Source: Limnobacter litoralis (GTDB lineage Bacteria; Pseudomonadota; Gammaproteobacteria; Burkholderiales; Burkholderiaceae_B). From it: a stretch of DNA of 64,000 bases. Positions 1 through 64,000 of the stretch are shown here, one piece after another. The position numbers were made by a program, and so were the translations under genes. The stretch covers positions 1 to 64,000 of the forward strand of contig NZ_BSOJ01000002.1 in NCBI RefSeq assembly GCF_030160455.1, given 5' to 3'. Within the stretch, counting starts at the first letter, position 1. Every line of letters starts with the position of its first letter. The notes under the pieces were generated by a model. It was given only the letters and a program-made list of their open reading frames with translations, was not told the origin of the DNA and made no database searches.

Positions 1-70
1 AGAAGAACAGATCAACCGAAATGTACGCGCCGAAGAACTACAAATCGTGAATTCTTCAGTGCTTCCCTAG
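1..70 (+). CDS. Possible 3' end of a gene entering from the left edge
   Basis: An open frame begins at base 2 and ends at a TAG at 68-70, giving 22 residues that are rich in Glu, Gln and Asn. It would converge on the minus-strand gene that ends at 84. With so few residues no family can be assigned, and the frame may be open by chance. Confidence 0.25.
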   Translation, partial: EEQINRNVRAEELQIVNSSVLP

Positions 71-83
71 AGACTAGACGCTG

Positions 84-545
84 TCAATCTGCTGTGTCTA
101 GGTTAAACGCCTTCTTTACAGGTGGACCTTCAAACGACTGGTCTGTCAGAGGATCGTAATAACCGCCTGGCAATTGCAATACAAACTGACCACTAGGGTG
201 GTTTTTGAATCGGTAAAGACTTGTAATGTCTAAATGTCTCTCAATAGTTTGCCCAGGCTGAATGATCTCGTAATCGTCTAGCGTTAAAGGCCCACGTTTC
301 ACCATCACGCCAACGTACTTTACCTCTTCACCATTTTGATCAAACACCTCGAAACGAGGCGCCGATTTTGCAAGGTACAGCGACCTTGAAGATATGTTTT
401 GGTATTGAGTGTCAATCAATACGTGCCCATTCAAATCTTTGGAAACAGTAATTTTGAGTTGGAAGAATTGAGTGTTCATAGAATAGCCAGTAGTAACAAT
501 TAACAAACTAATGAAAAAAAGTGCAAGTCTCAAGAACCTCTTCAT
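84..545 (-). CDS. Secreted beta-rich protein resembling the pro-domain of M35 peptidases; candidate immunity protein
   Basis: This 153-residue protein opens with MKRFLRLALFFISLLIVTTG, a signal peptide, so it should be periplasmic. I chose the ATG at 545 because it overlaps the stop of the upstream gene as ATGA; an in-frame ATG at 560 lies inside that gene. The mature part is a single all-beta-looking domain with FEVFDQNGEEVKYVG, then VKRGPLTLDDYEIIQPGQ. This pattern (a bulk Ig-like domain, Y-x-G, KRG, DY and PG-x-T) resembles the N-terminal non-catalytic domain that precedes the catalytic domain in peptidyl-Lys/AhlP-type M35 metallopeptidases. Seen: translational coupling to an M35 gene and a signal peptide. 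Inferred: it is the periplasmic immunity protein and inhibits the neighbouring enzyme as a detached pro-domain would. A BsuPI-like inhibitor fold is an alternative. Confidence 0.7.
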   Translation of the reverse strand: MKRFLRLALFFISLLIVTTGYSMNTQFFQLKITVSKDLNGHVLIDTQYQNISSRSLYLAKSAPRFEVFDQNGEEVKYVGVMVKRGPLTLDDYEIIQPGQTIERHLDITSLYRFKNHPSGQFVLQLPGGYYDPLTDQSFEGPPVKKAFNLDTAD

Positions 546-1424
546 TGATCTTCCACCCAATATTCAAAGCTATCGGCATGCTTCATAGCTAGTTCTGGTT
601 TTGCCTTCGCTAGTGCGTGGCTGGCTTCCATTCCGTAAATGGAAGTGCCTTGTTTGTAACTTGTAAAATAGTCTGCTGTGTCGCCAATATCCTCAAAATG
701 AGACATCTCGTGAGTCAGTGTGCCAGCCTTTGAATCTTCGCCTTGCAATGGTGCTCGCCAGAATGCATCGCCCAAATAAATTGAATGTTTCTTAACATCG
801 TCTGGATGAACATACGCGTACAAGCTACTCGGATCGATATCTGGCGTATCTTTGTTGTTGGCTTTTTTAAATTGCCCAACCCCTGTCTTTGAGTTCAGCG
901 TCAACATTCTGTCTAAGCGCCTTTTAATCTTTAATCTGCTCAATTCGCTGTCATCACCGAAGGCCAAAATAAACTTCTTTTGATCACTTTCAGACCATCG
1001 TTTCAACTCGGAAAGCTTAGCCTCCAATAATTTCTTTTGAGCCTGGAGCGCTTCATGTATTTGTTTCTTCTCAGAATCAGAAAAGCCATGAGGTGGCTCC
1101 TGCGTCGAAGCCTCTTTATCATTGTCAGCCTTAAAAGCCTGCTCAAAGCTTCCTGTCACTGCAATTAATGTTGCCCCACAAGCTGTTTTATGGCCATGTA
1201 AGGCCACTCGCATATAGTTGTCCGTGAAAATCGGATCGCCTTCAACTATTGGAAATACATGCGGAGGACAACGGACAAGATGTCATGTCTCCAACGCGTG
1301 CAATCGGAATTCTAGAAGGGCCAAAGAAAGTTGTCGGACTACCCGAAATAACTTTGCCCCCGTGAGAGGTTGCGTCCCCCATGACCACTTGAGCGCGGCC
1401 GTTTACCAATGGACGAGAAGTCAT
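542..1424 (-). pseudogene. PAAR-M35 metallopeptidase type VI effector, frameshifted
   Basis: Two frames together make one PAAR effector. The first (1424-1242) reads GDATSHGGKVISGSPTTF and IARVGDMTSCP, the first half of a PAAR spike-tip domain. The second, from about 1280 down to 542, continues with FPIVEGDPIFTDNYMRVALH and GHKTACGATLIA, the second half of the same domain. A charged linker and an aspzincin (M35) domain follow, with HEMSH and a nearby DTADY that fits the third, Asp zinc ligand. The frames part at 1265-1278, where the imperfect 7-bp tandem AGGACAA-CGGACAA lies; removing one unit gives the continuous TSCPPHVFPIVEG. PAAR proteins cap the T6SS spike, and M35 enzymes are zinc endopeptidases. 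As written, no full-length product is possible, and internal initiation at 1213 would lack most of the PAAR domain. A sequencing error is the main alternative. The next gene downstream is the likely immunity protein. Confidence 0.82.
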
Positions 1425-1510
1425 GCGAATCGCGAAAAATTGACGATCCGCAAGCTTAATTCAGCCTCTGGCGAGGACCAAATTGAGGACCAATGGCTAA
1501 TCCAATGTGA

Positions 1511-1693
1511 TTAATCAGAGGAAAGATCTAAGGGTTCAAAAGAGAGCCCGGTCACCACCGCATTTCGCAAAAACTGCTTTTCATAATGCCGGTTGCGTCT
1601 GGCCTGCTTGGCTTTGGCCCTTTTTCCAATCCGTTTGTCGACCACTAATTCGTCAAGATTGGTGAGTTGATCAAGGCTTTCGACCTGCTTCAT
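1511..1693 (-). CDS. Small basic hypothetical protein
   Basis: From the ATG at 1693 this frame encodes 60 residues, with a strongly basic middle (KRIGKRAKAKQARRNRHYEK) and an acidic C-terminus. An alternative ATG lies at 1711. It overlaps the 3' end of the lipase gene by 23 bases (41 from the upstream ATG), which suggests translational coupling. I recognise no family. The composition (a basic helix with acidic ends) looks like a real small protein rather than a shadow frame. Confidence 0.45.
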   Translation of the reverse strand: MKQVESLDQLTNLDELVVDKRIGKRAKAKQARRNRHYEKQFLRNAVVTGLSFEPLDLSSD

Positions 1694-2483
1694 CGAATTT
1701 CGCTTTGTCATCGGTGCTGCTCAAATAGTTTTTAATCAATGCAACGGCCTCGGGAACATGCATCAAGCCCGAGTGCGAGGCCCGCACATTCGGAAACTCG
1801 TCCTGCAGCAACACATTGGTTACCTCAGGTTCTTGCAAAAACTGGCTGCTGACAGGTGTCACCACTTCATCCTGTTTGGTGGCAATAATCAAGGCCTTCA
1901 CGCCTTCGGAGTCCATTTTTTCTGAGTGCACGCGGGCCATGAATTCAGAATTGGCGCCCTGCTCTGCACACGCCGGGCAATGTTCTGAATTGAAGTCGGC
2001 AGGTACACGCGTTGTACCCCGCAAGCTAGGCGCCACCGCCACAATGCGATCAATTTTGCCCTCAAACTCGGGCCTTCTGGCCATCAAAAAGGCAATCAGG
2101 CCACCTTGCGAATGACCCACCAAAATCACTTTGCCGGCACCCGTATTACGCAACACGCCGTCCGTGAATTGACTGAGTTGATCCACCGAGGTGTCGATTT
2201 CTGCCATGCCGTTCAAACCGAACATGCCACGGCTGCCGTAATTCATGGCGTACAAACAATAGCCCTGCCGCTTTAAAACCGGGGCAAGGCTTGAAAACGC
2301 CCTGCGCGTGTTGGCAAAGGTGCCATGAATCAGAATAACGGGGGGACGATCAACCGATTGGCAATCGACGTTGACCAAACCCGGCAGGCCCAAAGACTGA
2401 TCTTGAAAATGCGCGCAGCCCGCCAGCCAGAGCGGTAGCGATAGCAAGAACATGCGCAAGGTCAGTTTTGAGAAGAAATGCAT
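1671..2483 (-). CDS. Lipoprotein alpha/beta-hydrolase (class 2 lipase/esterase type)
   Basis: This 270-residue protein starts with a lipoprotein signal ending in the lipobox LAGC (Cys23), so it should be lipid-anchored in the envelope. An oxyanion-hole motif, VILIHGTFANTRRAF, follows at about residues 49-63, and the nucleophile elbow GHSQGG places the catalytic Ser at about 125. A late His in ASHSGLMH near residue 243 fits the third triad member. The layout matches triacylglycerol lipases of the EstA/LipA class 2 type, which hydrolyse acyl esters. It lies between the toxin-antitoxin pair and the PAAR effector gene on the same strand. A cell-envelope lipase is the simplest reading; I see no PAAR or other T6SS delivery domain in it. 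Confidence 0.8.
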   Translation of the reverse strand: MHFFSKLTLRMFLLSLPLWLAGCAHFQDQSLGLPGLVNVDCQSVDRPPVILIHGTFANTRRAFSSLAPVLKRQGYCLYAMNYGSRGMFGLNGMAEIDTSVDQLSQFTDGVLRNTGAGKVILVGHSQGGLIAFLMARRPEFEGKIDRIVAVAPSLRGTTRVPADFNSEHCPACAEQGANSEFMARVHSEKMDSEGVKALIIATKQDEVVTPVSSQFLQEPEVTNVLLQDEFPNVRASHSGLMHVPEAVALIKNYLSSTDDKAKFDEAGRKP

Positions 2484-2577
2484 GACGACGAGGGGCCAAA
2501 AACTGTGATGACAATTCTACAGTCGGTTATAAGGCCTTGCCTATCGGCACTTTTTACGCAGTAAATTGCGTGCCGGT

Positions 2578-2958
2578 TTACTTCCCCCAATGCCCTTCAA
2601 AATCGAATGACAATTGCTTCTGGTGCTTGATCGAAAGCAGGTAAAGCGTGTCTTCAACTTGGAGGTAAAGCACCACATGGCTTTTCATCACATACTCACG
2701 CAAGCTGTTCAATGAGGAACCGGCCAAGGCAGCCAGCTTGGCTTGCAGTTCGGCATTGGCATTGGCAGCTTCCGCAGAACCGACGGCCCTGTTGAAAAAC
2801 GGTCCGCCCAGTTCAGGGAACCGTTCAAGGTTGGGCAGCACCGTATCGAGTAACTCATCAATCAAAGTGTCAAATGCTTGCGGGGCTTCCGCCTCTGCCA
2901 AGAAGTGTTCAATGTCGGCCAGATTTCGCTCGAAGTTCGCAGTAAGCTTAATTCTCAT
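2578..2958 (-). CDS. ParE/RelE-superfamily type II toxin
   Basis: The protein has 126 residues and begins MRIKLTANFERNLADIEHFL, the helical start typical of the ParE/RelE fold, with a beta-rich end (SHVVLYLQVEDTLYLLSIKH). It is longer than the usual 90-100 residues because of an Ala-rich helical segment in the middle (about 60-85). The gene overlaps the antitoxin stop by 4 bases (ATGA), the standard coupling in these modules. Members act as ribosome-dependent mRNases or gyrase inhibitors; which applies here cannot be read from the sequence. Confidence 0.8.
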   Translation of the reverse strand: MRIKLTANFERNLADIEHFLAEAEAPQAFDTLIDELLDTVLPNLERFPELGGPFFNRAVGSAEAANANAELQAKLAALAGSSLNSLREYVMKSHVVLYLQVEDTLYLLSIKHQKQLSFDFEGHWGK

Positions 2959-3248
2959 GCGACTGTGCGTCGCTTTTTGATGGCTTTCAATGTTGCCTTC
3001 GCATCTTTGGTGCGTCCTGCCACAACATCATCCAGCCCCTTGGATGCTTCGTCGATCAACAAGAGGTGAATGCGCTCACGCTCTAGCCGGTGATAGTAGT
3101 CGAGTCTTTTTGCGTCTATGATGGCGATATACGCTTCACCGTTTTTGGTAATCAGTTTTTCAGCGCCACCCTTCACCTCTTCCGCGAGATCAGAAAAGTT
3201 GGCACGGGCGGAGGACAGGGGAATTACATCGCTGGCTGAGATCGTCAT
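2955..3248 (-). CDS. Phd/YefM-family antitoxin
   Basis: This protein of 97 residues starts at the ATG at 3248, chosen because GGAGG lies seven bases upstream; an ATG at 3260 overlaps that ribosome-binding site. The N-terminus (MTISASDVIPLSSARANFSD) and the following KLITKNGEAYIAIIDAKR are the hallmark Phd/YefM DNA-binding fold. The C-terminal helical part should wrap the toxin encoded immediately downstream with a 4-base overlap. Family members repress their own operon, and a perfect palindrome sits just upstream at 3272-3287. Confidence 0.88.
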   Translation of the reverse strand: MTISASDVIPLSSARANFSDLAEEVKGGAEKLITKNGEAYIAIIDAKRLDYYHRLERERIHLLLIDEASKGLDDVVAGRTKDAKATLKAIKKRRTVA

Positions 3249-3271
3249 AAGAACCTCCATACATTAAAAAC

Positions 3272-3317
3272 GTACAAAATTTTGTACACTATACTCCTGT
3301 ATTTTTGAATCAATCAA
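3272..3317 (-). promoter_or_regulatory. Promoter and palindromic operator of the toxin-antitoxin operon
   Basis: GTACAAAATTTTGTAC at 3272-3287 is a perfect 16-bp palindrome. A -10-like TATAGT (minus strand, 3293-3288) and a -35-like TTGATT (3317-3312) are 18 bases apart. The operator lies directly downstream of the -10, so antitoxin binding would block transcription. GTAC-containing palindromes are typical of Phd/YefM operators. Confidence 0.7.
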
Positions 3318-3450
3318 TAGTTTTATCCGAATTGGTGCGACCATGATCAGGAGAGCAACTATTTAAAAAGATGATTGTTTTTCTCAGGTGAGCAGCCTTG
3401 TTAATAAACACCGCGAGCGACGAACCATTAGCCACTTGAAAGGAGACCCA

Positions 3451-3693
3451 ATGACCAAAGACAAAACGAAAAATCAAGATTGTGCTTGCGGATGCGGCGG
3501 TAGGCCTGTAGCAGGTGATTTTTTACCCGGGCATGATCAAAAGCTAAGATCTGAACTTGAAAAGCGTGTAGGCGGCTTAATTCCACTCAGGATGCTGGTG
3601 GAAGCCGCAGAGTATTTCGCTGATGGGACAATTCAAGCCAGTATGTTCAACAACATGGTCAAAGATATCTTCCGAATGAGTGACCGTCACTAA
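3451..3693 (+). CDS. Small CGCGG-motif protein
   Basis: This 80-residue protein uses the ATG at 3451, preceded by AAAGGAGA at optimal spacing; the frame extends upstream without a better start. The N-terminal CACGCGG followed by FLPGHDQKLRSELEKR resembles the short Cys-rich C-x-CGCG...F-x-PGHD modules found in small, often mobile-element-borne proteins of unknown function. Three Cys in six residues could bind metal. It stands alone between the divergent toxin-antitoxin operon and the tRNA terminator. Confidence 0.65.
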   Translation: MTKDKTKNQDCACGCGGRPVAGDFLPGHDQKLRSELEKRVGGLIPLRMLVEAAEYFADGTIQASMFNNMVKDIFRMSDRH

Positions 3694-3744
3694 AACATAC
3701 TCACAACCTCCCCAACCATACCAAATAGGTACTTTGAGGCACAG

Positions 3745-3784
3745 AAAAGAAAAAAGCCCTTTCGGCTAAAAACCGTAAGGGCTT
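3745..3784 (-). terminator. Rho-independent terminator of tRNA-Asn
   Basis: AAGCCCTT (3754-3761) pairs with AAGGGCTT (3777-3784), with an inner CGG/CCG stem. On the minus strand the stem is followed by a T-rich run (3754-3745). It lies 18 bases beyond the tRNA 3' end. Confidence 0.75.
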
Positions 3785-3801
3785 GATTCAACTTCAATAT
3801 T

Positions 3802-3877
3802 TGGCTCCCCGACCTGGACTCGAACCAGGGACCTGCGGATTAACAGTCCGTCGCTCTACCGACTGAGCTATCGGGGA
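3802..3877 (-). tRNA. tRNA-Asn (anticodon GTT)
   Basis: A 76-base cloverleaf with acceptor stem TCCCCGA/TCGGGGA, discriminator G and encoded CCA. The D arm is AGCTCAGTCGGTAGAGC, the anticodon loop CTGTTAATC gives GTT, and the T arm contains GGTTCGAGTCC. All stems pair on reading. A terminator follows, so it is a single-gene unit. Confidence 0.95.
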
Positions 3878-3976
3878 AAGAGCCGAGATTATAGCAGCGA
3901 AATTTTTTTGTGCAACCCTTACCACCCGATTTGGGCAAAAGAATGACAAAAAACCTCGCTGCTGGCCGTCAAGGCT

Positions 3977-5164
3977 TTAAGACAGCGCTTTGGCGATGCG
4001 CTCGCAAGCCTTTTCAAGGTTGCCCATGCTGGTCGCAAAAGAAATACGGAAATAACCTTCAGCGCCGAATGCAGAGCCAGGCACCACGGCCACACCGGCT
4101 TCCAGCAGGTAGGCGGTCAGTTCCAGGTCGTTGGCCGCCTTGATCTTGCCGGCAGCGGCCAGCTTTTCAATGGCTTTGCGTGCATCCACAAATGCGTAGA
4201 AAGCGCCTTCGGCCTTCAAACACTGAATGGTGGGCACGGCGTTCAAGGCTTTGAACACAAACTCGTTGCGCTCGCGGAAGGCGTTGACCATGGGCACCAA
4301 GCACCCCTGATCGCCACTCAGCGCGGCTTCAGCAGCCACTTGCGAAATGGACGTGGGGTTGGACGTAGACTGGCTTTGCAGGTTGGTCATGACGTCGATC
4401 AGCTTGGCTGGGCCAGCGGCAAAACCAATACGCCAGCCGGTCATGCTGTAGGCTTTGGACACGCCATTCAGCACCACTGTGCGGTCTTTGAGGGCTGGGC
4501 AAGCGTTCACGATGTTCACGAAGGGCACGCCGGTCAGGTTGATGTGTTCGTATATGTCGTCGGTGGCCACCAAAATGTTGGGGTGCTTCAGCAGCACTTC
4601 ACCCAGCGCAGCCAACTCTTCCTTGGTGTACACGGCACCAGTGGGGTTGCTGGGGCTGTTGATCATGAACATTTTGGTTTTGGGCGTAATGGCCGCTTCC
4701 AGCTGGGCTGGGGTAATTTTGAAGCCTTGCTCAATACCGGCAAACACCAGCTTGGGTACGCCACCTGCAATTTCAACGATGTCGGCGTAGCTGACCCAGT
4801 AAGGGGCAGGAATAACCACCTCGTCACCGTCGTTGATGGTGGCCAGAATCATGTTGAAAATACACTGCTTGCCGCCGACGCCAACCACCACTTCATTGGC
4901 CTTGTATTCCAGGTTGTTGTCGCGCTTCAGTTTGGCGATGACCGCATTTTTCAGGCCCACGGTACCGCCCACGGCGGTGTACTTCGTGAAGCCGGCGTCA
5001 ATGGCTTTCTTGGCGGCTTCCTTGATGTGGTCGGGGGTGTCGAAGTCGGGTTCACCAGCGCCCAGGCCGATGATGTCCTTGCCTTCCGCTTTCAGTTGGG
5101 CTGCCTTGGCAGTGACAGCAAGAGTGGGGGAAGGTTTGATCGTAAGTGCGCGATTTGAAAGCAT
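3977..5164 (-). CDS. PLP-dependent aspartate-type aminotransferase (class I)
   Basis: The product has 395 residues, the usual length for class I gamma-type aspartate aminotransferases. Seen are SPSNPTG (about 171-177), the PLP region NGVSKAYSMTGWRIG with the Schiff-base Lys at about 237, and a C-terminal RISFA motif that supplies the substrate-carboxylate Arg. The enzyme exchanges amino groups between amino acids and 2-oxoacids, most likely aspartate/2-oxoglutarate, in the cytosol. It is divergent from uvrB with a 193-bp gap. Other Fold I aminotransferases, such as aromatic or prephenate aminotransferases, cannot be excluded. Confidence 0.92.
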   Translation of the reverse strand: MLSNRALTIKPSPTLAVTAKAAQLKAEGKDIIGLGAGEPDFDTPDHIKEAAKKAIDAGFTKYTAVGGTVGLKNAVIAKLKRDNNLEYKANEVVVGVGGKQCIFNMILATINDGDEVVIPAPYWVSYADIVEIAGGVPKLVFAGIEQGFKITPAQLEAAITPKTKMFMINSPSNPTGAVYTKEELAALGEVLLKHPNILVATDDIYEHINLTGVPFVNIVNACPALKDRTVVLNGVSKAYSMTGWRIGFAAGPAKLIDVMTNLQSQSTSNPTSISQVAAEAALSGDQGCLVPMVNAFRERNEFVFKALNAVPTIQCLKAEGAFYAFVDARKAIEKLAAAGKIKAANDLELTAYLLEAGVAVVPGSAFGAEGYFRISFATSMGNLEKACERIAKALS

Positions 5165-5357
5165 GATTCCGTTTGCGTTAGTTCAAAAAAAGAATTTGTC
5201 AAGTCTGGAAAACTTTTTGATTTCCAACGATAATGTGCGATTGGCACCCAGTCGCAATCATCGCAAAACTGCAACTACAACACCATGTTTTTGACGCATC
5301 ACATGTCAGCCATGCACCGTAAAACAGACAGGTCTAGCCACAAAGCAGCATTCTAAC

Positions 5358-7421
5358 ATGACATCCGGTTTCGTGACTTTTCCGGGCAGCCCCTTCCAGC
5401 TGTACCAGCCCTACCCGCCCGCGGGTGATCAACCTCAGGCCATTGAAAAACTGGTCGAGGGGATCGACGACGGCCTCAGCTTTCAAACGCTGCTGGGGGT
5501 GACTGGTTCGGGCAAAACTTACACCATGGCCAACGTGATTGCACGCACTGGCCGCCCTGCCCTGGTGCTGGCGCCCAACAAAACGCTGGCTGCGCAGTTG
5601 TACGCTGAAATGCGCGAATTCTTCCCGAACAACGCGGTGGAATATTTCGTCAGCTACTACGACTATTACCAGCCCGAGGCCTATGTGCCCAGCCGCGACC
5701 TGTTCATCGAAAAAGACAGCTCGATTAACGAGCACATTGAGCAAATGCGCCTGTCGGCCACCAAAAGCCTGCTGGAACGCCGCGACACCATTATTGTGGG
5801 CACCGTTAGTTGCATCTACGGCATTGGCGACCCCTCTGATTACCACGCGATGATTCTCACGCTGCGCCACGGCGACAAAACCAGCCAGCGCGACGTGCTC
5901 AAACGCCTGATTGCCATGCAATACAAGCGCAACGACCTCGACTTTTCACGCGGCACCTTCCGCGTGCGTGGCGACACCATCGACGTGTACCCGGCCGAAC
6001 ATTCCGATTTGGCCGTCCGAATTGAACTGTTCGACGACGAAATTGATTCCATCCAACTGTTTGACCCACTGACCGGCAAAATACAGCAGCGCATACCGCG
6101 CTTTACGATCTACCCCAGCAGCCATTACGTCACGCCGCGCACCACGGTGCTGCGCGCCATCGAGACCATCAAGGAAGAACTGCGCGAGCAACTCGACTTC
6201 TTTGTGAAAAACGGCAAACTGGTTGAAGCACAGCGTCTTGAACAGCGCACCCGATTCGACCTTGAAATGCTGGCCGAGCTGGGTTTCTGCAAAGGCATTG
6301 AGAATTACAGCCGCCACATGTCGGGCGCAGCACCGGGCGAACCACCGCCCACGCTGATTGATTACCTGCCCAAAGACGGCCTGATGATCATTGATGAAAG
6401 CCACGTCACCATTGGGCAACTGGGCGGAATGTACCGCGGAGACCGATCCCGCAAGGAAACACTGGTTAACTTCGGCTTTCGTCTGCCATCTGCCATGGAC
6501 AATCGCCCCTTGCGTTTCGAAGAATTCGAGTCCAAAATGCGTCAGACAGTGTTTGTCTCTGCCACACCGTCCAATTACGAGAAGACGCACGCAGGGCAAG
6601 TGGTGGAACAGTTGGTGCGCCCAACCGGGTTGATCGACCCAGTCATTGAGGTGCGCCCTGCCGCAACACAGGTGGACGATCTGCTCAGTGAAATACACGA
6701 GCGCACAAGCGCTGGTGACAGGGTTTTGGTAACCACGCTGACCAAGCGCATGGCCGAAGACCTGACCGATTACCTGAGCGACAACGGTGTAAAGGTTCGT
6801 TACTTACACTCTGACATCGACACTGTTGAACGAGTCGAGATTATTCGTGATCTTCGGCTTGGCGAATTTGATGTATTGGTTGGTATTAACTTGTTGCGGG
6901 AAGGTTTAGACATTCCCGAAGTATCTTTAGTCGCTATTTTAGACGCAGACAAGGAAGGTTTTTTGCGAAGCGAGCGAAGTTTAATACAAACCATCGGCCG
7001 TGCTGCACGCAATTTGAACGGCAAGGCCATTCTGTACGCCGACAGGGTCACCGACTCCATGGAGCTGGCCATGGGCGAGACTCGCCGTCGCCGCGACACG
7101 CAAATTGCCTTCAACCTTGCAAACGGCATTACGCCGGTCGGCGTCAAAAAGCAGGTTCGGGAACTTATTGACGGCGTGTTTGATCCAAACGCTGCGAAGA
7201 AAAAAGCCCAAACCCGCGAGCTAGAGGCACTGCCCGCCAACGAAAAACAACTGGCCAAAGAGATCAAGCGACTTGAAAAAGCCATGCTTGAGCACGCCAA
7301 GAACTTGGAATTTGAGAAAGCGGCCCAACTTAGAGACCAACTGGGCCGCCTGAAGGAACAGGTTTTCGGCAGCAACGGCAGCAGCAACGTCATACCGATA
7401 GAGACCAAGAAAACCGCCTGA
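5358..7421 (+). CDS. uvrB: UvrABC excinuclease subunit B
   Basis: This 687-residue protein is the damage-verifying helicase of nucleotide excision repair. The Walker A motif GVTGSGKT is at about 47-54, the damage-probing beta-hairpin [14 protein letters not shown] at about 101-114, and [10 protein letters not shown] marks the Walker B region. The helicase C half contains [16 protein letters not shown] and IGRAARN. The C-terminal UVR motif ([19 protein letters not shown]) that contacts UvrC closes the protein. All domains are present at the normal length. I looked for a LexA box (CTGT-N8-ACAG) in the 193 bp upstream and saw none. Confidence 0.98.
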
Positions 7422-7483
7422 ATGCCTTCGCGCATTCGGCAACACGATTTTTATTTGATGGGTTTTAGCAATAGGAACCAATT

Positions 7484-7975
7484 ATGAAAAGCAAAGTCTT
7501 GTTTGTGTGTATGGGAAATATTTGCCGCTCTCCAACAGCGCAAGGCATTTTCCAGCAGATGGTTACAGACGCAAATCTAGACCATGAAATTTCTGTGGAT
7601 TCAGCAGGTACGCACGCTTATCACCTGGGCAAAACCCCCGACCCCCGCGCAGTGGCAGCAGCCGCCAAGCGTGGCTACGACATTTCCAACTACGTTTCCA
7701 GGCAGGTAACTGCGGAAGACTTCCGCGACAGCGACGTCATCCTCGCCATGGACTGGGACAACATGTCACTGCTTCAGCAGCAATGCCCACGCCAGTACTC
7801 GCACAAAATCCAGCTGATGATGCGCTACGCCACCGAGCACGACGAAGCCACTGTGCCCGACCCCTACTACGGCGGCCCAGACGGTTTTGACACCGTGCTG
7901 AACTACATCGAAGACTCTTGCACGGGTCTGCTTGAAGTGCTGCGCAAGCGCGTATTTCAGTTCGCGGCAGCTTAA
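7484..7975 (+). CDS. Low-molecular-weight protein-tyrosine phosphatase
   Basis: A 163-residue enzyme with the P-loop VCMGNICRSP at its N-terminus (nucleophile Cys9, Arg15) and the general-acid Asp in VPDPYYGG. These cytosolic phosphatases dephosphorylate phosphotyrosine proteins. It follows uvrB by 62 bp. In many Burkholderiales this gene lies next to iscR; here a 3.9-kb accessory island separates the two. Confidence 0.93.
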   Translation: MKSKVLFVCMGNICRSPTAQGIFQQMVTDANLDHEISVDSAGTHAYHLGKTPDPRAVAAAAKRGYDISNYVSRQVTAEDFRDSDVILAMDWDNMSLLQQQCPRQYSHKIQLMMRYATEHDEATVPDPYYGGPDGFDTVLNYIEDSCTGLLEVLRKRVFQFAAA

Positions 7976-7994
7976 AGTCGGCTCGTATGCAATG

Positions 7995-8035
7995 AACCCC
8001 GGGGTCTGGAGACAGGCCACCGGGGTTTTTGTTTG
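7995..8035 (+). terminator. Rho-independent terminator after the phosphatase gene
   Basis: AACCCCGG (7995-8002) pairs with CCGGGGTT (8020-8027), and TTTTGTTT follows. It lies 20 bases past the stop codon. Confidence 0.85.
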
Positions 8036-8082
8036 GCCGCTGACTTGCCTTTTCTCGCAAAGCAAATTCTGGCTGGCCTAGA

Positions 8083-8140
8083 GCGCAAAGCCCGGTCTGT
8101 CTTGCCCTTGAATTGGGCTGCGACAGACCGGGCAGTGCGC
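8083..8140. repeat. Palindromic repeat, copy A
   Basis: GCGC-aaa-GCCCGGTCTGTC (8083-8101) pairs with GACAGACCGGGC-agt-GCGC (8122-8140) around a 20-base loop. A second copy at 11374-11569 has GCCCAGTCTGTC/GACAGACTGGGC, so a G-C pair here is an A-T pair there and pairing is preserved. The sequence just before the stem (CTGGCTGGCCTA) is also shared, so the copies are in the same orientation. Confidence 0.8.
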
Positions 8141-8254
8141 TTGGGGCAAGATTCAGCAGCCGCGTCACCCACGAGAGGGGTGAACAGACACCACTTTTGC
8201 TAGGTTAAAGCCAGAAACCTATACTGCATCGGGTCCGGAGATTCAACTCGACCG

Positions 8255-8767
8255 ATGCAATTCATCCACCGACTACTCAAACCAGTTTCACTGATCGCCG
8301 CAATCGGCGCGCTTCTACTGCTGACCAACCAAGCAGAGGCTTTTATGTTCTCGAAAAATGTGTATTGCTCGCCCGTGCACGGCGTCATTCAGCTTCACGG
8401 CAAACCACTCCCTGGCTTGCAAATCACCAGAACCCTGATCAGCGGCGGTTTCAAAGGCAGGCGTTACCAGGACACCACAACAACCGATTCCAACGGCAAA
8501 TTTGAACTTCCAGAAGTCAGCAATCGCACCTTCTTCAGGCCGGATTTGTTGTCGCCTTACCCTAGAGTCGATCAGGAATTCCTGTTGACTTATGAAGGCA
8601 AAGACTACGGAATTTGGGAGTTCACGAAGGAAAACTTTGAGCTTGGGGGTGAAGTTAATGAACCAGAAAAAGTCATCAATATGATGTGTGATCTGAAAAA
8701 TGCGGAATCTGCGGGAGAAGCGCGAATTGTTCGCTGCTCCACCAATGAAAGGAAAAACAATGAGTGA
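8255..8767 (+). CDS. DUF6795-like secreted protein
   Basis: This protein of 170 residues begins with a signal peptide (MQFIHRLLKPVSLIAAIGAL, probable cleavage after QAEA at about 29). The mature part has one carboxypeptidase-regulatory-like beta-sandwich: VYCSPVHGVIQLHGKPLPG, then TTTTDSNGKFELPEV. That pattern fits the DUF6795 group, whose genes often accompany lipase-type toxins. Its last 8 bases overlap the start of the lipase gene, indicating co-translation. A role as periplasmic immunity or accessory protein for the lipase effector is inferred from position and the signal peptide only. Confidence 0.65.
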   Translation: MQFIHRLLKPVSLIAAIGALLLLTNQAEAFMFSKNVYCSPVHGVIQLHGKPLPGLQITRTLISGGFKGRRYQDTTTTDSNGKFELPEVSNRTFFRPDLLSPYPRVDQEFLLTYEGKDYGIWEFTKENFELGGEVNEPEKVINMMCDLKNAESAGEARIVRCSTNERKNNE

Positions 8768-8900
8768 ACTTTCACCGAGCCTTGCTTTAGGCTTCGCCAA
8801 ATCAGCATATAAAGCAGCCGAATTCAGCCAGATAGAGCTAGAGCGATACTTACTTAAACATGAAGCTCAAATCGACACTCAATCGCTGGTTCGGCTTAAC

Positions 8901-8908
8901 GGCACCGC
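8901..8908. repeat. Target-site duplication, left copy
   Basis: GGCACCGC lies immediately left of the IS and recurs at 10244-10251. The 8-bp length is usual for the IS256 family. Confidence 0.9.
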
Positions 8909-10243
8909 GAGCCTGTAAAAAATTCTGTGTAAGTTCATTCGGAATCAAGGGTGGTGAACGGTAACTCGTTCGCCGAATTCCAGAACAAATCTGTTCAGTG
9001 CCATTTTCCAGTTTTGTATCGGCATGGTCCACTTTCGACTGGCTTGCTCGATGGCAAGATACACCACCTTTCTGGCCGAGTCATCCGTGGGAAATACCTT
9101 TCGTCGTTTGGTGGCGGCACGAATGACGCTGTTCAAGGACTCCACGGCGTTGGTGGTGTAGATGGCCTTGCGAATCTCGGGTGGGTATTCAAAGATAGTG
9201 CGCAGGTTGGCCCAATGCGCCGTCCACGATTTGCTGATCTGTGGATACTGCGAGTCCCATGCTCTGCCGAATTGCTCCAGATTGCTCAAGGCTTGATCCT
9301 CAGTGGGCGATTGGTAAATCGTCTTCAGGGCCGCTGTGACCGCTTTGTAATCCTTCCACGACACATAGCGCAGGCTGTTGCGAACCATGTGCACAATGCA
9401 AAGCTGAACACGGGTTTGGGGAAACTCCACCGCGATGGCGTCTGGAAAGCCCTTCAAACCATCGACACAGGCAATCAGAATGTCTTGCACCCCACGGGCC
9501 TTCAGCTCAGTGAGCACGGACAACCAGAACTTGGCCCCTTCGTTCTCACTCATCCACAGGCCCAGCAAATCCTTGTGGCCGTCCATATTCACGCCTAGAG
9601 CCAGGTAAATCGATTTGTTGATCACCCGCATGTTCTCGCGAATCTTGATGACAATGCAGTCCAGATACACAATCGGATAAATGGGATCAAGGGGTCTGGA
9701 TTGCCATTCGGTGATTCGGTCAATCACACTGTCGGTGACTTTGGAAATGAGCGCTGCCGACACATCGGCATCGTACATTTCCTTGAATGCAGCAACGATT
9801 TCACGGGTGCTCAAGCCCTTGGCATACAGCGTCAGGATTTGATCATCCATCTGCGTCAGGCGGCTTTGGTGTTTCTTCAAAAGCTGTGGCTCGAACGATC
9901 CATCGCGGTCACGCGGGGTGTCGATTTGAACTTCGCCGTGCTGGCTCTTCAAACGTTTGGGCGTGCTGCCATTTCGGCTGTTGCCCTTGGCGGGTTTGCT
10001 GTCGGCGTGTTTGTCGTAGCCCAGGTGATCCGTCAATTCGGCACCCAGCGCTGTTTCTACGGTCAGTTTCAGCAGTTCCCGGGACAACGCGTTCAAGTCT
10101 GCTTCAGTCTTGATGTCCTTGGCCAGCTCGCTGGCCAAGGCTTGTAATTTGCTACGATCCATTGTGTGTGTACTCATCATCGGTCATTTCCTCAAAAGAG
10201 GTTAATTGGCCGAATGCACTTACACAAATTTATTTACAGCCTC
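8909..10243 (-). mobile_element. Complete IS256-family insertion sequence
   Basis: The element is 1335 bp long, bounded by imperfect inverted repeats of 34 bases at 8909-8942 and 10210-10243. The ends read GAGCCTGTAAA and GAGGCTGTAAA, and about 29 of 34 positions match. Flanking 8-bp direct repeats GGCACCGC show that it arrived by transposition. One transposase gene on the minus strand fills the element. It sits inside the lipase gene. Confidence 0.95.
8945..10180 (-). CDS. IS256-family (Mutator-type) transposase
   Basis: The protein has 411 residues, within the normal size range. The DDE catalytic residues sit in the family motifs VYLDCIVIKIRENM (first Asp), IACVDGLKGFPDAI (second Asp) and YTTNAVESLNSVIR (Glu). 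CIVHMVRNSLRYVSWKDYKA is the signature stretch between the last two. It appears intact, so the element may still be mobile. MDRSKLQALA, six codons in, is an alternative start. Confidence 0.97.
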   Translation of the reverse strand: MMSTHTMDRSKLQALASELAKDIKTEADLNALSRELLKLTVETALGAELTDHLGYDKHADSKPAKGNSRNGSTPKRLKSQHGEVQIDTPRDRDGSFEPQLLKKHQSRLTQMDDQILTLYAKGLSTREIVAAFKEMYDADVSAALISKVTDSVIDRITEWQSRPLDPIYPIVYLDCIVIKIRENMRVINKSIYLALGVNMDGHKDLLGLWMSENEGAKFWLSVLTELKARGVQDILIACVDGLKGFPDAIAVEFPQTRVQLCIVHMVRNSLRYVSWKDYKAVTAALKTIYQSPTEDQALSNLEQFGRAWDSQYPQISKSWTAHWANLRTIFEYPPEIRKAIYTTNAVESLNSVIRAATKRRKVFPTDDSARKVVYLAIEQASRKWTMPIQNWKMALNRFVLEFGERVTVHHP

Positions 10244-10251
10244 GGCACCGC
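10244..10251. repeat. Target-site duplication, right copy
   Basis: GGCACCGC, identical to 8901-8908, lies directly at the right end of the IS. The interrupted lipase frame resumes after it. Confidence 0.9.
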
Positions 10252-11373
10252 TGGCATGTTCAGCGATGTTCAAAGTGGCTTCGGTTTCATTGCCAGACTG
10301 AAAGGCGCTCGTTCCCGGGAAATTCTGATTGCAAGCCGTGGCACAGACCCCGGTAGGGCTTCCGACATCGGCACCGACCTCAATGCCCTACTTGTTCAGG
10401 GCCCAACCGGTCAGCGAATCCACAAAGGTTTCAACAGCACGTTCAAAAGCTACGTTCAGCAAATCGACGCATTTTTGAAGCCTCAAACCCTTGGCTTTAA
10501 ACCATCTGCCATTCATTGTGTCGGGCACAGCCTGGGTGGTGCCCTGGCCAACCTGAACGCCGCCGCTTGCGCTGAACTGGGTTACAACGCCTACATGTAC
10601 ACTCTGGCAGCCCCCAGGGTGGGCACTCTGCCTTATGCAGAACACGTCAGCAAAAAATTCAATTCCGCACACACTTACCGAATCGCCAACGCATCAGACC
10701 CGGTCACCATGGTGTCCTGTTATCCATTCATCCATGCACCCTACCAGCGCGGCACCTACCTGCTGAACGGCGGCACGCTGATCGTGAACCCTGCCAATCA
10801 TTTGCTTGGCGTTGGTTATCAATCGCTCAGCGGTAAAAGCTGGGCGCAGCTTAAGGCTGAAAGCGATGGCCAGATCAAATTGCTCGAACAAACGCTTTTC
10901 CCCGGTAACAATTTCGGCATTGGTGTTGACAAAATGCTGTCGATGCCAGTGATGCACTTCAGCGCAACCCTCTTGAGAAGCATCAATCTGGCGATCAACA
11001 AACTACTTCAAAAAATCGGGGCCCAGAACCTGATGTGCGTCAATCATTTCTCAACGGGTGCATTCACGACGCTGGATCAACTGGCAGAAATGCTCGTTCG
11101 TGCCGCCACAGCTTGCATTGATCACGCCAAAGAGGTCTACAGCATGTACGCAGCCGTTATGCAATTTTTGGGCAGAAAAGCGGGCAACGTTACGGGTATG
11201 ACTGTTGCCTTGCTGCGTTGGGCATTTAATCTGATGTATTCCAGCATGCTGGGCATGGCATCCTTGGCAATCAAGCGGTTGCAATAACAGCATGCTGGTT
11301 GCTCTGCGCGCAACTAAGATGCAAAGCCTGATCTGTTTCGCCTAGAAAACTGGCCCAGTCTGGCTGGCCTATG

Positions 11374-11569
11374 GCGCAAAGCCCAGTCTGTCTTGCCCTT
11401 GAATTGCCCGATTCACTTTGAATTGCCTCTGGCCTTGGAAGCCCGAGCGACAACTCGCCCCGGTAAAGCCGGGGCTCAGACAAGTCGCAGGTCGGGCAAG
11501 TTCCAAGGCTGCGAGTCAACATAAGCGGGGCGATTCTTGAATCGGGCTTCGACAGACTGGGCAGTGCGC
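11374..11569. repeat. Palindromic repeat, copy B, carrying a nested insertion
   Basis: The outer arms GCGC-aaa-GCCCAGTCTGTC (11374-11392) and GACAGACTGGGC-agt-GCGC (11551-11569) match copy A at 8083-8140 with one compensatory pair change. The loop holds about 138 extra bases bounded by CCCGATTCA (11407-11415) and its exact reverse complement TGAATCGGG (11538-11546). Inside that lies a further hairpin (11433-11508). The 11288-11924 gap contains no gene I can support. Confidence 0.75.
11433..11508. repeat. Long hairpin element, unit H1
   Basis: CCTTGGAA (11433-11440) pairs with TTCCAAGG (11501-11508). Next come GCCCGA with TCGGGC, then GCGAC with GTCGC, with small bulges. The tip is a 7-bp stem, GCCCCGG-taaag-CCGGGGC (11457-11475). 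Unit H2, on the other strand, shares this architecture but has different stem sequences at the tip and base. Confidence 0.75.
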
Positions 11570-11646
11570 TCGGATCAGACCGAGGCTTTGTAGGTGGGTG
11601 TGTCACGCAGCGCGATTCAGGGTTGCCCGGCTGTTCAGAGCCCGCA

Positions 11647-11723
11647 GCTTTGGAACATGCCCGACCTGCGACATGTTTGAGTGGCTTGCAAAGCCACGAG
11701 TTGTCGCTCGGGCTTCCAAAGCC
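11647..11723. repeat. Long hairpin element, unit H2 (inverted copy of H1)
   Basis: Read on the minus strand, this copy matches H1 over about 75 bases: TTTGGAAGCCCGAGCGACAA, then a tip stem, then GTCGCAGGTCGGGC. Its tip stem is GTGGCTT-gca-AAGCCAC (11681-11697 on +), wholly different in sequence from the H1 tip yet equally well paired. The basal pair is also exchanged (CTTTGGAA/TTCCAAAG against CCTTGGAA/TTCCAAGG). Structure is therefore conserved over sequence. Confidence 0.75.
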
Positions 11724-11924
11724 AGGGTTCTGATCAGCGCTTTTGGGGCAAACCAAGCGCAAGTGACATACACACCTGCAATAGCCGACGCAGCAACAGC
11801 CGACTCAGCATGCAAACCCGCAACAGCCAACCCAGCCACAGCCCCCCCAGTGTTTACCCTCAAACCCGCACACTTCCAACCATTGCTGCACCGCAAAAAG
11901 TTGATCAAAACACTCAACTTTGTT

Positions 11925-11949
11925 AAACTTGACTGAAATAGTAGGTTAT
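11925..11949 (+). promoter_or_regulatory. Putative IscR type 1 operator upstream of iscR
   Basis: AAACTTGACTGAAATAGTAG followed by GTTAT lies 12 bases before the iscR ATG. It resembles the type 1 site (ATA-x-TTGACT...AGT-x-x-x-TAT) at which [2Fe-2S] IscR represses its own operon. A possible -35 (TTGATC at 11901) and -10 (TAAACT at 11924), 17 bases apart, would place the operator over the promoter. The motif match is by eye. Confidence 0.55.
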
Positions 11950-11960
11950 TAGGAACCCAC

Positions 11961-12413
11961 ATGCGTTTAACCACCAAAGGCAGATTTGCTGTGACCGCCA
12001 TGATCGATCTGGCCATGCAACAAAGCAAAGGCCCGGTTGCGCTTGCGGGCATTAGCCAACGGCAAAACATTTCTCTCAGCTACCTCGAACAACTGTTCGC
12101 GAAATTGCGCAAACACGAGCTGGTTGACAGTGTGCGCGGCCCTGGTGGTGGTTATCAAATCGTCAAGAATCTGAACGAGGTCAGCGTGGCCGACGTCATT
12201 CTGGCGGTCGATGAACCGCTGGACGCCACGCAATGCGGTGGCAAGGAAAACTGCACCGACGAGGGCCAGTGCATGACGCACGACCTGTGGTCCAGCCTGA
12301 ACCGCAAGATGCTTGAATACCTGGGGTCGGTCACCCTGCATGCACTGGTTGAACAAAACAACCGCAAGCATGTTGAACAACCGATTCAGTTAATGAAAAC
12401 AACAGCAGTCTAA
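11961..12413 (+). CDS. iscR: Fe-S cluster-sensing regulator IscR
   Basis: This Rrf2-family protein of 150 residues begins [20 protein letters not shown]. The winged helix is followed by the cluster-binding loop [16 protein letters not shown], which gives Cys92, Cys98, Cys104 and His107, the canonical IscR ligand set. Holo-IscR represses the isc operon and the apo form regulates other promoters. It heads an eight-gene operon, and a type 1-like operator sits just upstream. Confidence 0.97.
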
Positions 12414-12429
12414 TGGAGTACAGAACACG

Positions 12430-13641
12430 ATGAAGATGCCGATTTATCTTGATTACAGCGCGACAACCCCTGTAGACCCACGTGTTGTGGACGCCATGAT
12501 CCCTTACCTGCGTGAAAGCTTCGGCAACCCCGCGTCACGCAGCCACGCCTATGGTTGGGAAGCGGAAGACGCCGTTGAAACTGCCCGCGGCCACGTGGCT
12601 GCGCTGGTCAACGCCGACCCGCGTGAAATCGTCTGGACCTCCGGCGCGACCGAATCCAACAACCTGGCCATCAAGGGTGCCGCCATGTTTTACGGCGAAA
12701 CCAAGGGCAAGCACATCATCACGCTGAAAACCGAGCACAAAGCGGTGCTTGACACCTTCCGCGAGCTAGAGCGCCACGGCTTTGAAGCCACTTACATGGA
12801 CGTTCAGGAAAACGGCCTGATCACGCTGGATGCGCTGAAAGCGGCCATTCGCCCCGACACCGTGTTGGTCTCCATCATGGCGGTCAACAATGAAATCGGC
12901 GTGATTCAAGACATCGAGGCCATCGGTGAGCTGTGCCGCGAGAAAGGCATCATCTTCCACGTGGACGCAGCGCAGGCCACCGGCAAAATCGAAATCGACC
13001 TGCAAAAGCTGAAGGTCGACCTGATGAGTTTCTCTGCCCACAAAACCTACGGCCCCAAAGGCATCGGCGCGCTGTATGTACGCCGCAAGCCCCGTGTTCG
13101 CATTGACGCGCAAATGCACGGTGGCGGTCACGAGCGCGGCATGCGCTCAGGCACTCTGGCCACCCACCAAATCGTGGGCATGGGCGAGGCGTTCCGTCTG
13201 GCCAAAGAAGAAATGGCCGCTGAGCTGCCACGCATGCGCGCACTGCGCGACCGTTTGCTGAACGGCCTGCGCCAAATCGACGAAATTTACGTCAACGGCG
13301 ACCTGGAGCGCCGCGTGCCCCACAACCTGAACGTGAGCTTCAACTTTGTGGAAGGCGAATCTTTGATCATGGCGATCAAAGACATTGCGGTTTCATCCGG
13401 CTCAGCCTGTACTTCCGCTTCTCTCGAGCCGTCCTACGTACTGCGCGCACTGGGCCGCAGCGACGAATTGGCACACAGTTCCATCCGTTTCTCAGTGGGC
13501 CGTTTCACCACCGAAGAAGACATCGATTTCACCATCAACCTGCTGAAGGCCAAAGTGGCCAAGTTGCGCGAGTTGTCACCCCTCTGGGAAATGCACTTGG
13601 ACGGCGTGGACCTCAGCACCGTGCAGTGGGCAGAACACTAA
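12430..13641 (+). CDS. iscS: Cysteine desulfurase IscS
   Basis: A PLP enzyme of 403 residues that removes sulfur from cysteine and passes it as persulfide to IscU. The PLP Lys lies in [12 protein letters not shown] (about 205) and the mobile active-site Cys in [17 protein letters not shown] (about 327). The C-terminal sequence needed for IscU docking is present. ATG codons at 12430 and 12436 are both possible; the second matches the common [14 protein letters not shown] start. Confidence 0.97.
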
Positions 13642-13659
13642 TTCAAGGAGTAAAAGATC

Positions 13660-14043
13660 ATGGCATACAGCGACAAAGTTCTCGATCACTACGAAAACCC
13701 CCGCAACGTGGGTTCATTTGACAAAGGCGACAACGAAGTGGGCACCGGCATGGTCGGCGCTCCTGCGTGTGGCGACGTCATGAAGCTTCAAATCAAGGTG
13801 GGTGAAGACGGCAAAATCACCGACGCGAAGTTCAAAACGTACGGCTGTGGTTCAGCCATCGCCTCGTCTTCACTGGTGACTGAATGGGTCAAGGGCAAAA
13901 CCCTGGACCAGGCACTCGAAATCAAGAACACAGCCATTGCGGAAGAACTGGCCTTGCCCCCAGTCAAGATTCACTGCTCCATTTTGGCCGAAGACGCCAT
14001 CAAGGCGGCCGTGGAAGACTACCGCAAGAAGCACGCTTCCTGA
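13660..14043 (+). CDS. iscU: Fe-S scaffold protein IscU
   Basis: The 127-residue scaffold carries the three cluster Cys (37, 63, 106) and Asp39 in GAPACGD, YGCGSAIASS and PPVKIHCSILAEDAI. The LPPVK motif recognised by HscA is present (ALPPVKIHC). It accepts sulfur from IscS and assembles [2Fe-2S] clusters. Confidence 0.97.
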   Translation: MAYSDKVLDHYENPRNVGSFDKGDNEVGTGMVGAPACGDVMKLQIKVGEDGKITDAKFKTYGCGSAIASSSLVTEWVKGKTLDQALEIKNTAIAEELALPPVKIHCSILAEDAIKAAVEDYRKKHAS

Positions 14044-14076
14044 CCTGTGTTGTATTTGTAAAAGGAATTGGCAATC

Positions 14077-14400
14077 ATGGCAGTCTTAGTGACCGAAAAA
14101 GCAGCCGAACACATCAACAAGTTTCTGCAAAAGCGGGGCAAAGGCCTCGGTTTGCGCGTGGGTGTACGCACCACGGGCTGCTCGGGCATGGCCTACAAGC
14201 TGGAATTTGTAGACGCGCTGACTGAAGGTGACACCGTGTTTGAAAGCAACGGTGTGAAAGTGATTGTGGACCCCAAAAGCATGCCGTACCTGGAAGGCAT
14301 TGAACTCGACTTCGCCCGCGAAGGGCTGAACGAGGGCTTCAAGTTCAACAATCCGAACGAAAAGGCGCGTTGTGGCTGCGGGGAAAGTTTTACCGTTTGA
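14077..14400 (+). CDS. iscA: A-type Fe-S carrier IscA
   Basis: A protein of 107 residues. I chose the ATG at 14077 ([12 protein letters not shown]), which sits 10 bases after AAAGGA; an in-frame TTG at 14068 is too close to that site. The three conserved Cys are Cys35 (TTGCSGMAY), Cys99 and Cys101 (CGCGESF). It carries iron or clusters to target apoproteins. Confidence 0.95.
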
Positions 14401-14421
14401 GGAAAATTCCCCCGGGTTGAT

Positions 14422-14946
14422 ATGGCTTCATTGAATGACAGTGATTTTGAAATTTTCGGTTTGCCCTGCCAGTTTGAGATTGACTCAGCCGCGTTGGGCA
14501 ATGCCTACCTGAATCTTCAGAACCAAACCCACCCCGACCGCTTTGCCAACGCCAGCGCACAAGAAAAGCGCCTGGCGGTGCAATGGACAACCCGCATCAA
14601 CGAGGCGTACAAGCGCCTATCCAACCCGGTTGAACGTGCCATTTATTGGTGCGAACTTCAAGGTGAAGACCCCCGCGGACGTCAAAGCAATCTGCCCGCC
14701 GATTTGCTGATGCAGCAAATGGAATGGCGTGAGGCACTGGAAGACGCTAGGGGCGTCGCCGATCTGGACCAACTGCTGGCGCAGGTACGTGCAGAAAAGC
14801 AAGCCAAGCTCACTGAGATGGCCGCGCGGATCGACCAAGACCGCGATGCAAAAGCCGCCACTCAGACCGCCCAAGCCTTGCTGTTTATTGACAAATTCTT
14901 GCTTGAACTGAACAAGCGAATCGAAATTCTGGAGGACGCCAGCTAA
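14422..14946 (+). CDS. hscB: Fe-S co-chaperone HscB (J-protein)
   Basis: This protein of 174 residues starts with a short J-domain in which HPD (residues 37-39, QTHPDRFA) is the ATPase-activating motif. A C-terminal three-helix bundle that binds IscU follows. The stop and the hscA start share one base (TAATG), so the chaperone pair is translationally coupled. Confidence 0.95.
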
Positions 14947-16823
14947 TGGCACTGCTACAAATTGCCGAACCTGGCCTGTCAACCGCCCCCCACGAGCACC
15001 GACTCGCCGTGGGCATCGACCTTGGCACCACTCACTCATTGGTGGCCAGCGTGCGATCAGGCAGCGCTGAATGTTTGCCCGACGAACGTGGCCGCGTGAT
15101 TTTGCCCTCTGTGGTGCGTTACGGTGAACAGGGCGTTCGCAACCTGGGCGAAGACGCTCTGGCTTGCGCAGATCAAGACCCGTTTAACACCATATTTTCG
15201 GCCAAGCGCTTGATGGGCCGTGGCTACGCCGATGTGGTCGGTCTAAAGTTGCCTTATCGCTTGACCGACGGCCAGGGCATGGTGGGCATACAGACCGACT
15301 TTGGCGCGAAAAGCCCGGTTGAAGTGTCTGCCGATATTTTGCGCAGCCTGAAAAAGCGGGCCGAAGCCACCTTGGGTGGCGACCTGGTGGGCGCGGTCAT
15401 TACCGTGCCGGCTTACTTTGACGACGCCCAGCGGCAAGCCACCAAAGACGCCGCGCAACTGGCCGGGCTTAACGTATTGCGCTTGATCAACGAACCCACC
15501 GCTGCGGCACTGGCCTACGGGCTGGACCAAAAGGCGCAGGGCCGCTTTGTGGTGTTTGATCTGGGTGGTGGCACCTTTGACGTGTCAGTGCTGCGGCTTA
15601 CAGGCGGTGTGTTCGAGGTACTGGCCACAGGCGGCGACTCTGCCCTGGGCGGCGACGACTTCGACCGTGCATTGGCCGACCACTTCATCACCACTCACAA
15701 GCTGAACGACCTGAATCACCAGCAGCGCGGCCGCTTGGTGATGGCCTGCAGGCGCGTGAAAGAGCAAATCTCAAGCGAACACACTGCCTTTTTGAGTGTT
15801 GAATTCGAAAAGGGCATGACCATCGCTGAAACAGTAACAGCTGAGCAATTCCGCGAAATTACGGCGCACTTGGTCAAAAAGGCCATGACAGCCACGCGCA
15901 AAACCCTGCGCGATGCTGAGTTGAGTATCGACGACATCGACGGTGTGGTGATGGTGGGGGGTTCAACCCGCATGCCGATTGTACGCAAAGCGGTTGCCGA
16001 ATTTTTTGGCAAAGACCCGCTGATCAACCTGAACCCGGATGAAGTGGTGGCCATTGGCGCCAGCATTCAAGCCGACAAGTTGGCGGGCAATCGCAACGAC
16101 GAAGAATTGTTGCTGCTGGACGTGATCCCCCTGTCACTTGGCCTTGAAACCATGGGTGGCCTGACTGAACGCGTCATCAACCGCAACTCCACCATTCCGA
16201 TTGCGCGTGCTCAAGAATTCACGACCTTCAAAGACGGGCAAACCGCCATGGCCATTCATGTGGTGCAGGGCGAGCGTGAACTCGTCAGTGAAAACCGCTC
16301 ACTGGCCCGCTTTGAATTGCGTGGCATTCCGCCCATGGTGGCGGGTGCAGCGCGTATTCGCGTCACCTTTCAGGTGGACGCCGATGGCCTGCTGGAAGTC
16401 ACCGCCATGGAAACGACATCGGGCGTGTCTGCGCACATCGAGGTCAAGCCCTCTTATGGCCTCAGCGACGATCAAATCGCCGACATGCTGAAAAGCAGTT
16501 TCGCCAACGCCGAGGCTGACATGCATGCCCGCCAGTTGCGCGAACATCAGGTGGAGGCCATGCGACTCGTTGAATCCATTGAAAGTGCGCTGGCGCACGA
16601 CAAAGCGCTGCTAGACGAGCAGGAGCTCGCTGACATTGAAAGTGAAACCCGCCTGCTGAAGCAACTGGCCCAAACGGAACAACTTCGTGACATCGAGGCT
16701 GGCATTGAAAAACTGAGCCACCTGACAGAAAATTTTGCCGCCCGCCGAATGGACGCGGGCATCAAGAAGGCGCTGACCGGAAAGACCATCGACGGCATCA
16801 GCACCACCTTCGGATCCAAATGA
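14946..16823 (+). CDS. hscA: Fe-S chaperone HscA (Hsp70)
   Basis: The 625-residue Hsp70 has the ATPase signatures [29 protein letters not shown] and [16 protein letters not shown]. Its substrate domain is the specialised HscA type that binds the IscU LPPVK motif. With HscB it promotes cluster release from IscU. Length and motifs are complete. Confidence 0.96.
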
Positions 16824-16832
16824 GACAGCATC

Positions 16833-17171
16833 ATGCCAATTATTAAAGTATTGCCCCATGAACAGCTTTGCCCGCAAGGCAAAGAATTTGAAGTAGCCGC
16901 AGGTGCACAGCTGTGCAAGGCACTGCTGGACAACCACATCGAAATTGAGCACGCCTGCGAAATGAGCTGCGCCTGCACAACCTGCCACGTGGTCGTGAAG
17001 GAAGGTTTTTCAAGCCTGAACGAAAGCGACGACGACGAGGATGATCTGCTGGACATGGCTTGGGGTTTGACGCCGCAATCGCGACTGTCTTGCCAGGTGA
17101 AGGTGGCCGACAAAAACCTGACCATCGAACTGCCGAAGTACACCATCAACCACGCCCGCGAAAACCACTGA
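16833..17171 (+). CDS. fdx: [2Fe-2S] ferredoxin of the Isc system
   Basis: A 112-residue adrenodoxin-type ferredoxin. The ligands are Cys42, Cys48 and Cys51 in CEMSCACTTCH and Cys87 in LSCQV; the extra Cys46 is also conserved in Isc ferredoxins. It supplies electrons for cluster assembly. The acidic stretch ESDDDEDDLLDMAWGL is the partner-docking helix. Confidence 0.96.
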   Translation: MPIIKVLPHEQLCPQGKEFEVAAGAQLCKALLDNHIEIEHACEMSCACTTCHVVVKEGFSSLNESDDDEDDLLDMAWGLTPQSRLSCQVKVADKNLTIELPKYTINHARENH

Positions 17172-17187
17172 GCCAGGAGCCACTGCG

Positions 17188-17382
17188 ATGAAATGGACCG
17201 ACACGCTGGACATTGCGATTGAATTGTCAGAAACCCACGCCGACGTAGACCCCCGCTACATCCGGTTTACAGACCTTCACGCCTGGGTAATGGCCTTGCC
17301 CGGCTTTGATGACGAACCCAACAAATCCAGCGAAAAAATTCTGGAAGCCATTCAAATGGCATGGATCGACGAAATGAACTGA
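17188..17382 (+). CDS. iscX: Fe-S assembly modulator IscX
   Basis: This small acidic protein of 64 residues begins MKWTDTLDIAIELSE and has FTDLHAWVMALPGFDDEP, the IscX/YfhJ signature. Family members bind IscS and iron and tune the desulfurase rate. It is the last gene of the operon, 16 bases after fdx. Confidence 0.95.
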   Translation: MKWTDTLDIAIELSETHADVDPRYIRFTDLHAWVMALPGFDDEPNKSSEKILEAIQMAWIDEMN

Positions 17383-17395
17383 GCCCTGTGGCTCA
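17380..17395. terminator. Weak hairpin between convergent iscX and oxidase genes
   Basis: TGAGCC-ctgt-GGCTCA forms a 6-bp stem with a tetraloop over the iscX stop codon. There is no clear T run on either strand, so termination activity is doubtful. Confidence 0.3.
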
Positions 17396-17402
17396 AACAC
17401 CC

Positions 17403-17948
17403 TCAGGGCACCAGGGCCGTTTCATCCCATGTGCCCGTTTGCCTATTCAAGGCAAAGCCCACACGCTGGTGCCCTTCCCTGTCCAGCTTTAGCCAATCCA
17501 TGTGTTCAGCCTGAAACTCCAGCACGGTGAAGTGCTGGCGGGCCAGGCTGAAGTCGTGCACCACCCCTGCGCCAGTGGCTGCACCCGGCGCGCTCAAGGT
17601 TGCGTAATCCTTTCTTGCATAGTCAGGTATGCGCTGCCAGTGCGCGTTCACAATGGTGTCATCGGTCAGGGGATACGCTTTGCCAGTCAGCCGCAATTGC
17701 TCATTGCTTCTGGGGTTCCAGAACAGCAGCGCAACAGCCTGTGTATGCTGAAGGTGGCTCATTTTCTGACTGCGTGAGTCGGTGTAAAAAACAAGCCGCT
17801 TGTGTTCAACATCGGCGCCGCGCAGAATGACTGAACGCGCAGCGGGCCCTTCGGCGCTGGCTGTGCAAAAGCTGACCACACGCCAGGGATGCTTTTTGTC
17901 CACGGTGGCGCGCAGCAGTGTCTGCCAGATTTCAACGGCATGATTCAT
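17403..17948 (-). CDS. Pyridoxamine 5'-phosphate oxidase-family flavoprotein
   Basis: The 181-residue protein has the split-barrel FMN-binding pattern: ARSVILRGAD, LVFYTDSRSQKMSHLQ, then VALLFWNPRSNEQLRLTGKA. The C-terminal WLKLDREGHQRVGF is typical of the Alr4036-like branch. True PdxH is longer, with a C-terminal substrate Arg/His motif I do not see, so the substrate may not be pyridoxamine phosphate. It faces the transglutaminase operon divergently. Confidence 0.8.
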   Translation of the reverse strand: MNHAVEIWQTLLRATVDKKHPWRVVSFCTASAEGPAARSVILRGADVEHKRLVFYTDSRSQKMSHLQHTQAVALLFWNPRSNEQLRLTGKAYPLTDDTIVNAHWQRIPDYARKDYATLSAPGAATGAGVVHDFSLARQHFTVLEFQAEHMDWLKLDREGHQRVGFALNRQTGTWDETALVP

Positions 17949-18007
17949 GCTTTGCTCCCTTCAAAAGCCCGTTTTTCAACGATGTACCTATTTTCCGGGA
18001 TAAAAAA

Positions 18008-21000
18008 GTGTCTATTCATGTTGCCTTACGCCACATTACGCGTTACCACTACGACAGACTGATCAACCTGGGCCCCCAAGTGGTGCGTCTGCGCCCTGCA
18101 CCGCATTGTCGCACGCGAATTTTGAGTTACAGCATGCAGGTGTTGCCCGCCGGGCATTTCGTCAATTGGCAGCAAGACCCGCAAAGCAACCACTTGGCTC
18201 GCCTGGTGTTTCCCGAGCGAACCACCTCCCTTGAAATCGCGGTGGAGTTGGTGGCTGAAATGTCGGTATTGAACCCTTTCGACTTCTTTCTGGAAGAAAG
18301 CGCTGAAGAATTTCCGTTCAAGTACGACCAGTCGCTGGACCAGGAATTGGCGCCCTATTTCAAGCGATGCAAAACGGGCAAGGCCTTTGAGAAATACGTC
18401 AAAGGCATATCGCTTGAGAAGACACGCACCATTGATTTTCTGGTGGGGCTGAACCAGCGAATATTCAATGACATCCGTTATTTGATCCGTATGGAACCGG
18501 GGGTGCAAACCCCCGATGAAACACTGACCAACGCCTCCGGCTCCTGCCGCGACAGCGCCTGGCTGATGGTGCAAGTGCTTCGGGAAATTGGCCTGGCTGC
18601 GCGGTTTGTGTCGGGCTACCTGATCCAGCTGACCAGCGATGTGAAGGCCATTGACGGCCCCAGCGGCCCTGAAGCCGACTTCACGGACTTGCACGCTTGG
18701 TGCGAAGTGTATCTGCCCGGTGCTGGCTGGATAGGACTAGACCCCACCTCCGGCCTGCTGGCCGGTGAAGGACACATTCCACTGGCCTGCAGCCCCGAGC
18801 CTGGCAGCGCAGCACCCATCACCGGCGCGCTGGATGAGTGCGAGGTGAGCTTCGAACATGACATGCAGGTGACCAGGGTGTATGAATCGCCCCGAACCAG
18901 CAAACCTTACACAGACACGCAGTGGCAGCGAATCGCTCAATTGGGCTTTGAGGTGGACAAGATCCTTCAAAGCCATGACATTCGCCTGACCATGGGTGGC
19001 GAGCCCACCTTCGTGGCCGATGGCGACCGGGGCGGGGCTGAATGGAACACCGATGCATTGGGCCCCACCAAGCGCGCCTTCGGCGTCAGCCTGCTTCAAC
19101 GGCTGGCCCGGCACTACGGTGCAGGTGGGCTGTTTCATTTTGGACAGGGCAAGTGGTACCCCGGCGAACAATTGCCACGCTGGGCACTGACAATGGTGTG
19201 GCGCAAAGACGGCAAACCCGTCTGGCACAGCGCAGACTTGCTGGACGACGAACGCAGCCCCCGTGAGATCGGCTTTGCCCAGGGCCAGCGATTCATTGAA
19301 CACTTGGCTGTTGAACTGGGGGTGACCACGCTGACCATTCAACCCGGCTATGAAGACGCTTGGCACTACCTGCTGAAAGAAAGAAACCTGCCCGTCAATG
19401 TGGACCCTTTTGACAGCAAACTGGCCGACCCCATTGAACGGGCCCGCTTGCGCAAGGTGTTCACGGACGGACTGGACAAAACCGTGGGCCACTGCCTGCC
19501 ACTGGCCTACTCCGACATTGGCTGGAAGACCAGCCACTGGCCCTTGCGTGACAAACGCCTGTATCTGATTCCGGGTGACTCACCCATGGGTTACCGGCTG
19601 CCCTTGGCCTCGCTGCCTTGGCTAGACCCCCGGCAGGCAGAGGTTGAGCATCAGGTAGACCCCCTTTCACCGGTGATGCAAAGCCCCATTGTGGTCGCAC
19701 AAGGCCCACGCACAAGCCAGGCGGTTGACCCTGCACCCAAGCCGGTAAACCTGGTTCGAACTGCACTGTGTGTGCAGGTTCGCAATGGGCACCTGTACGT
19801 CTTCATGCCCCCTTTGACCACCATCGACGCTTACTTTGAACTCGTCAGCGCCGTGGAACGGACCGCAGCAGAATTGGGGCAACCCGTGATTCTGGAAGGC
19901 TACCCACCGCCCCGTGACACCCGGGTCAACCTGTTGCAAATCACGCCCGACCCTGGCGTGCTGGAAGTGAACATTCAGCCTTGCAACAACTGGGGGGAAT
20001 TGCTGGAACTGACTGAAACCCTGTACGAAGAAGCAAGGCTGACCCGGTTGTCCACCGAGAAATTCATGCTGGACGGGCGCCACAGTGGAACGGGTGGCGG
20101 CAACCATTTTGTGCTGGGTGGTGCAACCCCGGCGGACAGCCCGTTTTTGCGCCGGCCCGATTTGTTGGCCAGCTTGCTGAGGTACTGGCACAACCACCCC
20201 GGTTTGTCCTATCTGTTTTCAGGCCTGTTTATTGGACCCACCAGCCAGGCCCCGCGTGTGGACGAAGCCCGCAGCGACCAAGTGCATGAGCTTGAGCTGG
20301 CTTTGAGCGAACTGGACCGGCAAATTGCAAAACACAAGGGCCATGTGCCCCTGTGGATGGTGGATCGCGTGCTGCGCAACATCCTGGTGGATGTGACCGG
20401 CAACACCCACCGCAGTGAATTTTGCATCGACAAACTGTACAACCCGGACTCGACCACAGGCCGACTGGGGCTGCTGGAATTGCGCGCATTCGAGATGCCG
20501 CCCAACGCCCGAATGAGTTTGACGCAGCAATTGCTGTTGCGTGCACTGGTGGCCAAATTCTGGCAAACCCCCTACAAAGCCAAACTGGTCAAATGGGGCA
20601 ACCGGCTTCACGATCAATTCATGCTGTCCAGCTTTGTAGCCAATGACCTTGAAGAAGTGGTGGATGACCTGAATGCGTCTGGCATTGCGTTCGACATGGA
20701 ATGGCTTGCGCCGCATTTTGCCTTCCGCTTTCCGAAGCTGGGCGACTACGCAATCAATGGCATAGAACTCGACCTGCACGCGGCACTGGAGCCCTGGCAT
20801 GTGCTGGGCGAAGAAGGCACCGCAGGTGGCACCGTGCGTTACGTTGACTCGTCAGTAGAGCGGCTGGAAGTGAAGTTGCGCAATTACGTCAGCGAACGCT
20901 ATGTGCTGACCTGCAACGGTGTTGCGGTTCCGCTGCATCACACCGGGCGTGAGGGTGAATTTGTGGCGGGTGTGCGCTACCGGGCCTGGCAGCCACCCAG

Positions 21001-21268
21001 TGCGCTGCACCCCACCATTGAAGTGGATTCCCCTTTGCATTTCGACATTTACGACACCTGGAACCGACGCAGTCTAGGTGGATGTACCTACCATGTTGCA
21101 CACCCCGGCGGCCGAAATTACGATATATTTCCGGTCAATGCATTCGAAGCTGAAAGCCGCCGTTTGGCGCGGTTTTTCCGCATGGGCCACAAGCAGGGGC
21201 AATTTGATTTTGCACCCGCCAAAACCCGCGACGAGTTTCCGATGACGCTTGATTTAAGGTGGGTGTAA
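18008..21268 (+). CDS. Transglutaminase-like / DUF2126 fusion protein
   Basis: This large protein of 1086 residues is read from a GTG at 18008 (VSIHVALRHITRYHYDR), which matches the common family start; the upstream frame would overlap the divergent gene. The N-terminal part (1-290) is a transglutaminase-like domain with Cys at about 180 (SGSCRDSAWL), His at about 229 (DLHAWCEVY) and Asp in GLDPTSG. The rest is the DUF2126 module, with an amidoligase/glutamine-synthetase-like core (GEPTFV near residue 335, HFVLGGATPADSPF). It leads a three-gene operon with ATP-grasp and a second transglutaminase. Such sets are predicted to make and trim peptide or amide bonds; the substrate is unknown. Confidence 0.88.
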   Translation: MSIHVALRHITRYHYDRLINLGPQVVRLRPAPHCRTRILSYSMQVLPAGHFVNWQQDPQSNHLARLVFPERTTSLEIAVELVAEMSVLNPFDFFLEESAEEFPFKYDQSLDQELAPYFKRCKTGKAFEKYVKGISLEKTRTIDFLVGLNQRIFNDIRYLIRMEPGVQTPDETLTNASGSCRDSAWLMVQVLREIGLAARFVSGYLIQLTSDVKAIDGPSGPEADFTDLHAWCEVYLPGAGWIGLDPTSGLLAGEGHIPLACSPEPGSAAPITGALDECEVSFEHDMQVTRVYESPRTSKPYTDTQWQRIAQLGFEVDKILQSHDIRLTMGGEPTFVADGDRGGAEWNTDALGPTKRAFGVSLLQRLARHYGAGGLFHFGQGKWYPGEQLPRWALTMVWRKDGKPVWHSADLLDDERSPREIGFAQGQRFIEHLAVELGVTTLTIQPGYEDAWHYLLKERNLPVNVDPFDSKLADPIERARLRKVFTDGLDKTVGHCLPLAYSDIGWKTSHWPLRDKRLYLIPGDSPMGYRLPLASLPWLDPRQAEVEHQVDPLSPVMQSPIVVAQGPRTSQAVDPAPKPVNLVRTALCVQVRNGHLYVFMPPLTTIDAYFELVSAVERTAAELGQPVILEGYPPPRDTRVNLLQITPDPGVLEVNIQPCNNWGELLELTETLYEEARLTRLSTEKFMLDGRHSGTGGGNHFVLGGATPADSPFLRRPDLLASLLRYWHNHPGLSYLFSGLFIGPTSQAPRVDEARSDQVHELELALSELDRQIAKHKGHVPLWMVDRVLRNILVDVTGNTHRSEFCIDKLYNPDSTTGRLGLLELRAFEMPPNARMSLTQQLLLRALVAKFWQTPYKAKLVKWGNRLHDQFMLSSFVANDLEEVVDDLNASGIAFDMEWLAPHFAFRFPKLGDYAINGIELDLHAALEPWHVLGEEGTAGGTVRYVDSSVERLEVKLRNYVSERYVLTCNGVAVPLHHTGREGEFVAGVRYRAWQPPSALHPTIEVDSPLHFDIYDTWNRRSLGGCTYHVAHPGGRNYDIFPVNAFEAESRRLARFFRMGHKQGQFDFAPAKTRDEFPMTLDLRWV

Positions 21269-23838
21269 ACAATTTGAGTGCGAATCCGCAACCCGAGGCA
21301 AAGCAGGATCAGGGTGTGCTGTGGCAACAGGCCATTATTCAGGGCACCAATGCCTATTACAGTGAGCTGAGCAACGGGCTGGAACTGCGGCCCGACTGGC
21401 TGGATTTTTTCAGCCATTTGCCACGCACTGGCAGTGCAGAAACCCTGCACGCCAAAACGGCAGCACTGGCCAAGCAGATTCGCGACAATGGCATTACCTA
21501 CAATGTGTACGCCGATCAGGAACAGGGTGCCGCGCGCCCGTGGTCACTCGATCTGCTGCCCTTCATCATCAATGACACCGAATGGTCCGTGTTGTCGGCA
21601 GGCATTGCACAGCGCGCGCGCCTGCTGAACCAGTTGATGGAAGACGCCTATGGCGAAAAAACCATGCTGGCCAAGGGCTTGCTGCCCGCCGACCTGTTGT
21701 TTGGTCACCCCGGGTTTTTAAGCCAGATGCACGGCACAAAGCCCGCAGGCAATGTGTGGCTTCACCTCGTTGCATTTGACCTTGGCCGTGGCCCGGATGG
21801 GCGCTGGTGGGTCATCAGCAACCGCATTCAAGCCCCCTCGGGCCTGGGTTATGCCCTTGAGAACCGCCTGAGTATTTCACGCAGCTTCACACGGGCCTTT
21901 CGTGAAATGCAGGTGCAGCACCTGGCGCGGTTTTACAAAACCTACATCTCGTCTTTGCAGCAGTTGTCGCCCAAAGGCGAGAACACACGCATCGCACTGC
22001 TGACACCCGGCCCGCACAACGAAACCTACTTCGAGCACACCTATCTGGCCAAATACCTGGGTATTTCGCTGGTGGAAGCGTCAGACCTGGTCTGCCGCCA
22101 AAACATGCTCTACCTCAAGACCGTCAACGGGCTTGAGCAGGTGGACTGCCTGATCCGCCGCACCGACGACCAGTGGCTGGATCCCCTTGAACTGCGTGAA
22201 GACTCGCACTTGGGTGTGCCCGGTTTGCTGCAAGCCCTGCGAAACGGTGGCGTGGTGTTGGCCAACATGCCCGGGGGCGGCTGGCTGGAAAGCCCGGCAC
22301 TGCACGGCTTTTTACCGGGTTTGGCAGAACACTTCACCGGCGAAGACCTGATACTGCCCAGCGTGCCCAGCTGGTGGTGTGGTGAAAGCCCCGCTTGGGC
22401 GCAGGCCAGCGAACGGCTGGAGCACTTGGTGATCAAGTCCACAGGGCCGGATCGTCAGGGCCGGGTCATGGAAACGCTGATGGGGTCTGAGCTGGATGAG
22501 GCGACCAAACGCAAGTGGCTGTCCCGCATCAGCCACAAGCCCTCGAAATACACGCTGCAAGAGTTGATTCCCTTGTCGCGCGTGCCCATTTGGACTGGCA
22601 ACGGCCTGCAGGAACGCGCCATGATGCTGCGCCTGTTCGCGGTGACCGACGGACAAGGCAATTACACCGTCATGCCGGGCGGACTGACCCGGGTGGCCGG
22701 GGGCGTGCACGGCGTGGTGTCCATGCAGAAAGGCGGCAGCAGCCTTGACACCTGGGTGAGAAGCCCGGAGGCTGTAGACCGGACGACCAACTTGCGGGGC
22801 AACCTGCAAGCCAAAGACCTGCATGCGCTGAGACGCCCAGTGTCAAGCCGCGCGGCAGAACACCTGTTCTGGCTGGGCCGCTACACAGAACGCGCCAGCT
22901 TTTCGCTGCGCTTGTTGCAACAGGCGCGCAACCTGTTGAATGACGAAGATTACCTGGACACAACCACCCTGTCTTTCTTGCATGAGATGTGTAGCAAGCA
23001 GGGCTTGTCGGAAGAATACGACCTGACAAGCCCACTGAGCCAGGACATGCTTGAAGCCGACCTGTTGGAGCGCCTTTGGTATGAAAACGGGCCAGACGCA
23101 GAACCCGCAAAAGGGCTGGCCTCTCAGTTGAACTCGCTGGCGATTGTGGCGGGTCAATTGCGAGACCGCTTGTCCAGCGGACACTGGCGTTTGCTGACAG
23201 ACTCTGCCAAGCTGTTGAACATGACCCTGAACCCGGCAAACACCAAGACCTTTCCGGTTGAAACGCTGGAGCAACTGCAGTTGTACCTGATGGCCATGCA
23301 TGGCGAGCAGTCTGACCACATGACGCGCGACCATGGTTGGCGCTTTCTGCAGCTTGGCCGACAAATCGAGCGGCTGGTGGGCGCCTGTGAATGCCTGTTG
23401 AGCATGACTGCAGTGCCCGGGCGCGCCAACGAACCAGGGCTGGCCCTCAGCATCGCGCTGGCAGACAGCACCATCACTTACCGATCCAGATACCAGCACC
23501 GTTTTGAATGGCTGCCGGCGCTGGATCTGCTGATTTTTGACGAGGACGCACCCTACTCCGTGAAACGCATTCTGTACAAGATTGACATCGTTCTGGACAG
23601 ACTGCCGGGCGACTCCGCCCCGGCAAGAAAGTTGTTTGAAAACGTTTACGGCAATGGCCGACTGCCCAACGGACTCTCTCTGGAAGGTCTTCAACCACCG
23701 TTTCCCGTCGAGACCAGCAAGGCCTTGAGAAGCTGGCTTCAAGGTTTGCTGGACATGTCCGCAAGCCTGTCCGATCTGATTGGCGCACAATATTTCAGGC
23801 TGGCAGAACTGCCTGACCAGGTCATTCAGGGCCGCTGA
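21259..23838 (+). CDS. Circularly permuted ATP-grasp fused to alpha-E domain
   Basis: About 859 residues. The start is uncertain: the GTG at 21259 overlaps the previous stop, while the TTG at 21274 sits 11 bases after GGTGG. Residues to about 490 form the circularly permuted type 2 ATP-grasp domain (LLTPGPHNETYFEHTYLAK, VDCLIRRTDDQWLDPLELRE, VMPGGLTRVAGG). From about 520 an alpha-E domain follows (SRAAEHLFWLGRYTERASF, then DHGWRFLQLGRQIERL). In the second cluster at 41-44 kb these two domains are separate genes, so the fusion supports their physical partnership. Predicted activity is ATP-dependent carboxylate-amine ligation; the substrate is unknown. Confidence 0.9.
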   Translation: MGVNNLSANPQPEAKQDQGVLWQQAIIQGTNAYYSELSNGLELRPDWLDFFSHLPRTGSAETLHAKTAALAKQIRDNGITYNVYADQEQGAARPWSLDLLPFIINDTEWSVLSAGIAQRARLLNQLMEDAYGEKTMLAKGLLPADLLFGHPGFLSQMHGTKPAGNVWLHLVAFDLGRGPDGRWWVISNRIQAPSGLGYALENRLSISRSFTRAFREMQVQHLARFYKTYISSLQQLSPKGENTRIALLTPGPHNETYFEHTYLAKYLGISLVEASDLVCRQNMLYLKTVNGLEQVDCLIRRTDDQWLDPLELREDSHLGVPGLLQALRNGGVVLANMPGGGWLESPALHGFLPGLAEHFTGEDLILPSVPSWWCGESPAWAQASERLEHLVIKSTGPDRQGRVMETLMGSELDEATKRKWLSRISHKPSKYTLQELIPLSRVPIWTGNGLQERAMMLRLFAVTDGQGNYTVMPGGLTRVAGGVHGVVSMQKGGSSLDTWVRSPEAVDRTTNLRGNLQAKDLHALRRPVSSRAAEHLFWLGRYTERASFSLRLLQQARNLLNDEDYLDTTTLSFLHEMCSKQGLSEEYDLTSPLSQDMLEADLLERLWYENGPDAEPAKGLASQLNSLAIVAGQLRDRLSSGHWRLLTDSAKLLNMTLNPANTKTFPVETLEQLQLYLMAMHGEQSDHMTRDHGWRFLQLGRQIERLVGACECLLSMTAVPGRANEPGLALSIALADSTITYRSRYQHRFEWLPALDLLIFDEDAPYSVKRILYKIDIVLDRLPGDSAPARKLFENVYGNGRLPNGLSLEGLQPPFPVETSKALRSWLQGLLDMSASLSDLIGAQYFRLAELPDQVIQGR

Positions 23839-24761
23839 TGAACCACGACAGCAGCCAGATTCGGGAAGTCAGCCACGAGACCCGATACGAATACGACAGC
23901 CCGGCGGAGTGTTCGCAACAGATTTGCATCCTGCAGCCGCAGGAGGGGCCGACAATGGCCCAAGGGCTTCTGCGAAAGGGCCAACGTCTGCTGGACTACA
24001 AGTTGCAGATTCAGCCCAACCCGTCAATGGTGCAAACCAGTTGTGACAGCTTTGGCAATGTGGTGCATCACTTTGAAATGAACTACCCGCACGACAGCCT
24101 GTCCGTCATGTCGCGCAGTCAAGTTGAAGTGTCACCCATGCTGTACAACGGGCCTTTGGACGACCTTGCCTCACCGTCCTGGTTTGCCTTGTCTCAAAGC
24201 ATGAATTACCTGGCCGGGCAAGCTGCGGCGCTGGAAAGCCAGTTCCGCTTTGAATCGCGCCACGTGCCCATCCTGAACGCCCTGCGAGACTACAGCATGC
24301 TCGACTTCTGGCCCGACAGGCCAGTGGTGCAGGCGGCTTATGCGCTGATGCAGCGCATTCACCGTGAATTCACCTACGAAAGCGGTTCAACATCGATTGA
24401 CACCCCCATTCTGACCGTGATGGACACCCGCAAAGGCGTTTGCCAAGACTTCGCCCATGTCATGTTGGGCGTGCTGCGGGCCATTGGACTTAGCGCGCGA
24501 TACGTCAGCGGTTACATGCTGACCGACCCGCCACCCGGCCAACCCAAGTTAATGGGTGCAGACGCCAGTCACGCTTGGGTGTCGTTGTGGTGCGGCGCTG
24601 AAATTGGCTGGGTCGACTTTGACCCCACCAACAACCAATTGCCCGACACGCGATATGTGACCGTGGCTGTTGGGCGGGACTACGCCGATGTGCCGCCGAT
24701 TCGGGGAGTGGTGCATGGGGGTGGTACGGCGAAGCTCAGTGTGGCGGTGACGGTTTTCTGA
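23838..24761 (+). CDS. Transglutaminase-like cysteine peptidase-fold protein
   Basis: A 307-residue protein whose start overlaps the previous stop (TGATG). An N-terminal bacterial transglutaminase-like beta domain begins REVSHETRYEYDSPAE. The core has the catalytic Cys in TRKGVCQDFAHVML, His in DASHAWVSLWC and Asp in GWVDFDPTNNQ. It probably hydrolyses or transfers amide bonds made by its ATP-grasp partner. No signal peptide is seen, so it is cytosolic. Confidence 0.92.
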   Translation: MNHDSSQIREVSHETRYEYDSPAECSQQICILQPQEGPTMAQGLLRKGQRLLDYKLQIQPNPSMVQTSCDSFGNVVHHFEMNYPHDSLSVMSRSQVEVSPMLYNGPLDDLASPSWFALSQSMNYLAGQAAALESQFRFESRHVPILNALRDYSMLDFWPDRPVVQAAYALMQRIHREFTYESGSTSIDTPILTVMDTRKGVCQDFAHVMLGVLRAIGLSARYVSGYMLTDPPPGQPKLMGADASHAWVSLWCGAEIGWVDFDPTNNQLPDTRYVTVAVGRDYADVPPIRGVVHGGGTAKLSVAVTVF

Positions 24762-24790
24762 CAGAACAGCATGCCTTGTGCGAGCAGAAC

Positions 24791-25001
24791 GGCAGACCAA
24801 CTCCCCCTCGTGACAGGCAGTCTGCTAACGAATGGCAGACCAACTCCCCCTTGTGACAAGCAGTCTGCTAACGAACGGCAGACCAACTCCCCCTTGTGAC
24901 AAGCAGTCTGCTAACGAACGGCAGACCAACTCCCACTCGTGACAAGCAGTCTGCTAACGAACGGCAGACCAACTCCCACTCGTGACGGGCAATCTGTTTC
25001 T
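24791..25001. repeat. 43-bp tandem repeat, nearly five units
   Basis: Units begin at 24791, 24834, 24877, 24920 and 24963, each starting GGCAGACCAACTCCC. The last is degenerate. Consecutive units form GTCTGC-taacgaacg-GCAGAC hairpins across their junctions. There are no spacers, so this is not a CRISPR array. It follows the transglutaminase stop by about 30 bases. Confidence 0.95.
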
Positions 25002-25070
25002 CACAAACTGAGCCTCGCGATCGCTGGGGCCGACCCTCCAAAAAAGAAGTCGGGCTCGCCCCCTTTTCGC

Positions 25071-25387
25071 GCCTGCTCGGCACGTTTGTGCAGATTGCCC
25101 TGACCGTCACTGCGGGGGAATTGATCCGCCGTTCTGCCGTTCTGCTGGTCTGCTGGTCTGCTGGTCTGCTGGTCTGCCGCCACATGATGCATTCGAAGCG
25201 CATCTGCTCAGTGCGAACTTCAAGCACCCCGAAGGTTTGACGGTCGGGCTGAAGAATGGCCACGCCAGTGGCGCCGGTGCACGCTTGTTTGAGCCCCTCA
25301 AGGGCGAGTTGCGTGACCGGTTTCTTCGGGCGACCGGCAACCTTTACCACAGGGTGCCGTTCGCGGTGCGCAGGTGGGCTTTGAATG
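25071..25387. repeat. Degenerate direct duplication, copy 1
   Basis: The segment from GCCTGCTCGGCACGTTTGTG to GTGGGCTTTGAATG recurs at 25418-25698 with about 90% identity by eye. This copy has extra GGTCTGCT units (near 25143-25178). One plus frame (about 25183-25412) reads AFEAHLLSANFKHPEGLTVG then ELRDRFLRATGNLYH, which looks like the tail of a lost protein I cannot identify; the second copy is frameshifted. Confidence 0.85.
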
Positions 25388-25417
25388 TGATGAAAGCTGC
25401 GGATCGTGTTTGAATAA

Positions 25418-25698
25418 GCCTGCTCGGCACGTTTGTGCAGATTGCCCTGACTGTCACCGCGGGGGAATTGATCCGCCGTTCTGCTGGTCTGCCGCCACAT
25501 GATGCATTCAATGTCCATCTGCTCAGTGCGAACAGCACCCTGAAGGCTTGACGGTCAGGCTGAAGAATGGCCACGCCAGTGGCCCCGGTTCACGCTTGTT
25601 TGAGCCCCACAGGAGCGAGTTGCGTGACCGGTTTCTTCAGGCGACCGGCAACCTTTACCACGGGGTGCTGTTCGCGGTGAGCAGGTGGGCTTTGAATG
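25418..25698. repeat. Degenerate direct duplication, copy 2
   Basis: The second copy of the 25071-25387 segment is 36 bases shorter, mainly through loss of GGTCTGCT units. It ends 8 bases from the lysS stop codon. I see no gene in 24762-25705. Confidence 0.85.
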
Positions 25699-25705
25699 AC
25701 CTAAA

Positions 25706-27241
25706 TCAGTCTTCCCGACGCAAATGCGGAAACAGAATCACATCCCGAATGTTGGGACTGTCAGTGATCAGCATCATCAATCGGTCAATGCCAATGCCGC
25801 ATCCACCCGTCGGGGGCATGCCGTATTCCAGGGCGCGAATGTAGTCGGCGTCGTAGAACATGGCTTCGTCGTCGCCTGCTTCTTTGGCTTCAACCTGCTT
25901 TTTGAAGCGATCGGATTGATCTTCGGGGTCATTCAATTCCGAGAAGCCGTTGGCAATCTCGCGGCCGGTCACAAACAATTCGAATCGTTCGGTGATCTCG
26001 GCATTCGCATCGGATGCGCGCGCCAGTGGTGACACTTCGACCGGATAATCCACGATGAAGGTGGGTTCCCACAGCAGGCTTTCGGCGGTTTCTTCAAACA
26101 GGGCCAGTTGCAGTGCGCCAATGCCCGCGTTTTTCAAGGCGGGCTCTTTGTCGGTGTTCACGCCTTTTTTCAGCAAGGCGGCTTTCAATGCGGCCTTGTC
26201 GTTCAACTGTTCAGTGGTGTACTCGGGGAAGTACTTTTGAATGGCCTGAACAATGGTCAAACGGGCGAACGGCTTTGACAAGTCCAGTTCACGCCCCTGA
26301 TAGGTCAACACGGCGGTTCCACGGGCTTCAATGGCGGCGTGCTGAATGACCTTTTCGGTGAAGTCCATGAGGTCGCGGTAATCCCAGTAGGCCGCGTAAA
26401 ACTCCATCATGGTGAACTCGGGGTTGTGCCTTGGGCTAACGCCTTCGTTGCGGAAGTTTCGGTTGATCTCGAACACACGCTCAAAGCCGCCGACCACCAA
26501 GCGCTTCAGGTAAAGCTCTGGCGCAATGCGCATGTACATTTCCATGTCGAGCGCGTTGTGGTGGGTAATAAATGGCTTGGCCGATGCACCACCGGGAATG
26601 GGGTGCAACATGGGTGTTTCCACTTCCAGAAAACCGTGCTGCGTCATGAAGTTGCGAATGGACGACATGGCGCGTGAACGGGCCACGAAGGTGTTGCGCG
26701 TTTCTTCCGTGACGATGAGGTCAACGTAACGCTGACGGTATTTGATTTCCTGATCGGCCAGGCCGTGAAATTTGTCGGGCAAGGGGCGCAGGCTTTTGGC
26801 CAGCAGGTGAATTTCGGTGCAGTGCACGCTGAGCTCACCCTTGTTGGTTTTGAACAGCTTGCCCTTGGCGGCGATGATGTCGCCCAGGTCCCAGTGCTTG
26901 AATTCACCATGGGCGGCCTCGCCCACACCGTCGTTGTTGATGTAGAACTGAATGCGGCCGGTGCCGTCTTGCACGGTGGCAAAACTGGCCTTGCCCATCA
27001 CGCGCTTCAGCATCATGCGGCCAGACACACTGACTTCAATGCCTTGAGGGTCGAGTTCTTCTTTGGACAAATTGCCATAGTGGGCGTGCAGATCAGCCGC
27101 CTTGTTGGCGGGCTTGAAGCCGTTGGGGAAGGCCTGGCCTTTCTCGCGCAGCTTGGCCAGCTTGCCGCGGCGCTCAGCGATGATCTGGTTTTCGTCCAGA
27201 ATGGGTTCTTCAGCCTGCGTGGGGTTGGTTTTGTCGTTCAT
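25706..27241 (-). CDS. lysS: Class II lysyl-tRNA synthetase
   Basis: The protein has 511 residues, with an OB-fold anticodon domain ([18 protein letters not shown]) and a class II catalytic core. Motif 2 ([20 protein letters not shown]) and motif 3 ([12 protein letters not shown]) are present. It charges tRNA-Lys. It lies 13 bases downstream of prfB on the same strand, the common prfB-lysS order. Confidence 0.98.
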
Positions 27242-27254
27242 GAAAATGTCCGGT

Positions 27255-28359
27255 TTAAATGCCTTGCTTCAGGCTGGCAGAAATAAAGGGGTCAAGGTCG
27301 CCGTCAAGCACACGCTGCGTGTTGGAAATTTCAACACCGGTGCGCAGGTCTTTGATGCGGCTGTTGTCGAGCACGTAACTGCGAATTTGATGACCCCAGC
27401 CCACGTCGGTTTTGGTGTCTTCAAGGGCCTGTTGCTCGGCCATGCGCTTGCGCATCTCGAACTCATACAGGCGCGACTTCAGCATTTGCCAGGCTTCGTC
27501 GCGGTTGCGGTGCTGTGAACGGTCGTTCTGACACTGCACCACAATGCCGGTTGGAATGTGGGTCAGCCGAACCGCAGAATCGGTTTTGTTGATGTGCTGA
27601 CCACCCGCACCGCTGGCGCGGTAGGTGTCGGTTCGCACGTCGGCCGGGTTGATGTCGATCTCGAAGGAATCGTCCACCTCGGGGTAAACAAACAACGATG
27701 CAAACGAGGTGTGGCGTCCACCAGAAGAGTCAAACGGCGACTTGCGCACCAAGCGGTGCACGCCGGTTTCAGTGCGCAGGTAACCAAAGGCGTACTCACC
27801 TTCGACCTTGATGGTGGCTGATTTGATGCCTGCCACGTCGCCGTCAGACTGCTCCATGATTTCAACCTTGAAGCCCTTGCGTTCGCAGTAACGCAGGTAT
27901 TGGCGAAGCAACATGGACGCCCAGTCTTGCGCTTCCGTGCCGCCTGCACCGGCGGTGATGTCAATGAAGCAGTTGCTGGGGTCGGCCGGGTTGGAGAACA
28001 TGCGGCGGAATTCGAGGTCTTCAATGACCGCTTTGTAAGACTGCGAATCGCCCTCGATGGCCACCAGCGTGTCTTCATCGCCTTCCGAGCTGGCCATTTC
28101 AAGCAGCTCAATGGCGTCGTTCAAATTGGCCTGCACGGTGTTGACCGTGACCACCACACCTTCAAGTGATTTCTTCTCGCGACCCAGCTCTTGGGCGTGT
28201 TTGGGGTCGTTCCAGACGTCGGGCGACTCTAGCTCGGCATCGACCACAACGAGCCGTTCGGCCTTGCGATCGACGTCAAAGATACCTCCGTAGCTCGCCG
28301 CCCCTGTCTTTCAGGTCGGTCAGCAAGTTGATGAGGGCGTTTAAACGTTCAGCTTCCAT
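27255..28359 (-). CDS. prfB: Peptide chain release factor 2, with programmed +1 frameshift
   Basis: The gene starts at the ATG at 28359 ([20 protein letters not shown]). Its 27-codon first frame ends at CTT-TGA-C (28281-28275), where a +1 shift is needed to continue as [16 protein letters not shown]. The full product is about 367 residues. The stop-codon-reading tripeptide SPF ([15 protein letters not shown]) and the peptidyl-transferase GGQ ([14 protein letters not shown]) are both present. It terminates translation at UGA and UAA. Low RF2 stalls at the in-frame UGA and favours the shift, giving autoregulation. Confidence 0.97.
28275..28290 (-). promoter_or_regulatory. prfB programmed frameshift site
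   Basis: On the minus strand CGGAGGT (28290-28284) acts as an internal Shine-Dalgarno just upstream of the slippery CTTTGAC (28281-28275). This matches the classic RF2 autoregulatory signal. Confidence 0.95.
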
Positions 28360-28499
28360 GTTTGGGTCTTTGCAGTGCAGGTCAACAGATAACCTTCAAT
28401 TGTATCGCAAAAAGCCGTTGAATCCTTGGCGCTTTTATTGCTGAAACTGCAACAGCTGGGTATTCTTGCCTTACCCTTCTTCAAGAAAAGGACTTATCC

Positions 28500-28928
28500 G
28501 TGAAGCACCTTCGTTTAGCTGCCCTGCTGTTGCCCTTGGCCAGCCTTTCCATCGCCCAAGCGGGCACCATCGCAAAAGGCAACCCGCTGGTCGGCATTTG
28601 GCGTGTTGATGTTCCGGGTTATCAATGCAGCGAAACCTATGTGGTGCGCGACGACGGCACGCTGAAGGTCAGCAGCGGTGACGAAATTTCCGAATCAGAC
28701 CTCAGCATTTCAGACAAACCCAGCGCGAGCGGGTTTTACCGCTGGGAAGACAACCTGGTGAAAGACAACGGCAAGAAAGACTGCACGGGCGAGATCATGC
28801 AGGTGGGCACACGCTCGGTGACCTTTATTTACATGAAAGACACGGGCGACCAGTTCATGATGTGCCGCGAAGAAAACCTGAACGCCTGTGTGGGGCCGTT
28901 TGTGAGAATTGCCGACGAAAATACTTAA
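28500..28928 (+). CDS. Secreted hypothetical protein
   Basis: The 142-residue protein starts at GTG 28500, eight bases after AAGGA. A signal peptide (MKHLRLAALLLPLASLSIAQ, cleavage near AQAG) leads to a small beta-rich domain opening NPLVGIWRVDVPGYQCSETY. Four Cys could form two disulfides. The layout resembles small lipocalin-like periplasmic domains. Function unknown. Confidence 0.75.
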   Translation: MKHLRLAALLLPLASLSIAQAGTIAKGNPLVGIWRVDVPGYQCSETYVVRDDGTLKVSSGDEISESDLSISDKPSASGFYRWEDNLVKDNGKKDCTGEIMQVGTRSVTFIYMKDTGDQFMMCREENLNACVGPFVRIADENT

Positions 28929-29025
28929 CCCCCAAACGGGGCATCACCAATCTTAGAGATTCCCGAGGCAGCATCCTTACCCAAAAATGTTAAGTAATTT
29001 TTTGCATTACCAACAGGAAGTAAGC

Positions 29026-30648
29026 ATGCTTAACACCCTTCGCGCCAAAATTGGATTCGGATTCACAGTCGTCAGTGCCCTCGGGCTTGTCATCGGTGCT
29101 CTTGGCCTAGGCAGTGCCAAAACAATCAAAGAAACCGGTTACATGAATGAACACACCTTGCAGGTACTGAAAGATGTGGGACAAATTCGCGAATCCATGA
29201 TCAACATGGAAACTGGCGAACGAGGTTTTCTGATCACAGGAAAAGACGAATTTCTAGAACCGTTTATGACGGGGAAAGCCAACATTGAAGGTCAGTTTCA
29301 GCAGGTTAAGCAATTAACCGCCGACAATCCTGCACAAACCAGCCGGTTGGATGCGCTACACAATGAGTACATCAACTGGCTAAACAATTCTCTCTCAAAA
29401 ACCATTGAAGCCCGACGCAGTCTGAACCAGCAGGCCATAACGCAAGAACAGTTTCTAGAGCAATACTCGGCTTTGTCCGGCAAGCCTATGATGGACAAGA
29501 TGCGTGGCATCATGCAAGACATTGAAAAAGAGGAGTCGGGATTACTGGATGTGCGACGCAAAGCAAGTGCAAGTTCTTATGATCAAGCAATTTGGGGTGT
29601 GGGACTTGCGCTTGGTTTGCTGTTGATAGTATCTATTGTTGCAACCATCACGCTGGTACGTTCAATTGGTAACAAATTGAGCCTGGCTAACAGACACATC
29701 TCTGAAATTGCAAAAGGCAATCTGAGCAGCGATATCCAAAGTGCCAACAAAGACGAGGTGGATCTGCTCTTGACCGAGATGGCCAAAGCACAAAGAAACC
29801 TGCGAGAACTGATTGAAAAAATCCAAAAATCTGCCATGGAGCTGAGCGTGAGCGCCTCTCAGGTCAAGGAATCTTCAACTTCTATGGCAGGAGCAAGTTC
29901 TGAACAGGCCGACGCAACTGCGTCGATGGCGGCTGCGGTGGAAGAACTGACCGTCAGCATTTCCCAGATTTCCGAAAACTCCAATGAAGCGACCGCCACA
30001 GCAGCGGTAGCCAAAGAATCTGCAGATCAAGGCATGGAAACTCTCAGCGGTGTTGTAAGCAACATTCAGCGAATTGCAGAATCGGTGAAATCAAGTGCAC
30101 ATGCTGTACAAACGCTGGAGAAGCAATCCACTGCGATTTCCGACATCGTGTCCACAATCACTGAAATTGCCGACCGCACGAACTTGCTTGCCTTGAATGC
30201 AGCGATAGAAGCGGCCCGAGCCGGCGAACAAGGCCGTGGTTTTGCGGTAGTCGCCGACGAAGTTCGAAAACTAGCCGAACAGACCAAGGGCTCGACAGAC
30301 CGCATTTCAAAGATGGTGTTCGACATTCTCGACATCACGAAAGGTGCCGTGAACTCAATGGATGAGAGCGTGCAGATGGTCCAGCAGGGCATTGAGCAGG
30401 CGGATGTCGTGAATTCAACTATTTTAAAAATCAAGCAGGAGTCTGATCGTGTTTCAGAGGCGATTGCAGCGATCGCAATTTCCATGAAAGAACAATCCAA
30501 CGTCAGTGTCGAGATCAGCCGCAATGTCGAAAGAGTTGCACAAATGACCGAAGAAAATACGGCTGCTGCGCAACAGAATACTCAAGTGGCCATGCACTTA
30601 ACAACAGTATCAGAATCACTGATTCATTCTGTGAAAGCGTTCAATTGA
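29026..30648 (+). CDS. Methyl-accepting chemotaxis protein with CHASE3-type sensor
   Basis: I chose the ATG at 29026 ([20 protein letters not shown]), behind GGAAG, giving 540 residues. Two membrane helices (about 10-32 and 187-210) flank a periplasmic four-helix domain with [21 protein letters not shown], the CHASE3 pattern. A HAMP linker and the signalling hairpin [20 protein letters not shown] follow. It senses an unknown signal and feeds CheA/CheW. No che genes are nearby. Confidence 0.95.
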
Positions 30649-30768
30649 AGACATAAAAAGCAGCATGGCCACGCAGATGGACAAAAAGGCGGGTACAAAC
30701 CCCTGCCAGCCACACACCGAGGCACACCAAAAGCGCCAGGTCGTAATTGCGCTGGGCAAGCGGCGCGT

Positions 30769-32502
30769 TCAGGACAGCACCTGTTCCACAATCAGTTGCA
30801 CAGCATCGCCTCCGTTGAAGGTGTCGCGTTCTACCCGGTAGGCCAACAACACCCTGCCCGACAGGGTTTCGGTGTTGCGCCAGCGCAGCGCCACATAACG
30901 CTTTCCATCGCGCAACAGCATGAACTTGCTGTGCGCGTTTTTCAGCAACTGCTGGCTTTGCACTTCAAATTCATCCACAAACAACGGGGCCGGGAAGCCC
31001 TGACCCCACACCTGGGTATTCAGCATGTCGGCCACGCTGGCCTGAATGTAGCCTGTCGGCAGTGAACCGTCACTTTCGACTTTGCGTTGCAGGGCCGACG
31101 CATCACTGAGCGTTTCCACGGCCTGTGCGAAGGCGGTTTTGAAGGGTTCAAGAAACTCCGACTGCAAGGTTAAACCGGCGGCCATGGCATGCCCGCCAAA
31201 TTTGGGCATTGCGCCCTCAGGCAGCCTTTTGCTGACCAGGTCCAACACATCCCGAAGGTGCACACCCTGAACCGAACGCCCGCTGCCTTTCCATAGCCCA
31301 TCGTCGCCGGGGGCCAGCGCAATCACCGGCCGGTACAGGCGGTCTTTGATGCGTGAGGCCAAAATGCCGATGACGCCTTGATGCCACTCGGGGTGGGCAA
31401 CGACCACGCCCGCAGCCGGGTTTTCATCTTTCAGAAAGGACTCAATGTCTTCCAGCGCGTCGCGTCGCATGCTTTCTTCAATGCGTTTGCGCTCTTCATT
31501 CATGCGGCCCAGTTGGGCTGCCAGTTCACTGGCCTGAGCGTAATCGTCAGCCAGCAGGGCGCGAATGCCGATGCTCATGTCAGACAATCGCCCAGCTGCA
31601 TTCAGGCGTGGGCCAATGGCAAAACCCAGGTCGGCAGCAAGGGCCTGGCGCGGGTCGCGGCCAGCCTCATGAAACAGGGCCAGCAAACCGGGTTGCGCAC
31701 GGCCACTTCGAATGCGCTGCAAACCATGGGCCACCAGCCTGCGATTGTTGTCGTCAAGCTTCACCACATCGGCCACGGTGCCCAACGCAACCAGGTCCAG
31801 CAGGGCGTCCAGCCGAGGTTGGGTGTCGGCATCAAAAGCACCGCGTTGCCGCAGTTCGGCGCGCGTGGCCAGCAACACATAAAACATCACGCCCACACCG
31901 GCAATCGACTTGCTTGGGAAGGGGCAACCGGGCTGGTTGGGGTTCACGATGGCCAAGGCATCGGGCAGCGTGTCACCGGGCAAATGGTGGTCGGTCACCA
32001 AAACCCCAATGCCGAGGTCTGCGGCAGCCTGAACCCCTTCGACGCTGGCAATGCCATTGTCCACAGTGACCAACAGGTCCGGTTCAAACTGCTCTGCGGC
32101 CAGTTGCACGATTTCGGGGCTTAGGCCGTAGCCGTATTCAAACCGGTTGGGTACCAGAAATTCAATCAGTTCGGCGCTTTGGGCGGACTCTGCACCCAAA
32201 GACTCCAGCAGCATGCGAAGCCCACGCACGCCCACGGCCGTGGCTGTTGCGCCATCGCAGTCGTAGTCGCCGACCACCACAATTTTGGCCCCCGCCTCCA
32301 GCGCGTCTGCCAGAATTTCGGCCGCGCGGTCTATGCCTTTCAGGGCTGCAGGCTTCAGCAGGTCAGCCAAGCCCGTGCGGGGGGCTTCGTGCGGATCAAC
32401 ACCCCGATTGGCCAGCAGACGGGCCATCAGGGGGTGAATGCCCATGCCGCACAGGGCGGCTTCAACGGAGGGGTCGGCGCTGCGCACCTGGTGTTCAATC
32501 AT
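30769..32502 (-). CDS. recJ: Single-stranded-DNA exonuclease RecJ
   Basis: About 577 residues from the ATG at 32502 (MIEHQVRSAD); an ATG at 32514 is possible. The DHH motifs VVVGDYDCDGATATAV, LVTVDNGIAS and VTDHHLPGD are intact, as is the DHHA1 GGHAMAAGLT. RecJ degrades single-stranded DNA 5' to 3' in recombination and mismatch repair. Its start overlaps the upstream rpfE-like gene, so the two are coupled. Confidence 0.96.
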   Translation of the reverse strand: MIEHQVRSADPSVEAALCGMGIHPLMARLLANRGVDPHEAPRTGLADLLKPAALKGIDRAAEILADALEAGAKIVVVGDYDCDGATATAVGVRGLRMLLESLGAESAQSAELIEFLVPNRFEYGYGLSPEIVQLAAEQFEPDLLVTVDNGIASVEGVQAAADLGIGVLVTDHHLPGDTLPDALAIVNPNQPGCPFPSKSIAGVGVMFYVLLATRAELRQRGAFDADTQPRLDALLDLVALGTVADVVKLDDNNRRLVAHGLQRIRSGRAQPGLLALFHEAGRDPRQALAADLGFAIGPRLNAAGRLSDMSIGIRALLADDYAQASELAAQLGRMNEERKRIEESMRRDALEDIESFLKDENPAAGVVVAHPEWHQGVIGILASRIKDRLYRPVIALAPGDDGLWKGSGRSVQGVHLRDVLDLVSKRLPEGAMPKFGGHAMAAGLTLQSEFLEPFKTAFAQAVETLSDASALQRKVESDGSLPTGYIQASVADMLNTQVWGQGFPAPLFVDEFEVQSQQLLKNAHSKFMLLRDGKRYVALRWRNTETLSGRVLLAYRVERDTFNGGDAVQLIVEQVLS

Positions 32503-33692
32503 GAGGGGTCCCATTGAGAATCAATGGCGGCCTGATCGCGCTGCCCAGCCGCCCAAGCGGCCCGTAAATCGGCTTCGTCAGGGGCCAGTTCATCGGCGGG
32601 TTCAGACAGCCATTGCCAGTCAGGCTGCCTGCGCCAGAATCGCAAACGCTCTACCCAGGTGGCGTGCAAGGTGCGCCAGCCATTCAGACCCAACAGCACC
32701 CATTCGAAGGCAAGCCCGGCCATTTTCATGGGCTGGATGACTTCCGATTCAAGCACCTGAAGCGCATCGGCTGCACCGCCCCACCCCTCAAACTGCACGC
32801 AGTACAGGCTTGGCCTGCAGGTTGGGGGCTGCTCATCTTGCGTGGGGTTCATCAATTCGAGCAAATTGAGCCAGAACACAAAGCGATTGACTGCTTCGTC
32901 GGCGTCATCAGTCATTTTGGCCAATTCATACACCCCATCGGCACTGACTGAGTACACGCGCGGCAAGGGCTTTTTCGCAATCCAAGGCTGTCCGCCACCC
33001 CAGAACCACAGCGCATTCAAGGGCTTTAAGCCACGCTGTTCGCGCTGGGTGTTGAATTCAGCATTGTGCAGTTCAACCTGTAGCGCGTGCCACATTTGAC
33101 GCCAGTCTGCACACTCGTCGTTCAGCGGCAGGTAATCGCTTAAGCGAACGCTTTGAACCGACCAGGGCGAGGCCTGTTCCATCGGCAGGGGTTTTTCGCT
33201 GCGCAACAGCTGGTGCCATTCCACCAAGTCCACATGGCTTTGCCCAAACGACCAGCCATGGCGCTTCAGAATGGGGCTGACCACAGTCCAGAATTTCTGC
33301 AGGTCACGCTCGGTGATTTGCAGCAATTCGGGCGGCGTAAACCGAACACCGTCGCGGGTGACCTCCAGATTGCCGACACTTCCCCAGAACTGGGTAAAGG
33401 CGGGCGCGCTGCTGTTCATCATGGCCCAGGGTGGGTAATGTTCGAACTTTTCCGGCAGGGCGTCATCCAAGTGATGCATCAGCCACGCTTCAAGCCTGTC
33501 GAGCTGGCCTGCTGAGGTGTAAGGGCTGTTGCCACAGCGCGCAAGCGACCTTTTCAGGCCATCCGGAAGGGTTTGCTGCATGGTGGCTTTCTGAGCCTCG
33601 GGAACCCGGGCAAGCAGTTCTTCGGGCAATAGAATATTCGGTACGAACACGCACAAAGGTGCTTCTTTCATGGTTGCCAATGTTTGATTCAA
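32499..33692 (-). CDS. RpfE-like protein upstream of recJ
   Basis: A protein of 397 residues with no signal peptide, rich in Trp, with ALWFWGGGQPW in the middle and FVPNILLPEELLARVPEA near the start. Position directly before recJ and these motifs match the RpfE-type conserved proteins, sometimes labelled phosphoglycerate mutase-like. No catalytic motif is clear. It is divergent from lolC. Confidence 0.75.
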   Translation of the reverse strand: MNQTLATMKEAPLCVFVPNILLPEELLARVPEAQKATMQQTLPDGLKRSLARCGNSPYTSAGQLDRLEAWLMHHLDDALPEKFEHYPPWAMMNSSAPAFTQFWGSVGNLEVTRDGVRFTPPELLQITERDLQKFWTVVSPILKRHGWSFGQSHVDLVEWHQLLRSEKPLPMEQASPWSVQSVRLSDYLPLNDECADWRQMWHALQVELHNAEFNTQREQRGLKPLNALWFWGGGQPWIAKKPLPRVYSVSADGVYELAKMTDDADEAVNRFVFWLNLLELMNPTQDEQPPTCRPSLYCVQFEGWGGAADALQVLESEVIQPMKMAGLAFEWVLLGLNGWRTLHATWVERLRFWRRQPDWQWLSEPADELAPDEADLRAAWAAGQRDQAAIDSQWDPS

Positions 33693-33740
33693 ACTACAAT
33701 GGTGACGCGTTGAAATCTCAACCCATCGTCTGGAAATTTT

Positions 33741-34997
33741 GTGATTAGTTTACCCTTTGATATTGAAATTGCGCTGCGCTATGTGCGCGGTGGTGGTTCC
33801 CGAAGTCGAGATCGATTCATTTCATTCATTTCCGGACTGTCCATGGCGGGCATTGGCCTGGGTGTGGCCGCGCTGATCGTCGTCATCTCAGTCATGAACG
33901 GATTTCAAAAAGAAGTGCGCGACCGCATGTTGTCCGTGATTGCCCACGTTGAGGTGCTGGCCCCCGCCGATGGCTTCGAGAACTGGGAAAACACCATGCA
34001 CACCATTGAAAAGGCCGACAAGCGCGTGGTGGGCGTGGCGCCTTATGTGGCGGGTCAAAGCATGTTGGCCTTCGACGACAACTTGCGCCCGGCGCTGGTG
34101 CGCGGCATCAATCTCGACCTTGAACCCAAGGTGTCTGACTTTCATGACGTGGTGGCCGGCAGCCTGTCCACCCTGCAGCCCGGCTCATTCAACATTGCCA
34201 TCGGGATCGAGTTGGCCAAACAGCTCAACGTCACCCCGGGCGACAAAATCACAATCATCGCACCGGCCGGGCAAGTCACACCCGCCGGGGTTATTCCGCG
34301 GCTGAAAGCCTTTCGGGTAACGGCTGTGGTCAGCACTGGCCACTATGAATACGACAGCGGCCTGGTGCTGATGAACATTGAAGACGCTGCCCGCTTTTAC
34401 CGCACGGCCGGCCCCACTGGCCTTCGCATCAAGCTGACCGACATGAACGACGCACCCGCCGTGGCCAGCGAACTGGAAAAAATTCTGCCCGCCACTTATT
34501 GGGTGCGCGACTGGTCGGTGCAAAACCGCACCTGGTTTGCAGCCGTTCACACTGAAAAACGCATGATGTTCATTATTCTGACGCTGATTATTGCGGTGGC
34601 GGCTTTCAACCTGGTCTCGATGTTGGTGATGACCGTGAAAGACAAGCGGGGTGAAATCGCGATTTTGCGCACGCTGGGTGCAAGCCCATCGTCGATCCTT
34701 CGCATTTTTATTGTTCAAGGTGCGCTGGTCGGCTGGATCGGCACTTTCTTTGGCGTGTTGATCGGTTATTTGCTGGCACTGTATCTGCCCAACATCATTC
34801 CGGTGATTGAGCACATCTTCAACGTACAATTCCTGCCACGTTCCATTTATTTCATCAGCGAACTGCCGTCTGACCCACGCTTCTCCGACATTTCAACCAT
34901 CGTGGTTGTCGCTTTGGTCCTCAGCGTGGTGTCCACCATTTACCCCAGCTGGCGGGCTTCCCGCGCCGAACCTGCGGAGGCGCTGCGCTATGAGTAA
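33741..34997 (+). CDS. lolC: Lipoprotein-releasing ABC transporter permease LolC/E
   Basis: The 418-residue protein starts at GTG 33741. It has one N-terminal helix, a long periplasmic domain and three C-terminal helices (MFIILTLIIAVAAFNLVSML, then a MacB/FtsX-type core). VRGGGSRSRDRFISFISGLS is the typical LolC opening. It extracts lipoproteins from the inner membrane for delivery to LolA. It overlaps lolD by 8 bases. Confidence 0.95.
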   Translation: MISLPFDIEIALRYVRGGGSRSRDRFISFISGLSMAGIGLGVAALIVVISVMNGFQKEVRDRMLSVIAHVEVLAPADGFENWENTMHTIEKADKRVVGVAPYVAGQSMLAFDDNLRPALVRGINLDLEPKVSDFHDVVAGSLSTLQPGSFNIAIGIELAKQLNVTPGDKITIIAPAGQVTPAGVIPRLKAFRVTAVVSTGHYEYDSGLVLMNIEDAARFYRTAGPTGLRIKLTDMNDAPAVASELEKILPATYWVRDWSVQNRTWFAAVHTEKRMMFIILTLIIAVAAFNLVSMLVMTVKDKRGEIAILRTLGASPSSILRIFIVQGALVGWIGTFFGVLIGYLLALYLPNIIPVIEHIFNVQFLPRSIYFISELPSDPRFSDISTIVVVALVLSVVSTIYPSWRASRAEPAEALRYE

Positions 34998-35682
34998 AGT
35001 CGTCATTGAAACGCGCAAGTTGAGCAAAGCCTTCAAAGGCATCACTGCGGCAGACCAAGCCACGCGCGTCATTCACGAGCTGGATTTCAAGGTCATGGAA
35101 GGCGAAACCGTGGCCATCGTCGGCGCCTCAGGTGCCGGAAAAAGCACCCTATTGCACGTTCTGGGCGGGCTGGAAAGCCCGGATTCCGGGCAAGTGCTGT
35201 GGGGCACAGAGGCCATTGACCAGTGGTCTGTGCGTGAATTGGGCTTTCAGCGCAACAAAACGCTGGGCTTTATTTACCAGTTTCACCACCTGTTGCCTGA
35301 GTTCAGCGCGCTGGACAACGTGGCCATGGCGCTGCGCATTGGTGGCACGGATAAAAAACAGGCCCGTCAACGGGCTGCCGTGGTGCTGGAACGCCTGAAC
35401 TTGGGCCATCGCCTGAACCACCGCCCCGCCGAATTGTCGGGTGGTGAGCGCCAGCGAGTGGCCATTGCACGGGCCTTGGTGACCCAACCCAAGGCGATTT
35501 TGGCGGATGAACCCACGGGCAACCTGGATCTGGAAACAGCCAATCAGGTGTTTGCCAGCCTGATCGACAACAACCGCGAGGCCAAAGCCGCTTTGGTGAT
35601 GGTGACCCATTCGCTGGAACTGGCCCACCGTTGTGAACGGGTGTTGTCCCTGTCCAAAGGGCAATTAACGGTCGTGAAGTGA
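34990..35682 (+). CDS. lolD: Lipoprotein-releasing ABC transporter ATPase LolD
   Basis: From the ATG at 34990 ([15 protein letters not shown]) the ATPase has 230 residues. The Walker A is GASGAGKST, the signature [15 protein letters not shown] and the Walker [13 protein letters not shown]. It powers LolC. The chosen start gives the family length; the frame remains open further upstream inside lolC. Confidence 0.96.
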
Positions 35683-36231
35683 ACGGCGCAGCCGTCGTCT
35701 GCGCCTTCGCACCACGCTGATTCGAATGCCGACATTCCACAACACGCGAACGGCGCAATAGCCCACCAGGGCCAGCGTCAGCATGGTGGCGGGCAAACCC
35801 ACCGCCAGTGAAGGCCCCAGGTTCAAACCCCAGTGAAGCAGGGCCTCGGTAGACCCCCACCAGTTCGACCAGTCCCACTCAGGCAGCACCGGAATTTTGC
35901 CCTCGCCCACGCCCCCCAGCAGCCAGTTGCCGTAAGCCACGGCAAAAACGTACAGGGGCACGATGGTCAAAGGGTTGGTGTAAAAGGTGGTGACCACCGC
36001 CGTCGGCAAATTGACGCGAAACAGCACCGCGCCCACCACACTGCCAAACACCTGAAACGGCCCAGGAATCAGCCCAGTGAAAAGCCCCAGTGAAATGCCG
36101 CCCGCCACACTGCGGCGATTGATCGCCCAGATGTTGGGGTGCGCGAGATAGCGCTTGAATGGGCGTGCCCAGAAATACCGTTCAATGGAACTGGCTTTGG
36201 GCAGCCTGTTGCGTAACCACCGTCGAATCAT
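35665..36231 (-). CDS. DUF2062 membrane protein
   Basis: This protein of 188 residues contains GGISLGLFTGLIPGPFQVFG and FYTNPLTIVPLYVFAVAYG, the DUF2062 pattern of small inner-membrane proteins. At least three hydrophobic segments are seen. It overlaps the end of lolD by 18 bases, convergently. Function unknown. Confidence 0.85.
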   Translation of the reverse strand: MIRRWLRNRLPKASSIERYFWARPFKRYLAHPNIWAINRRSVAGGISLGLFTGLIPGPFQVFGSVVGAVLFRVNLPTAVVTTFYTNPLTIVPLYVFAVAYGNWLLGGVGEGKIPVLPEWDWSNWWGSTEALLHWGLNLGPSLAVGLPATMLTLALVGYCAVRVLWNVGIRISVVRRRRRRLRRSLHDR

Positions 36232-36245
36232 GGCAAACTTCAGGA

Positions 36246-37025
36246 ATGTGGACCGACACGCACCTTCACCTGGACGCCAATGAATACGCCCCTGACCGGG
36301 AGTTGGTGACTGCGCGCGCGCGTGACAGGGATGTTACCCGTTTTGTGGTGCCCGCGGTGTGCAGGGCCAACTTTGACACCGTACAACAACTGGCCCACCA
36401 AACGCCCGGCGTTTTTTATTGCCTGGGCATCCACCCCATGTTTGTACACAACGCGCAAGTGGAAGACCTGGATGCACTGCGCAGCAAAGTGCAGGAATGT
36501 CTGAATGACCCGCTGTTTGTAGGCATCGGTGAAATCGGACTGGACGGCTTTGAGCCCAACCCGGACTGGACACGGCAAACCCTGTTTTTTTACTCGCAAC
36601 TGCGGCTTGCACGCGAATTCGATTTGCCCGTGGTGATGCATGTGCGGCGCTCTCAGGACCTGATCTTGAAAGGCTTGCGACAGTTCAAGCCAAAATCGGG
36701 CATTGCCCACGCCTTCAATGGCAGTTTTCAGCAGGCTGAAGAATTTCTGAAGTTAAACATGTGCCTGGGCTTTGGCGGGGCCTGCACATTCACCCGGGCG
36801 CTTCAAATTCGCCGGTTGGCCACTGAGTTGCCGCTGGAAGCGCTGGTACTTGAAACCGATGGGCCAGACATTGCCCCCAGCTGGATTGCCAAAGAACGAA
36901 ACGCGCCCGAACACCTGCCCCGCATTGCGCAGGTGGTGGCCGGGCTGCGTGGAATCGATCTGCCTGCCTTGTCTGCAGCCACGCAGGCCAATGCGATTCG
37001 GGTGTTGCCTAAATTGCAACCGTAG
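36246..37025 (+). CDS. TatD-family metal-dependent hydrolase
   Basis: A 259-residue TIM-barrel hydrolase whose ATG at 36246 follows AGGA closely. Metal-binding motifs are DTHLHL at the start, GEIGLDGF in the middle and ETDGPDIAPS near the end. Relatives are 3'-5' DNases or deaminating hydrolases. It ends overlapping hmp by 17 bases, convergently. Confidence 0.9.
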   Translation: MWTDTHLHLDANEYAPDRELVTARARDRDVTRFVVPAVCRANFDTVQQLAHQTPGVFYCLGIHPMFVHNAQVEDLDALRSKVQECLNDPLFVGIGEIGLDGFEPNPDWTRQTLFFYSQLRLAREFDLPVVMHVRRSQDLILKGLRQFKPKSGIAHAFNGSFQQAEEFLKLNMCLGFGGACTFTRALQIRRLATELPLEALVLETDGPDIAPSWIAKERNAPEHLPRIAQVVAGLRGIDLPALSAATQANAIRVLPKLQP

Positions 37026-38181
37026 GGCCAAACACTTCGTGTGACAACTGCGCCTCTGGCAACTTCAAGCCATCGTGCAAAATGGCCTGCAAGGCAGCCA
37101 TGAAAGGCAGCGGCCCACAGAAGTACACCTGCGCATTGCGGTCGCTGATCCAGTCTTTCAAAACAGGTTCAGTCAGGTAACCCGCCACGTCACCCCCCTC
37201 CCCGTATTCATAGGCCAATTTCACGGTGACATTGGGCAGCTTGGCCATTTCACGCAGTTCATGGGCAAACACCTGAAGTTCGGCGTTCTTGCTGCAGGCA
37301 ATGAAAGTCAGCTTCTGGCCACTGCTGCGCTGGGCCAAAGCCTGCTTCATCATGGCGTACAGGGGCGTAATGCCCACGCCACCGACAATAAACACCTGCG
37401 AAGGGGCTTGCGCGTTCAATACAAAATCACCTTGGGGCGGGCTTAACAACACCTGATCACCCACCTTGGCATGGTGCAACTGGTTGGACGCAATGCCGCC
37501 CTCCTCCGCCTTGACAGTGATGCGAAAATAGCCCTGCTGACCCCAGTAAGACAAGGAATACTGACGAATTTCATCGTGCCCACTGGCTGTGTTTTTCAGC
37601 TGGATGCCGATGTACTGACCACCCTTGTACGCGGGCACCGTCTTGCCATCTGCGGGGTAAAGCAGGAACGATTGCACCAACGCAGTTTCACGTTCAATGG
37701 CCCGAATCTCGAAGGGCCTGAAACCGCGCCATCCGCCCTCAGTGGATTCAGCCGCCTGATACAGACCTTCCTCTGCATCCACAAACACCTTGGCCAGCAC
37801 ACCGTAAGCCTCACCCCACGCTTTCAACGCCGTATGGTCAGCGGGCAGCCCCAACACCTCTTGAATGGCGGCCAACAGGTTTTCACCTACCACTGGGTAG
37901 TGGGCGGGCAAAACACCCAGGCTGGCGTGCTTGCTGGCAATGCGTTGCACCGCGGGCAACAGCGCCGCCAGGTTGTCAATGTTCATGGCGTAGGCCAGCA
38001 CCGAGTCGGCCAATGCGGTGGATTGGCGACCACTGCGCTGATTGGACATGTTGAAAATATTCTGCAATTCAGGGTGCTGTTTGAACAAACGGCCGTAGAA
38101 TGCCTGAGTAATTTGTCGGCCATGCTGCTGCAACAGGGGTACGGTGGATTTAACGGTGGCAATGGTGTCGGCTGAGAGCAT
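37009..38181 (-). CDS. hmp: Flavohaemoglobin, nitric oxide dioxygenase
   Basis: The protein has 390 residues. The globin domain (1-135) contains the proximal His region LPAHYPVVGENLL. An FAD domain (RQYSLSYWG) and NAD domain (VGGVGITPLYAMM) follow, as in Hmp. It oxidises nitric oxide to nitrate with O2 and NAD(P)H. The divergent NsrR-like gene and the palindrome between them imply NO-inducible control. Confidence 0.97.
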   Translation of the reverse strand: MLSADTIATVKSTVPLLQQHGRQITQAFYGRLFKQHPELQNIFNMSNQRSGRQSTALADSVLAYAMNIDNLAALLPAVQRIASKHASLGVLPAHYPVVGENLLAAIQEVLGLPADHTALKAWGEAYGVLAKVFVDAEEGLYQAAESTEGGWRGFRPFEIRAIERETALVQSFLLYPADGKTVPAYKGGQYIGIQLKNTASGHDEIRQYSLSYWGQQGYFRITVKAEEGGIASNQLHHAKVGDQVLLSPPQGDFVLNAQAPSQVFIVGGVGITPLYAMMKQALAQRSSGQKLTFIACSKNAELQVFAHELREMAKLPNVTVKLAYEYGEGGDVAGYLTEPVLKDWISDRNAQVYFCGPLPFMAALQAILHDGLKLPEAQLSHEVFGPTVAI

Positions 38182-38194
38182 GGTGGTTATTCCT

Positions 38195-38221
38195 TAAAGA
38201 TTCATTTAAAATGTATCTTTA
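38195..38221. promoter_or_regulatory. NsrR-type operator between hmp and nsrR
   Basis: TAAAGATTCATTTAAAATGT followed by ATCTTTA is a 27-bp near-perfect palindrome. It resembles the NsrR consensus (AAGATGCATTT and its reverse complement). It sits 14 bases upstream of the hmp start. Confidence 0.8.
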
Positions 38222-38296
38222 GATTAGGGGCGCACTGACAGTGTCGTCAAGCCTCCAAAACAGGCCAACGCAATACTTTTTAATACATTTAAATTT

Positions 38297-38731
38297 ATGC
38301 AACTGACCAAACACACCGACTTTGCCTTTCGCACGCTGATGTACCTGGCGTCGATGCCCTCGGACCAAGCCACCATCAAGGAAATTGCCGAGCGTTTCGA
38401 CATTCCGAAAAGCCACTTGATGAAGGTTGCGAATTCACTGGTGCATCACGGCCTGGTGCAAGCCAGTAGGGGCAAAACGGGCGGCATACGTCTGGCCAAA
38501 AAGCCGGAGGAAATTGGTCTGCGGCAGGTGGTGGAATGGATGGAAAACACCTTGGAGCCGCTGGACTGTGCGGGGCAACCGTGTGTGATCCTGAAAAGCT
38601 GTCAGCTGAAATTCAAGCTGTCGCAAGCGCGCGACGCCTTTCTGGAAAGCCTCGGGCAATTCACGCTGGCCGATGTCATCGACACCCCCACCAGAAATGA
38701 ACTTCACACCATCCAGTTACACCTCGGATAA
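38297..38731 (+). CDS. nsrR: Rrf2-family nitric-oxide-sensing repressor NsrR
   Basis: This Rrf2 protein of 144 residues opens MQLTKHTDFAFRTLMYLASM, the NsrR form. The winged helix has FDIPKSHLMKVANSLVHHG. Three clustered Cys (LDCAGQPCVILKSCQ) would bind the NO-reactive Fe-S cluster. Divergent placement from hmp and the shared operator support the name. Confidence 0.92.
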   Translation: MQLTKHTDFAFRTLMYLASMPSDQATIKEIAERFDIPKSHLMKVANSLVHHGLVQASRGKTGGIRLAKKPEEIGLRQVVEWMENTLEPLDCAGQPCVILKSCQLKFKLSQARDAFLESLGQFTLADVIDTPTRNELHTIQLHLG

Positions 38732-38788
38732 CCCAGGCTGACGACCTGGTCGCCATCGTTTAAATCTGCGGGCATGCTGTAGGCCCTT

Positions 38789-41218
38789 GTGTCCTGCCCA
38801 CGGCCTGAATTGCCCACACTTTCCCGCTTTCCGTCGCTGTGCCTGCTGGCAGTCGGCCTGTTTGCGGGGCAATCGCTGTTTCACAGCCAAACGCAATGGC
38901 CAAACTGGACCAGTTTTGTACCCGCTTGCCCACCCCCATTGAATGCCTGTGGCCTGATGCTCATGGCCCTGTTTTTGTTGCTCTACACGCGGGGTTGGTG
39001 GCTTTTGGCTTTGGCCCTGTTGCTGGGGTATGCCGGCACTTTGCCGCTGGCCAAATGGCACTTGGAACATCGAATTCCGCTTGAATGCCACGGGCAAATT
39101 GTACAAACCGATTTTGAACTGCTGTCTGCTGCGTGGCAGGTCGATGGACAAACGCGCTGGCGCATTCGCGCGCAACACAGCCCAAACCCCTGCCTGCCAG
39201 ACGACACCACCCTGTGGCTGCAAAACACCAGTGGGCAAGCACCAGAGTTTGCTGCGCATTACCGGGCCAAACTGCAGTTGAAAGCGGCCTATGCCCCTTT
39301 GCAACTTGATGGGTTTGACGCCAATGCCCGCTGGTTTGCCGACGGCATCGGCGGCTTTGCCAAACCAAAGGGCCCTGTTCAGTTGTTTGCTAGCACGCCT
39401 AGGACCCAACTCAGCGGCCTTCTGCAAAGTGGCCGATGGGCGATTGAACAGTGGATTGTCAAAGTGCTCGGAATGACACCCCAGGCGGGCATTGTGCTGG
39501 CCCTGACGGTGGGCGAGCAGGGGCTGATTGATGCACAAACCCGTGACCTTTACGCCAACACAGGCGTTGCGCACCTGATTGCCATTTCAGGACTGCACAT
39601 CGGGCTGATGGCCTTGATGGCGGGCTGGTTGGCTCGCGCAATTCTGACCCGCGTGCCTTGGCAGGCGCTGCGCACCCATGCGCACCTTGCCACCGTGGTG
39701 GCCACTGTTGCAGCCGCACTGGCCTATTGCCTTTTGACAGGCTGGGGCTTGCCTGCGCAAAGGGCGCTGATCATGCTGGCGGCGCTGGTGTTAAACCAGT
39801 ACAGCACAGGCAGGGCCAACCCCTGGGACAGCCTGTGGCTGGCCTTGTGTGCAACGCTGGCAATCGACCCCTGGGCCTGCCAGCGCACCGGGCTCTACCT
39901 GTCATTTCTGGCCGTGTTTGCCCTGTTGGTGGTTGGGCAAGGGGTGTATCGCTTTCCACGCTTGCGCTCTGAAAAATTGTGGCTGGGCATTCGCTCGCAA
40001 TGGGCAGTCACCGTGGCCTTGTTTGTGCCTTGCAGTGTGTTGTTCAACCAGCAGTCGCTGGTTAGCCCACTGGCCAATACATTGTCGATTGCCTGGATGA
40101 GCCTTTTCACCACGCCGCTGGCGCTGGCTGGCAGCCTGCTGCACAGCGCAACCGCCCTGCACCTGGCCGCATTCACTTTGCAAGTGCAGAACCACTGGCT
40201 GAATGCATTCAACGCCCTAAGCTGGGCCACACTGCCAGTGCCCAATCAGCCATGGCCGATCGTATTGCTGGCATTCTTTGGCAGTTTGCTTTGCCTTACG
40301 CCGCTGGGGTGGAAAACACAGATTACCGGGCTTGCGCTGATGGCACTCATGCTGTGGCCGAGCCCACGCCCGGCTGAGGGCAGTTTCACACTGAATGTGC
40401 TGGACATCGGCCAAGGCACGGCACTGGCAATTGACACCACGCACCACCGCCTGCTGTTCGACACGGGCCCCGCCTACTCCGCTGAAAGCGACTCAGGCAG
40501 ACGCATTGTCGCGCCATGGCTGCGGCAGCAAGGCACCCAACCCTTTGACGCTTTGTGGGTGTCGCACAACGACAGCGACCACAGCGGCGGCGCACCTTAT
40601 TTGCTAAACCACTTCAAGCCCGCCTTGTTTGTCAATTCAATGCCAGCCGACAACCCATTGAATGCCCTTGCCCAACAGCGCGGTATTGCAACAGCCTTTT
40701 GCCACACCTTCAAAGCCTGGCGCTGGGATGGCGTGCTGTTCGAACCCTTGCCCCTGTGGCAAGGCAGTGCCAAGCCACCCAAGGGCGACAACAACCAAAG
40801 CTGTGTGTTGAAAGTCAGCAATGCCCACCACAGCGTGCTGTTAACGGGCGACATCGAGGCACCCGCCGAGCAATACCTGCTGACCCATTTCAAACCTGGC
40901 CAACTAACCAGTGAAGTGCTGATCAGCCCGCACCATGGATCAAAAACCTCCTCAACGCCTGCCTTTCTGACCGCAGTGGCGCCCCACTTCATCGTGATCG
41001 AATCGGGCTGGAAAAACCATTACCACCACCCTGCCCCACAGACCGTCGACACCTACCAGCACACCGGAGCATTGTTGTTCAATACGGCCCAACTTGGTGC
41101 ATTGGCCTTTCACTTTCCGGCAAACAGAACGCCGCCAACATTCAATATTGCGGGTGAAGTCCGCAAACGCTATTGGACGCTGCACGAAAGCAGTGCAAAC
41201 CGCCCCGTTCGCTGGTAA
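38789..41218 (+). CDS. comEC: ComEC/Rec2 DNA-uptake channel
   Basis: A protein of 809 residues from GTG 38789. N-terminal hydrophobic helices, an OB-like DUF4131 region, the competence core (TGVAHLIAISGLHIGLMALM) and a C-terminal metallo-beta-lactamase domain with SHNDSDHSGG are in the standard order. It forms the inner-membrane channel for transforming DNA. All parts look intact, suggesting competence. Confidence 0.93.
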   Translation: MSCPRPELPTLSRFPSLCLLAVGLFAGQSLFHSQTQWPNWTSFVPACPPPLNACGLMLMALFLLLYTRGWWLLALALLLGYAGTLPLAKWHLEHRIPLECHGQIVQTDFELLSAAWQVDGQTRWRIRAQHSPNPCLPDDTTLWLQNTSGQAPEFAAHYRAKLQLKAAYAPLQLDGFDANARWFADGIGGFAKPKGPVQLFASTPRTQLSGLLQSGRWAIEQWIVKVLGMTPQAGIVLALTVGEQGLIDAQTRDLYANTGVAHLIAISGLHIGLMALMAGWLARAILTRVPWQALRTHAHLATVVATVAAALAYCLLTGWGLPAQRALIMLAALVLNQYSTGRANPWDSLWLALCATLAIDPWACQRTGLYLSFLAVFALLVVGQGVYRFPRLRSEKLWLGIRSQWAVTVALFVPCSVLFNQQSLVSPLANTLSIAWMSLFTTPLALAGSLLHSATALHLAAFTLQVQNHWLNAFNALSWATLPVPNQPWPIVLLAFFGSLLCLTPLGWKTQITGLALMALMLWPSPRPAEGSFTLNVLDIGQGTALAIDTTHHRLLFDTGPAYSAESDSGRRIVAPWLRQQGTQPFDALWVSHNDSDHSGGAPYLLNHFKPALFVNSMPADNPLNALAQQRGIATAFCHTFKAWRWDGVLFEPLPLWQGSAKPPKGDNNQSCVLKVSNAHHSVLLTGDIEAPAEQYLLTHFKPGQLTSEVLISPHHGSKTSSTPAFLTAVAPHFIVIESGWKNHYHHPAPQTVDTYQHTGALLFNTAQLGALAFHFPANRTPPTFNIAGEVRKRYWTLHESSANRPVRW

Positions 41219-41307
41219 GTTTGTATTGCAGACTGTCAAATTAACAGCACATGCACGTGGCACAGTTCTTGAATAAACCCGATCATCAGGCACAGGAAAA
41301 CAAGAAA

Positions 41308-42723
41308 ATGGCATCCACTCCTTTTGACGAAATGTATCAAGCCCCTGACGATGTGCGGGCTCATTATCAGGACTTCAACAAATGGCTCGGTCAGCAGGCC
41401 GACGAGAAGCTGGCCAACAAACGCGCTGAAGCGGACCTGATTTTCCGGCGTGTGGGCATTACCTTTGCCGTGTATGGCGACGACGCCGGCACCGAACGGT
41501 TGATTCCCTTCGACATCATTCCACGCATCATTCCTGCCCATGAATGGAAAATTCTGGAGAGCGGATTGCGCCAGCGCGTGACCGCACTCAACATGTTCCT
41601 GAAGGACATCTACAACGAACAAAAGATCCTGAAAAACGGCCTGATTCCGGCTGAGCAGATTTTCGGCAACGAACAGTACCGCGTTGAAATGCAGGGCGTG
41701 AAAGTGGCCAGCGACATTTACGCGCACATTGCGGGCGTCGACGTGGTACGGGCCGGTGAAGGCGAATTTTACGTGCTGGAGGACAACCTGCGCGTGCCAT
41801 CCGGCGTGAGCTACATGCTTGAAAACCGCAAGATGATGATGCGGCTGTTTCCCGAGCTGTTTGCCCGCAATCGCGTGGCCCCGGTTGAACACTACCCCGA
41901 CAACCTGCTGGAAAACCTGCGTTCTGTTACGCCACAGAATTCAAGCGACCCCACCGTGGTGGTGCTGACGCCGGGCATGTACAACTCGGCCTATTTTGAG
42001 CACGCCTTTCTGGCCCAACAAATGGGCATTGAACTGGTGGAAGGCAAAGACCTGTTTGTAGAAAAAGAAGTGCTTTACATGCGCACCACGCTGGGCCCCA
42101 AGCGGGTGGACGTGATCTACCGGCGGCTGGATGACGACTTTCTGGACCCACTGGCCTTTCGTGAAGATTCTCAACTGGGCGTGCCGGGTTTGCTGTCGGT
42201 TTACCGGGCCGGCAACGTCACGCTGGCCAATGCCATCGGAACCGGCGTGGCCGACGACAAATCCATCTACCCCTACGTGCCCGACATGATTCGCTTCTAC
42301 CTCAGCGAAGAACCGATCATCAACAACGTGCCCACCTGGAAATGTCGCAAACCCGATCATTTGAAAGAAGTGCTGGCCAAGTTGCCTGAACTGGTGGTGA
42401 AGGAAGTGCATGGCGCTGGCGGCTACGGCATGCTGGTGGGGCCTGCCGCCACCAAGGCTGAAATTGAAGCCTTCCGCCAAAAGCTGATTGCAGAGCCTGC
42501 CAAATTTATCGCCCAGCCTACGCTGGCCCTGTCCACCTGCCCCACTTTTGTTGAACAAGGCATTGCCCCGCGCCACATCGACCTGCGGCCCTTTGTGCTG
42601 TCAGGCAGCAAAGTCACCCTGATTCCTGGCGGGTTAAGCCGCGTGGCCCTGCGCGAAGGGTCGCTGGTGGTGAACAGCAGCCAGGGTGGCGGCACCAAAG
42701 ACACCTGGGTACTTGAACGCTAA
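41308..42723 (+). CDS. Circularly permuted type 2 ATP-grasp protein
   Basis: This 471-residue protein starts at ATG 41308 (MASTPFDEMYQAPDD), 12 bases after AGGA; an ATG at 41251 is less likely. Family motifs are VLTPGMYNSAYFEHAFLAQQ, VIYRRLDDDFLDPLAFREDS and VLSGSKVTLIPGGLSRVA. It is the stand-alone paralogue of the N-terminal half of the fused 859-residue protein at 21-24 kb. Predicted to ligate a carboxylate to an amine using ATP. Confidence 0.93.
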   Translation: MASTPFDEMYQAPDDVRAHYQDFNKWLGQQADEKLANKRAEADLIFRRVGITFAVYGDDAGTERLIPFDIIPRIIPAHEWKILESGLRQRVTALNMFLKDIYNEQKILKNGLIPAEQIFGNEQYRVEMQGVKVASDIYAHIAGVDVVRAGEGEFYVLEDNLRVPSGVSYMLENRKMMMRLFPELFARNRVAPVEHYPDNLLENLRSVTPQNSSDPTVVVLTPGMYNSAYFEHAFLAQQMGIELVEGKDLFVEKEVLYMRTTLGPKRVDVIYRRLDDDFLDPLAFREDSQLGVPGLLSVYRAGNVTLANAIGTGVADDKSIYPYVPDMIRFYLSEEPIINNVPTWKCRKPDHLKEVLAKLPELVVKEVHGAGGYGMLVGPAATKAEIEAFRQKLIAEPAKFIAQPTLALSTCPTFVEQGIAPRHIDLRPFVLSGSKVTLIPGGLSRVALREGSLVVNSSQGGGTKDTWVLER

Positions 42724-42735
42724 AAGGAGAGACAC

Positions 42736-43695
42736 ATGCTGAGCCGAACCGCAGACCACCTCTTCTGGATGGCCCGTTACATTGAGCGCGCAGAAAACAC
42801 CGCACGCATGCTGGACGTCAACGTGCAGACGTCACTGCTGCCACAAGACGCCGACAATTCCGAGCAGGGTTGGCGCGCCATGTTGTCCATTTGCGAGTTG
42901 CAACACGCCTACCTGCAAAAGCACGGCGAAGTGGAACCAGAAGCCGTGATCGACTTCATGGTGAAAGACCCCAACAACCCGTCGAGCATTTACTGCTGCC
43001 TGCAGGCCGCCCGAGAAAACGCACGGGCTGTGCGCGGCGCGCTGACCACCGAGGTTTGGGAAACCCACAACATGACCTGGCTGGAGTTGCGCAAGCTGTT
43101 GGCCGACAACCTCTGCGAACGCGACCCCTCCGAGTTTTTTGAATGGGTCAAGTTCAGATCGCACCTGTCCAGGGGCGTCACCATCGGCACCATGCTGAAA
43201 GACGACGCCTTTCGATTCATTCGACTGGGCACCTTTCTGGAACGGGCAGACAACACCGCCCGACTGCTGGACGTGAAATTTCACAGCATGCCCTTCAGCC
43301 CCCTGGGCCAATTGAACAACGCTGACCCGCACGCCGATTACTACCACTGGGCCGCCATATTGCGTTCGGTGTCGGCGTTCGAGACCTACCGAAAGGTGTA
43401 TCGGGACGTGATTACGCCCGACCGCGTGGCTGAACTGTTGATACTGCGGGACGACATGCCGAGGTCGCTGTTGGCGTCGCTTAACGAGGTGTGCGCCAAC
43501 CTGGCGCTGGTGCGCAACGACTATTCAGACGACACCGAGCGCCGCGCCGGCAAACTGCGCGCCGAATTGCTGTACAGCCAAATCGACGATATTTTGCAGA
43601 CCGGCTTGCACGCCTACCTCACGAACTTTCTGGAACGGGTGAACGACCTGGGCAACAGGATCAGCCAGGATTTTCTGGTTCCGCTGGAAACATGA
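42736..43695 (+). CDS. Alpha-E domain protein (DUF403)
   Basis: The all-helical 319-residue protein opens MLSRTADHLFWMARYIERAE, the alpha-E signature. A second family motif, RFIRLGTFLERADNTARLLD, is near residue 160. It is 12 bases after the ATP-grasp gene and its stop overlaps the transglutaminase start (ATGA). The same domain is fused to ATP-grasp in the first cluster. Confidence 0.93.
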   Translation: MLSRTADHLFWMARYIERAENTARMLDVNVQTSLLPQDADNSEQGWRAMLSICELQHAYLQKHGEVEPEAVIDFMVKDPNNPSSIYCCLQAARENARAVRGALTTEVWETHNMTWLELRKLLADNLCERDPSEFFEWVKFRSHLSRGVTIGTMLKDDAFRFIRLGTFLERADNTARLLDVKFHSMPFSPLGQLNNADPHADYYHWAAILRSVSAFETYRKVYRDVITPDRVAELLILRDDMPRSLLASLNEVCANLALVRNDYSDDTERRAGKLRAELLYSQIDDILQTGLHAYLTNFLERVNDLGNRISQDFLVPLET

Positions 43696-44492
43696 AACTG
43701 CACATTGAACACCACACGGAGTACACCTACAGCTGGCCTGTGATTTACAGCATTCAGCACATTCGGCTGACGCCGTTCAAGCTGCCAAACCAGAAGGTGC
43801 TGAAATGGGAAATCAGCACCCCCGCCAAGGCGTCGCATACGCTCGACCACTTCGGCAACAAAGTGACCCATTTCACCGTGAATCAAAGCCACCAGCGGCT
43901 TGAGGTGACAAGCCGGGGCGTGGTTGAATTAACACCCTTGGTGGGCGGCTACTTGCACGATCAGGCTGACCCCGTGAACCCCTTGGTGTTCAGTGGGGCC
44001 ACGCCGCTGACGGTGTACACCCCCGACATGGCGCAGTTTTCAAGTTTTGTGGCCGACAGCCACATTCCGTTCGAGGCCCGCATGCTGGCGCTGGCCAATG
44101 CTGTGGCCGACCGCGTGCAATACAAAACCGGCAGCACCACCGTTGCACACACCGCGGCTGACGCCTTTGAAAATGGCGAAGGCGTGTGCCAAGACCACGC
44201 TCACCTGATGCTGGCCTGCCTGCGGGCGCACGGATTCTGCGCCCGATACGTCAGCGGCTACCGGTTTTCAGAACACGCGCCCGAGCACGCCAGCCACGCT
44301 TGGGTAGACGTGTACAACCCCGACAAACAAGCCTGGCTAAGTGTGGACGCCACCCACCGGTGCCTGGCCGACGAGTTCCACTGCCGACTGGCAGTGGCAC
44401 GCGATTTCACCGGCGCGTCGCCCGTGCGCGGGGTTCGGTCGGGTGGGGGTGAGGAAAGGATGAAGGTGGGTGTTCAAATATCGGGAATATGA
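43692..44492 (+). CDS. Transglutaminase-like protein, second cluster
   Basis: From ATG 43692 (MKLHIEHHTEYTYSWPVIYS) the protein has 266 residues; the frame opens earlier, inside the alpha-E gene. The catalytic Cys is in GEGVCQDHAHLML, His in ASHAWVDVYN and Asp in SVDATHRC. It is a paralogue of the 307-residue protein at 23.8-24.8 kb. It ends the operon, and a terminator follows. Confidence 0.92.
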   Translation: MKLHIEHHTEYTYSWPVIYSIQHIRLTPFKLPNQKVLKWEISTPAKASHTLDHFGNKVTHFTVNQSHQRLEVTSRGVVELTPLVGGYLHDQADPVNPLVFSGATPLTVYTPDMAQFSSFVADSHIPFEARMLALANAVADRVQYKTGSTTVAHTAADAFENGEGVCQDHAHLMLACLRAHGFCARYVSGYRFSEHAPEHASHAWVDVYNPDKQAWLSVDATHRCLADEFHCRLAVARDFTGASPVRGVRSGGGEERMKVGVQISGI

Positions 44493-44501
44493 GTGTCATT
44501 C

Positions 44502-44529
44502 AAAAAAGAGTTGCAAGTCTCTCTTTTTT
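44502..44529 (+). terminator. Rho-independent terminator after the ATP-grasp/alpha-E/transglutaminase operon
   Basis: AAAAAAGAG pairs with CTCTTTTTT around a 10-base loop, so T residues also follow the stem. It begins 10 bases after the stop codon. Confidence 0.7.
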
Positions 44530-44547
44530 CGTTTAAAAATATACACA

Positions 44548-44562
44548 GTGTAAATTTTACAC
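44548..44562. promoter_or_regulatory. Palindrome upstream of the DUF1302 gene
   Basis: GTGTAAATTTTACAC is an odd-length perfect palindrome 60 bases before the DUF1302 start. The TGTAAA core also appears in the 48518-48544 palindrome next to the TetR gene, so both may be operators of that regulator. Confidence 0.5.
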
Positions 44563-44621
44563 CTTGTCCATTTTAGTAGCGCCGGACAAAACACACACAA
44601 TAAAAACGACCGGAGACATCT

Positions 44622-46466
44622 ATGCAGCGAACTGGTGTGGCGCTCGCCCTAACCGCTGTTTCACTTGCCGCGCAAGCGGGCACATTCGGGCTTGAAAACG
44701 GCATTGATGGCCGTTGGTCATTGACCACGTCCTACGGCACCAGCATTCGAACCCGCGATGCGGACCCAAACCTCATCGGCGTGGGCAATGGTGGTAAGGC
44801 TGCCAACGGCAATGCGGACGATGGCAATCTGAACTTTAAAAAAGGCCAATCATTTTCGACCATTGCCAGTGCGATTGGTGAACTGGAGTTGAAGAAAGAC
44901 AAACTTGGCGTATTTCTTCGAGCAAAAGCGTTCAGCGATGAATCGCTGAAAAACAGACCCGTCATACACGGAAGTTACGACAATGCTTACGTGCCCAACA
45001 CGCCGCTGTCCGACAAAGCTTTTCCTGCCTTGTCTAAATTTTCAAACATAAAATTTCTGGACGCCTACGTATTTGGGACTTTCCGCCCCATCGCAAACCA
45101 CCCAATTACAGTAAAGCTCGGCAACGAAGTGGTGCAATGGGGCGAGGGGCTGTTCATCCAGGGCGGCATCAGCCAGTTTGGCCGCTTTGACGCTGCGGCC
45201 TCCAGAAGACCAGGCGCACAGCTTAAGGAGGTTTTGTTGCCCATTCCACAAGTATCAGTCAGTGGAAGCGTCAATGACAGCATTAGTCTGGAAGGATTTT
45301 ATCAACTGGCCTGGCGATCCACAGGAGTAGACGGGTGCGGCACATTCTTTTCTCCAGCAGACCCCTTGAATTGCTCAGGTGCCATTTTCAATCCGGGAAC
45401 CGTGGTCATGAATGGCATCACCTTGGCCAGCTTTGATAGCAGAAGTGACCAGCAAGCCTACAACGGCACTTCTCCGGGCACCTTGCTTGGCACGCAGCTG
45501 ATGTTGCCTTCGCTGTCGCTGATTAATTTCAGGGCAAGCCGCCTGTCAGACAGTCAACCGAAAAGTTCTGGACAGTTTGGTCTGGCTGCACGCTATTTTG
45601 ACAGTGAATCCGGCAGGGAATTTGGCTTCTTCCATGCCCAGTACCACCAGCGCATTCCGGCGCTTGGCCTGAAACGTCAACCGTCTAACATCCCTGGCTC
45701 GCTGTTCAGCACCAATCTCTATCCACTGTCCTTCTATCTCGATTACTCGGCGGAAGACATCAAGGTGGACGGACTCACTGTGACGGACAGCATCGGACCC
45801 TATTCGGTATTCGCCGAGATCAGTCACACCAAAGGTCTGCCCGTGCCTTACAACACCAATGATTTTGTGTCGGGGGTGTTGACAGGGACAGGTCCTCTGG
45901 GTGCCCTTCGAAACCAGACTGGACGCATTCCAGGTTTCGATCGCAAAGACAAAACTCAAGTGCAGTTCGGTGGCATACGGGTCATTCCGAGGGTGCTGGG
46001 TGCTTCAAGTCTATCGCTCATCGGCGAAGTCGGTTTCGAGCACTACTCCGGCATTGGCGACCCCATGAACAGCGTTCGATACGGTCGACCACCCACCTTC
46101 GGCATCGCTGAAACCAGTGCAACAAGCTGTGCGCAAACGGGCAACGCCAACCCGGACACCTGCGAAGCTGTGGGCTTTGTGACCCCCAACTCATGGGGCT
46201 ATCGAGTGGTTGGACAACTCAGCTATCCCAATGTGATTGCTGGTGCCAACCTAAGTCCGCGGGTCTTCTGGTCACACGATGTGAAGGGTTATTCAGGAGA
46301 CCTTCTGTTGGTCGAAGACCGCAGGATTTTGGGACTTGGAGTGAAGATTGACTGGCGCTCTCGCTATTACGCAGACATCTCATACAACCGCTTCGGACGG
46401 GTGGCGAAATACGATCAATTCCGTGACAGGGATTACGCCTCTGTCGTGGTTGGCGTTGATTTTTAA
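44622..46466 (+). CDS. DUF1302 outer-membrane protein
   Basis: The 614-residue protein begins with a signal peptide (MQRTGVALALTAVSLAAQAG), leading into FGLENGIDGRWSLTTSYGTS. It is rich in alternating beta strands and ends in YASVVVGVDF, with a C-terminal Phe as in outer-membrane barrels. DUF1302 genes usually precede DUF1329 genes, as here, in clusters linked to hydrophobic-substrate use. No substrate can be named. Confidence 0.9.
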   Translation: MQRTGVALALTAVSLAAQAGTFGLENGIDGRWSLTTSYGTSIRTRDADPNLIGVGNGGKAANGNADDGNLNFKKGQSFSTIASAIGELELKKDKLGVFLRAKAFSDESLKNRPVIHGSYDNAYVPNTPLSDKAFPALSKFSNIKFLDAYVFGTFRPIANHPITVKLGNEVVQWGEGLFIQGGISQFGRFDAAASRRPGAQLKEVLLPIPQVSVSGSVNDSISLEGFYQLAWRSTGVDGCGTFFSPADPLNCSGAIFNPGTVVMNGITLASFDSRSDQQAYNGTSPGTLLGTQLMLPSLSLINFRASRLSDSQPKSSGQFGLAARYFDSESGREFGFFHAQYHQRIPALGLKRQPSNIPGSLFSTNLYPLSFYLDYSAEDIKVDGLTVTDSIGPYSVFAEISHTKGLPVPYNTNDFVSGVLTGTGPLGALRNQTGRIPGFDRKDKTQVQFGGIRVIPRVLGASSLSLIGEVGFEHYSGIGDPMNSVRYGRPPTFGIAETSATSCAQTGNANPDTCEAVGFVTPNSWGYRVVGQLSYPNVIAGANLSPRVFWSHDVKGYSGDLLLVEDRRILGLGVKIDWRSRYYADISYNRFGRVAKYDQFRDRDYASVVVGVDF

Positions 46467-46490
46467 CTAAAACAAAATAACGGGGACAAC

Positions 46491-47834
46491 ATGAAATTAA
46501 AAGCGGTAATTGGAACGTTTTGCATCACCTGTTCAATAGGCAGTGCTGTGCACGCGGCCGTAGGAGCCAGCGACATCGACAGGCTGGGCAAAGACCTCAC
46601 CCCCATTGGCGCTGAAAAAGCCGGCAACAAGGATGGCACGATTCCGGCCTGGACAGGTGGTATGACCAAGCCGCCAGCAGGCTGGGACCGGGAAAAAGGC
46701 TATGTCGATCCGTTTGCCAGTGAAAAGCCACTGTTTACGATCACAGGCGCAAACGCTGGGCAGTACAAGGACCACCTGACAGCAGGACAACAAGAAATGC
46801 TGAAGCGCTACCCGAGCTATCAGATACGGGTCTTTCCGACCCACAGAACGGCTGCTTACACTCAAAGCGTTTACGACCTGGCAAAGCAACAGGCCTTGAA
46901 AGTTCACCTGGCTTCGGGTGGAAACGGTGTCATGGACAGCGGAAAGAGCAACGTGCCATTTCCAATCCCTCAATCTGGCATTGAAGTGCTGTGGAACCAC
47001 CTGATGCGATTTGTTGGCGGCGAATTTCTGCGCTACTCGGCGGACATGCCCGTTCAAGCGGATGGTGGCTACACCGTTGGTACCCGAACCGAAACCGTAG
47101 CCATGGCTTCCGTTTTACCGGATGCCGAACGAAACCGCATTCTTTACTACATTCAACAATTGACAGCGCCTTCGAATGTGGCCGGGCAGGCCATTCTGGT
47201 TCATGAACCGATCGATCAAGTGAAAGAATCGCGTCTGGCCTGGCAATACAATCCAGGCCTGAGGCGAATCATCAAGGCACCAGACCTTGCATATGACTCC
47301 CCAGGCATTGGCGTAGACGGGCTTCGTACCAACGACGACCTGAACGGATACAACGGATCACCCGACCGCTACACATGGAAACTGCTGGGCAAGAAAGAAA
47401 TTTACATCCCATTCAACGACTACAAACTGGCTGACAGAACCGCAAAATACAAAGACATCGTGATGCCGCATCACCTGAACCCCAACTACACACGCTATGA
47501 ATTGCATCGTGTGTGGGTGGTTGAGGGTGAACTGAAGCCGGGCATGCGCCACATTTACAAGAAAAGGGTTTTCTACATTGATGAGGACACCTGGGGCATT
47601 ACCTTGGGCGACCAATACGACGGTCGCGGCGAATTGTGGCGTTCAAAAGAGCTGTTTTTCATTCAAGGCTACGATCAGATCAACCCTGTGCCAGTGGCTG
47701 AGGTCACCTACGATTTCCAGGCCAGGCGCTATCTCGTAGGTGGCCTGAACAATGAGGAAAAAATGTACAAATTCGGACTGAATCTGAATCTTGAAGATTT
47801 TTCTCCGAATGCACTCAGACGCCTGGGTAACTAG
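46491..47834 (+). CDS. DUF1329 periplasmic protein
   Basis: A protein of 447 residues with a signal peptide (MKLKAVIGTFCITCSIGSAV) and the DUF1329 marker LGKDLTPIGAEKAGN. The family adopts a LolB/LolA-like half-barrel suited to carrying lipid-like ligands. It is 24 bases after its DUF1302 partner. A shuttle role between outer membrane and MMPL exporter is inferred. Confidence 0.92.
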   Translation: MKLKAVIGTFCITCSIGSAVHAAVGASDIDRLGKDLTPIGAEKAGNKDGTIPAWTGGMTKPPAGWDREKGYVDPFASEKPLFTITGANAGQYKDHLTAGQQEMLKRYPSYQIRVFPTHRTAAYTQSVYDLAKQQALKVHLASGGNGVMDSGKSNVPFPIPQSGIEVLWNHLMRFVGGEFLRYSADMPVQADGGYTVGTRTETVAMASVLPDAERNRILYYIQQLTAPSNVAGQAILVHEPIDQVKESRLAWQYNPGLRRIIKAPDLAYDSPGIGVDGLRTNDDLNGYNGSPDRYTWKLLGKKEIYIPFNDYKLADRTAKYKDIVMPHHLNPNYTRYELHRVWVVEGELKPGMRHIYKKRVFYIDEDTWGITLGDQYDGRGELWRSKELFFIQGYDQINPVPVAEVTYDFQARRYLVGGLNNEEKMYKFGLNLNLEDFSPNALRRLGN

Positions 47835-48445
47835 GCCACGGGGACGCCGGGCAACAAAGCATCCACGATTCGGTCGAGTTCACGCATCGCGTGTTCACGA
47901 CCGATCAATCCGTCCCAGATCATTTGACGCAAACCCCAAAACGACATGATCAACATCCAGACGAGAGACCTCAAAGAATCTGAATTGGCAGTATTGCGAT
48001 CGAAAAATGTCGTCATCCAGAGTCCAAGAATGAAGTCTCGAATTTGCAATCTCAGTTGCTCCAGTTCCCGGGAGCCGTAATTCATGCCAGCGATCAACTG
48101 CCACAGTGCGTTGCCTCTGCCTTTCGGTAAATCCAGTGAAACTGCCGCTGCACACTTGATGGCGTCCCGAAGGTTCCCACTGTTTTTTTCCACTGCAAGT
48201 CGGGATTCATTCATAACCTCGAAAAAAATGAAACTGGCCGTTTCAACCAGCAGGGCATCGAGGCTTGGAAAATGTTGATAAACCAATTGACGGCTTACCT
48301 TCGCAGAAGTCGCCAATGCGCTCATGTTCAAAACGGCCCAGCCCTTTTGCTCAACAAGAACTGCGGCATTTTCAATCAGAAATTGCCGACGCTCTTGTTT
48401 GTCGAGATAGCTTCTCTTGCGGGATTTGGAGTCTCGATTTGACAT
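47831..48445 (-). CDS. TetR-family regulator
   Basis: From ATG 48445 (MSNRDSKSRKRSYLDKQERR) this protein has about 204 residues; an upstream ATG at 48484 is possible. The helix-turn-helix is ALATSAKVSRQLVYQHFPSL. It converges on DUF1329 (4-base overlap) and diverges from the GST operon. The palindrome at 48518-48544 is its likely operator, and a lipophilic ligand is plausible. Confidence 0.88.
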   Translation of the reverse strand: MSNRDSKSRKRSYLDKQERRQFLIENAAVLVEQKGWAVLNMSALATSAKVSRQLVYQHFPSLDALLVETASFIFFEVMNESRLAVEKNSGNLRDAIKCAAAVSLDLPKGRGNALWQLIAGMNYGSRELEQLRLQIRDFILGLWMTTFFDRNTANSDSLRSLVWMLIMSFWGLRQMIWDGLIGREHAMRELDRIVDALLPGVPVA

Positions 48446-48517
48446 TGCTTCAGTTCCGGAAGTCCTGAAAAAAAGCCTCGGCATTCGCTTCGACTACGGG
48501 GATAAACAAGATTATAT

Positions 48518-48544
48518 ATAAATTTGACAGTATGTAAAATTTAT
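48518..48544. promoter_or_regulatory. Palindrome between TetR and GST operon
   Basis: ATAAATTT (48518-48525) and AAATTTAT (48537-48544) are exact inverted arms around gacagtatgta. TTGACA (48524-48529) inside may be a -35 for the GST operon. A TetR-type operator is likely. Confidence 0.55.
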
Positions 48545-48598
48545 CGTTAAATTAACCAAAAAATGATTAAAAACAATCAAAACAGGTTGGAGACATTC

Positions 48599-49723
48599 AT
48601 GGCACGGCACACCCTCTATGGCTGGCACATGTCGTATTTCACAGGCAAAGCACTGTGTTACTTGCGTTACAAAAAGGTTGACTTTGACTTCAGACAAGTC
48701 AATTACATAACGTTGATGAAGAAGATCAAGGCCAAGACCGGTGCTGTGGTCATGCCTGTGATCAAAACAGCCGATGGGCAATGGATTCAGGACACCAGTG
48801 TCATCATTGACCGGTTTGAAAGTGAGACCCCCGTCAATCCGGTCATGCCAGACACTCCCCTTCAACAATTTGCATCCCGACTTCTCGAGGCCTGGGGTGA
48901 TGAATGGTGGATTCCGTCTGCCATGTACACACGCTGGTGTCATCCAGAAAATTACGTGGTCTTCGAACACGACGCGGGCAAAGGGCTACTGCCCTGGGCA
49001 CCTTGGTTTATCCAAAAGCGGGTTGCCGCCATACCTGCAAAGGCCATGCGATCCCTGCTTCCATGGGTGGGTGTCATTCCTGAACAGTACAAGGCGCTTG
49101 ATGATTGGAATGCGCAAATGATGGATGCTCTGGATGCGCATTTCAAACAGACACCCTTCTTGCTCGGCAATCGCCCAAGCCTGGGCGACTTTGGATTGGT
49201 CGGTAGCATGTACGGGCACCATGGACGAGACCCTTGGCCCAAGCGTGAATTGCTAACCCCACGGAAAAACCTGTCTGCGTGGCTGACTCGCATGACGAAT
49301 CCCGAACAATTCAGCCAAGGCGCACTTTGGCCAGCCGATGAAATGCCGCCCACTCTCGATCCGGTTTTTCACTCCATATTCCGTGAATTTGTTCCTTTCG
49401 TTAGAAAGACAGCGGATGCTGTGAGTCTCAAGTTCGCCGATTTTCCAGTCGGGAAACCTTTGCCCCGCAGAGTGGACATGATCGAGGGAAATCTGGCCGG
49501 AAAGCCATTTACGCGAGGTGGACTTGTGTACATGATCTGGATGGTCCAGAGAGCACTGGACACATTCAACAGCTTTTCCGCAGAAGACCAAAACACCATC
49601 CGCAAATGGCTTAAAAGCTGGGATGCGGAAGATCTGGTTACCAAAGCCTGGCCACGCGTAGAACGTGTTGCATTGACTGTTTGCCTTGCCGAACGCATCG
49701 AATCAAAAAAGGTGGCAGCATGA
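48599..49723 (+). CDS. Glutathione S-transferase-like protein
   Basis: The 374-residue protein is read from ATG 48599, behind GGAG. The N-terminal thioredoxin-like domain reads YFTGKALCYLRYKKVDFDF with the cis-Pro in VVMPVIK and the gamma-Glu-binding QDTSVII. A helical C-terminal domain has LGNRPSLGDFGLVG. It is longer than usual (about 220) through a C-terminal extension from about 215. A related protein starts at 63830. Confidence 0.85.
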   Translation: MARHTLYGWHMSYFTGKALCYLRYKKVDFDFRQVNYITLMKKIKAKTGAVVMPVIKTADGQWIQDTSVIIDRFESETPVNPVMPDTPLQQFASRLLEAWGDEWWIPSAMYTRWCHPENYVVFEHDAGKGLLPWAPWFIQKRVAAIPAKAMRSLLPWVGVIPEQYKALDDWNAQMMDALDAHFKQTPFLLGNRPSLGDFGLVGSMYGHHGRDPWPKRELLTPRKNLSAWLTRMTNPEQFSQGALWPADEMPPTLDPVFHSIFREFVPFVRKTADAVSLKFADFPVGKPLPRRVDMIEGNLAGKPFTRGGLVYMIWMVQRALDTFNSFSAEDQNTIRKWLKSWDAEDLVTKAWPRVERVALTVCLAERIESKKVAA

Positions 49724-50463
49724 GCAAAACCATCGTGATCACTGGCGCATCGTCTGGCATAGGTGCAGCGCTTGCACACTATTACGCCAGTCAAGGGTGT
49801 GCATTGGGCTTAACGGCCCGTCGAATTGAACGACTGGAAGCCTTGAAGACCGAACTGACCGCACAACATGGTGTTCAAATTGAGGTAATGAGCCTAGATG
49901 TTAATCGGGTTGACCAGATCGACGGGGCCATGACAACACTGATTGAAAAGCTGGGTGGCGATGTGGACATCCTCATCGTCAACGCCGGTGCCAATCAGCT
50001 CACCAAAGTCGGCAACAACCAATTGAGCGAAGAATTGGGTTTGTTGCAGACCAATCTTTTGGGTGCGGTTGCCACCATTCACTTTGCGGCGCGCTATTTC
50101 AAGACCCGCGGCAAAGGGCACATTGTCGGCATTTCATCACTGGCCTCCCTGATGCCGATTCCACGCCAAGCCGCCTATTGCGCAACCAAAGCAGGCTTGT
50201 CGATGTATCTGGACACCGCTGCAATCGAACTGAAACGCCACAACGTGGCTGTCACGAAGATACTGCCTGGCTTTGTGAAAACCGAAATCGTGGATGACAT
50301 GGACAAATACCCCTTCGTCGTTAGTGCAAATGAGGCAGCCCGACAAATTGCAGGCCATATTGAACGGGGCAGCGGCACTGGTGTGGTTCCCGCTTACCCA
50401 TGGCGATTCTTCAAGCCTGTAATGGGGAAAATGCCGACCAGTCTGTGGCGCTTTTTCAAATAA
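49720..50463 (+). CDS. Short-chain dehydrogenase/reductase
   Basis: The 247-residue enzyme overlaps the GST stop (ATGA). The cofactor motif is TGASSGIG, then LNVNA-type NAGANQ, catalytic Ser in GISSLASL and Y-x-x-x-K in AAYCATKAG. It oxidises or reduces a hydroxyl/carbonyl on an unknown substrate. Arg after the first strand (LTARRIERL) suggests NADP(H). Confidence 0.92.
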   Translation: MSKTIVITGASSGIGAALAHYYASQGCALGLTARRIERLEALKTELTAQHGVQIEVMSLDVNRVDQIDGAMTTLIEKLGGDVDILIVNAGANQLTKVGNNQLSEELGLLQTNLLGAVATIHFAARYFKTRGKGHIVGISSLASLMPIPRQAAYCATKAGLSMYLDTAAIELKRHNVAVTKILPGFVKTEIVDDMDKYPFVVSANEAARQIAGHIERGSGTGVVPAYPWRFFKPVMGKMPTSLWRFFK

Positions 50464-50473
50464 GGCCACGGTC

Positions 50474-51289
50474 ATGAAACCGACTAAGGTCCAATTGCGG
50501 TTGATCGGGTTTTGCGCAGTCGCCCTTTTCATTGGAATCATGGAGCACATCACACAGTCGCCGGAAAAGGGGCGCCTCATTCTGGTGACGCCGGCCATGC
50601 GTCAATTCGTAAGGGAACAGATCAGCGACGCCAACTCATTGGGTCCCACTGAGAAAAATTACGACCTGGCTCTCACGAGCTACTTGAACGATGAGGTGCT
50701 TTATCGAGAGGGCATGCGTCTTGGCCTGGATCAGGACGACCTGATCGTACGCCGGCGGGTCATCCAGAAAATGCGCTTTCTGATGGAAGACACGACCCCA
50801 TTGAAAGAGCCTCGTGAAAGCGAGTTGCAGGACTGGTTAGACAACCACACTGCGCAGTACCAAACTGGCCAATCCATTTCATTTGAACAGATTTATTTCT
50901 CGACTGATCGGCGAGGTGATCAGGCTCTGTTTGATGCGCGCAAAGCCCTGTCGCTGCTGCGTGCAGGCAAACAGCCAGTGGTCGGCGACCCTTTTCCTCA
51001 GATCAGTGGAAGTACAGAGTTGAGTCATCAGGCGTTGCAACGGACGCTCGGGACATGGCTGACCGACCGAATTTTTCAGGAAATGCCAGGGCAATGGTCC
51101 GAACCAATTGTCTCACCCATGGGTGTTTTTCTCGTGAAGGTCAACCGTGTTGAACAGGGTCGGACCATGACAGTGCAAGAAGCCGGGGAGCGTCTGATCA
51201 ATGACGTGAAAGACGCGCAACGTCGGGCATTGAACGAAAAGAGCCTGACCGCCTTGAAATCACGATACACCCTGAAAGTGGTGAACTGA
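50474..51289 (+). CDS. Membrane-anchored parvulin-type peptidyl-prolyl isomerase
   Basis: This protein of 271 residues has one N-terminal anchor helix (LRLIGFCAVALFIGIMEHIT). A SurA-like helical region and a C-terminal parvulin domain (ISFEQIYFSTDRRGDQA, then WSEPIVSPMGVFLVKVNRV) follow. It probably assists folding of secreted partners from the cluster. It is 10 bases after the SDR gene. Confidence 0.82.
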   Translation: MKPTKVQLRLIGFCAVALFIGIMEHITQSPEKGRLILVTPAMRQFVREQISDANSLGPTEKNYDLALTSYLNDEVLYREGMRLGLDQDDLIVRRRVIQKMRFLMEDTTPLKEPRESELQDWLDNHTAQYQTGQSISFEQIYFSTDRRGDQALFDARKALSLLRAGKQPVVGDPFPQISGSTELSHQALQRTLGTWLTDRIFQEMPGQWSEPIVSPMGVFLVKVNRVEQGRTMTVQEAGERLINDVKDAQRRALNEKSLTALKSRYTLKVVN

Positions 51290-51290
51290 G

Positions 51291-52298
51291 ATGAAGGCCC
51301 TGCGGATGATCATCGTTTGCATGTTGCTGGTGCTCCTCTATGGTCCGGGCCTGTCGCATGCGCATGAAATGGGTACGGCAGCCTTGCACCTCACCGAATT
51401 TTCCACTGGATCAGGTCAACTGAGTTTCAAGAAAACACGCGGTGTTTCGGGTGACATTGCACCTATTTCCTTTGAGTTGCTACCCGCTTGCAAACTCAGC
51501 AATGTGCACACCAGCTGGGAGGGAAAAACCGAGGTTCAGCAAGTGGCTGAGTTCCACTGTGATCAACCACTCGACAGGCACTCCGTGCTGGTGGATGGAT
51601 TCACCAGACTTGCCCCCGATCTCATCGTCAGCGCCCACTTTTTGGACGGAACTGAACGCGTGCAAATTGCCAGTTCTACCCACACACTTTTGAAGCTGAA
51701 AAGCGATACCACTCAGTCGAATGTTGACACTGACTACTTAGGCATCGGCATTGAACACATTTTGGGCGGCATGGATCACGTGTTGTTCGTCACTGGTCTT
51801 TTTTTGCTGTGGCGACAACACCAGGAGTCGCTCAAGGCACTGATCGGGCGTTTCACTGTTTTTACCCTGGCCCACAGCGTGACCCTCGCGCTGCTCGTAC
51901 TGGGCTGGATCACCGTCCCGGCTCGCGCAATTGAAGCCCTGATTGCCCTCAGTGTTCTGTGGGTTGCATTTGAACTCCTTGAGGATGGCGAGGGCAATCG
52001 GCCATTTTCCACAAACTGGGTTGTGGCGGCTTTTGGTCTGCTGCACGGCAGTGGCTTCGCCCTGTCAATGGCAGACCGTGGCTTCCCGAAAGACAGTCTG
52101 CTTTCAACACTTCTGCTTTTCAACATCGGCATTGAAATGGGTCAATTGCTCATCGTGGCAGACCTGTATGTCGCATTTCTTGCCGCGGACCGCTGGCTTG
52201 TTTTCAAGGCGAGGTATGCGATTCAGTGGCTTCTCACGGTGCTTATGGGCGGATCGGCACTTTACTGGACTATCGAAAGGGTGATGGTTTATGTCTGA
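51291..52298 (+). CDS. HupE/UreJ-family membrane protein
   Basis: A protein of 335 residues with a signal peptide, a soluble beta-rich N-terminal part (to about 140) and about six helices. HxxxD motifs GIEHILGGMDHVLFVTGL and LAHSVTLALLVL, and GLLHGSGFALSM, define the HupE/UreJ_2 family. Classic members import nickel or cobalt, yet no hydrogenase or urease gene is present. It overlaps the next gene by 8 bases. Confidence 0.88.
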   Translation: MKALRMIIVCMLLVLLYGPGLSHAHEMGTAALHLTEFSTGSGQLSFKKTRGVSGDIAPISFELLPACKLSNVHTSWEGKTEVQQVAEFHCDQPLDRHSVLVDGFTRLAPDLIVSAHFLDGTERVQIASSTHTLLKLKSDTTQSNVDTDYLGIGIEHILGGMDHVLFVTGLFLLWRQHQESLKALIGRFTVFTLAHSVTLALLVLGWITVPARAIEALIALSVLWVAFELLEDGEGNRPFSTNWVVAAFGLLHGSGFALSMADRGFPKDSLLSTLLLFNIGIEMGQLLIVADLYVAFLAADRWLVFKARYAIQWLLTVLMGGSALYWTIERVMVYV

Positions 52299-54657
52299 AT
52301 ACAAAAAATGGATGCGAATCGGACTACTGTCGTTGGCGCTGCCTGTTGGTCTGTGTGCATGCCTGGGAAATGGCTCATCCGATGCAAGCTCTTCGCCGAC
52401 ACCTGCGGAGGTGACAGCGTCACAAGTCGACAATTCGAATCCGCCACCATCCACCAACGATGGCCAAAGTGAGTTCGAGTGCCTGAATACAAAATCCACA
52501 GTGAAGCAGGCGTTTTTTGGTGATATTCACGTTCACACCAAGTTGTCCTTTGACGCCTATTTTCTGAACTCACTGAACGGACCGAAAGAGGCCTACGACT
52601 ATGCCAAGGGTGAATACGAATATCTACCCTCCGGCAATGATCCTGACAAACCGGTCAGGCGTGTCAGTATTGGTAGACCGCTGGATTTTGCGGCGGTCAC
52701 AGAACATGCCGAGCAATTGGGTACTTTCAGCCGGGTCTGTGAGGCCAACGGCACACTTCCGGATGGCACCAACCCAGCTTGTTCGGTGTTCGGTCAATTT
52801 ATACGCGATAACATCTCGACATTTATCACCGGCCAGGTACCGCTTTACCTGCAGCTCGTCACCAGCGCCGGTCGCAATGCGCCCAGCACCTCAACCTGGC
52901 AGCAAATTCAGCAAATCAATGCTTCCGAAAATGAGCCCTGTCACTTTACGACGCTGAATGGGTATGAGTTCTCTTCCAATAAGGGGGGGCAGGTTTTACA
53001 TCGAAATGTGATCTTTGCCAGCGACACGGTACCCAAAGATGTTTACAGTTCGGTTCCTCCCATTCCAACCGAAGACAACACCAACGACGAATGGGGTCTG
53101 TTTGACAGTCTTAAAGCAAACTGTCTGGATGTGCCGAAGTGCGATGTCATCACGATTCCACACGGCACCAACCAAAGCGACGGGCGGTTTGCCCGCCCGC
53201 GTGAAGCGGACACCGGTCTGCCATTGGCTCGTGACAACAGGCCCTTGACCGTCGCCGACGCACAATTGCGAAACACCTTCGACAAAAATCTGGAAATCAT
53301 TCAGCACAAGGGTGCCAGCGAATGCCTGACCGGATTTAACGGCGCCTTGCTTGCTGGCGAAGAGGCAGGCTGCGGCTTTGAGGAATGGAAAACCTTGTGC
53401 CGAGGCAAAAACGATGACCCACCCGAGTGCAAGCTGGTGTGCAAAGGGTCACCGAATGACCCGATTTTTTGTCAGGTGAACCAGAACCACGGTGCCACTG
53501 ACAGCCTGCATGATGTTCGGCCTTGCGACAAAGTGGCCATTGGCGGATCAACACCAAGCGACTGCACTTCGCCGCTGGACTATGCCCGAAATGTAATCCC
53601 CGAAGGCATGGCGCTGCAGCGAAAGCTGGGCGTGAACCCCTATCAGTATGGTTTTATAGCGTCTAGCGACACGCACAACGGCCTGGCTGGGCGCACAGAC
53701 AATAAGAAATACGCGGAAAACACGGGCCACGGCGGCGTTCTGGACGACGAACCCAGGGAGGCCTTGGGTCACTGGGATTGCACAGAGCCGCCATTACCGA
53801 CTGACCCGATCACTGGATTCAAGGTACCGGTTCACAATTACGACGCATCAAACCCATCCAATTGCAATGACCGCCATTTCAACCCGGTGGCCATCAATTT
53901 CACGCCAGGCGGATTGGCAGGGGTGTGGGCTCGGGAGAACACCCGGAAAGAGATCTTCGCGGCATTGAAACGCCGGGAAACATTTGCCACATCAGGATCA
54001 CGTATGCGAATCCGGATGCTGGCCTCAGCCACACCGCTGCCACCGGACATCTGCACAAGACTTGAAAAAGGAGAAAGTCCCATTGAGGAGGGATACATCC
54101 AGGGCGTGCCCCAAGGTGGCTCTCTGACGCCTGGTGCATCGGGTCCTTATCTCGTGGTGTACGCCATGCAGGACCCAGGTGGTCAAGAACCAGGAATGCC
54201 GCTGCAAAGCATCGAAATCATCAAAAGCTGGGCGGACAGAAACAACCAGATCAGAGAGCACCGAATCGTTCTGGATGCAATCAAAAACCCACCTGAACCC
54301 GATCAGCAATGCCAGGTTCAATACCGAGGCCCGGCTCAAATGTGCAAGGTGTTTCAGGACAAGGATTTCGATGCAAGCCTCGGTGCCTCGTATTATGCGC
54401 GAGCCCTTGAAAATCCATCGTGCAGATGGAGCACTCGCATGTGTTCAGCCAAAGGCGTGCAGTGCGACACAATCCAGGCCTCCAACGGCCAGTTTCCAGC
54501 GGGAAGTCCGTTTGCCGGCTTTGAAGGCTGCTGCAAGATTGCTGGCGAGCCTGGCACTTTCTCGGCAGTCAACCGGTTTATCACACAACAGGAGCGGGCC
54601 TGGAGCTCGCCAATCTGGGTTCAGGCAGCCCAACAAAAAAAGGACAACAAGCCATGA
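52291..54657 (+). CDS. DUF3604 lipoprotein, PHP-like metal-dependent fold
   Basis: The 788-residue protein opens with a lipoprotein signal (LPVGLCAC). Metal-ligand motifs typical of PHP/amidohydrolase barrels occur in order: FFGDIHVHTKLSFDAY, AVTEHAEQLG and IASSDTHNGLAG. Many Cys in the second half suggest disulfides and an extracytoplasmic location. DUF3604 enzymes are uncharacterised hydrolases; here the gene is coupled to an MBL hydrolase. Confidence 0.92.
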   Translation: MSEYKKWMRIGLLSLALPVGLCACLGNGSSDASSSPTPAEVTASQVDNSNPPPSTNDGQSEFECLNTKSTVKQAFFGDIHVHTKLSFDAYFLNSLNGPKEAYDYAKGEYEYLPSGNDPDKPVRRVSIGRPLDFAAVTEHAEQLGTFSRVCEANGTLPDGTNPACSVFGQFIRDNISTFITGQVPLYLQLVTSAGRNAPSTSTWQQIQQINASENEPCHFTTLNGYEFSSNKGGQVLHRNVIFASDTVPKDVYSSVPPIPTEDNTNDEWGLFDSLKANCLDVPKCDVITIPHGTNQSDGRFARPREADTGLPLARDNRPLTVADAQLRNTFDKNLEIIQHKGASECLTGFNGALLAGEEAGCGFEEWKTLCRGKNDDPPECKLVCKGSPNDPIFCQVNQNHGATDSLHDVRPCDKVAIGGSTPSDCTSPLDYARNVIPEGMALQRKLGVNPYQYGFIASSDTHNGLAGRTDNKKYAENTGHGGVLDDEPREALGHWDCTEPPLPTDPITGFKVPVHNYDASNPSNCNDRHFNPVAINFTPGGLAGVWARENTRKEIFAALKRRETFATSGSRMRIRMLASATPLPPDICTRLEKGESPIEEGYIQGVPQGGSLTPGASGPYLVVYAMQDPGGQEPGMPLQSIEIIKSWADRNNQIREHRIVLDAIKNPPEPDQQCQVQYRGPAQMCKVFQDKDFDASLGASYYARALENPSCRWSTRMCSAKGVQCDTIQASNGQFPAGSPFAGFEGCCKIAGEPGTFSAVNRFITQQERAWSSPIWVQAAQQKKDNKP

Positions 54658-55730
54658 AGAAAAAATGGGTGGGGGGAATAATCGCAACAGTGATACTGGT
54701 TTCAGCAGGCTTGTATGCCGCCAGAATCCCGATCGCGATGAGCGTGGCCGAGAAAATAGCCATGCGCCGTTTAACGTCGTCAGACATCAATTTGCCAGAT
54801 GGCTTGCACGTCGGCCTTTGCGGAACGGGGTCGCCCATGCCCGACCCCGATAGATCCGGGCCCTGCACGGTTGTGATTGCGGGCAAACAACTCTTCCTGT
54901 TCGACGCAGGCACAGGCTCTAACAAGATGCTTGCGCGGATGGGCCTGGGTGTTGGTGCATTAAACGGCGTCTTTCTGACCCATTTTCACTCTGACCATCT
55001 GGATGGATTGGGTGAAATCATGATGAACCGCTGGGCCCAGCAAAGATCGGGAAAGCCACTGACCCTGTATGGTCCACAGGGGCTTAAAACCGTGTATGAC
55101 GGATTTGAAGAAGCCTACAAGCTGGACACGGGTTATCGAATCGCCCACCACGGCACAACGGTGATGGTCCCTGACTTGCAAGGTGCCCGGCTTCACGAAT
55201 TTCAGGTGAACGGTGATGCAGCCATTTCTGTTTTACGTGAGCCCGATCTCGAAATTGACGCATTCGCAGTCGATCACGGTCCGGTCAAGCCCGCCGTGGG
55301 ATATCGGATTCGCTACAAAGGCCGCTCTGTGGTCATCAGTGGCGACACCGCTGCAACACCACAAATCACCCTCAATTCCAAAAACGTGGATCTGCTGATC
55401 CACGAAGCCTTGTGCCCAGAACTCGTGAACGATCTCGGCAATTGGGCGGGTCAGGCCAATCGACCCAAAATCCAGAAAATCATGCATGACATTCTGGGCT
55501 ATCACACCAGCCCGGAGCAGGTGGCCGCTGAGGCGCAGGAAGCCAAGGTGAGGGCCGTCGTCTTTACGCACATTATTCCACCCATTCCCGCAGCGCCATT
55601 GCGCGAGATTTTCATGGGCAAAGCCAAATCGATTTTCCATGGGGACATGCGAATTGGCTCCGATGGCGATCTGATCAGTCTGCCACCCAACTCAGATCGC
55701 ATCGAATACAGCAACATTCTGGGAAATTGA
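54654..55730 (+). CDS. Membrane-anchored metallo-beta-lactamase-fold hydrolase
   Basis: The 358-residue protein overlaps the DUF3604 stop (ATGA). An N-terminal helix (KWVGGIIATVILVSAGLYAA) targets it to the periplasm. The zinc motif is THFHSDHLDGLGE, with CGTGSPMPDPDRSGP at the start and VVISGDTAATPQ later, as in the RNase Z/arylsulfatase-like branch. It likely hydrolyses a small-molecule ester. Confidence 0.9.
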   Translation: MKKKWVGGIIATVILVSAGLYAARIPIAMSVAEKIAMRRLTSSDINLPDGLHVGLCGTGSPMPDPDRSGPCTVVIAGKQLFLFDAGTGSNKMLARMGLGVGALNGVFLTHFHSDHLDGLGEIMMNRWAQQRSGKPLTLYGPQGLKTVYDGFEEAYKLDTGYRIAHHGTTVMVPDLQGARLHEFQVNGDAAISVLREPDLEIDAFAVDHGPVKPAVGYRIRYKGRSVVISGDTAATPQITLNSKNVDLLIHEALCPELVNDLGNWAGQANRPKIQKIMHDILGYHTSPEQVAAEAQEAKVRAVVFTHIIPPIPAAPLREIFMGKAKSIFHGDMRIGSDGDLISLPPNSDRIEYSNILGN

Positions 55731-55735
55731 ACGCC

Positions 55736-57061
55736 ATGAACCTTCGAACACTGCTGATGCCGATCATGACAGCGAGCATGCTGTCAGAAGCCAGACTTCA
55801 ACGACATTGGGCGCAGGCGGAAAAGGCGCGACAGAAAAAGGGGCTTGCCCATGTCATCCACTATTTTCATCAGGTCGACGACCCCTACAGCGCTCTGGTG
55901 GCTCAAGCCATACCACAATTGATGCAGAGGTACGTGGAGGTGCAATGGCAGTTCCATTTGGTACAAGCCCCCTTACAAGAGCATGCCCCTGAACGGGATC
56001 GATTGATGCGCTACAGCCGAACTGACGCCACTCGACTTGCCAATTATTGGGGACTGAAATTTTCTGACCCTGGCAGACAGCCCGACGAAAAATCAGTCCA
56101 ACTGGTGCAGGGCAGTCTTGTGACTGCTCTGGAGAAAGGCTTGTCTGCCTTTGAGCTTGCCGCCCCGCTTAGCCATGCGCTTTGGGAAAACCCAAGCAAG
56201 CTGAGCCTCAGTGATATTGGCATACAGCCAGCCAGTGCGGTCCAAATACAAAAGCGCTTGCATGACGACACCCGCTTGCGACAAACACTTGGACACTATC
56301 TGGGCACCACACTGTATTACGCGGGTGAATGGTATTGGGGAATCGACAGACTTCATCATCTGGAGTCCCGTTTGCAAGCGCTTCATTGCGACAGTCAGCC
56401 TGGACGTCCCCCCTGCTTCCCAGCCATAGTCGAAAACCACGCACTGATATGCGAACCCGTACTTCGCGAATTTGATTTTTTCTTCTCCCTGAGAAGCCCT
56501 TACTCTGCGATCGTTGCTCCCCGGGTTTTCGCCATGGCCCAACGCATGGGGGTCAAGGTGAATCTTCGATATGTGTTGCCCATGGTCATGCGTGGGCTTC
56601 CCGTGCCCGCTGCAAAAAGAAAGTACATTGTGCTGGACACGGCGCGCGAGGCACGACTTCACCACACACCCTTTGGCCGAATCAGCGATCCAGTGGGCAA
56701 GCCCACCGAGCGTGGATTGTCGTTGATTCCGCTTGCACAGGCCAAGGGTGTGGCACAGGCCTACATCTGCTCGTTTATGAAAGGCGTCTGGGCTGAAGGC
56801 GTGAATGCAGGGAGCGACCGGGGTTTACGCCTGATTGCAGAAAGAGCAGGCCTGAGTTGGGACGACTGCAAACAAGCCATGACGGATAACCAATGGCGTG
56901 CAATTGCTGAACAAAACCGGGAAGCATTACTTGGGCTGGGGCTTTGGGGCGTGCCCTCGTTTTCAGCGGGTCAATGCGCGGTGTGGGGTCAAGACCGTTT
57001 GTGGTGGGTCCAGCAAGCCTTGAAGGACCCGTCGACAATCGCCATTCGGAGGGTGGCATGA
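55736..57061 (+). CDS. Tandem DsbA/HCCA-isomerase-like protein
   Basis: From ATG 55736 the protein has 441 residues and two thioredoxin-fold domains. The first begins HVIHYFHQVDDPYSALVAQA, the second FDFFFSLRSPYSAIVAPRVF. Both have D-PYS or R-SPYS where DsbA has CxxC, as in 2-hydroxychromene-2-carboxylate isomerases, which use glutathione. The second has the typical ending LGLWGVPSFSAG. Glutathione-dependent isomerisation is inferred. Confidence 0.85.
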   Translation: MNLRTLLMPIMTASMLSEARLQRHWAQAEKARQKKGLAHVIHYFHQVDDPYSALVAQAIPQLMQRYVEVQWQFHLVQAPLQEHAPERDRLMRYSRTDATRLANYWGLKFSDPGRQPDEKSVQLVQGSLVTALEKGLSAFELAAPLSHALWENPSKLSLSDIGIQPASAVQIQKRLHDDTRLRQTLGHYLGTTLYYAGEWYWGIDRLHHLESRLQALHCDSQPGRPPCFPAIVENHALICEPVLREFDFFFSLRSPYSAIVAPRVFAMAQRMGVKVNLRYVLPMVMRGLPVPAAKRKYIVLDTAREARLHHTPFGRISDPVGKPTERGLSLIPLAQAKGVAQAYICSFMKGVWAEGVNAGSDRGLRLIAERAGLSWDDCKQAMTDNQWRAIAEQNREALLGLGLWGVPSFSAGQCAVWGQDRLWWVQQALKDPSTIAIRRVA

Positions 57062-58179
57062 TCCGTTCGAAATGCGCTTTCTCAACAACGTGCGCAGTGC
57101 TTTTGGCGGGCCTCATGCTCACTCAACCACAGCAGGCATTCGCACTGAAAGATGGCATCGAAAGGCCTGCATTCATGGCTCCGTTGGCGACACAGGCATT
57201 CATGTTTGCAGTGGCTGATAGAAAATCCACAGCACTTGCTGTGGGCGAACACGGCATCATTCTTCGCACTCAGACCGGAAGTTGGCGTCAATGGAAGCAG
57301 ATGCCCTGCCCCGTGTCGGTCAGTCTGACCAATGTCCGATTCGTCACTGACCACTTGGTGTTTGCGGTCGGTCACGATGGCGTGGTTCTGAAATCCACCG
57401 ATGCTGGTCAAACCTGGGTGAAGGTGTTTGACGGCAATCAGGCCAATGCACAAATCATTGAGCAGGCCAAAAAAAACCTGGACACCGCTGCGCCAGGGGC
57501 TGCTCAGAAAGACGCCCAATACGCGCTTGAGGATGCACAAGCAGATGCGCAATTTGGCCCTTCGCGCCCTCTGCTGGATGTCTTTTTCAAAAACGAGAAC
57601 ACCGGCTGGATCGTGGGCAGCTACGGCCAGATATTCGAAACACTGGACAGTGGCGCGACCTGGCGACTGATTAGTCAACGCTTGAACAACCCTGAGCTAA
57701 AACACTACAACAGCATCGATGGCAGCGCCAATGGGCTGATGCTGATATCCGGGGAAGGTGGACTGGTTTACGCCTCGTCTGACTGGGGTCAAACATGGAA
57801 GACACTGAGCTCTGGCTACAACGGTCATTTCTACGGCACCTTTGTCGAAAACCCGCAACCGGGGCACCTCCGCTTTCTTGCATATGGCTTTGGCGGCACG
57901 ATTTACCGCTATGACGCCGAAGACGCTCAATGGCAGAAGTTGCCCAAGGTGTCTGGCGACAGCCTGGTGAAGGCACTCCCCGGGGGCATCGACAAAGTGA
58001 TTTTTCTCGACCAGCGTGGCCGTATGTTCGAACTGGATGAAAAAACCAATGCGATTCGAATCCTCAGGGCCGACACCAGCGAAACAGCGACTGACATGAC
58101 TGAAATCGGTCACGAATATCTGATCAGCACCCGGCACGGAAGCCAGATTTGGTCGCTCAACCCCTCGTCGGGACAATAA
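57058..58179 (+). CDS. Ycf48-like beta-propeller protein
   Basis: A secreted protein of 373 residues starting at ATG 57058 behind GGAGGG and overlapping the previous stop. It contains repeated BNR-type blades: AVGEHGIILRTQTGSW, AVGHDGVVLKSTDAGQTW, IVGSYGQIFETLDSGATW and SSDWGQTW. Such proteins commonly sit directly before RND/MMPL exporter genes, as here, and probably act as assembly or periplasmic partners. Confidence 0.92.
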   Translation: MIRSKCAFSTTCAVLLAGLMLTQPQQAFALKDGIERPAFMAPLATQAFMFAVADRKSTALAVGEHGIILRTQTGSWRQWKQMPCPVSVSLTNVRFVTDHLVFAVGHDGVVLKSTDAGQTWVKVFDGNQANAQIIEQAKKNLDTAAPGAAQKDAQYALEDAQADAQFGPSRPLLDVFFKNENTGWIVGSYGQIFETLDSGATWRLISQRLNNPELKHYNSIDGSANGLMLISGEGGLVYASSDWGQTWKTLSSGYNGHFYGTFVENPQPGHLRFLAYGFGGTIYRYDAEDAQWQKLPKVSGDSLVKALPGGIDKVIFLDQRGRMFELDEKTNAIRILRADTSETATDMTEIGHEYLISTRHGSQIWSLNPSSGQ

Positions 58180-58181
58180 CC

Positions 58182-60533
58182 ATGGACTCAACAAAAGCCT
58201 CCACTCGCCTGGCGCGTCGTATCGAATCCGTTCTGTTTGGACACCGCAAGCTGGTAATCGCACTGTTTGCGATTGTCTCGGTCTTCATGGCTGTCAGCGC
58301 AAGCCAGCTTCGCCCAGACGCCTCCTTTCAGAAGATGATTCCGGTTCGACATCCATTCATCGTGAATTTTCTGGAATACGCCAATGAACTGCGTCCGCTT
58401 GGCAACGTCCTGCGAATTGTCGTTGTCAACAAGCAGGGTTCGATCTACGACAAGCACTTTCTTGAGAAGCTGCGAGAAATCAACGACGAAGTGTTTTACA
58501 TTCCCGGGGTTGACCGTGGCAACCTGAGCTCCATCTGGACGCCCAATGTCATGTGGCACGAAATCACTGAGGAAGGGGTCAAAATGGGCCCCATCATCGG
58601 TCAGGGATTCAAAGGCACACCCGAACAGATCGACGCGGTCAAAGCCAATGTGGACAAGTCGGGGCGAATCGGATCCCTGGTGTCCAATGATCAACATTCT
58701 GCGATCATTCTGGCGCCATTGCTGGAAGTGGATCCGCAATCGGGTCAGAAGCTGGACTATGGCACGCTGTCCAGTCAAATCGAGACCCGCATTAGGGATC
58801 GATTTTCCAGCGACAACATTGACATTCATGTCGTTGGATTTGCCAAACTGGTGGGCGATCTTATCCATGGCGCCAAGGCCATGGCGGGCTTTTTTCTGAT
58901 CACATTCACGCTGACTGTGCTGTTGCTGCTGTGGTACTCACGCTGCTGGAAAAGCACCCTGGCCACCGTATTTTGCTGTTCTCTTGCGGTCATCTGGCAC
59001 CTTGGGCTCATTCACATCATTGGCATGGGCTTGAACCCCTATTCCATTTTGGTGCCCTTCCTGACTTTCGCCATTGGCGTCTCCCATGCCATACAGAACG
59101 TCAGAACCATGGCCGTTGCCAGGTATCATGGCGCTTCAAAAATAGAGGCTGCAAAGGCCACATTCAGTCTGCTTTTCATTCCCGGCACCGTCGCACTGCT
59201 CGCTGACGCTGTGGGATTTTCCACCTTGTACGTCATCGACATCGGGGTCATTCGCGACCTTGCGGTGTCCGCATCAGTCGGCGTGGCCGTGATTATTTTC
59301 ACGAAAATGTTCTTGCTACCGGTGATGATGAGCTATTCAGACGTCACCCCTGCAGGCTTGCGTCGCGTTGAACAACTTGAGCTTCGTCCTCACAAAATTG
59401 CCTGGGCATTGTCCGCGCTCACCGGTAAAAAAACAGCCACCGTGGTTGTCAGCGTGGCTGCGCTGGTTACCTTGGGTGGACTGGGCATTTCACACAAACT
59501 GAAGGTAGGAGACCTTGACCCGGGAGCCCCCGAACTGCGTCCGAATTCCAGATACAACCAGGATGTTCGCTACCTGGTGAATCACTATTCCACCAGCTCA
59601 GACGTCTTCGTAGTCATGGTCAAGACCCCAAAAGGTGAATGTGGATCCTACCCTGTGGCCGCCGCAGTGGACGAATTTCAATGGCGCATGGCAAACACGC
59701 CGGGGGTCGAGGGCACGTTCAGTCTGTTCGACATCATGAAGCAGATCATTTCCGGCTTTAATGGTGGAAATCCGAAATGGATGGCCATCACCCGCAACCG
59801 CTTCATCTCCAACGGCGCGCACAATAGCATTCCGGGCAATCTTTACAATTCTGATTGTTCAATGCTGCCAGTCGTCTTGTTTTTGTCTGATCACAAGGCA
59901 GAAACACTGTCACGTGTGGTCAATCATGTTCAGGCATTCGCTGATGAAAACAACACGCCCACCGCCACCTTTTTAATGGCTGCAGGCAACAGCGGCATCG
60001 AAGCGGCCACCAACATGGTGGTCGAACGCGCCCAGAAAGTGATGCTGGTGCTGGTGTACGGCATCGTTGGCCTGTTGATCTGGTGGGAATTTAAAAGCAT
60101 CCGAATCATGTTGGCCATCATGCTGCCGCTGTTTATCACCGAAGTGCTGTGCAAGGTCATCATGGTCGAACTGAACCTTGGCATTAAAGTGGCCACGTTG
60201 CCTGTCATTGCCCTGGGGGTCGGCATTGGTGTGGATTATGGCATCTACATCTACAACCGGCTTGAAAGCCATTTGGCAGAAGGTCAAAACTTTCGAGAGG
60301 CCTACTTCAACACGCTGAAATCAACTGGCGTGGCGGTTGCATTAACCGCGATGATGTTGGCCTTGGGCGTACTGATCTGGGTGTTCTCAGCCATCAAGTT
60401 TCAGGCTGACATGGGACTGCTGCTGACTTTCATGTTTGTGTGGAACATGATTGGCGCTATCGTCTTGATTCCCGCCCTTCTGCGCTTGATCGCCTATCAA
60501 ACCCTTGTTCGCAAATTTGGGCCATCGGTGTAG
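58182..60533 (+). CDS. MMPL/RND-family exporter
   Basis: A protein of 783 residues from ATG 58182 with about 12 helices in two repeats, each with a large periplasmic loop. ALFAIVSVFMAVSASQLRPD opens the first loop and LGVGIGVDYGIYIYNRL in helix 10 region is the proton-relay signature. MMPL proteins move hydrophobic molecules with proton flow. It ends the plus-strand run, overlapping the FGE-like gene by 37 bases. Confidence 0.93.
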   Translation: MDSTKASTRLARRIESVLFGHRKLVIALFAIVSVFMAVSASQLRPDASFQKMIPVRHPFIVNFLEYANELRPLGNVLRIVVVNKQGSIYDKHFLEKLREINDEVFYIPGVDRGNLSSIWTPNVMWHEITEEGVKMGPIIGQGFKGTPEQIDAVKANVDKSGRIGSLVSNDQHSAIILAPLLEVDPQSGQKLDYGTLSSQIETRIRDRFSSDNIDIHVVGFAKLVGDLIHGAKAMAGFFLITFTLTVLLLLWYSRCWKSTLATVFCCSLAVIWHLGLIHIIGMGLNPYSILVPFLTFAIGVSHAIQNVRTMAVARYHGASKIEAAKATFSLLFIPGTVALLADAVGFSTLYVIDIGVIRDLAVSASVGVAVIIFTKMFLLPVMMSYSDVTPAGLRRVEQLELRPHKIAWALSALTGKKTATVVVSVAALVTLGGLGISHKLKVGDLDPGAPELRPNSRYNQDVRYLVNHYSTSSDVFVVMVKTPKGECGSYPVAAAVDEFQWRMANTPGVEGTFSLFDIMKQIISGFNGGNPKWMAITRNRFISNGAHNSIPGNLYNSDCSMLPVVLFLSDHKAETLSRVVNHVQAFADENNTPTATFLMAAGNSGIEAATNMVVERAQKVMLVLVYGIVGLLIWWEFKSIRIMLAIMLPLFITEVLCKVIMVELNLGIKVATLPVIALGVGIGVDYGIYIYNRLESHLAEGQNFREAYFNTLKSTGVAVALTAMMLALGVLIWVFSAIKFQADMGLLLTFMFVWNMIGAIVLIPALLRLIAYQTLVRKFGPSV

Positions 60534-61363
60534 ACACAGCGAAATCCAATGTGGGAGGTGCTGGTCAAATGGCTCGCACCAATTCGGGCCGCTGGCCGGT
60601 ACCTCAAACAGTATTCCGCAGCACACAAAAACGAGCCACCTTTCAAAGTCCACAATCGAGAATCACTGGCCGGCAGCGAGCAAGGGCACTGCGTCTGCTC
60701 GCGTAAATCGAAAGGTGAAAGCGTCCATTCCCAGACATTGCCGATCATGTCATACAAGCCATACCCATTGGCGGGAAGGGAACCCACGGCAAGGGGCGCA
60801 GGCCTTTTGTTCTCAGCAGAGTATTGCCAGGGAAAACTGCCCTTCCAGGTGTGGGCCATGGCCTGCCCCTCCGGTGTGAACACATTGCCCCATGCAAAGT
60901 CAGCCTGAACAAGACCACCCCGGGCCGCATACTCCCACTGTGCCTCTGTGGGCAGTTGCCCCTTGCACCACCGGGCATAAGCCTTGGCGTCCTGCAGACT
61001 GACGTGGACCACAGGCAATCGGGCAAAATCGGGGTCCAAGTGTTCCGGGTTGTGTTTGAGTCCGGCTGTCGGTCCATCCGGACTGTGCCAACAGGCCCCC
61101 TCCACCACTTTCCACCACTGACTGGGTTGGCGCAAATCGACAGGGCCGCCTGTCATGACAAACACATGGCTGCTGCCGCCCTTTTCCGCATCGGTCACAT
61201 ACCCCGTTTGCATCACGAATTGCGCAAATTGCGCATTGGTGGCTGGGGTGGCATCCATCAAAAAAGCATTCACAGAGGCTGGCCGAACCGGTCTTTCTTC
61301 AGGATAAAACCGGTCCGAGCCCATCAAAAACTCGCCCCCACGCAAAGAAACAGGTTCAAACAT
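60497..61363 (-). CDS. Formylglycine-generating enzyme
   Basis: Read from ATG 61363 (MFEPVSLRGGEFLMGSDRFY), 8 bases inside the sulfatase end; an upstream ATG at 61423 is less likely. The 288-residue SUMF1-type protein has the active-site pair in GGSFLCAAEYCLRYRPAAR and the Trp-rich GLYDMIGNVWEWT. It oxidises the sulfatase Cys to formylglycine. The overlap with its client supports dedicated maturation. Confidence 0.93.
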   Translation of the reverse strand: MFEPVSLRGGEFLMGSDRFYPEERPVRPASVNAFLMDATPATNAQFAQFVMQTGYVTDAEKGGSSHVFVMTGGPVDLRQPSQWWKVVEGACWHSPDGPTAGLKHNPEHLDPDFARLPVVHVSLQDAKAYARWCKGQLPTEAQWEYAARGGLVQADFAWGNVFTPEGQAMAHTWKGSFPWQYSAENKRPAPLAVGSLPANGYGLYDMIGNVWEWTLSPFDLREQTQCPCSLPASDSRLWTLKGGSFLCAAEYCLRYRPAARIGASHLTSTSHIGFRCVYTDGPNLRTRV

Positions 61364-63740
61364 TGAGTGCCATTTGCTTGATAAACCGATAGGTTTCAAC
61401 TGGATTGGTTGGCGTTGTATCAATGTCTATCGTGACATGTCTGATCTTTCCCGCAAAGGGGTTTGGCCCTGTGTAGGCGCTTGACACCTGGTTACCCAAA
61501 TCAGCGCCGATGGTGAAACCGTCATACCCCGTAGAGAACAACACACGCTCATAGGTGTGCTCCGCCACCTTCTTGTCATTGATGTACAAACTGCCCTTGC
61601 CCTCAAACGGCCTTGCGGTCATTTCCTGAACGTATTTCACCTTGAATTTACCCTGCGGCACCGACACACTGCTGCTCATCCGCTCGACCCAGGGCACCAG
61701 GCTTTGTTCATAGTGCAATTGACCGTCTTTCAAGTACAAAACCCAACCTGCGTATTTCGCCCCCTGTGCGACCAACACACCCTGTTCATCCCCTCTGGGT
61801 CGCTCAACATCCAGCGTCACCGTGTGTGACAATCCGCACACAATCGGAGCCATGTCGTGTGCAATACGCTCAACGGGCGGAAAGAACTCCCAATGGGGTT
61901 TCAAAGCGTGTGCCTGTCTGTCCTGCACCAGGCGTATTACCAAATTGCGGTCATCCAGCGGGAACACATTGTATTGCTCAGCGGCCTTGACCCACTTCTG
62001 TTTCAATCGGTTCACGATGTCCGGGTGTTGAGCCGCCAAATCGTGGGTTTCAGAAGGGTCTTTCGACAAATCGTAGAGCTCCCACTGATCGTCGGTGAAT
62101 TCAGTGCCCCGAATGTGCCTTGTTACCAATCTCCAATTGTTTTCAATGTAGGCGCGTTGCCCGGTCATCTCAAAATACTGCTCGCTCCGGGTGGGCGCCT
62201 TCGGATTTCCAAAGGTTGGGGCGATACTTTGCCCCTCGACTGGCTTTAACTTGATTCCCCGGTACACCTCGCTTCGCTTAACCTGAGTGACTTCCAGAAT
62301 GGTGGGGTACAAATCAATAACATGCACAAAATTGTCACGCAGTTGCCCCTTGGCGGCGATGCCACTGGGCCATGAGACCAACAAGGGATCAGCCACGCCA
62401 CCCAAGTGCGTGTATTGCTTGTAATTCTTGAATGGTGTGTTAGAGGCACAGGCCCAACCCATCGGGTAATGTGGAAACGTTCCGTCCTCTCCCATGATGT
62501 CGTAAAACTTCAGCGCCTCTTTCACTGGCACTGGCCGGCCAAAAGCCGGGGCAAATACGTTGGGGGTGCCCGTCTCTGTACCCTCACCACTGCCACCATT
62601 GTCGGAAAACAACATGATCAACGTGTTGTCCAGTGCACCAATTTCAGCCAAAGCGTCCAGCAGGCGACCAATGTTGTAATCCAGATTGGTCACGAGGCCG
62701 GCGTAAACCTCCATGTACCTGGCATAAATTCTTTGTTCATCGGCACTGAGGCTGTTCCAACTGTGCGCGCTAAAGGACAATGGCGACAATTCTGTGTCTT
62801 CAGGCAATATTCCCAACGCCTTCTGGCGCTTCAAACGCGCTGCGCGGATAACGTCCCACCCCACGTCATAGCGCCCTTTTTGGGCGTCTCGATAAGCCTT
62901 AGGCACCTGCAATGGAGAATGTGCTCCTGGGTACGCGAGATGCAAATAAAAAGGCCGATCAGGTTCAAGACATTTTTGCGTGCGCAAATAGGTCGTCGCC
63001 CGGTCTGTCAGATCGTCGTTGACAAAGTAACCGGGCTGGTCGGGTGGCTCGATTGGGGCGACGCCATCAAACAGCTCGCAAGGTTTGAAATAGTCGGTTG
63101 AGTGGCCCTGAAACCAGTAGGCCCGCTCAAAGCCGCGATGCGTTGGCCAATTGGTGTAAGGTCCGTTCGCACTCGTGGTGTTTGAATTGTTCACATGCCA
63201 TTTTCCGACCAAAAATGTATTCCAGCCCGCCTCACCCAGTGTTTCAGCCAGCGTGGTCGCCTCCTGGCTCAAATCGCCCCGGTAACCTGGGTAGCCAGAA
63301 TCCACGTCCGCCAGCCAGCCCATTCCCACCGAGTGATGATTCAACCCCGTCAGAAAAGACGCGCGCGTCGGGGAGCACATGGCTGTGGTTCTGAAGTTGG
63401 TGTACTGCAAACCGCTTTTGGCCAGCCGGTCAATGTTCGGCGTGCTGATCTCGCTGCCATAGCAGCCAAGATCTGCAAATCCCACATCGTCCAATACAAT
63501 GGCGATGACATTCGGAGCACCCTGCCTGACCTTGGCTCGAGCCGTATTTGCCGGTCGAGAGTCTTTAAAGGTAGCCCCCACGACGGCCGGTTTACCCACT
63601 TCCACTTCCTTGGGGGTTATCAATGAACGGGCTTTGTCACGCAATACGCCCACGCCTGCCCCCACCGCTGTGGCACCTGCTGCACCTGCCACCACCCCAC
63701 CTAAAAACTGCCTGCGCGAACCGCTTGGCCCTTTCTTCAT
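61356..63740 (-). CDS. Tat-exported arylsulfatase
   Basis: The 794-residue enzyme has a twin-arginine signal (SRRQFLGGVVAGAAGATAVG). Metal-binding Asp residues sit in IVLDDVGFADLGCYG and the modified Cys is Cys122 in CSPTRASFLTG. A beta-rich C-terminal lectin-like domain follows about residue 640. It cleaves sulfate esters in the periplasm. Because Tat exports folded proteins, the FGE encoded next to it must act in the cytosol first. Confidence 0.94.
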   Translation of the reverse strand: MKKGPSGSRRQFLGGVVAGAAGATAVGAGVGVLRDKARSLITPKEVEVGKPAVVGATFKDSRPANTARAKVRQGAPNVIAIVLDDVGFADLGCYGSEISTPNIDRLAKSGLQYTNFRTTAMCSPTRASFLTGLNHHSVGMGWLADVDSGYPGYRGDLSQEATTLAETLGEAGWNTFLVGKWHVNNSNTTSANGPYTNWPTHRGFERAYWFQGHSTDYFKPCELFDGVAPIEPPDQPGYFVNDDLTDRATTYLRTQKCLEPDRPFYLHLAYPGAHSPLQVPKAYRDAQKGRYDVGWDVIRAARLKRQKALGILPEDTELSPLSFSAHSWNSLSADEQRIYARYMEVYAGLVTNLDYNIGRLLDALAEIGALDNTLIMLFSDNGGSGEGTETGTPNVFAPAFGRPVPVKEALKFYDIMGEDGTFPHYPMGWACASNTPFKNYKQYTHLGGVADPLLVSWPSGIAAKGQLRDNFVHVIDLYPTILEVTQVKRSEVYRGIKLKPVEGQSIAPTFGNPKAPTRSEQYFEMTGQRAYIENNWRLVTRHIRGTEFTDDQWELYDLSKDPSETHDLAAQHPDIVNRLKQKWVKAAEQYNVFPLDDRNLVIRLVQDRQAHALKPHWEFFPPVERIAHDMAPIVCGLSHTVTLDVERPRGDEQGVLVAQGAKYAGWVLYLKDGQLHYEQSLVPWVERMSSSVSVPQGKFKVKYVQEMTARPFEGKGSLYINDKKVAEHTYERVLFSTGYDGFTIGADLGNQVSSAYTGPNPFAGKIRHVTIDIDTTPTNPVETYRFIKQMALNV

Positions 63741-63767
63741 TTTGTCCCCTCTGTGTTGAATCTTGCT

Positions 63768-63802
63768 TTAATATAGTGACACCTTTAATGTCACTATATT
63801 AA
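63768..63802. promoter_or_regulatory. 14-bp-arm palindrome between sulfatase and GST genes
   Basis: TTAATATAGTGACA and TGTCACTATATTAA are exact inverted arms around cctttaa. It lies 27 bases from the sulfatase and 27 from the GST start, so one regulator could control both. No cognate regulator is in the adjacent sequence. Confidence 0.75.
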
Positions 63803-63829
63803 AAACAAAATTGAAAAACAAGGAGTTTC

Positions 63830-64000
63830 ATGAACGCACCTCAACTCCCACTTCAGGTTCATGGTCTGGATTTGTCCTACTTCACCGGCAAGCTGGAAAT
63901 GTATTTGCGCAACAAAGGCATCGCCTACGACCTCATCGAAATGGACACAGGCGACTTCAAACGCTGCGGCCTGTTAACCGGTGTCGCCCAAATGCCTCAA
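63830..64000 (+). CDS. Glutathione S-transferase-like protein, 5' part only
   Basis: The first 57 codons start at ATG 63830, behind AAGGAG. DLSYFTGKLEMYLRNKGIAY matches the N-terminal domain of the 48599 GST (MSYFTGKALCYLRYKK). The gene runs off the window. Its divergence from the sulfatase places a second GST in the cluster. Confidence 0.85.
   Translation, partial: MNAPQLPLQVHGLDLSYFTGKLEMYLRNKGIAYDLIEMDTGDFKRCGLLTGVAQMPQ

Follow-up and report, generated by a model that had tools for sequence, protein, structure and literature searches.

Facing hairpins with an invariant internal loop and freely varying stems form a dispersed intergenic element in Limnobacter litoralis

An intergenic region of Limnobacter litoralis contains an inverted pair of long hairpins (H1 and H2) with tip stems that differ in sequence, and it raises the question of what kind of element retains pairing while its sequence changes. 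The pair lies within a contiguous stretch of 64,000 nucleotides that was analysed as a whole (the window). The initial annotation, made from the letters of the sequence, had suggested an undescribed REP- or MITE-like element or a structured RNA family, possibly associated with a transposase such as TnpA-REP. It was verified that H1 and H2 are inverted copies of each other, and that they have in common one arm of 39 nt (11475-11513/11643-11681, 90% complementary) and one of 29 nt (11429-11457/11697-11725, 97% complementary). As had been described, the tips differ yet pair (GCCCCGG-TAAAG-CCGGGGC in H1; GTGGCTT-TGC-AAGCCAC, read on the minus strand, in H2), and a basal C-G pair is exchanged for T-A (CCTTGGAA/TTCCAAGG versus CTTTGGAA/TTCCAAAG). 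The three nested levels, i.e., outer palindrome, middle palindrome and H1, were also found. As DNA, both H1 (z = -6.4) and H2 (z = -5.7) fold better than every dinucleotide shuffle, and the whole element folded as RNA reaches z = -15 against dinucleotide shuffles. The features of this locus and of two related sites in the window are:

8068-8144 (+): outer palindrome arms without the inner hairpin, with a TTGAATTGGGC junction (similarity to the element)
11353-11433 (+): left flank with incomplete units of the left repeat, which elsewhere forms tandem units spaced by 77 bp (direct repeat; homologous units in other copies)
11374-11392 (+): outer palindrome, left arm (inverted-repeat search)
11407-11415 (+): middle palindrome, left arm CCCGATTCA (sequence)
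11426-11513 (+): H1, consisting of stem, AACTC/TCAGACA internal loop and GCCCCGG tip
11452-11456 (+): H1 loop, 5' side AACTC, invariant
11457-11475 (+): H1 tip stem-loop
11476-11482 (+): H1 loop, 3' side TCAGACA, invariant but for the fourth base
11538-11546 (+): middle palindrome, right arm TGAATCGGG (sequence)
11551-11569 (+): outer palindrome, right arm (inverted-repeat search)
11580-11592 (+): junction without the octamer array (GGTCAGCA, 4 to 12 units, plus flanks) of the eight other full copies (alignment, octamer counts)
11643-11728 (-): H2, inverted partner of H1, GTGGCTT tip
11674-11680 (-): H2 loop, TCAAACA side
11681-11697 (-): H2 tip stem-loop
11698-11702 (-): H2 loop, AACTC side
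11752-11836 (+): right flank, CAAGCGCAAGTGACAT..CTGCAATAGCCGAC units, tandem in other copies (direct repeat; other copies)
24787-25700 (-): a second such element, containing a 43-bp tandem array, an octamer array and two tandem hairpins

The pair at 11353-11836 is a shortened copy of a dispersed intergenic element. When the own genome was searched with 461 window bases, eight further full copies were found, which are 89-96% alike in the matched pieces, lie at different, unrelated intergenic sites and contain no gene, so that the element is gene-free, multi-copy and short, as is typical of MITEs. Together with their relatives, among them a half copy that has diverged (C30) and a hairpin pair of related type between flhB and flhA (C17), the nine full copies account for 23 hairpins at 12 loci. 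Every full copy contains both hairpins facing each other, with the octamer array, which is missing from the window copy, between them. Outside the hairpin pair lie tandem units of variable number, of about 77 bp on the left and about 50 bp on the right, and these tandem repeats blur the ends of the element. Neither an empty site nor a target-site duplication was identified. The middle palindrome pairs in most other copies as GCCCATTCAA/TTGAATcGGGC. The hairpin core GGAAGCCCGAGCNNNAACTCG occurs 21 times exactly in the own genome and not once with one to three mismatches.

The hairpins comprise 86-112 nt, internal loop included, and have a common architecture of stem, AACTC, tip, TCAnACA and stem, in which stems and tips are free in sequence yet paired and the tip stem opens with an invariant G-C pair. 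C17 has GCCGG/CCGGC in place of the stem GCGAC/GTCGC, together with a different, longer tip, and C30 carries a third tip type (CCCCAG/CTGGGG). The tip pairing was kept in 19 of 19 aligned hairpins of the own genome, and no copy lacking it was seen there. In other genera the tip may shrink to 2 bp (AACTCGC-TAAC-GCTCAAACA) or contain internal mismatches, and therefore a long tip is not obligatory.

The form at 8068-8144 is either a deletion product or an unfilled form. The hairpins of the second window element (25266-25328 and 25577-25639) are arranged in tandem rather than facing; its octamer array has the unit TCTGCTGG, and over 168 bases the element shares about 71% identity with elements of genome G002, another species of the genus. 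A gene for a Mutator/IS256-type transposase (8945-10180, minus strand; PF00872, E 7e-115) is situated 1.2 kb from the hairpin element, and no link between the two was found.

None of the 16 remaining genus genomes gave a BLAST match to the window element. The search with a structure model that the initial annotation had called for was performed with a covariance model built from the own hairpins, which did not demand the loop sequence. It returned 18 more hairpins in G002 and one each in G003 and G004, and the hits in these genomes that were read had the same loop and other stems. Among the 17 genus genomes, the hairpin form is abundant in three other species, present once in four, and nine are devoid of a true copy. 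The single copies of G003, G004, G013 and G016 share one location, flanked by genes for a glycosyltransferase and a gltL-type ABC transporter, and have the fold of a three-way junction, the side hairpin of which also changes in a paired way. At this location G002 has a copy as well, of the G002 type, and the gltL-adjoining copy of these five genomes looks inherited. Four different tip stems in nearly identical surroundings were found in G014.

The family and the class were scanned with the pattern AACTCGC-N(4-32)-GCTCAnACA. Among 269 family genomes the highest counts were 115 (G141), 53 (G203), 30 (G143), 23 (G009) and 19 (G002), several further ones contained 8-18 copies each, and among 370 genomes sampled from the class, G618 had 22, G465 and G404 had 12 each, and G531 had 11, while the reversed pattern, used as a control, gave 0-3 per strand overall and 0-2 in the family. 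Most scanned genomes had no copy or one, and copy numbers jump between relatives. Relatives of the element thus occur in many genera, other families of the class included, with a patchy distribution. Exact scans of genome and viral contigs with the stem of the own species gave single scattered matches at chance level. Plasmids and phages contained no match for the window copy or the G465 version, and plasmids none for the G143 and G141 versions; short queries gave weak plasmid matches within genes, which were discarded. Motif matches within dgt of G014 and within an RNase G-like gene of G002 (L183) are coding and were attributed to chance. The elements of G141 have AAAGACGCCG..CGGCGTCTTT near their ends and also contain inverted hairpins; many of them (L195-L198, L209-L238) are paired nested palindromes of about 190 nt in which tips seem to be exchanged between elements with identical flanks. 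At one locus of G143 (L192, 1150-1490) a remnant of a ribbon-helix-helix antitoxin gene and a broken toxin gene lie between two facing hairpins; a toxin-antitoxin association was dismissed, as this was the only such locus.

Covariation was quantified with 50 representative 35-base cores from 19 genomes, using a fixed spacer, no fitting and fixed-column counts. The score was 0.601, compared with 0.188 +/- 0.019 for shuffled cores and 0.198 for the best slid register, 78.0% of the cells were paired (51.2 +/- 1.7 after shuffling), and 10 of the 11 pairs exhibited changes on both sides. Because the loop bases of this set are fixed by the search pattern, loop invariance was tested separately. When about 1 Mb of fetched DNA was searched for hairpins of the paired geometry and as many as three mismatches in the loop were allowed, 93 hairpins had the exact loop and one had one mismatch (control 3), while those with two or three mismatches were at the control level. 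The G141 loci that had been fetched via the outer arm, not the loop, had 21 exact loops, and loops with one or two mismatches were absent. The nine own copies, found through overall similarity and independent of the loop pattern, were variable in 0 of 22 loop columns and in 4 of 102 columns of the hairpin core, compared with 155 of 469 elsewhere in the element (p = 2e-11). In these copies the stems and the H2 tip are as conserved as the loop, indicating that constraint acts on the entire hairpin in this species. Outside the hairpin cores the element differs by 11% among the own copies and the cores stay intact, which is more constraint than inert mobile debris should show, and thus gene conversion or a role preserved in the host may contribute.

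Paired changes can also arise without selection, when template switching in quasi-palindromes alters both arms together, and the perfect nested palindromes as well as the tips that change within nearly identical flanks in G014 and G141 would fit such a mutational by-product. However, the internal loop stays unpaired and invariant, although this kind of correction would tend to close it, and neither the facing pairs nor the loop bases common across families are explained. This origin is thus regarded as very unlikely.

In 12 genomes, 45 of 46 pairs of neighbouring hairpins less than 1 kb apart were facing, and the sole exception is the second window element. The flanking genes, as judged from crude ORF calls, were convergent at 20 of the 32 loci that could be classified in G141 and in five genomes from other families; G141 had 10 convergent and 2 divergent among 16, and G618, G465, G337, G466 and G364 together again had 10 and 2 among 16. 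The single hairpins of G002 and G014 had sense orientation to the upstream gene in 16 cases and antisense orientation to the downstream gene in 18 (also crude ORF calls), indicating that there is no strand preference relative to genes. A preference for the leading or the lagging strand of replication did not emerge clearly from counts of 12:6 and 9:4.

These results bear on the strongest rival explanation, a structured RNA in 3' regions, which both of two converging transcripts would meet in the same sense, and which would stabilize or terminate the RNA or bind a protein. Read from the complementary strand, its loop would be UGUnUGA/GAGUU, with possible tandem G-A pairs. Stems that covary around invariant loop bases, the three-way-junction fold at a locus common to four species, the enrichment between convergent genes and the facing polarity of the pairs are all in line with it. 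In contrast, the 16 sense and 18 antisense hairpins are not, and none of the families in the Rfam covariance models matches. The structured RNA family of the initial annotation is therefore less favoured and appears rather unlikely, and because the single hairpins ignore the direction of transcription, a folded DNA is preferred to a strand-specific RNA.

The same placement would suit a chromosomal site with a host function, e.g., relief of supercoils, binding of a nucleoid protein or gyrase, or separation of converging transcription, which is slowly duplicated. Comparable host functions have reportedly been proposed for the BIMEs of Escherichia coli. The conservation of the hairpin cores after the copies had diverged, the gltL-adjoining site kept in five species and the preference for convergent genes argue for such a site. 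Nevertheless, nine of 17 genus genomes lack a true copy and four have one, and most family genomes have few or none, so that its role is not an essential one; the jumps in copy number between relatives also speak against it, and this explanation is considered to be unlikely.

The REP- or MITE-like character that had been proposed held in kind, as the element is dispersed, intergenic, gene-free and multi-copy with paired inverted hairpins, but the link to TnpA-REP did not. The respective domain, PF01797, is absent from the own genome (G000) and from G002, G003 and G004. It is present in 59 of 269 family genomes and in none of the 13 with at least eight motif copies, for which the chance is 0.037. 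Neither an enzyme nor an autonomous copy was found, and the genes beside the copies included no recurrent one suggestive of an enzyme. A degenerate Y1-like gene occurs once each in 15 of the 17 genus genomes, with or without repeats, and its HUH motif is gone in the three cleanly aligned copies. As it is a genus-wide single-copy gene without HUH that is also present in repeat-free genomes, it was rejected as the mover; it is possibly a domesticated relic. It was localized in G014 between dgt and gltB (L099, 1381-2073) and in the own genome at C6:423723-424403 (L138). The element may be an old passenger of an enzyme that has since been lost.

GTAG REPs and the REPINs and BIMEs that occur with RAYT are likewise dispersed intergenic hairpins, often in inverted pairs and mostly downstream of genes (PMC3733652, PMC8266576), and in the studied cases TnpA-REP reads them as a single strand (PMC8266576). 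In contrast to them, the element is far larger and nested, an invariant internal loop replaces the GTAG tag, and no Y1 transposase is present in its high-copy genomes. GTAG was found at the hairpin foot neither beside H1 or H2 nor in the 50 cores. An ordinary REP or REPIN moved by RAYT, a Y1 tyrosine transposase, would account for facing hairpin repeats in intergenic DNA, but the missing tag, the distribution of PF01797 and the relic without HUH make it extremely improbable. CGTC repeats are palindromic dimers without a known dedicated transposase, and in this respect they resemble the element; they have a stem of 8-9 bp, a loop of 4-5 nt and a CGTC, TGTC or CCTC tag (PMC3733652), unlike the hairpins of 86-112 nt with the AACTC/TCAnACA loop, which do not fit the CGTC definition. 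BRE is a mostly intergenic repeat of about 90 bp in betaproteobacteria, Comamonadaceae included, with variable copy number and suspected mobility (PMC3110155), and its host range and intergenic placement overlap with those of the element. According to its description, BRE forms direct repeats in tandem that resemble each other in sequence (PMC3110155), unlike facing pairs with free stem sequence. The two, compared by description only, may be the same family, which would reduce the novelty of the element.

In integrons, attC sites are recognized as folded single strands in which the stem sequence is free and unpaired bases are important, and they form cassette arrays. The element has in common with them the free stem sequence and the fixed unpaired bases, but it lacks the RYYYAAC/GTTRRRY pairing (its 3' partner is TCAnACA, without GTT), and it forms facing pairs instead of cassette arrays. 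The chromosomal repeat bcr1 likewise contains no gene, is conserved in secondary structure and shows mobile features. This repeat of the Bacillus cereus group, which is named in PMC3110155, differs from the element in phylum, size and sequence. The open literature yielded no specific description of the element or its sequence, and papers outside the open literature may exist.

Taken together, the element is best explained, with a probability of roughly 0.6, as a REP/MITE-type DNA element that is dispersed, carries no gene, is non-autonomous and is recognized as a folded hairpin by a predicted protein. The working part would be the folded hairpin with its base stem, the asymmetric internal loop AACTC/TCAnACA and the tip stem, and an element usually has two of them face to face. 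A trans-acting protein would recognize the folded single strand, exposed during replication or extruded as a cruciform, via the shape of the stem and the loop bases and not via the stem sequence. Free paired stems around fixed unpaired bases are the pattern that a protein reading a folded strand would leave. Such recognition would drive dispersal, and each copy may still be of use at its site; after dispersal the copies would be constrained by this use or by gene conversion among them. The copy number, the scattered sites and the patchy presence suggest that dispersal was brought about by a trans-acting enzyme. Tentatively, the element could represent a third, class-wide superfamily of palindromic interspersed repeats, characterized by an invariant asymmetric loop, free stems, facing pairs and a hairpin-specific protein that is not of the Y1 type.

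How palindromic repeats spread without a dedicated transposase is an open question that has been stated for the CGTC repeats (PMC3733652). The element offers a sharp recognition feature in this respect, namely 11 loop bases that stay the same across dozens of unrelated stems. The hairpin could thus serve as bait for its predicted reader protein, and as a key in searches for what appears to be an overlooked class of intergenic elements.
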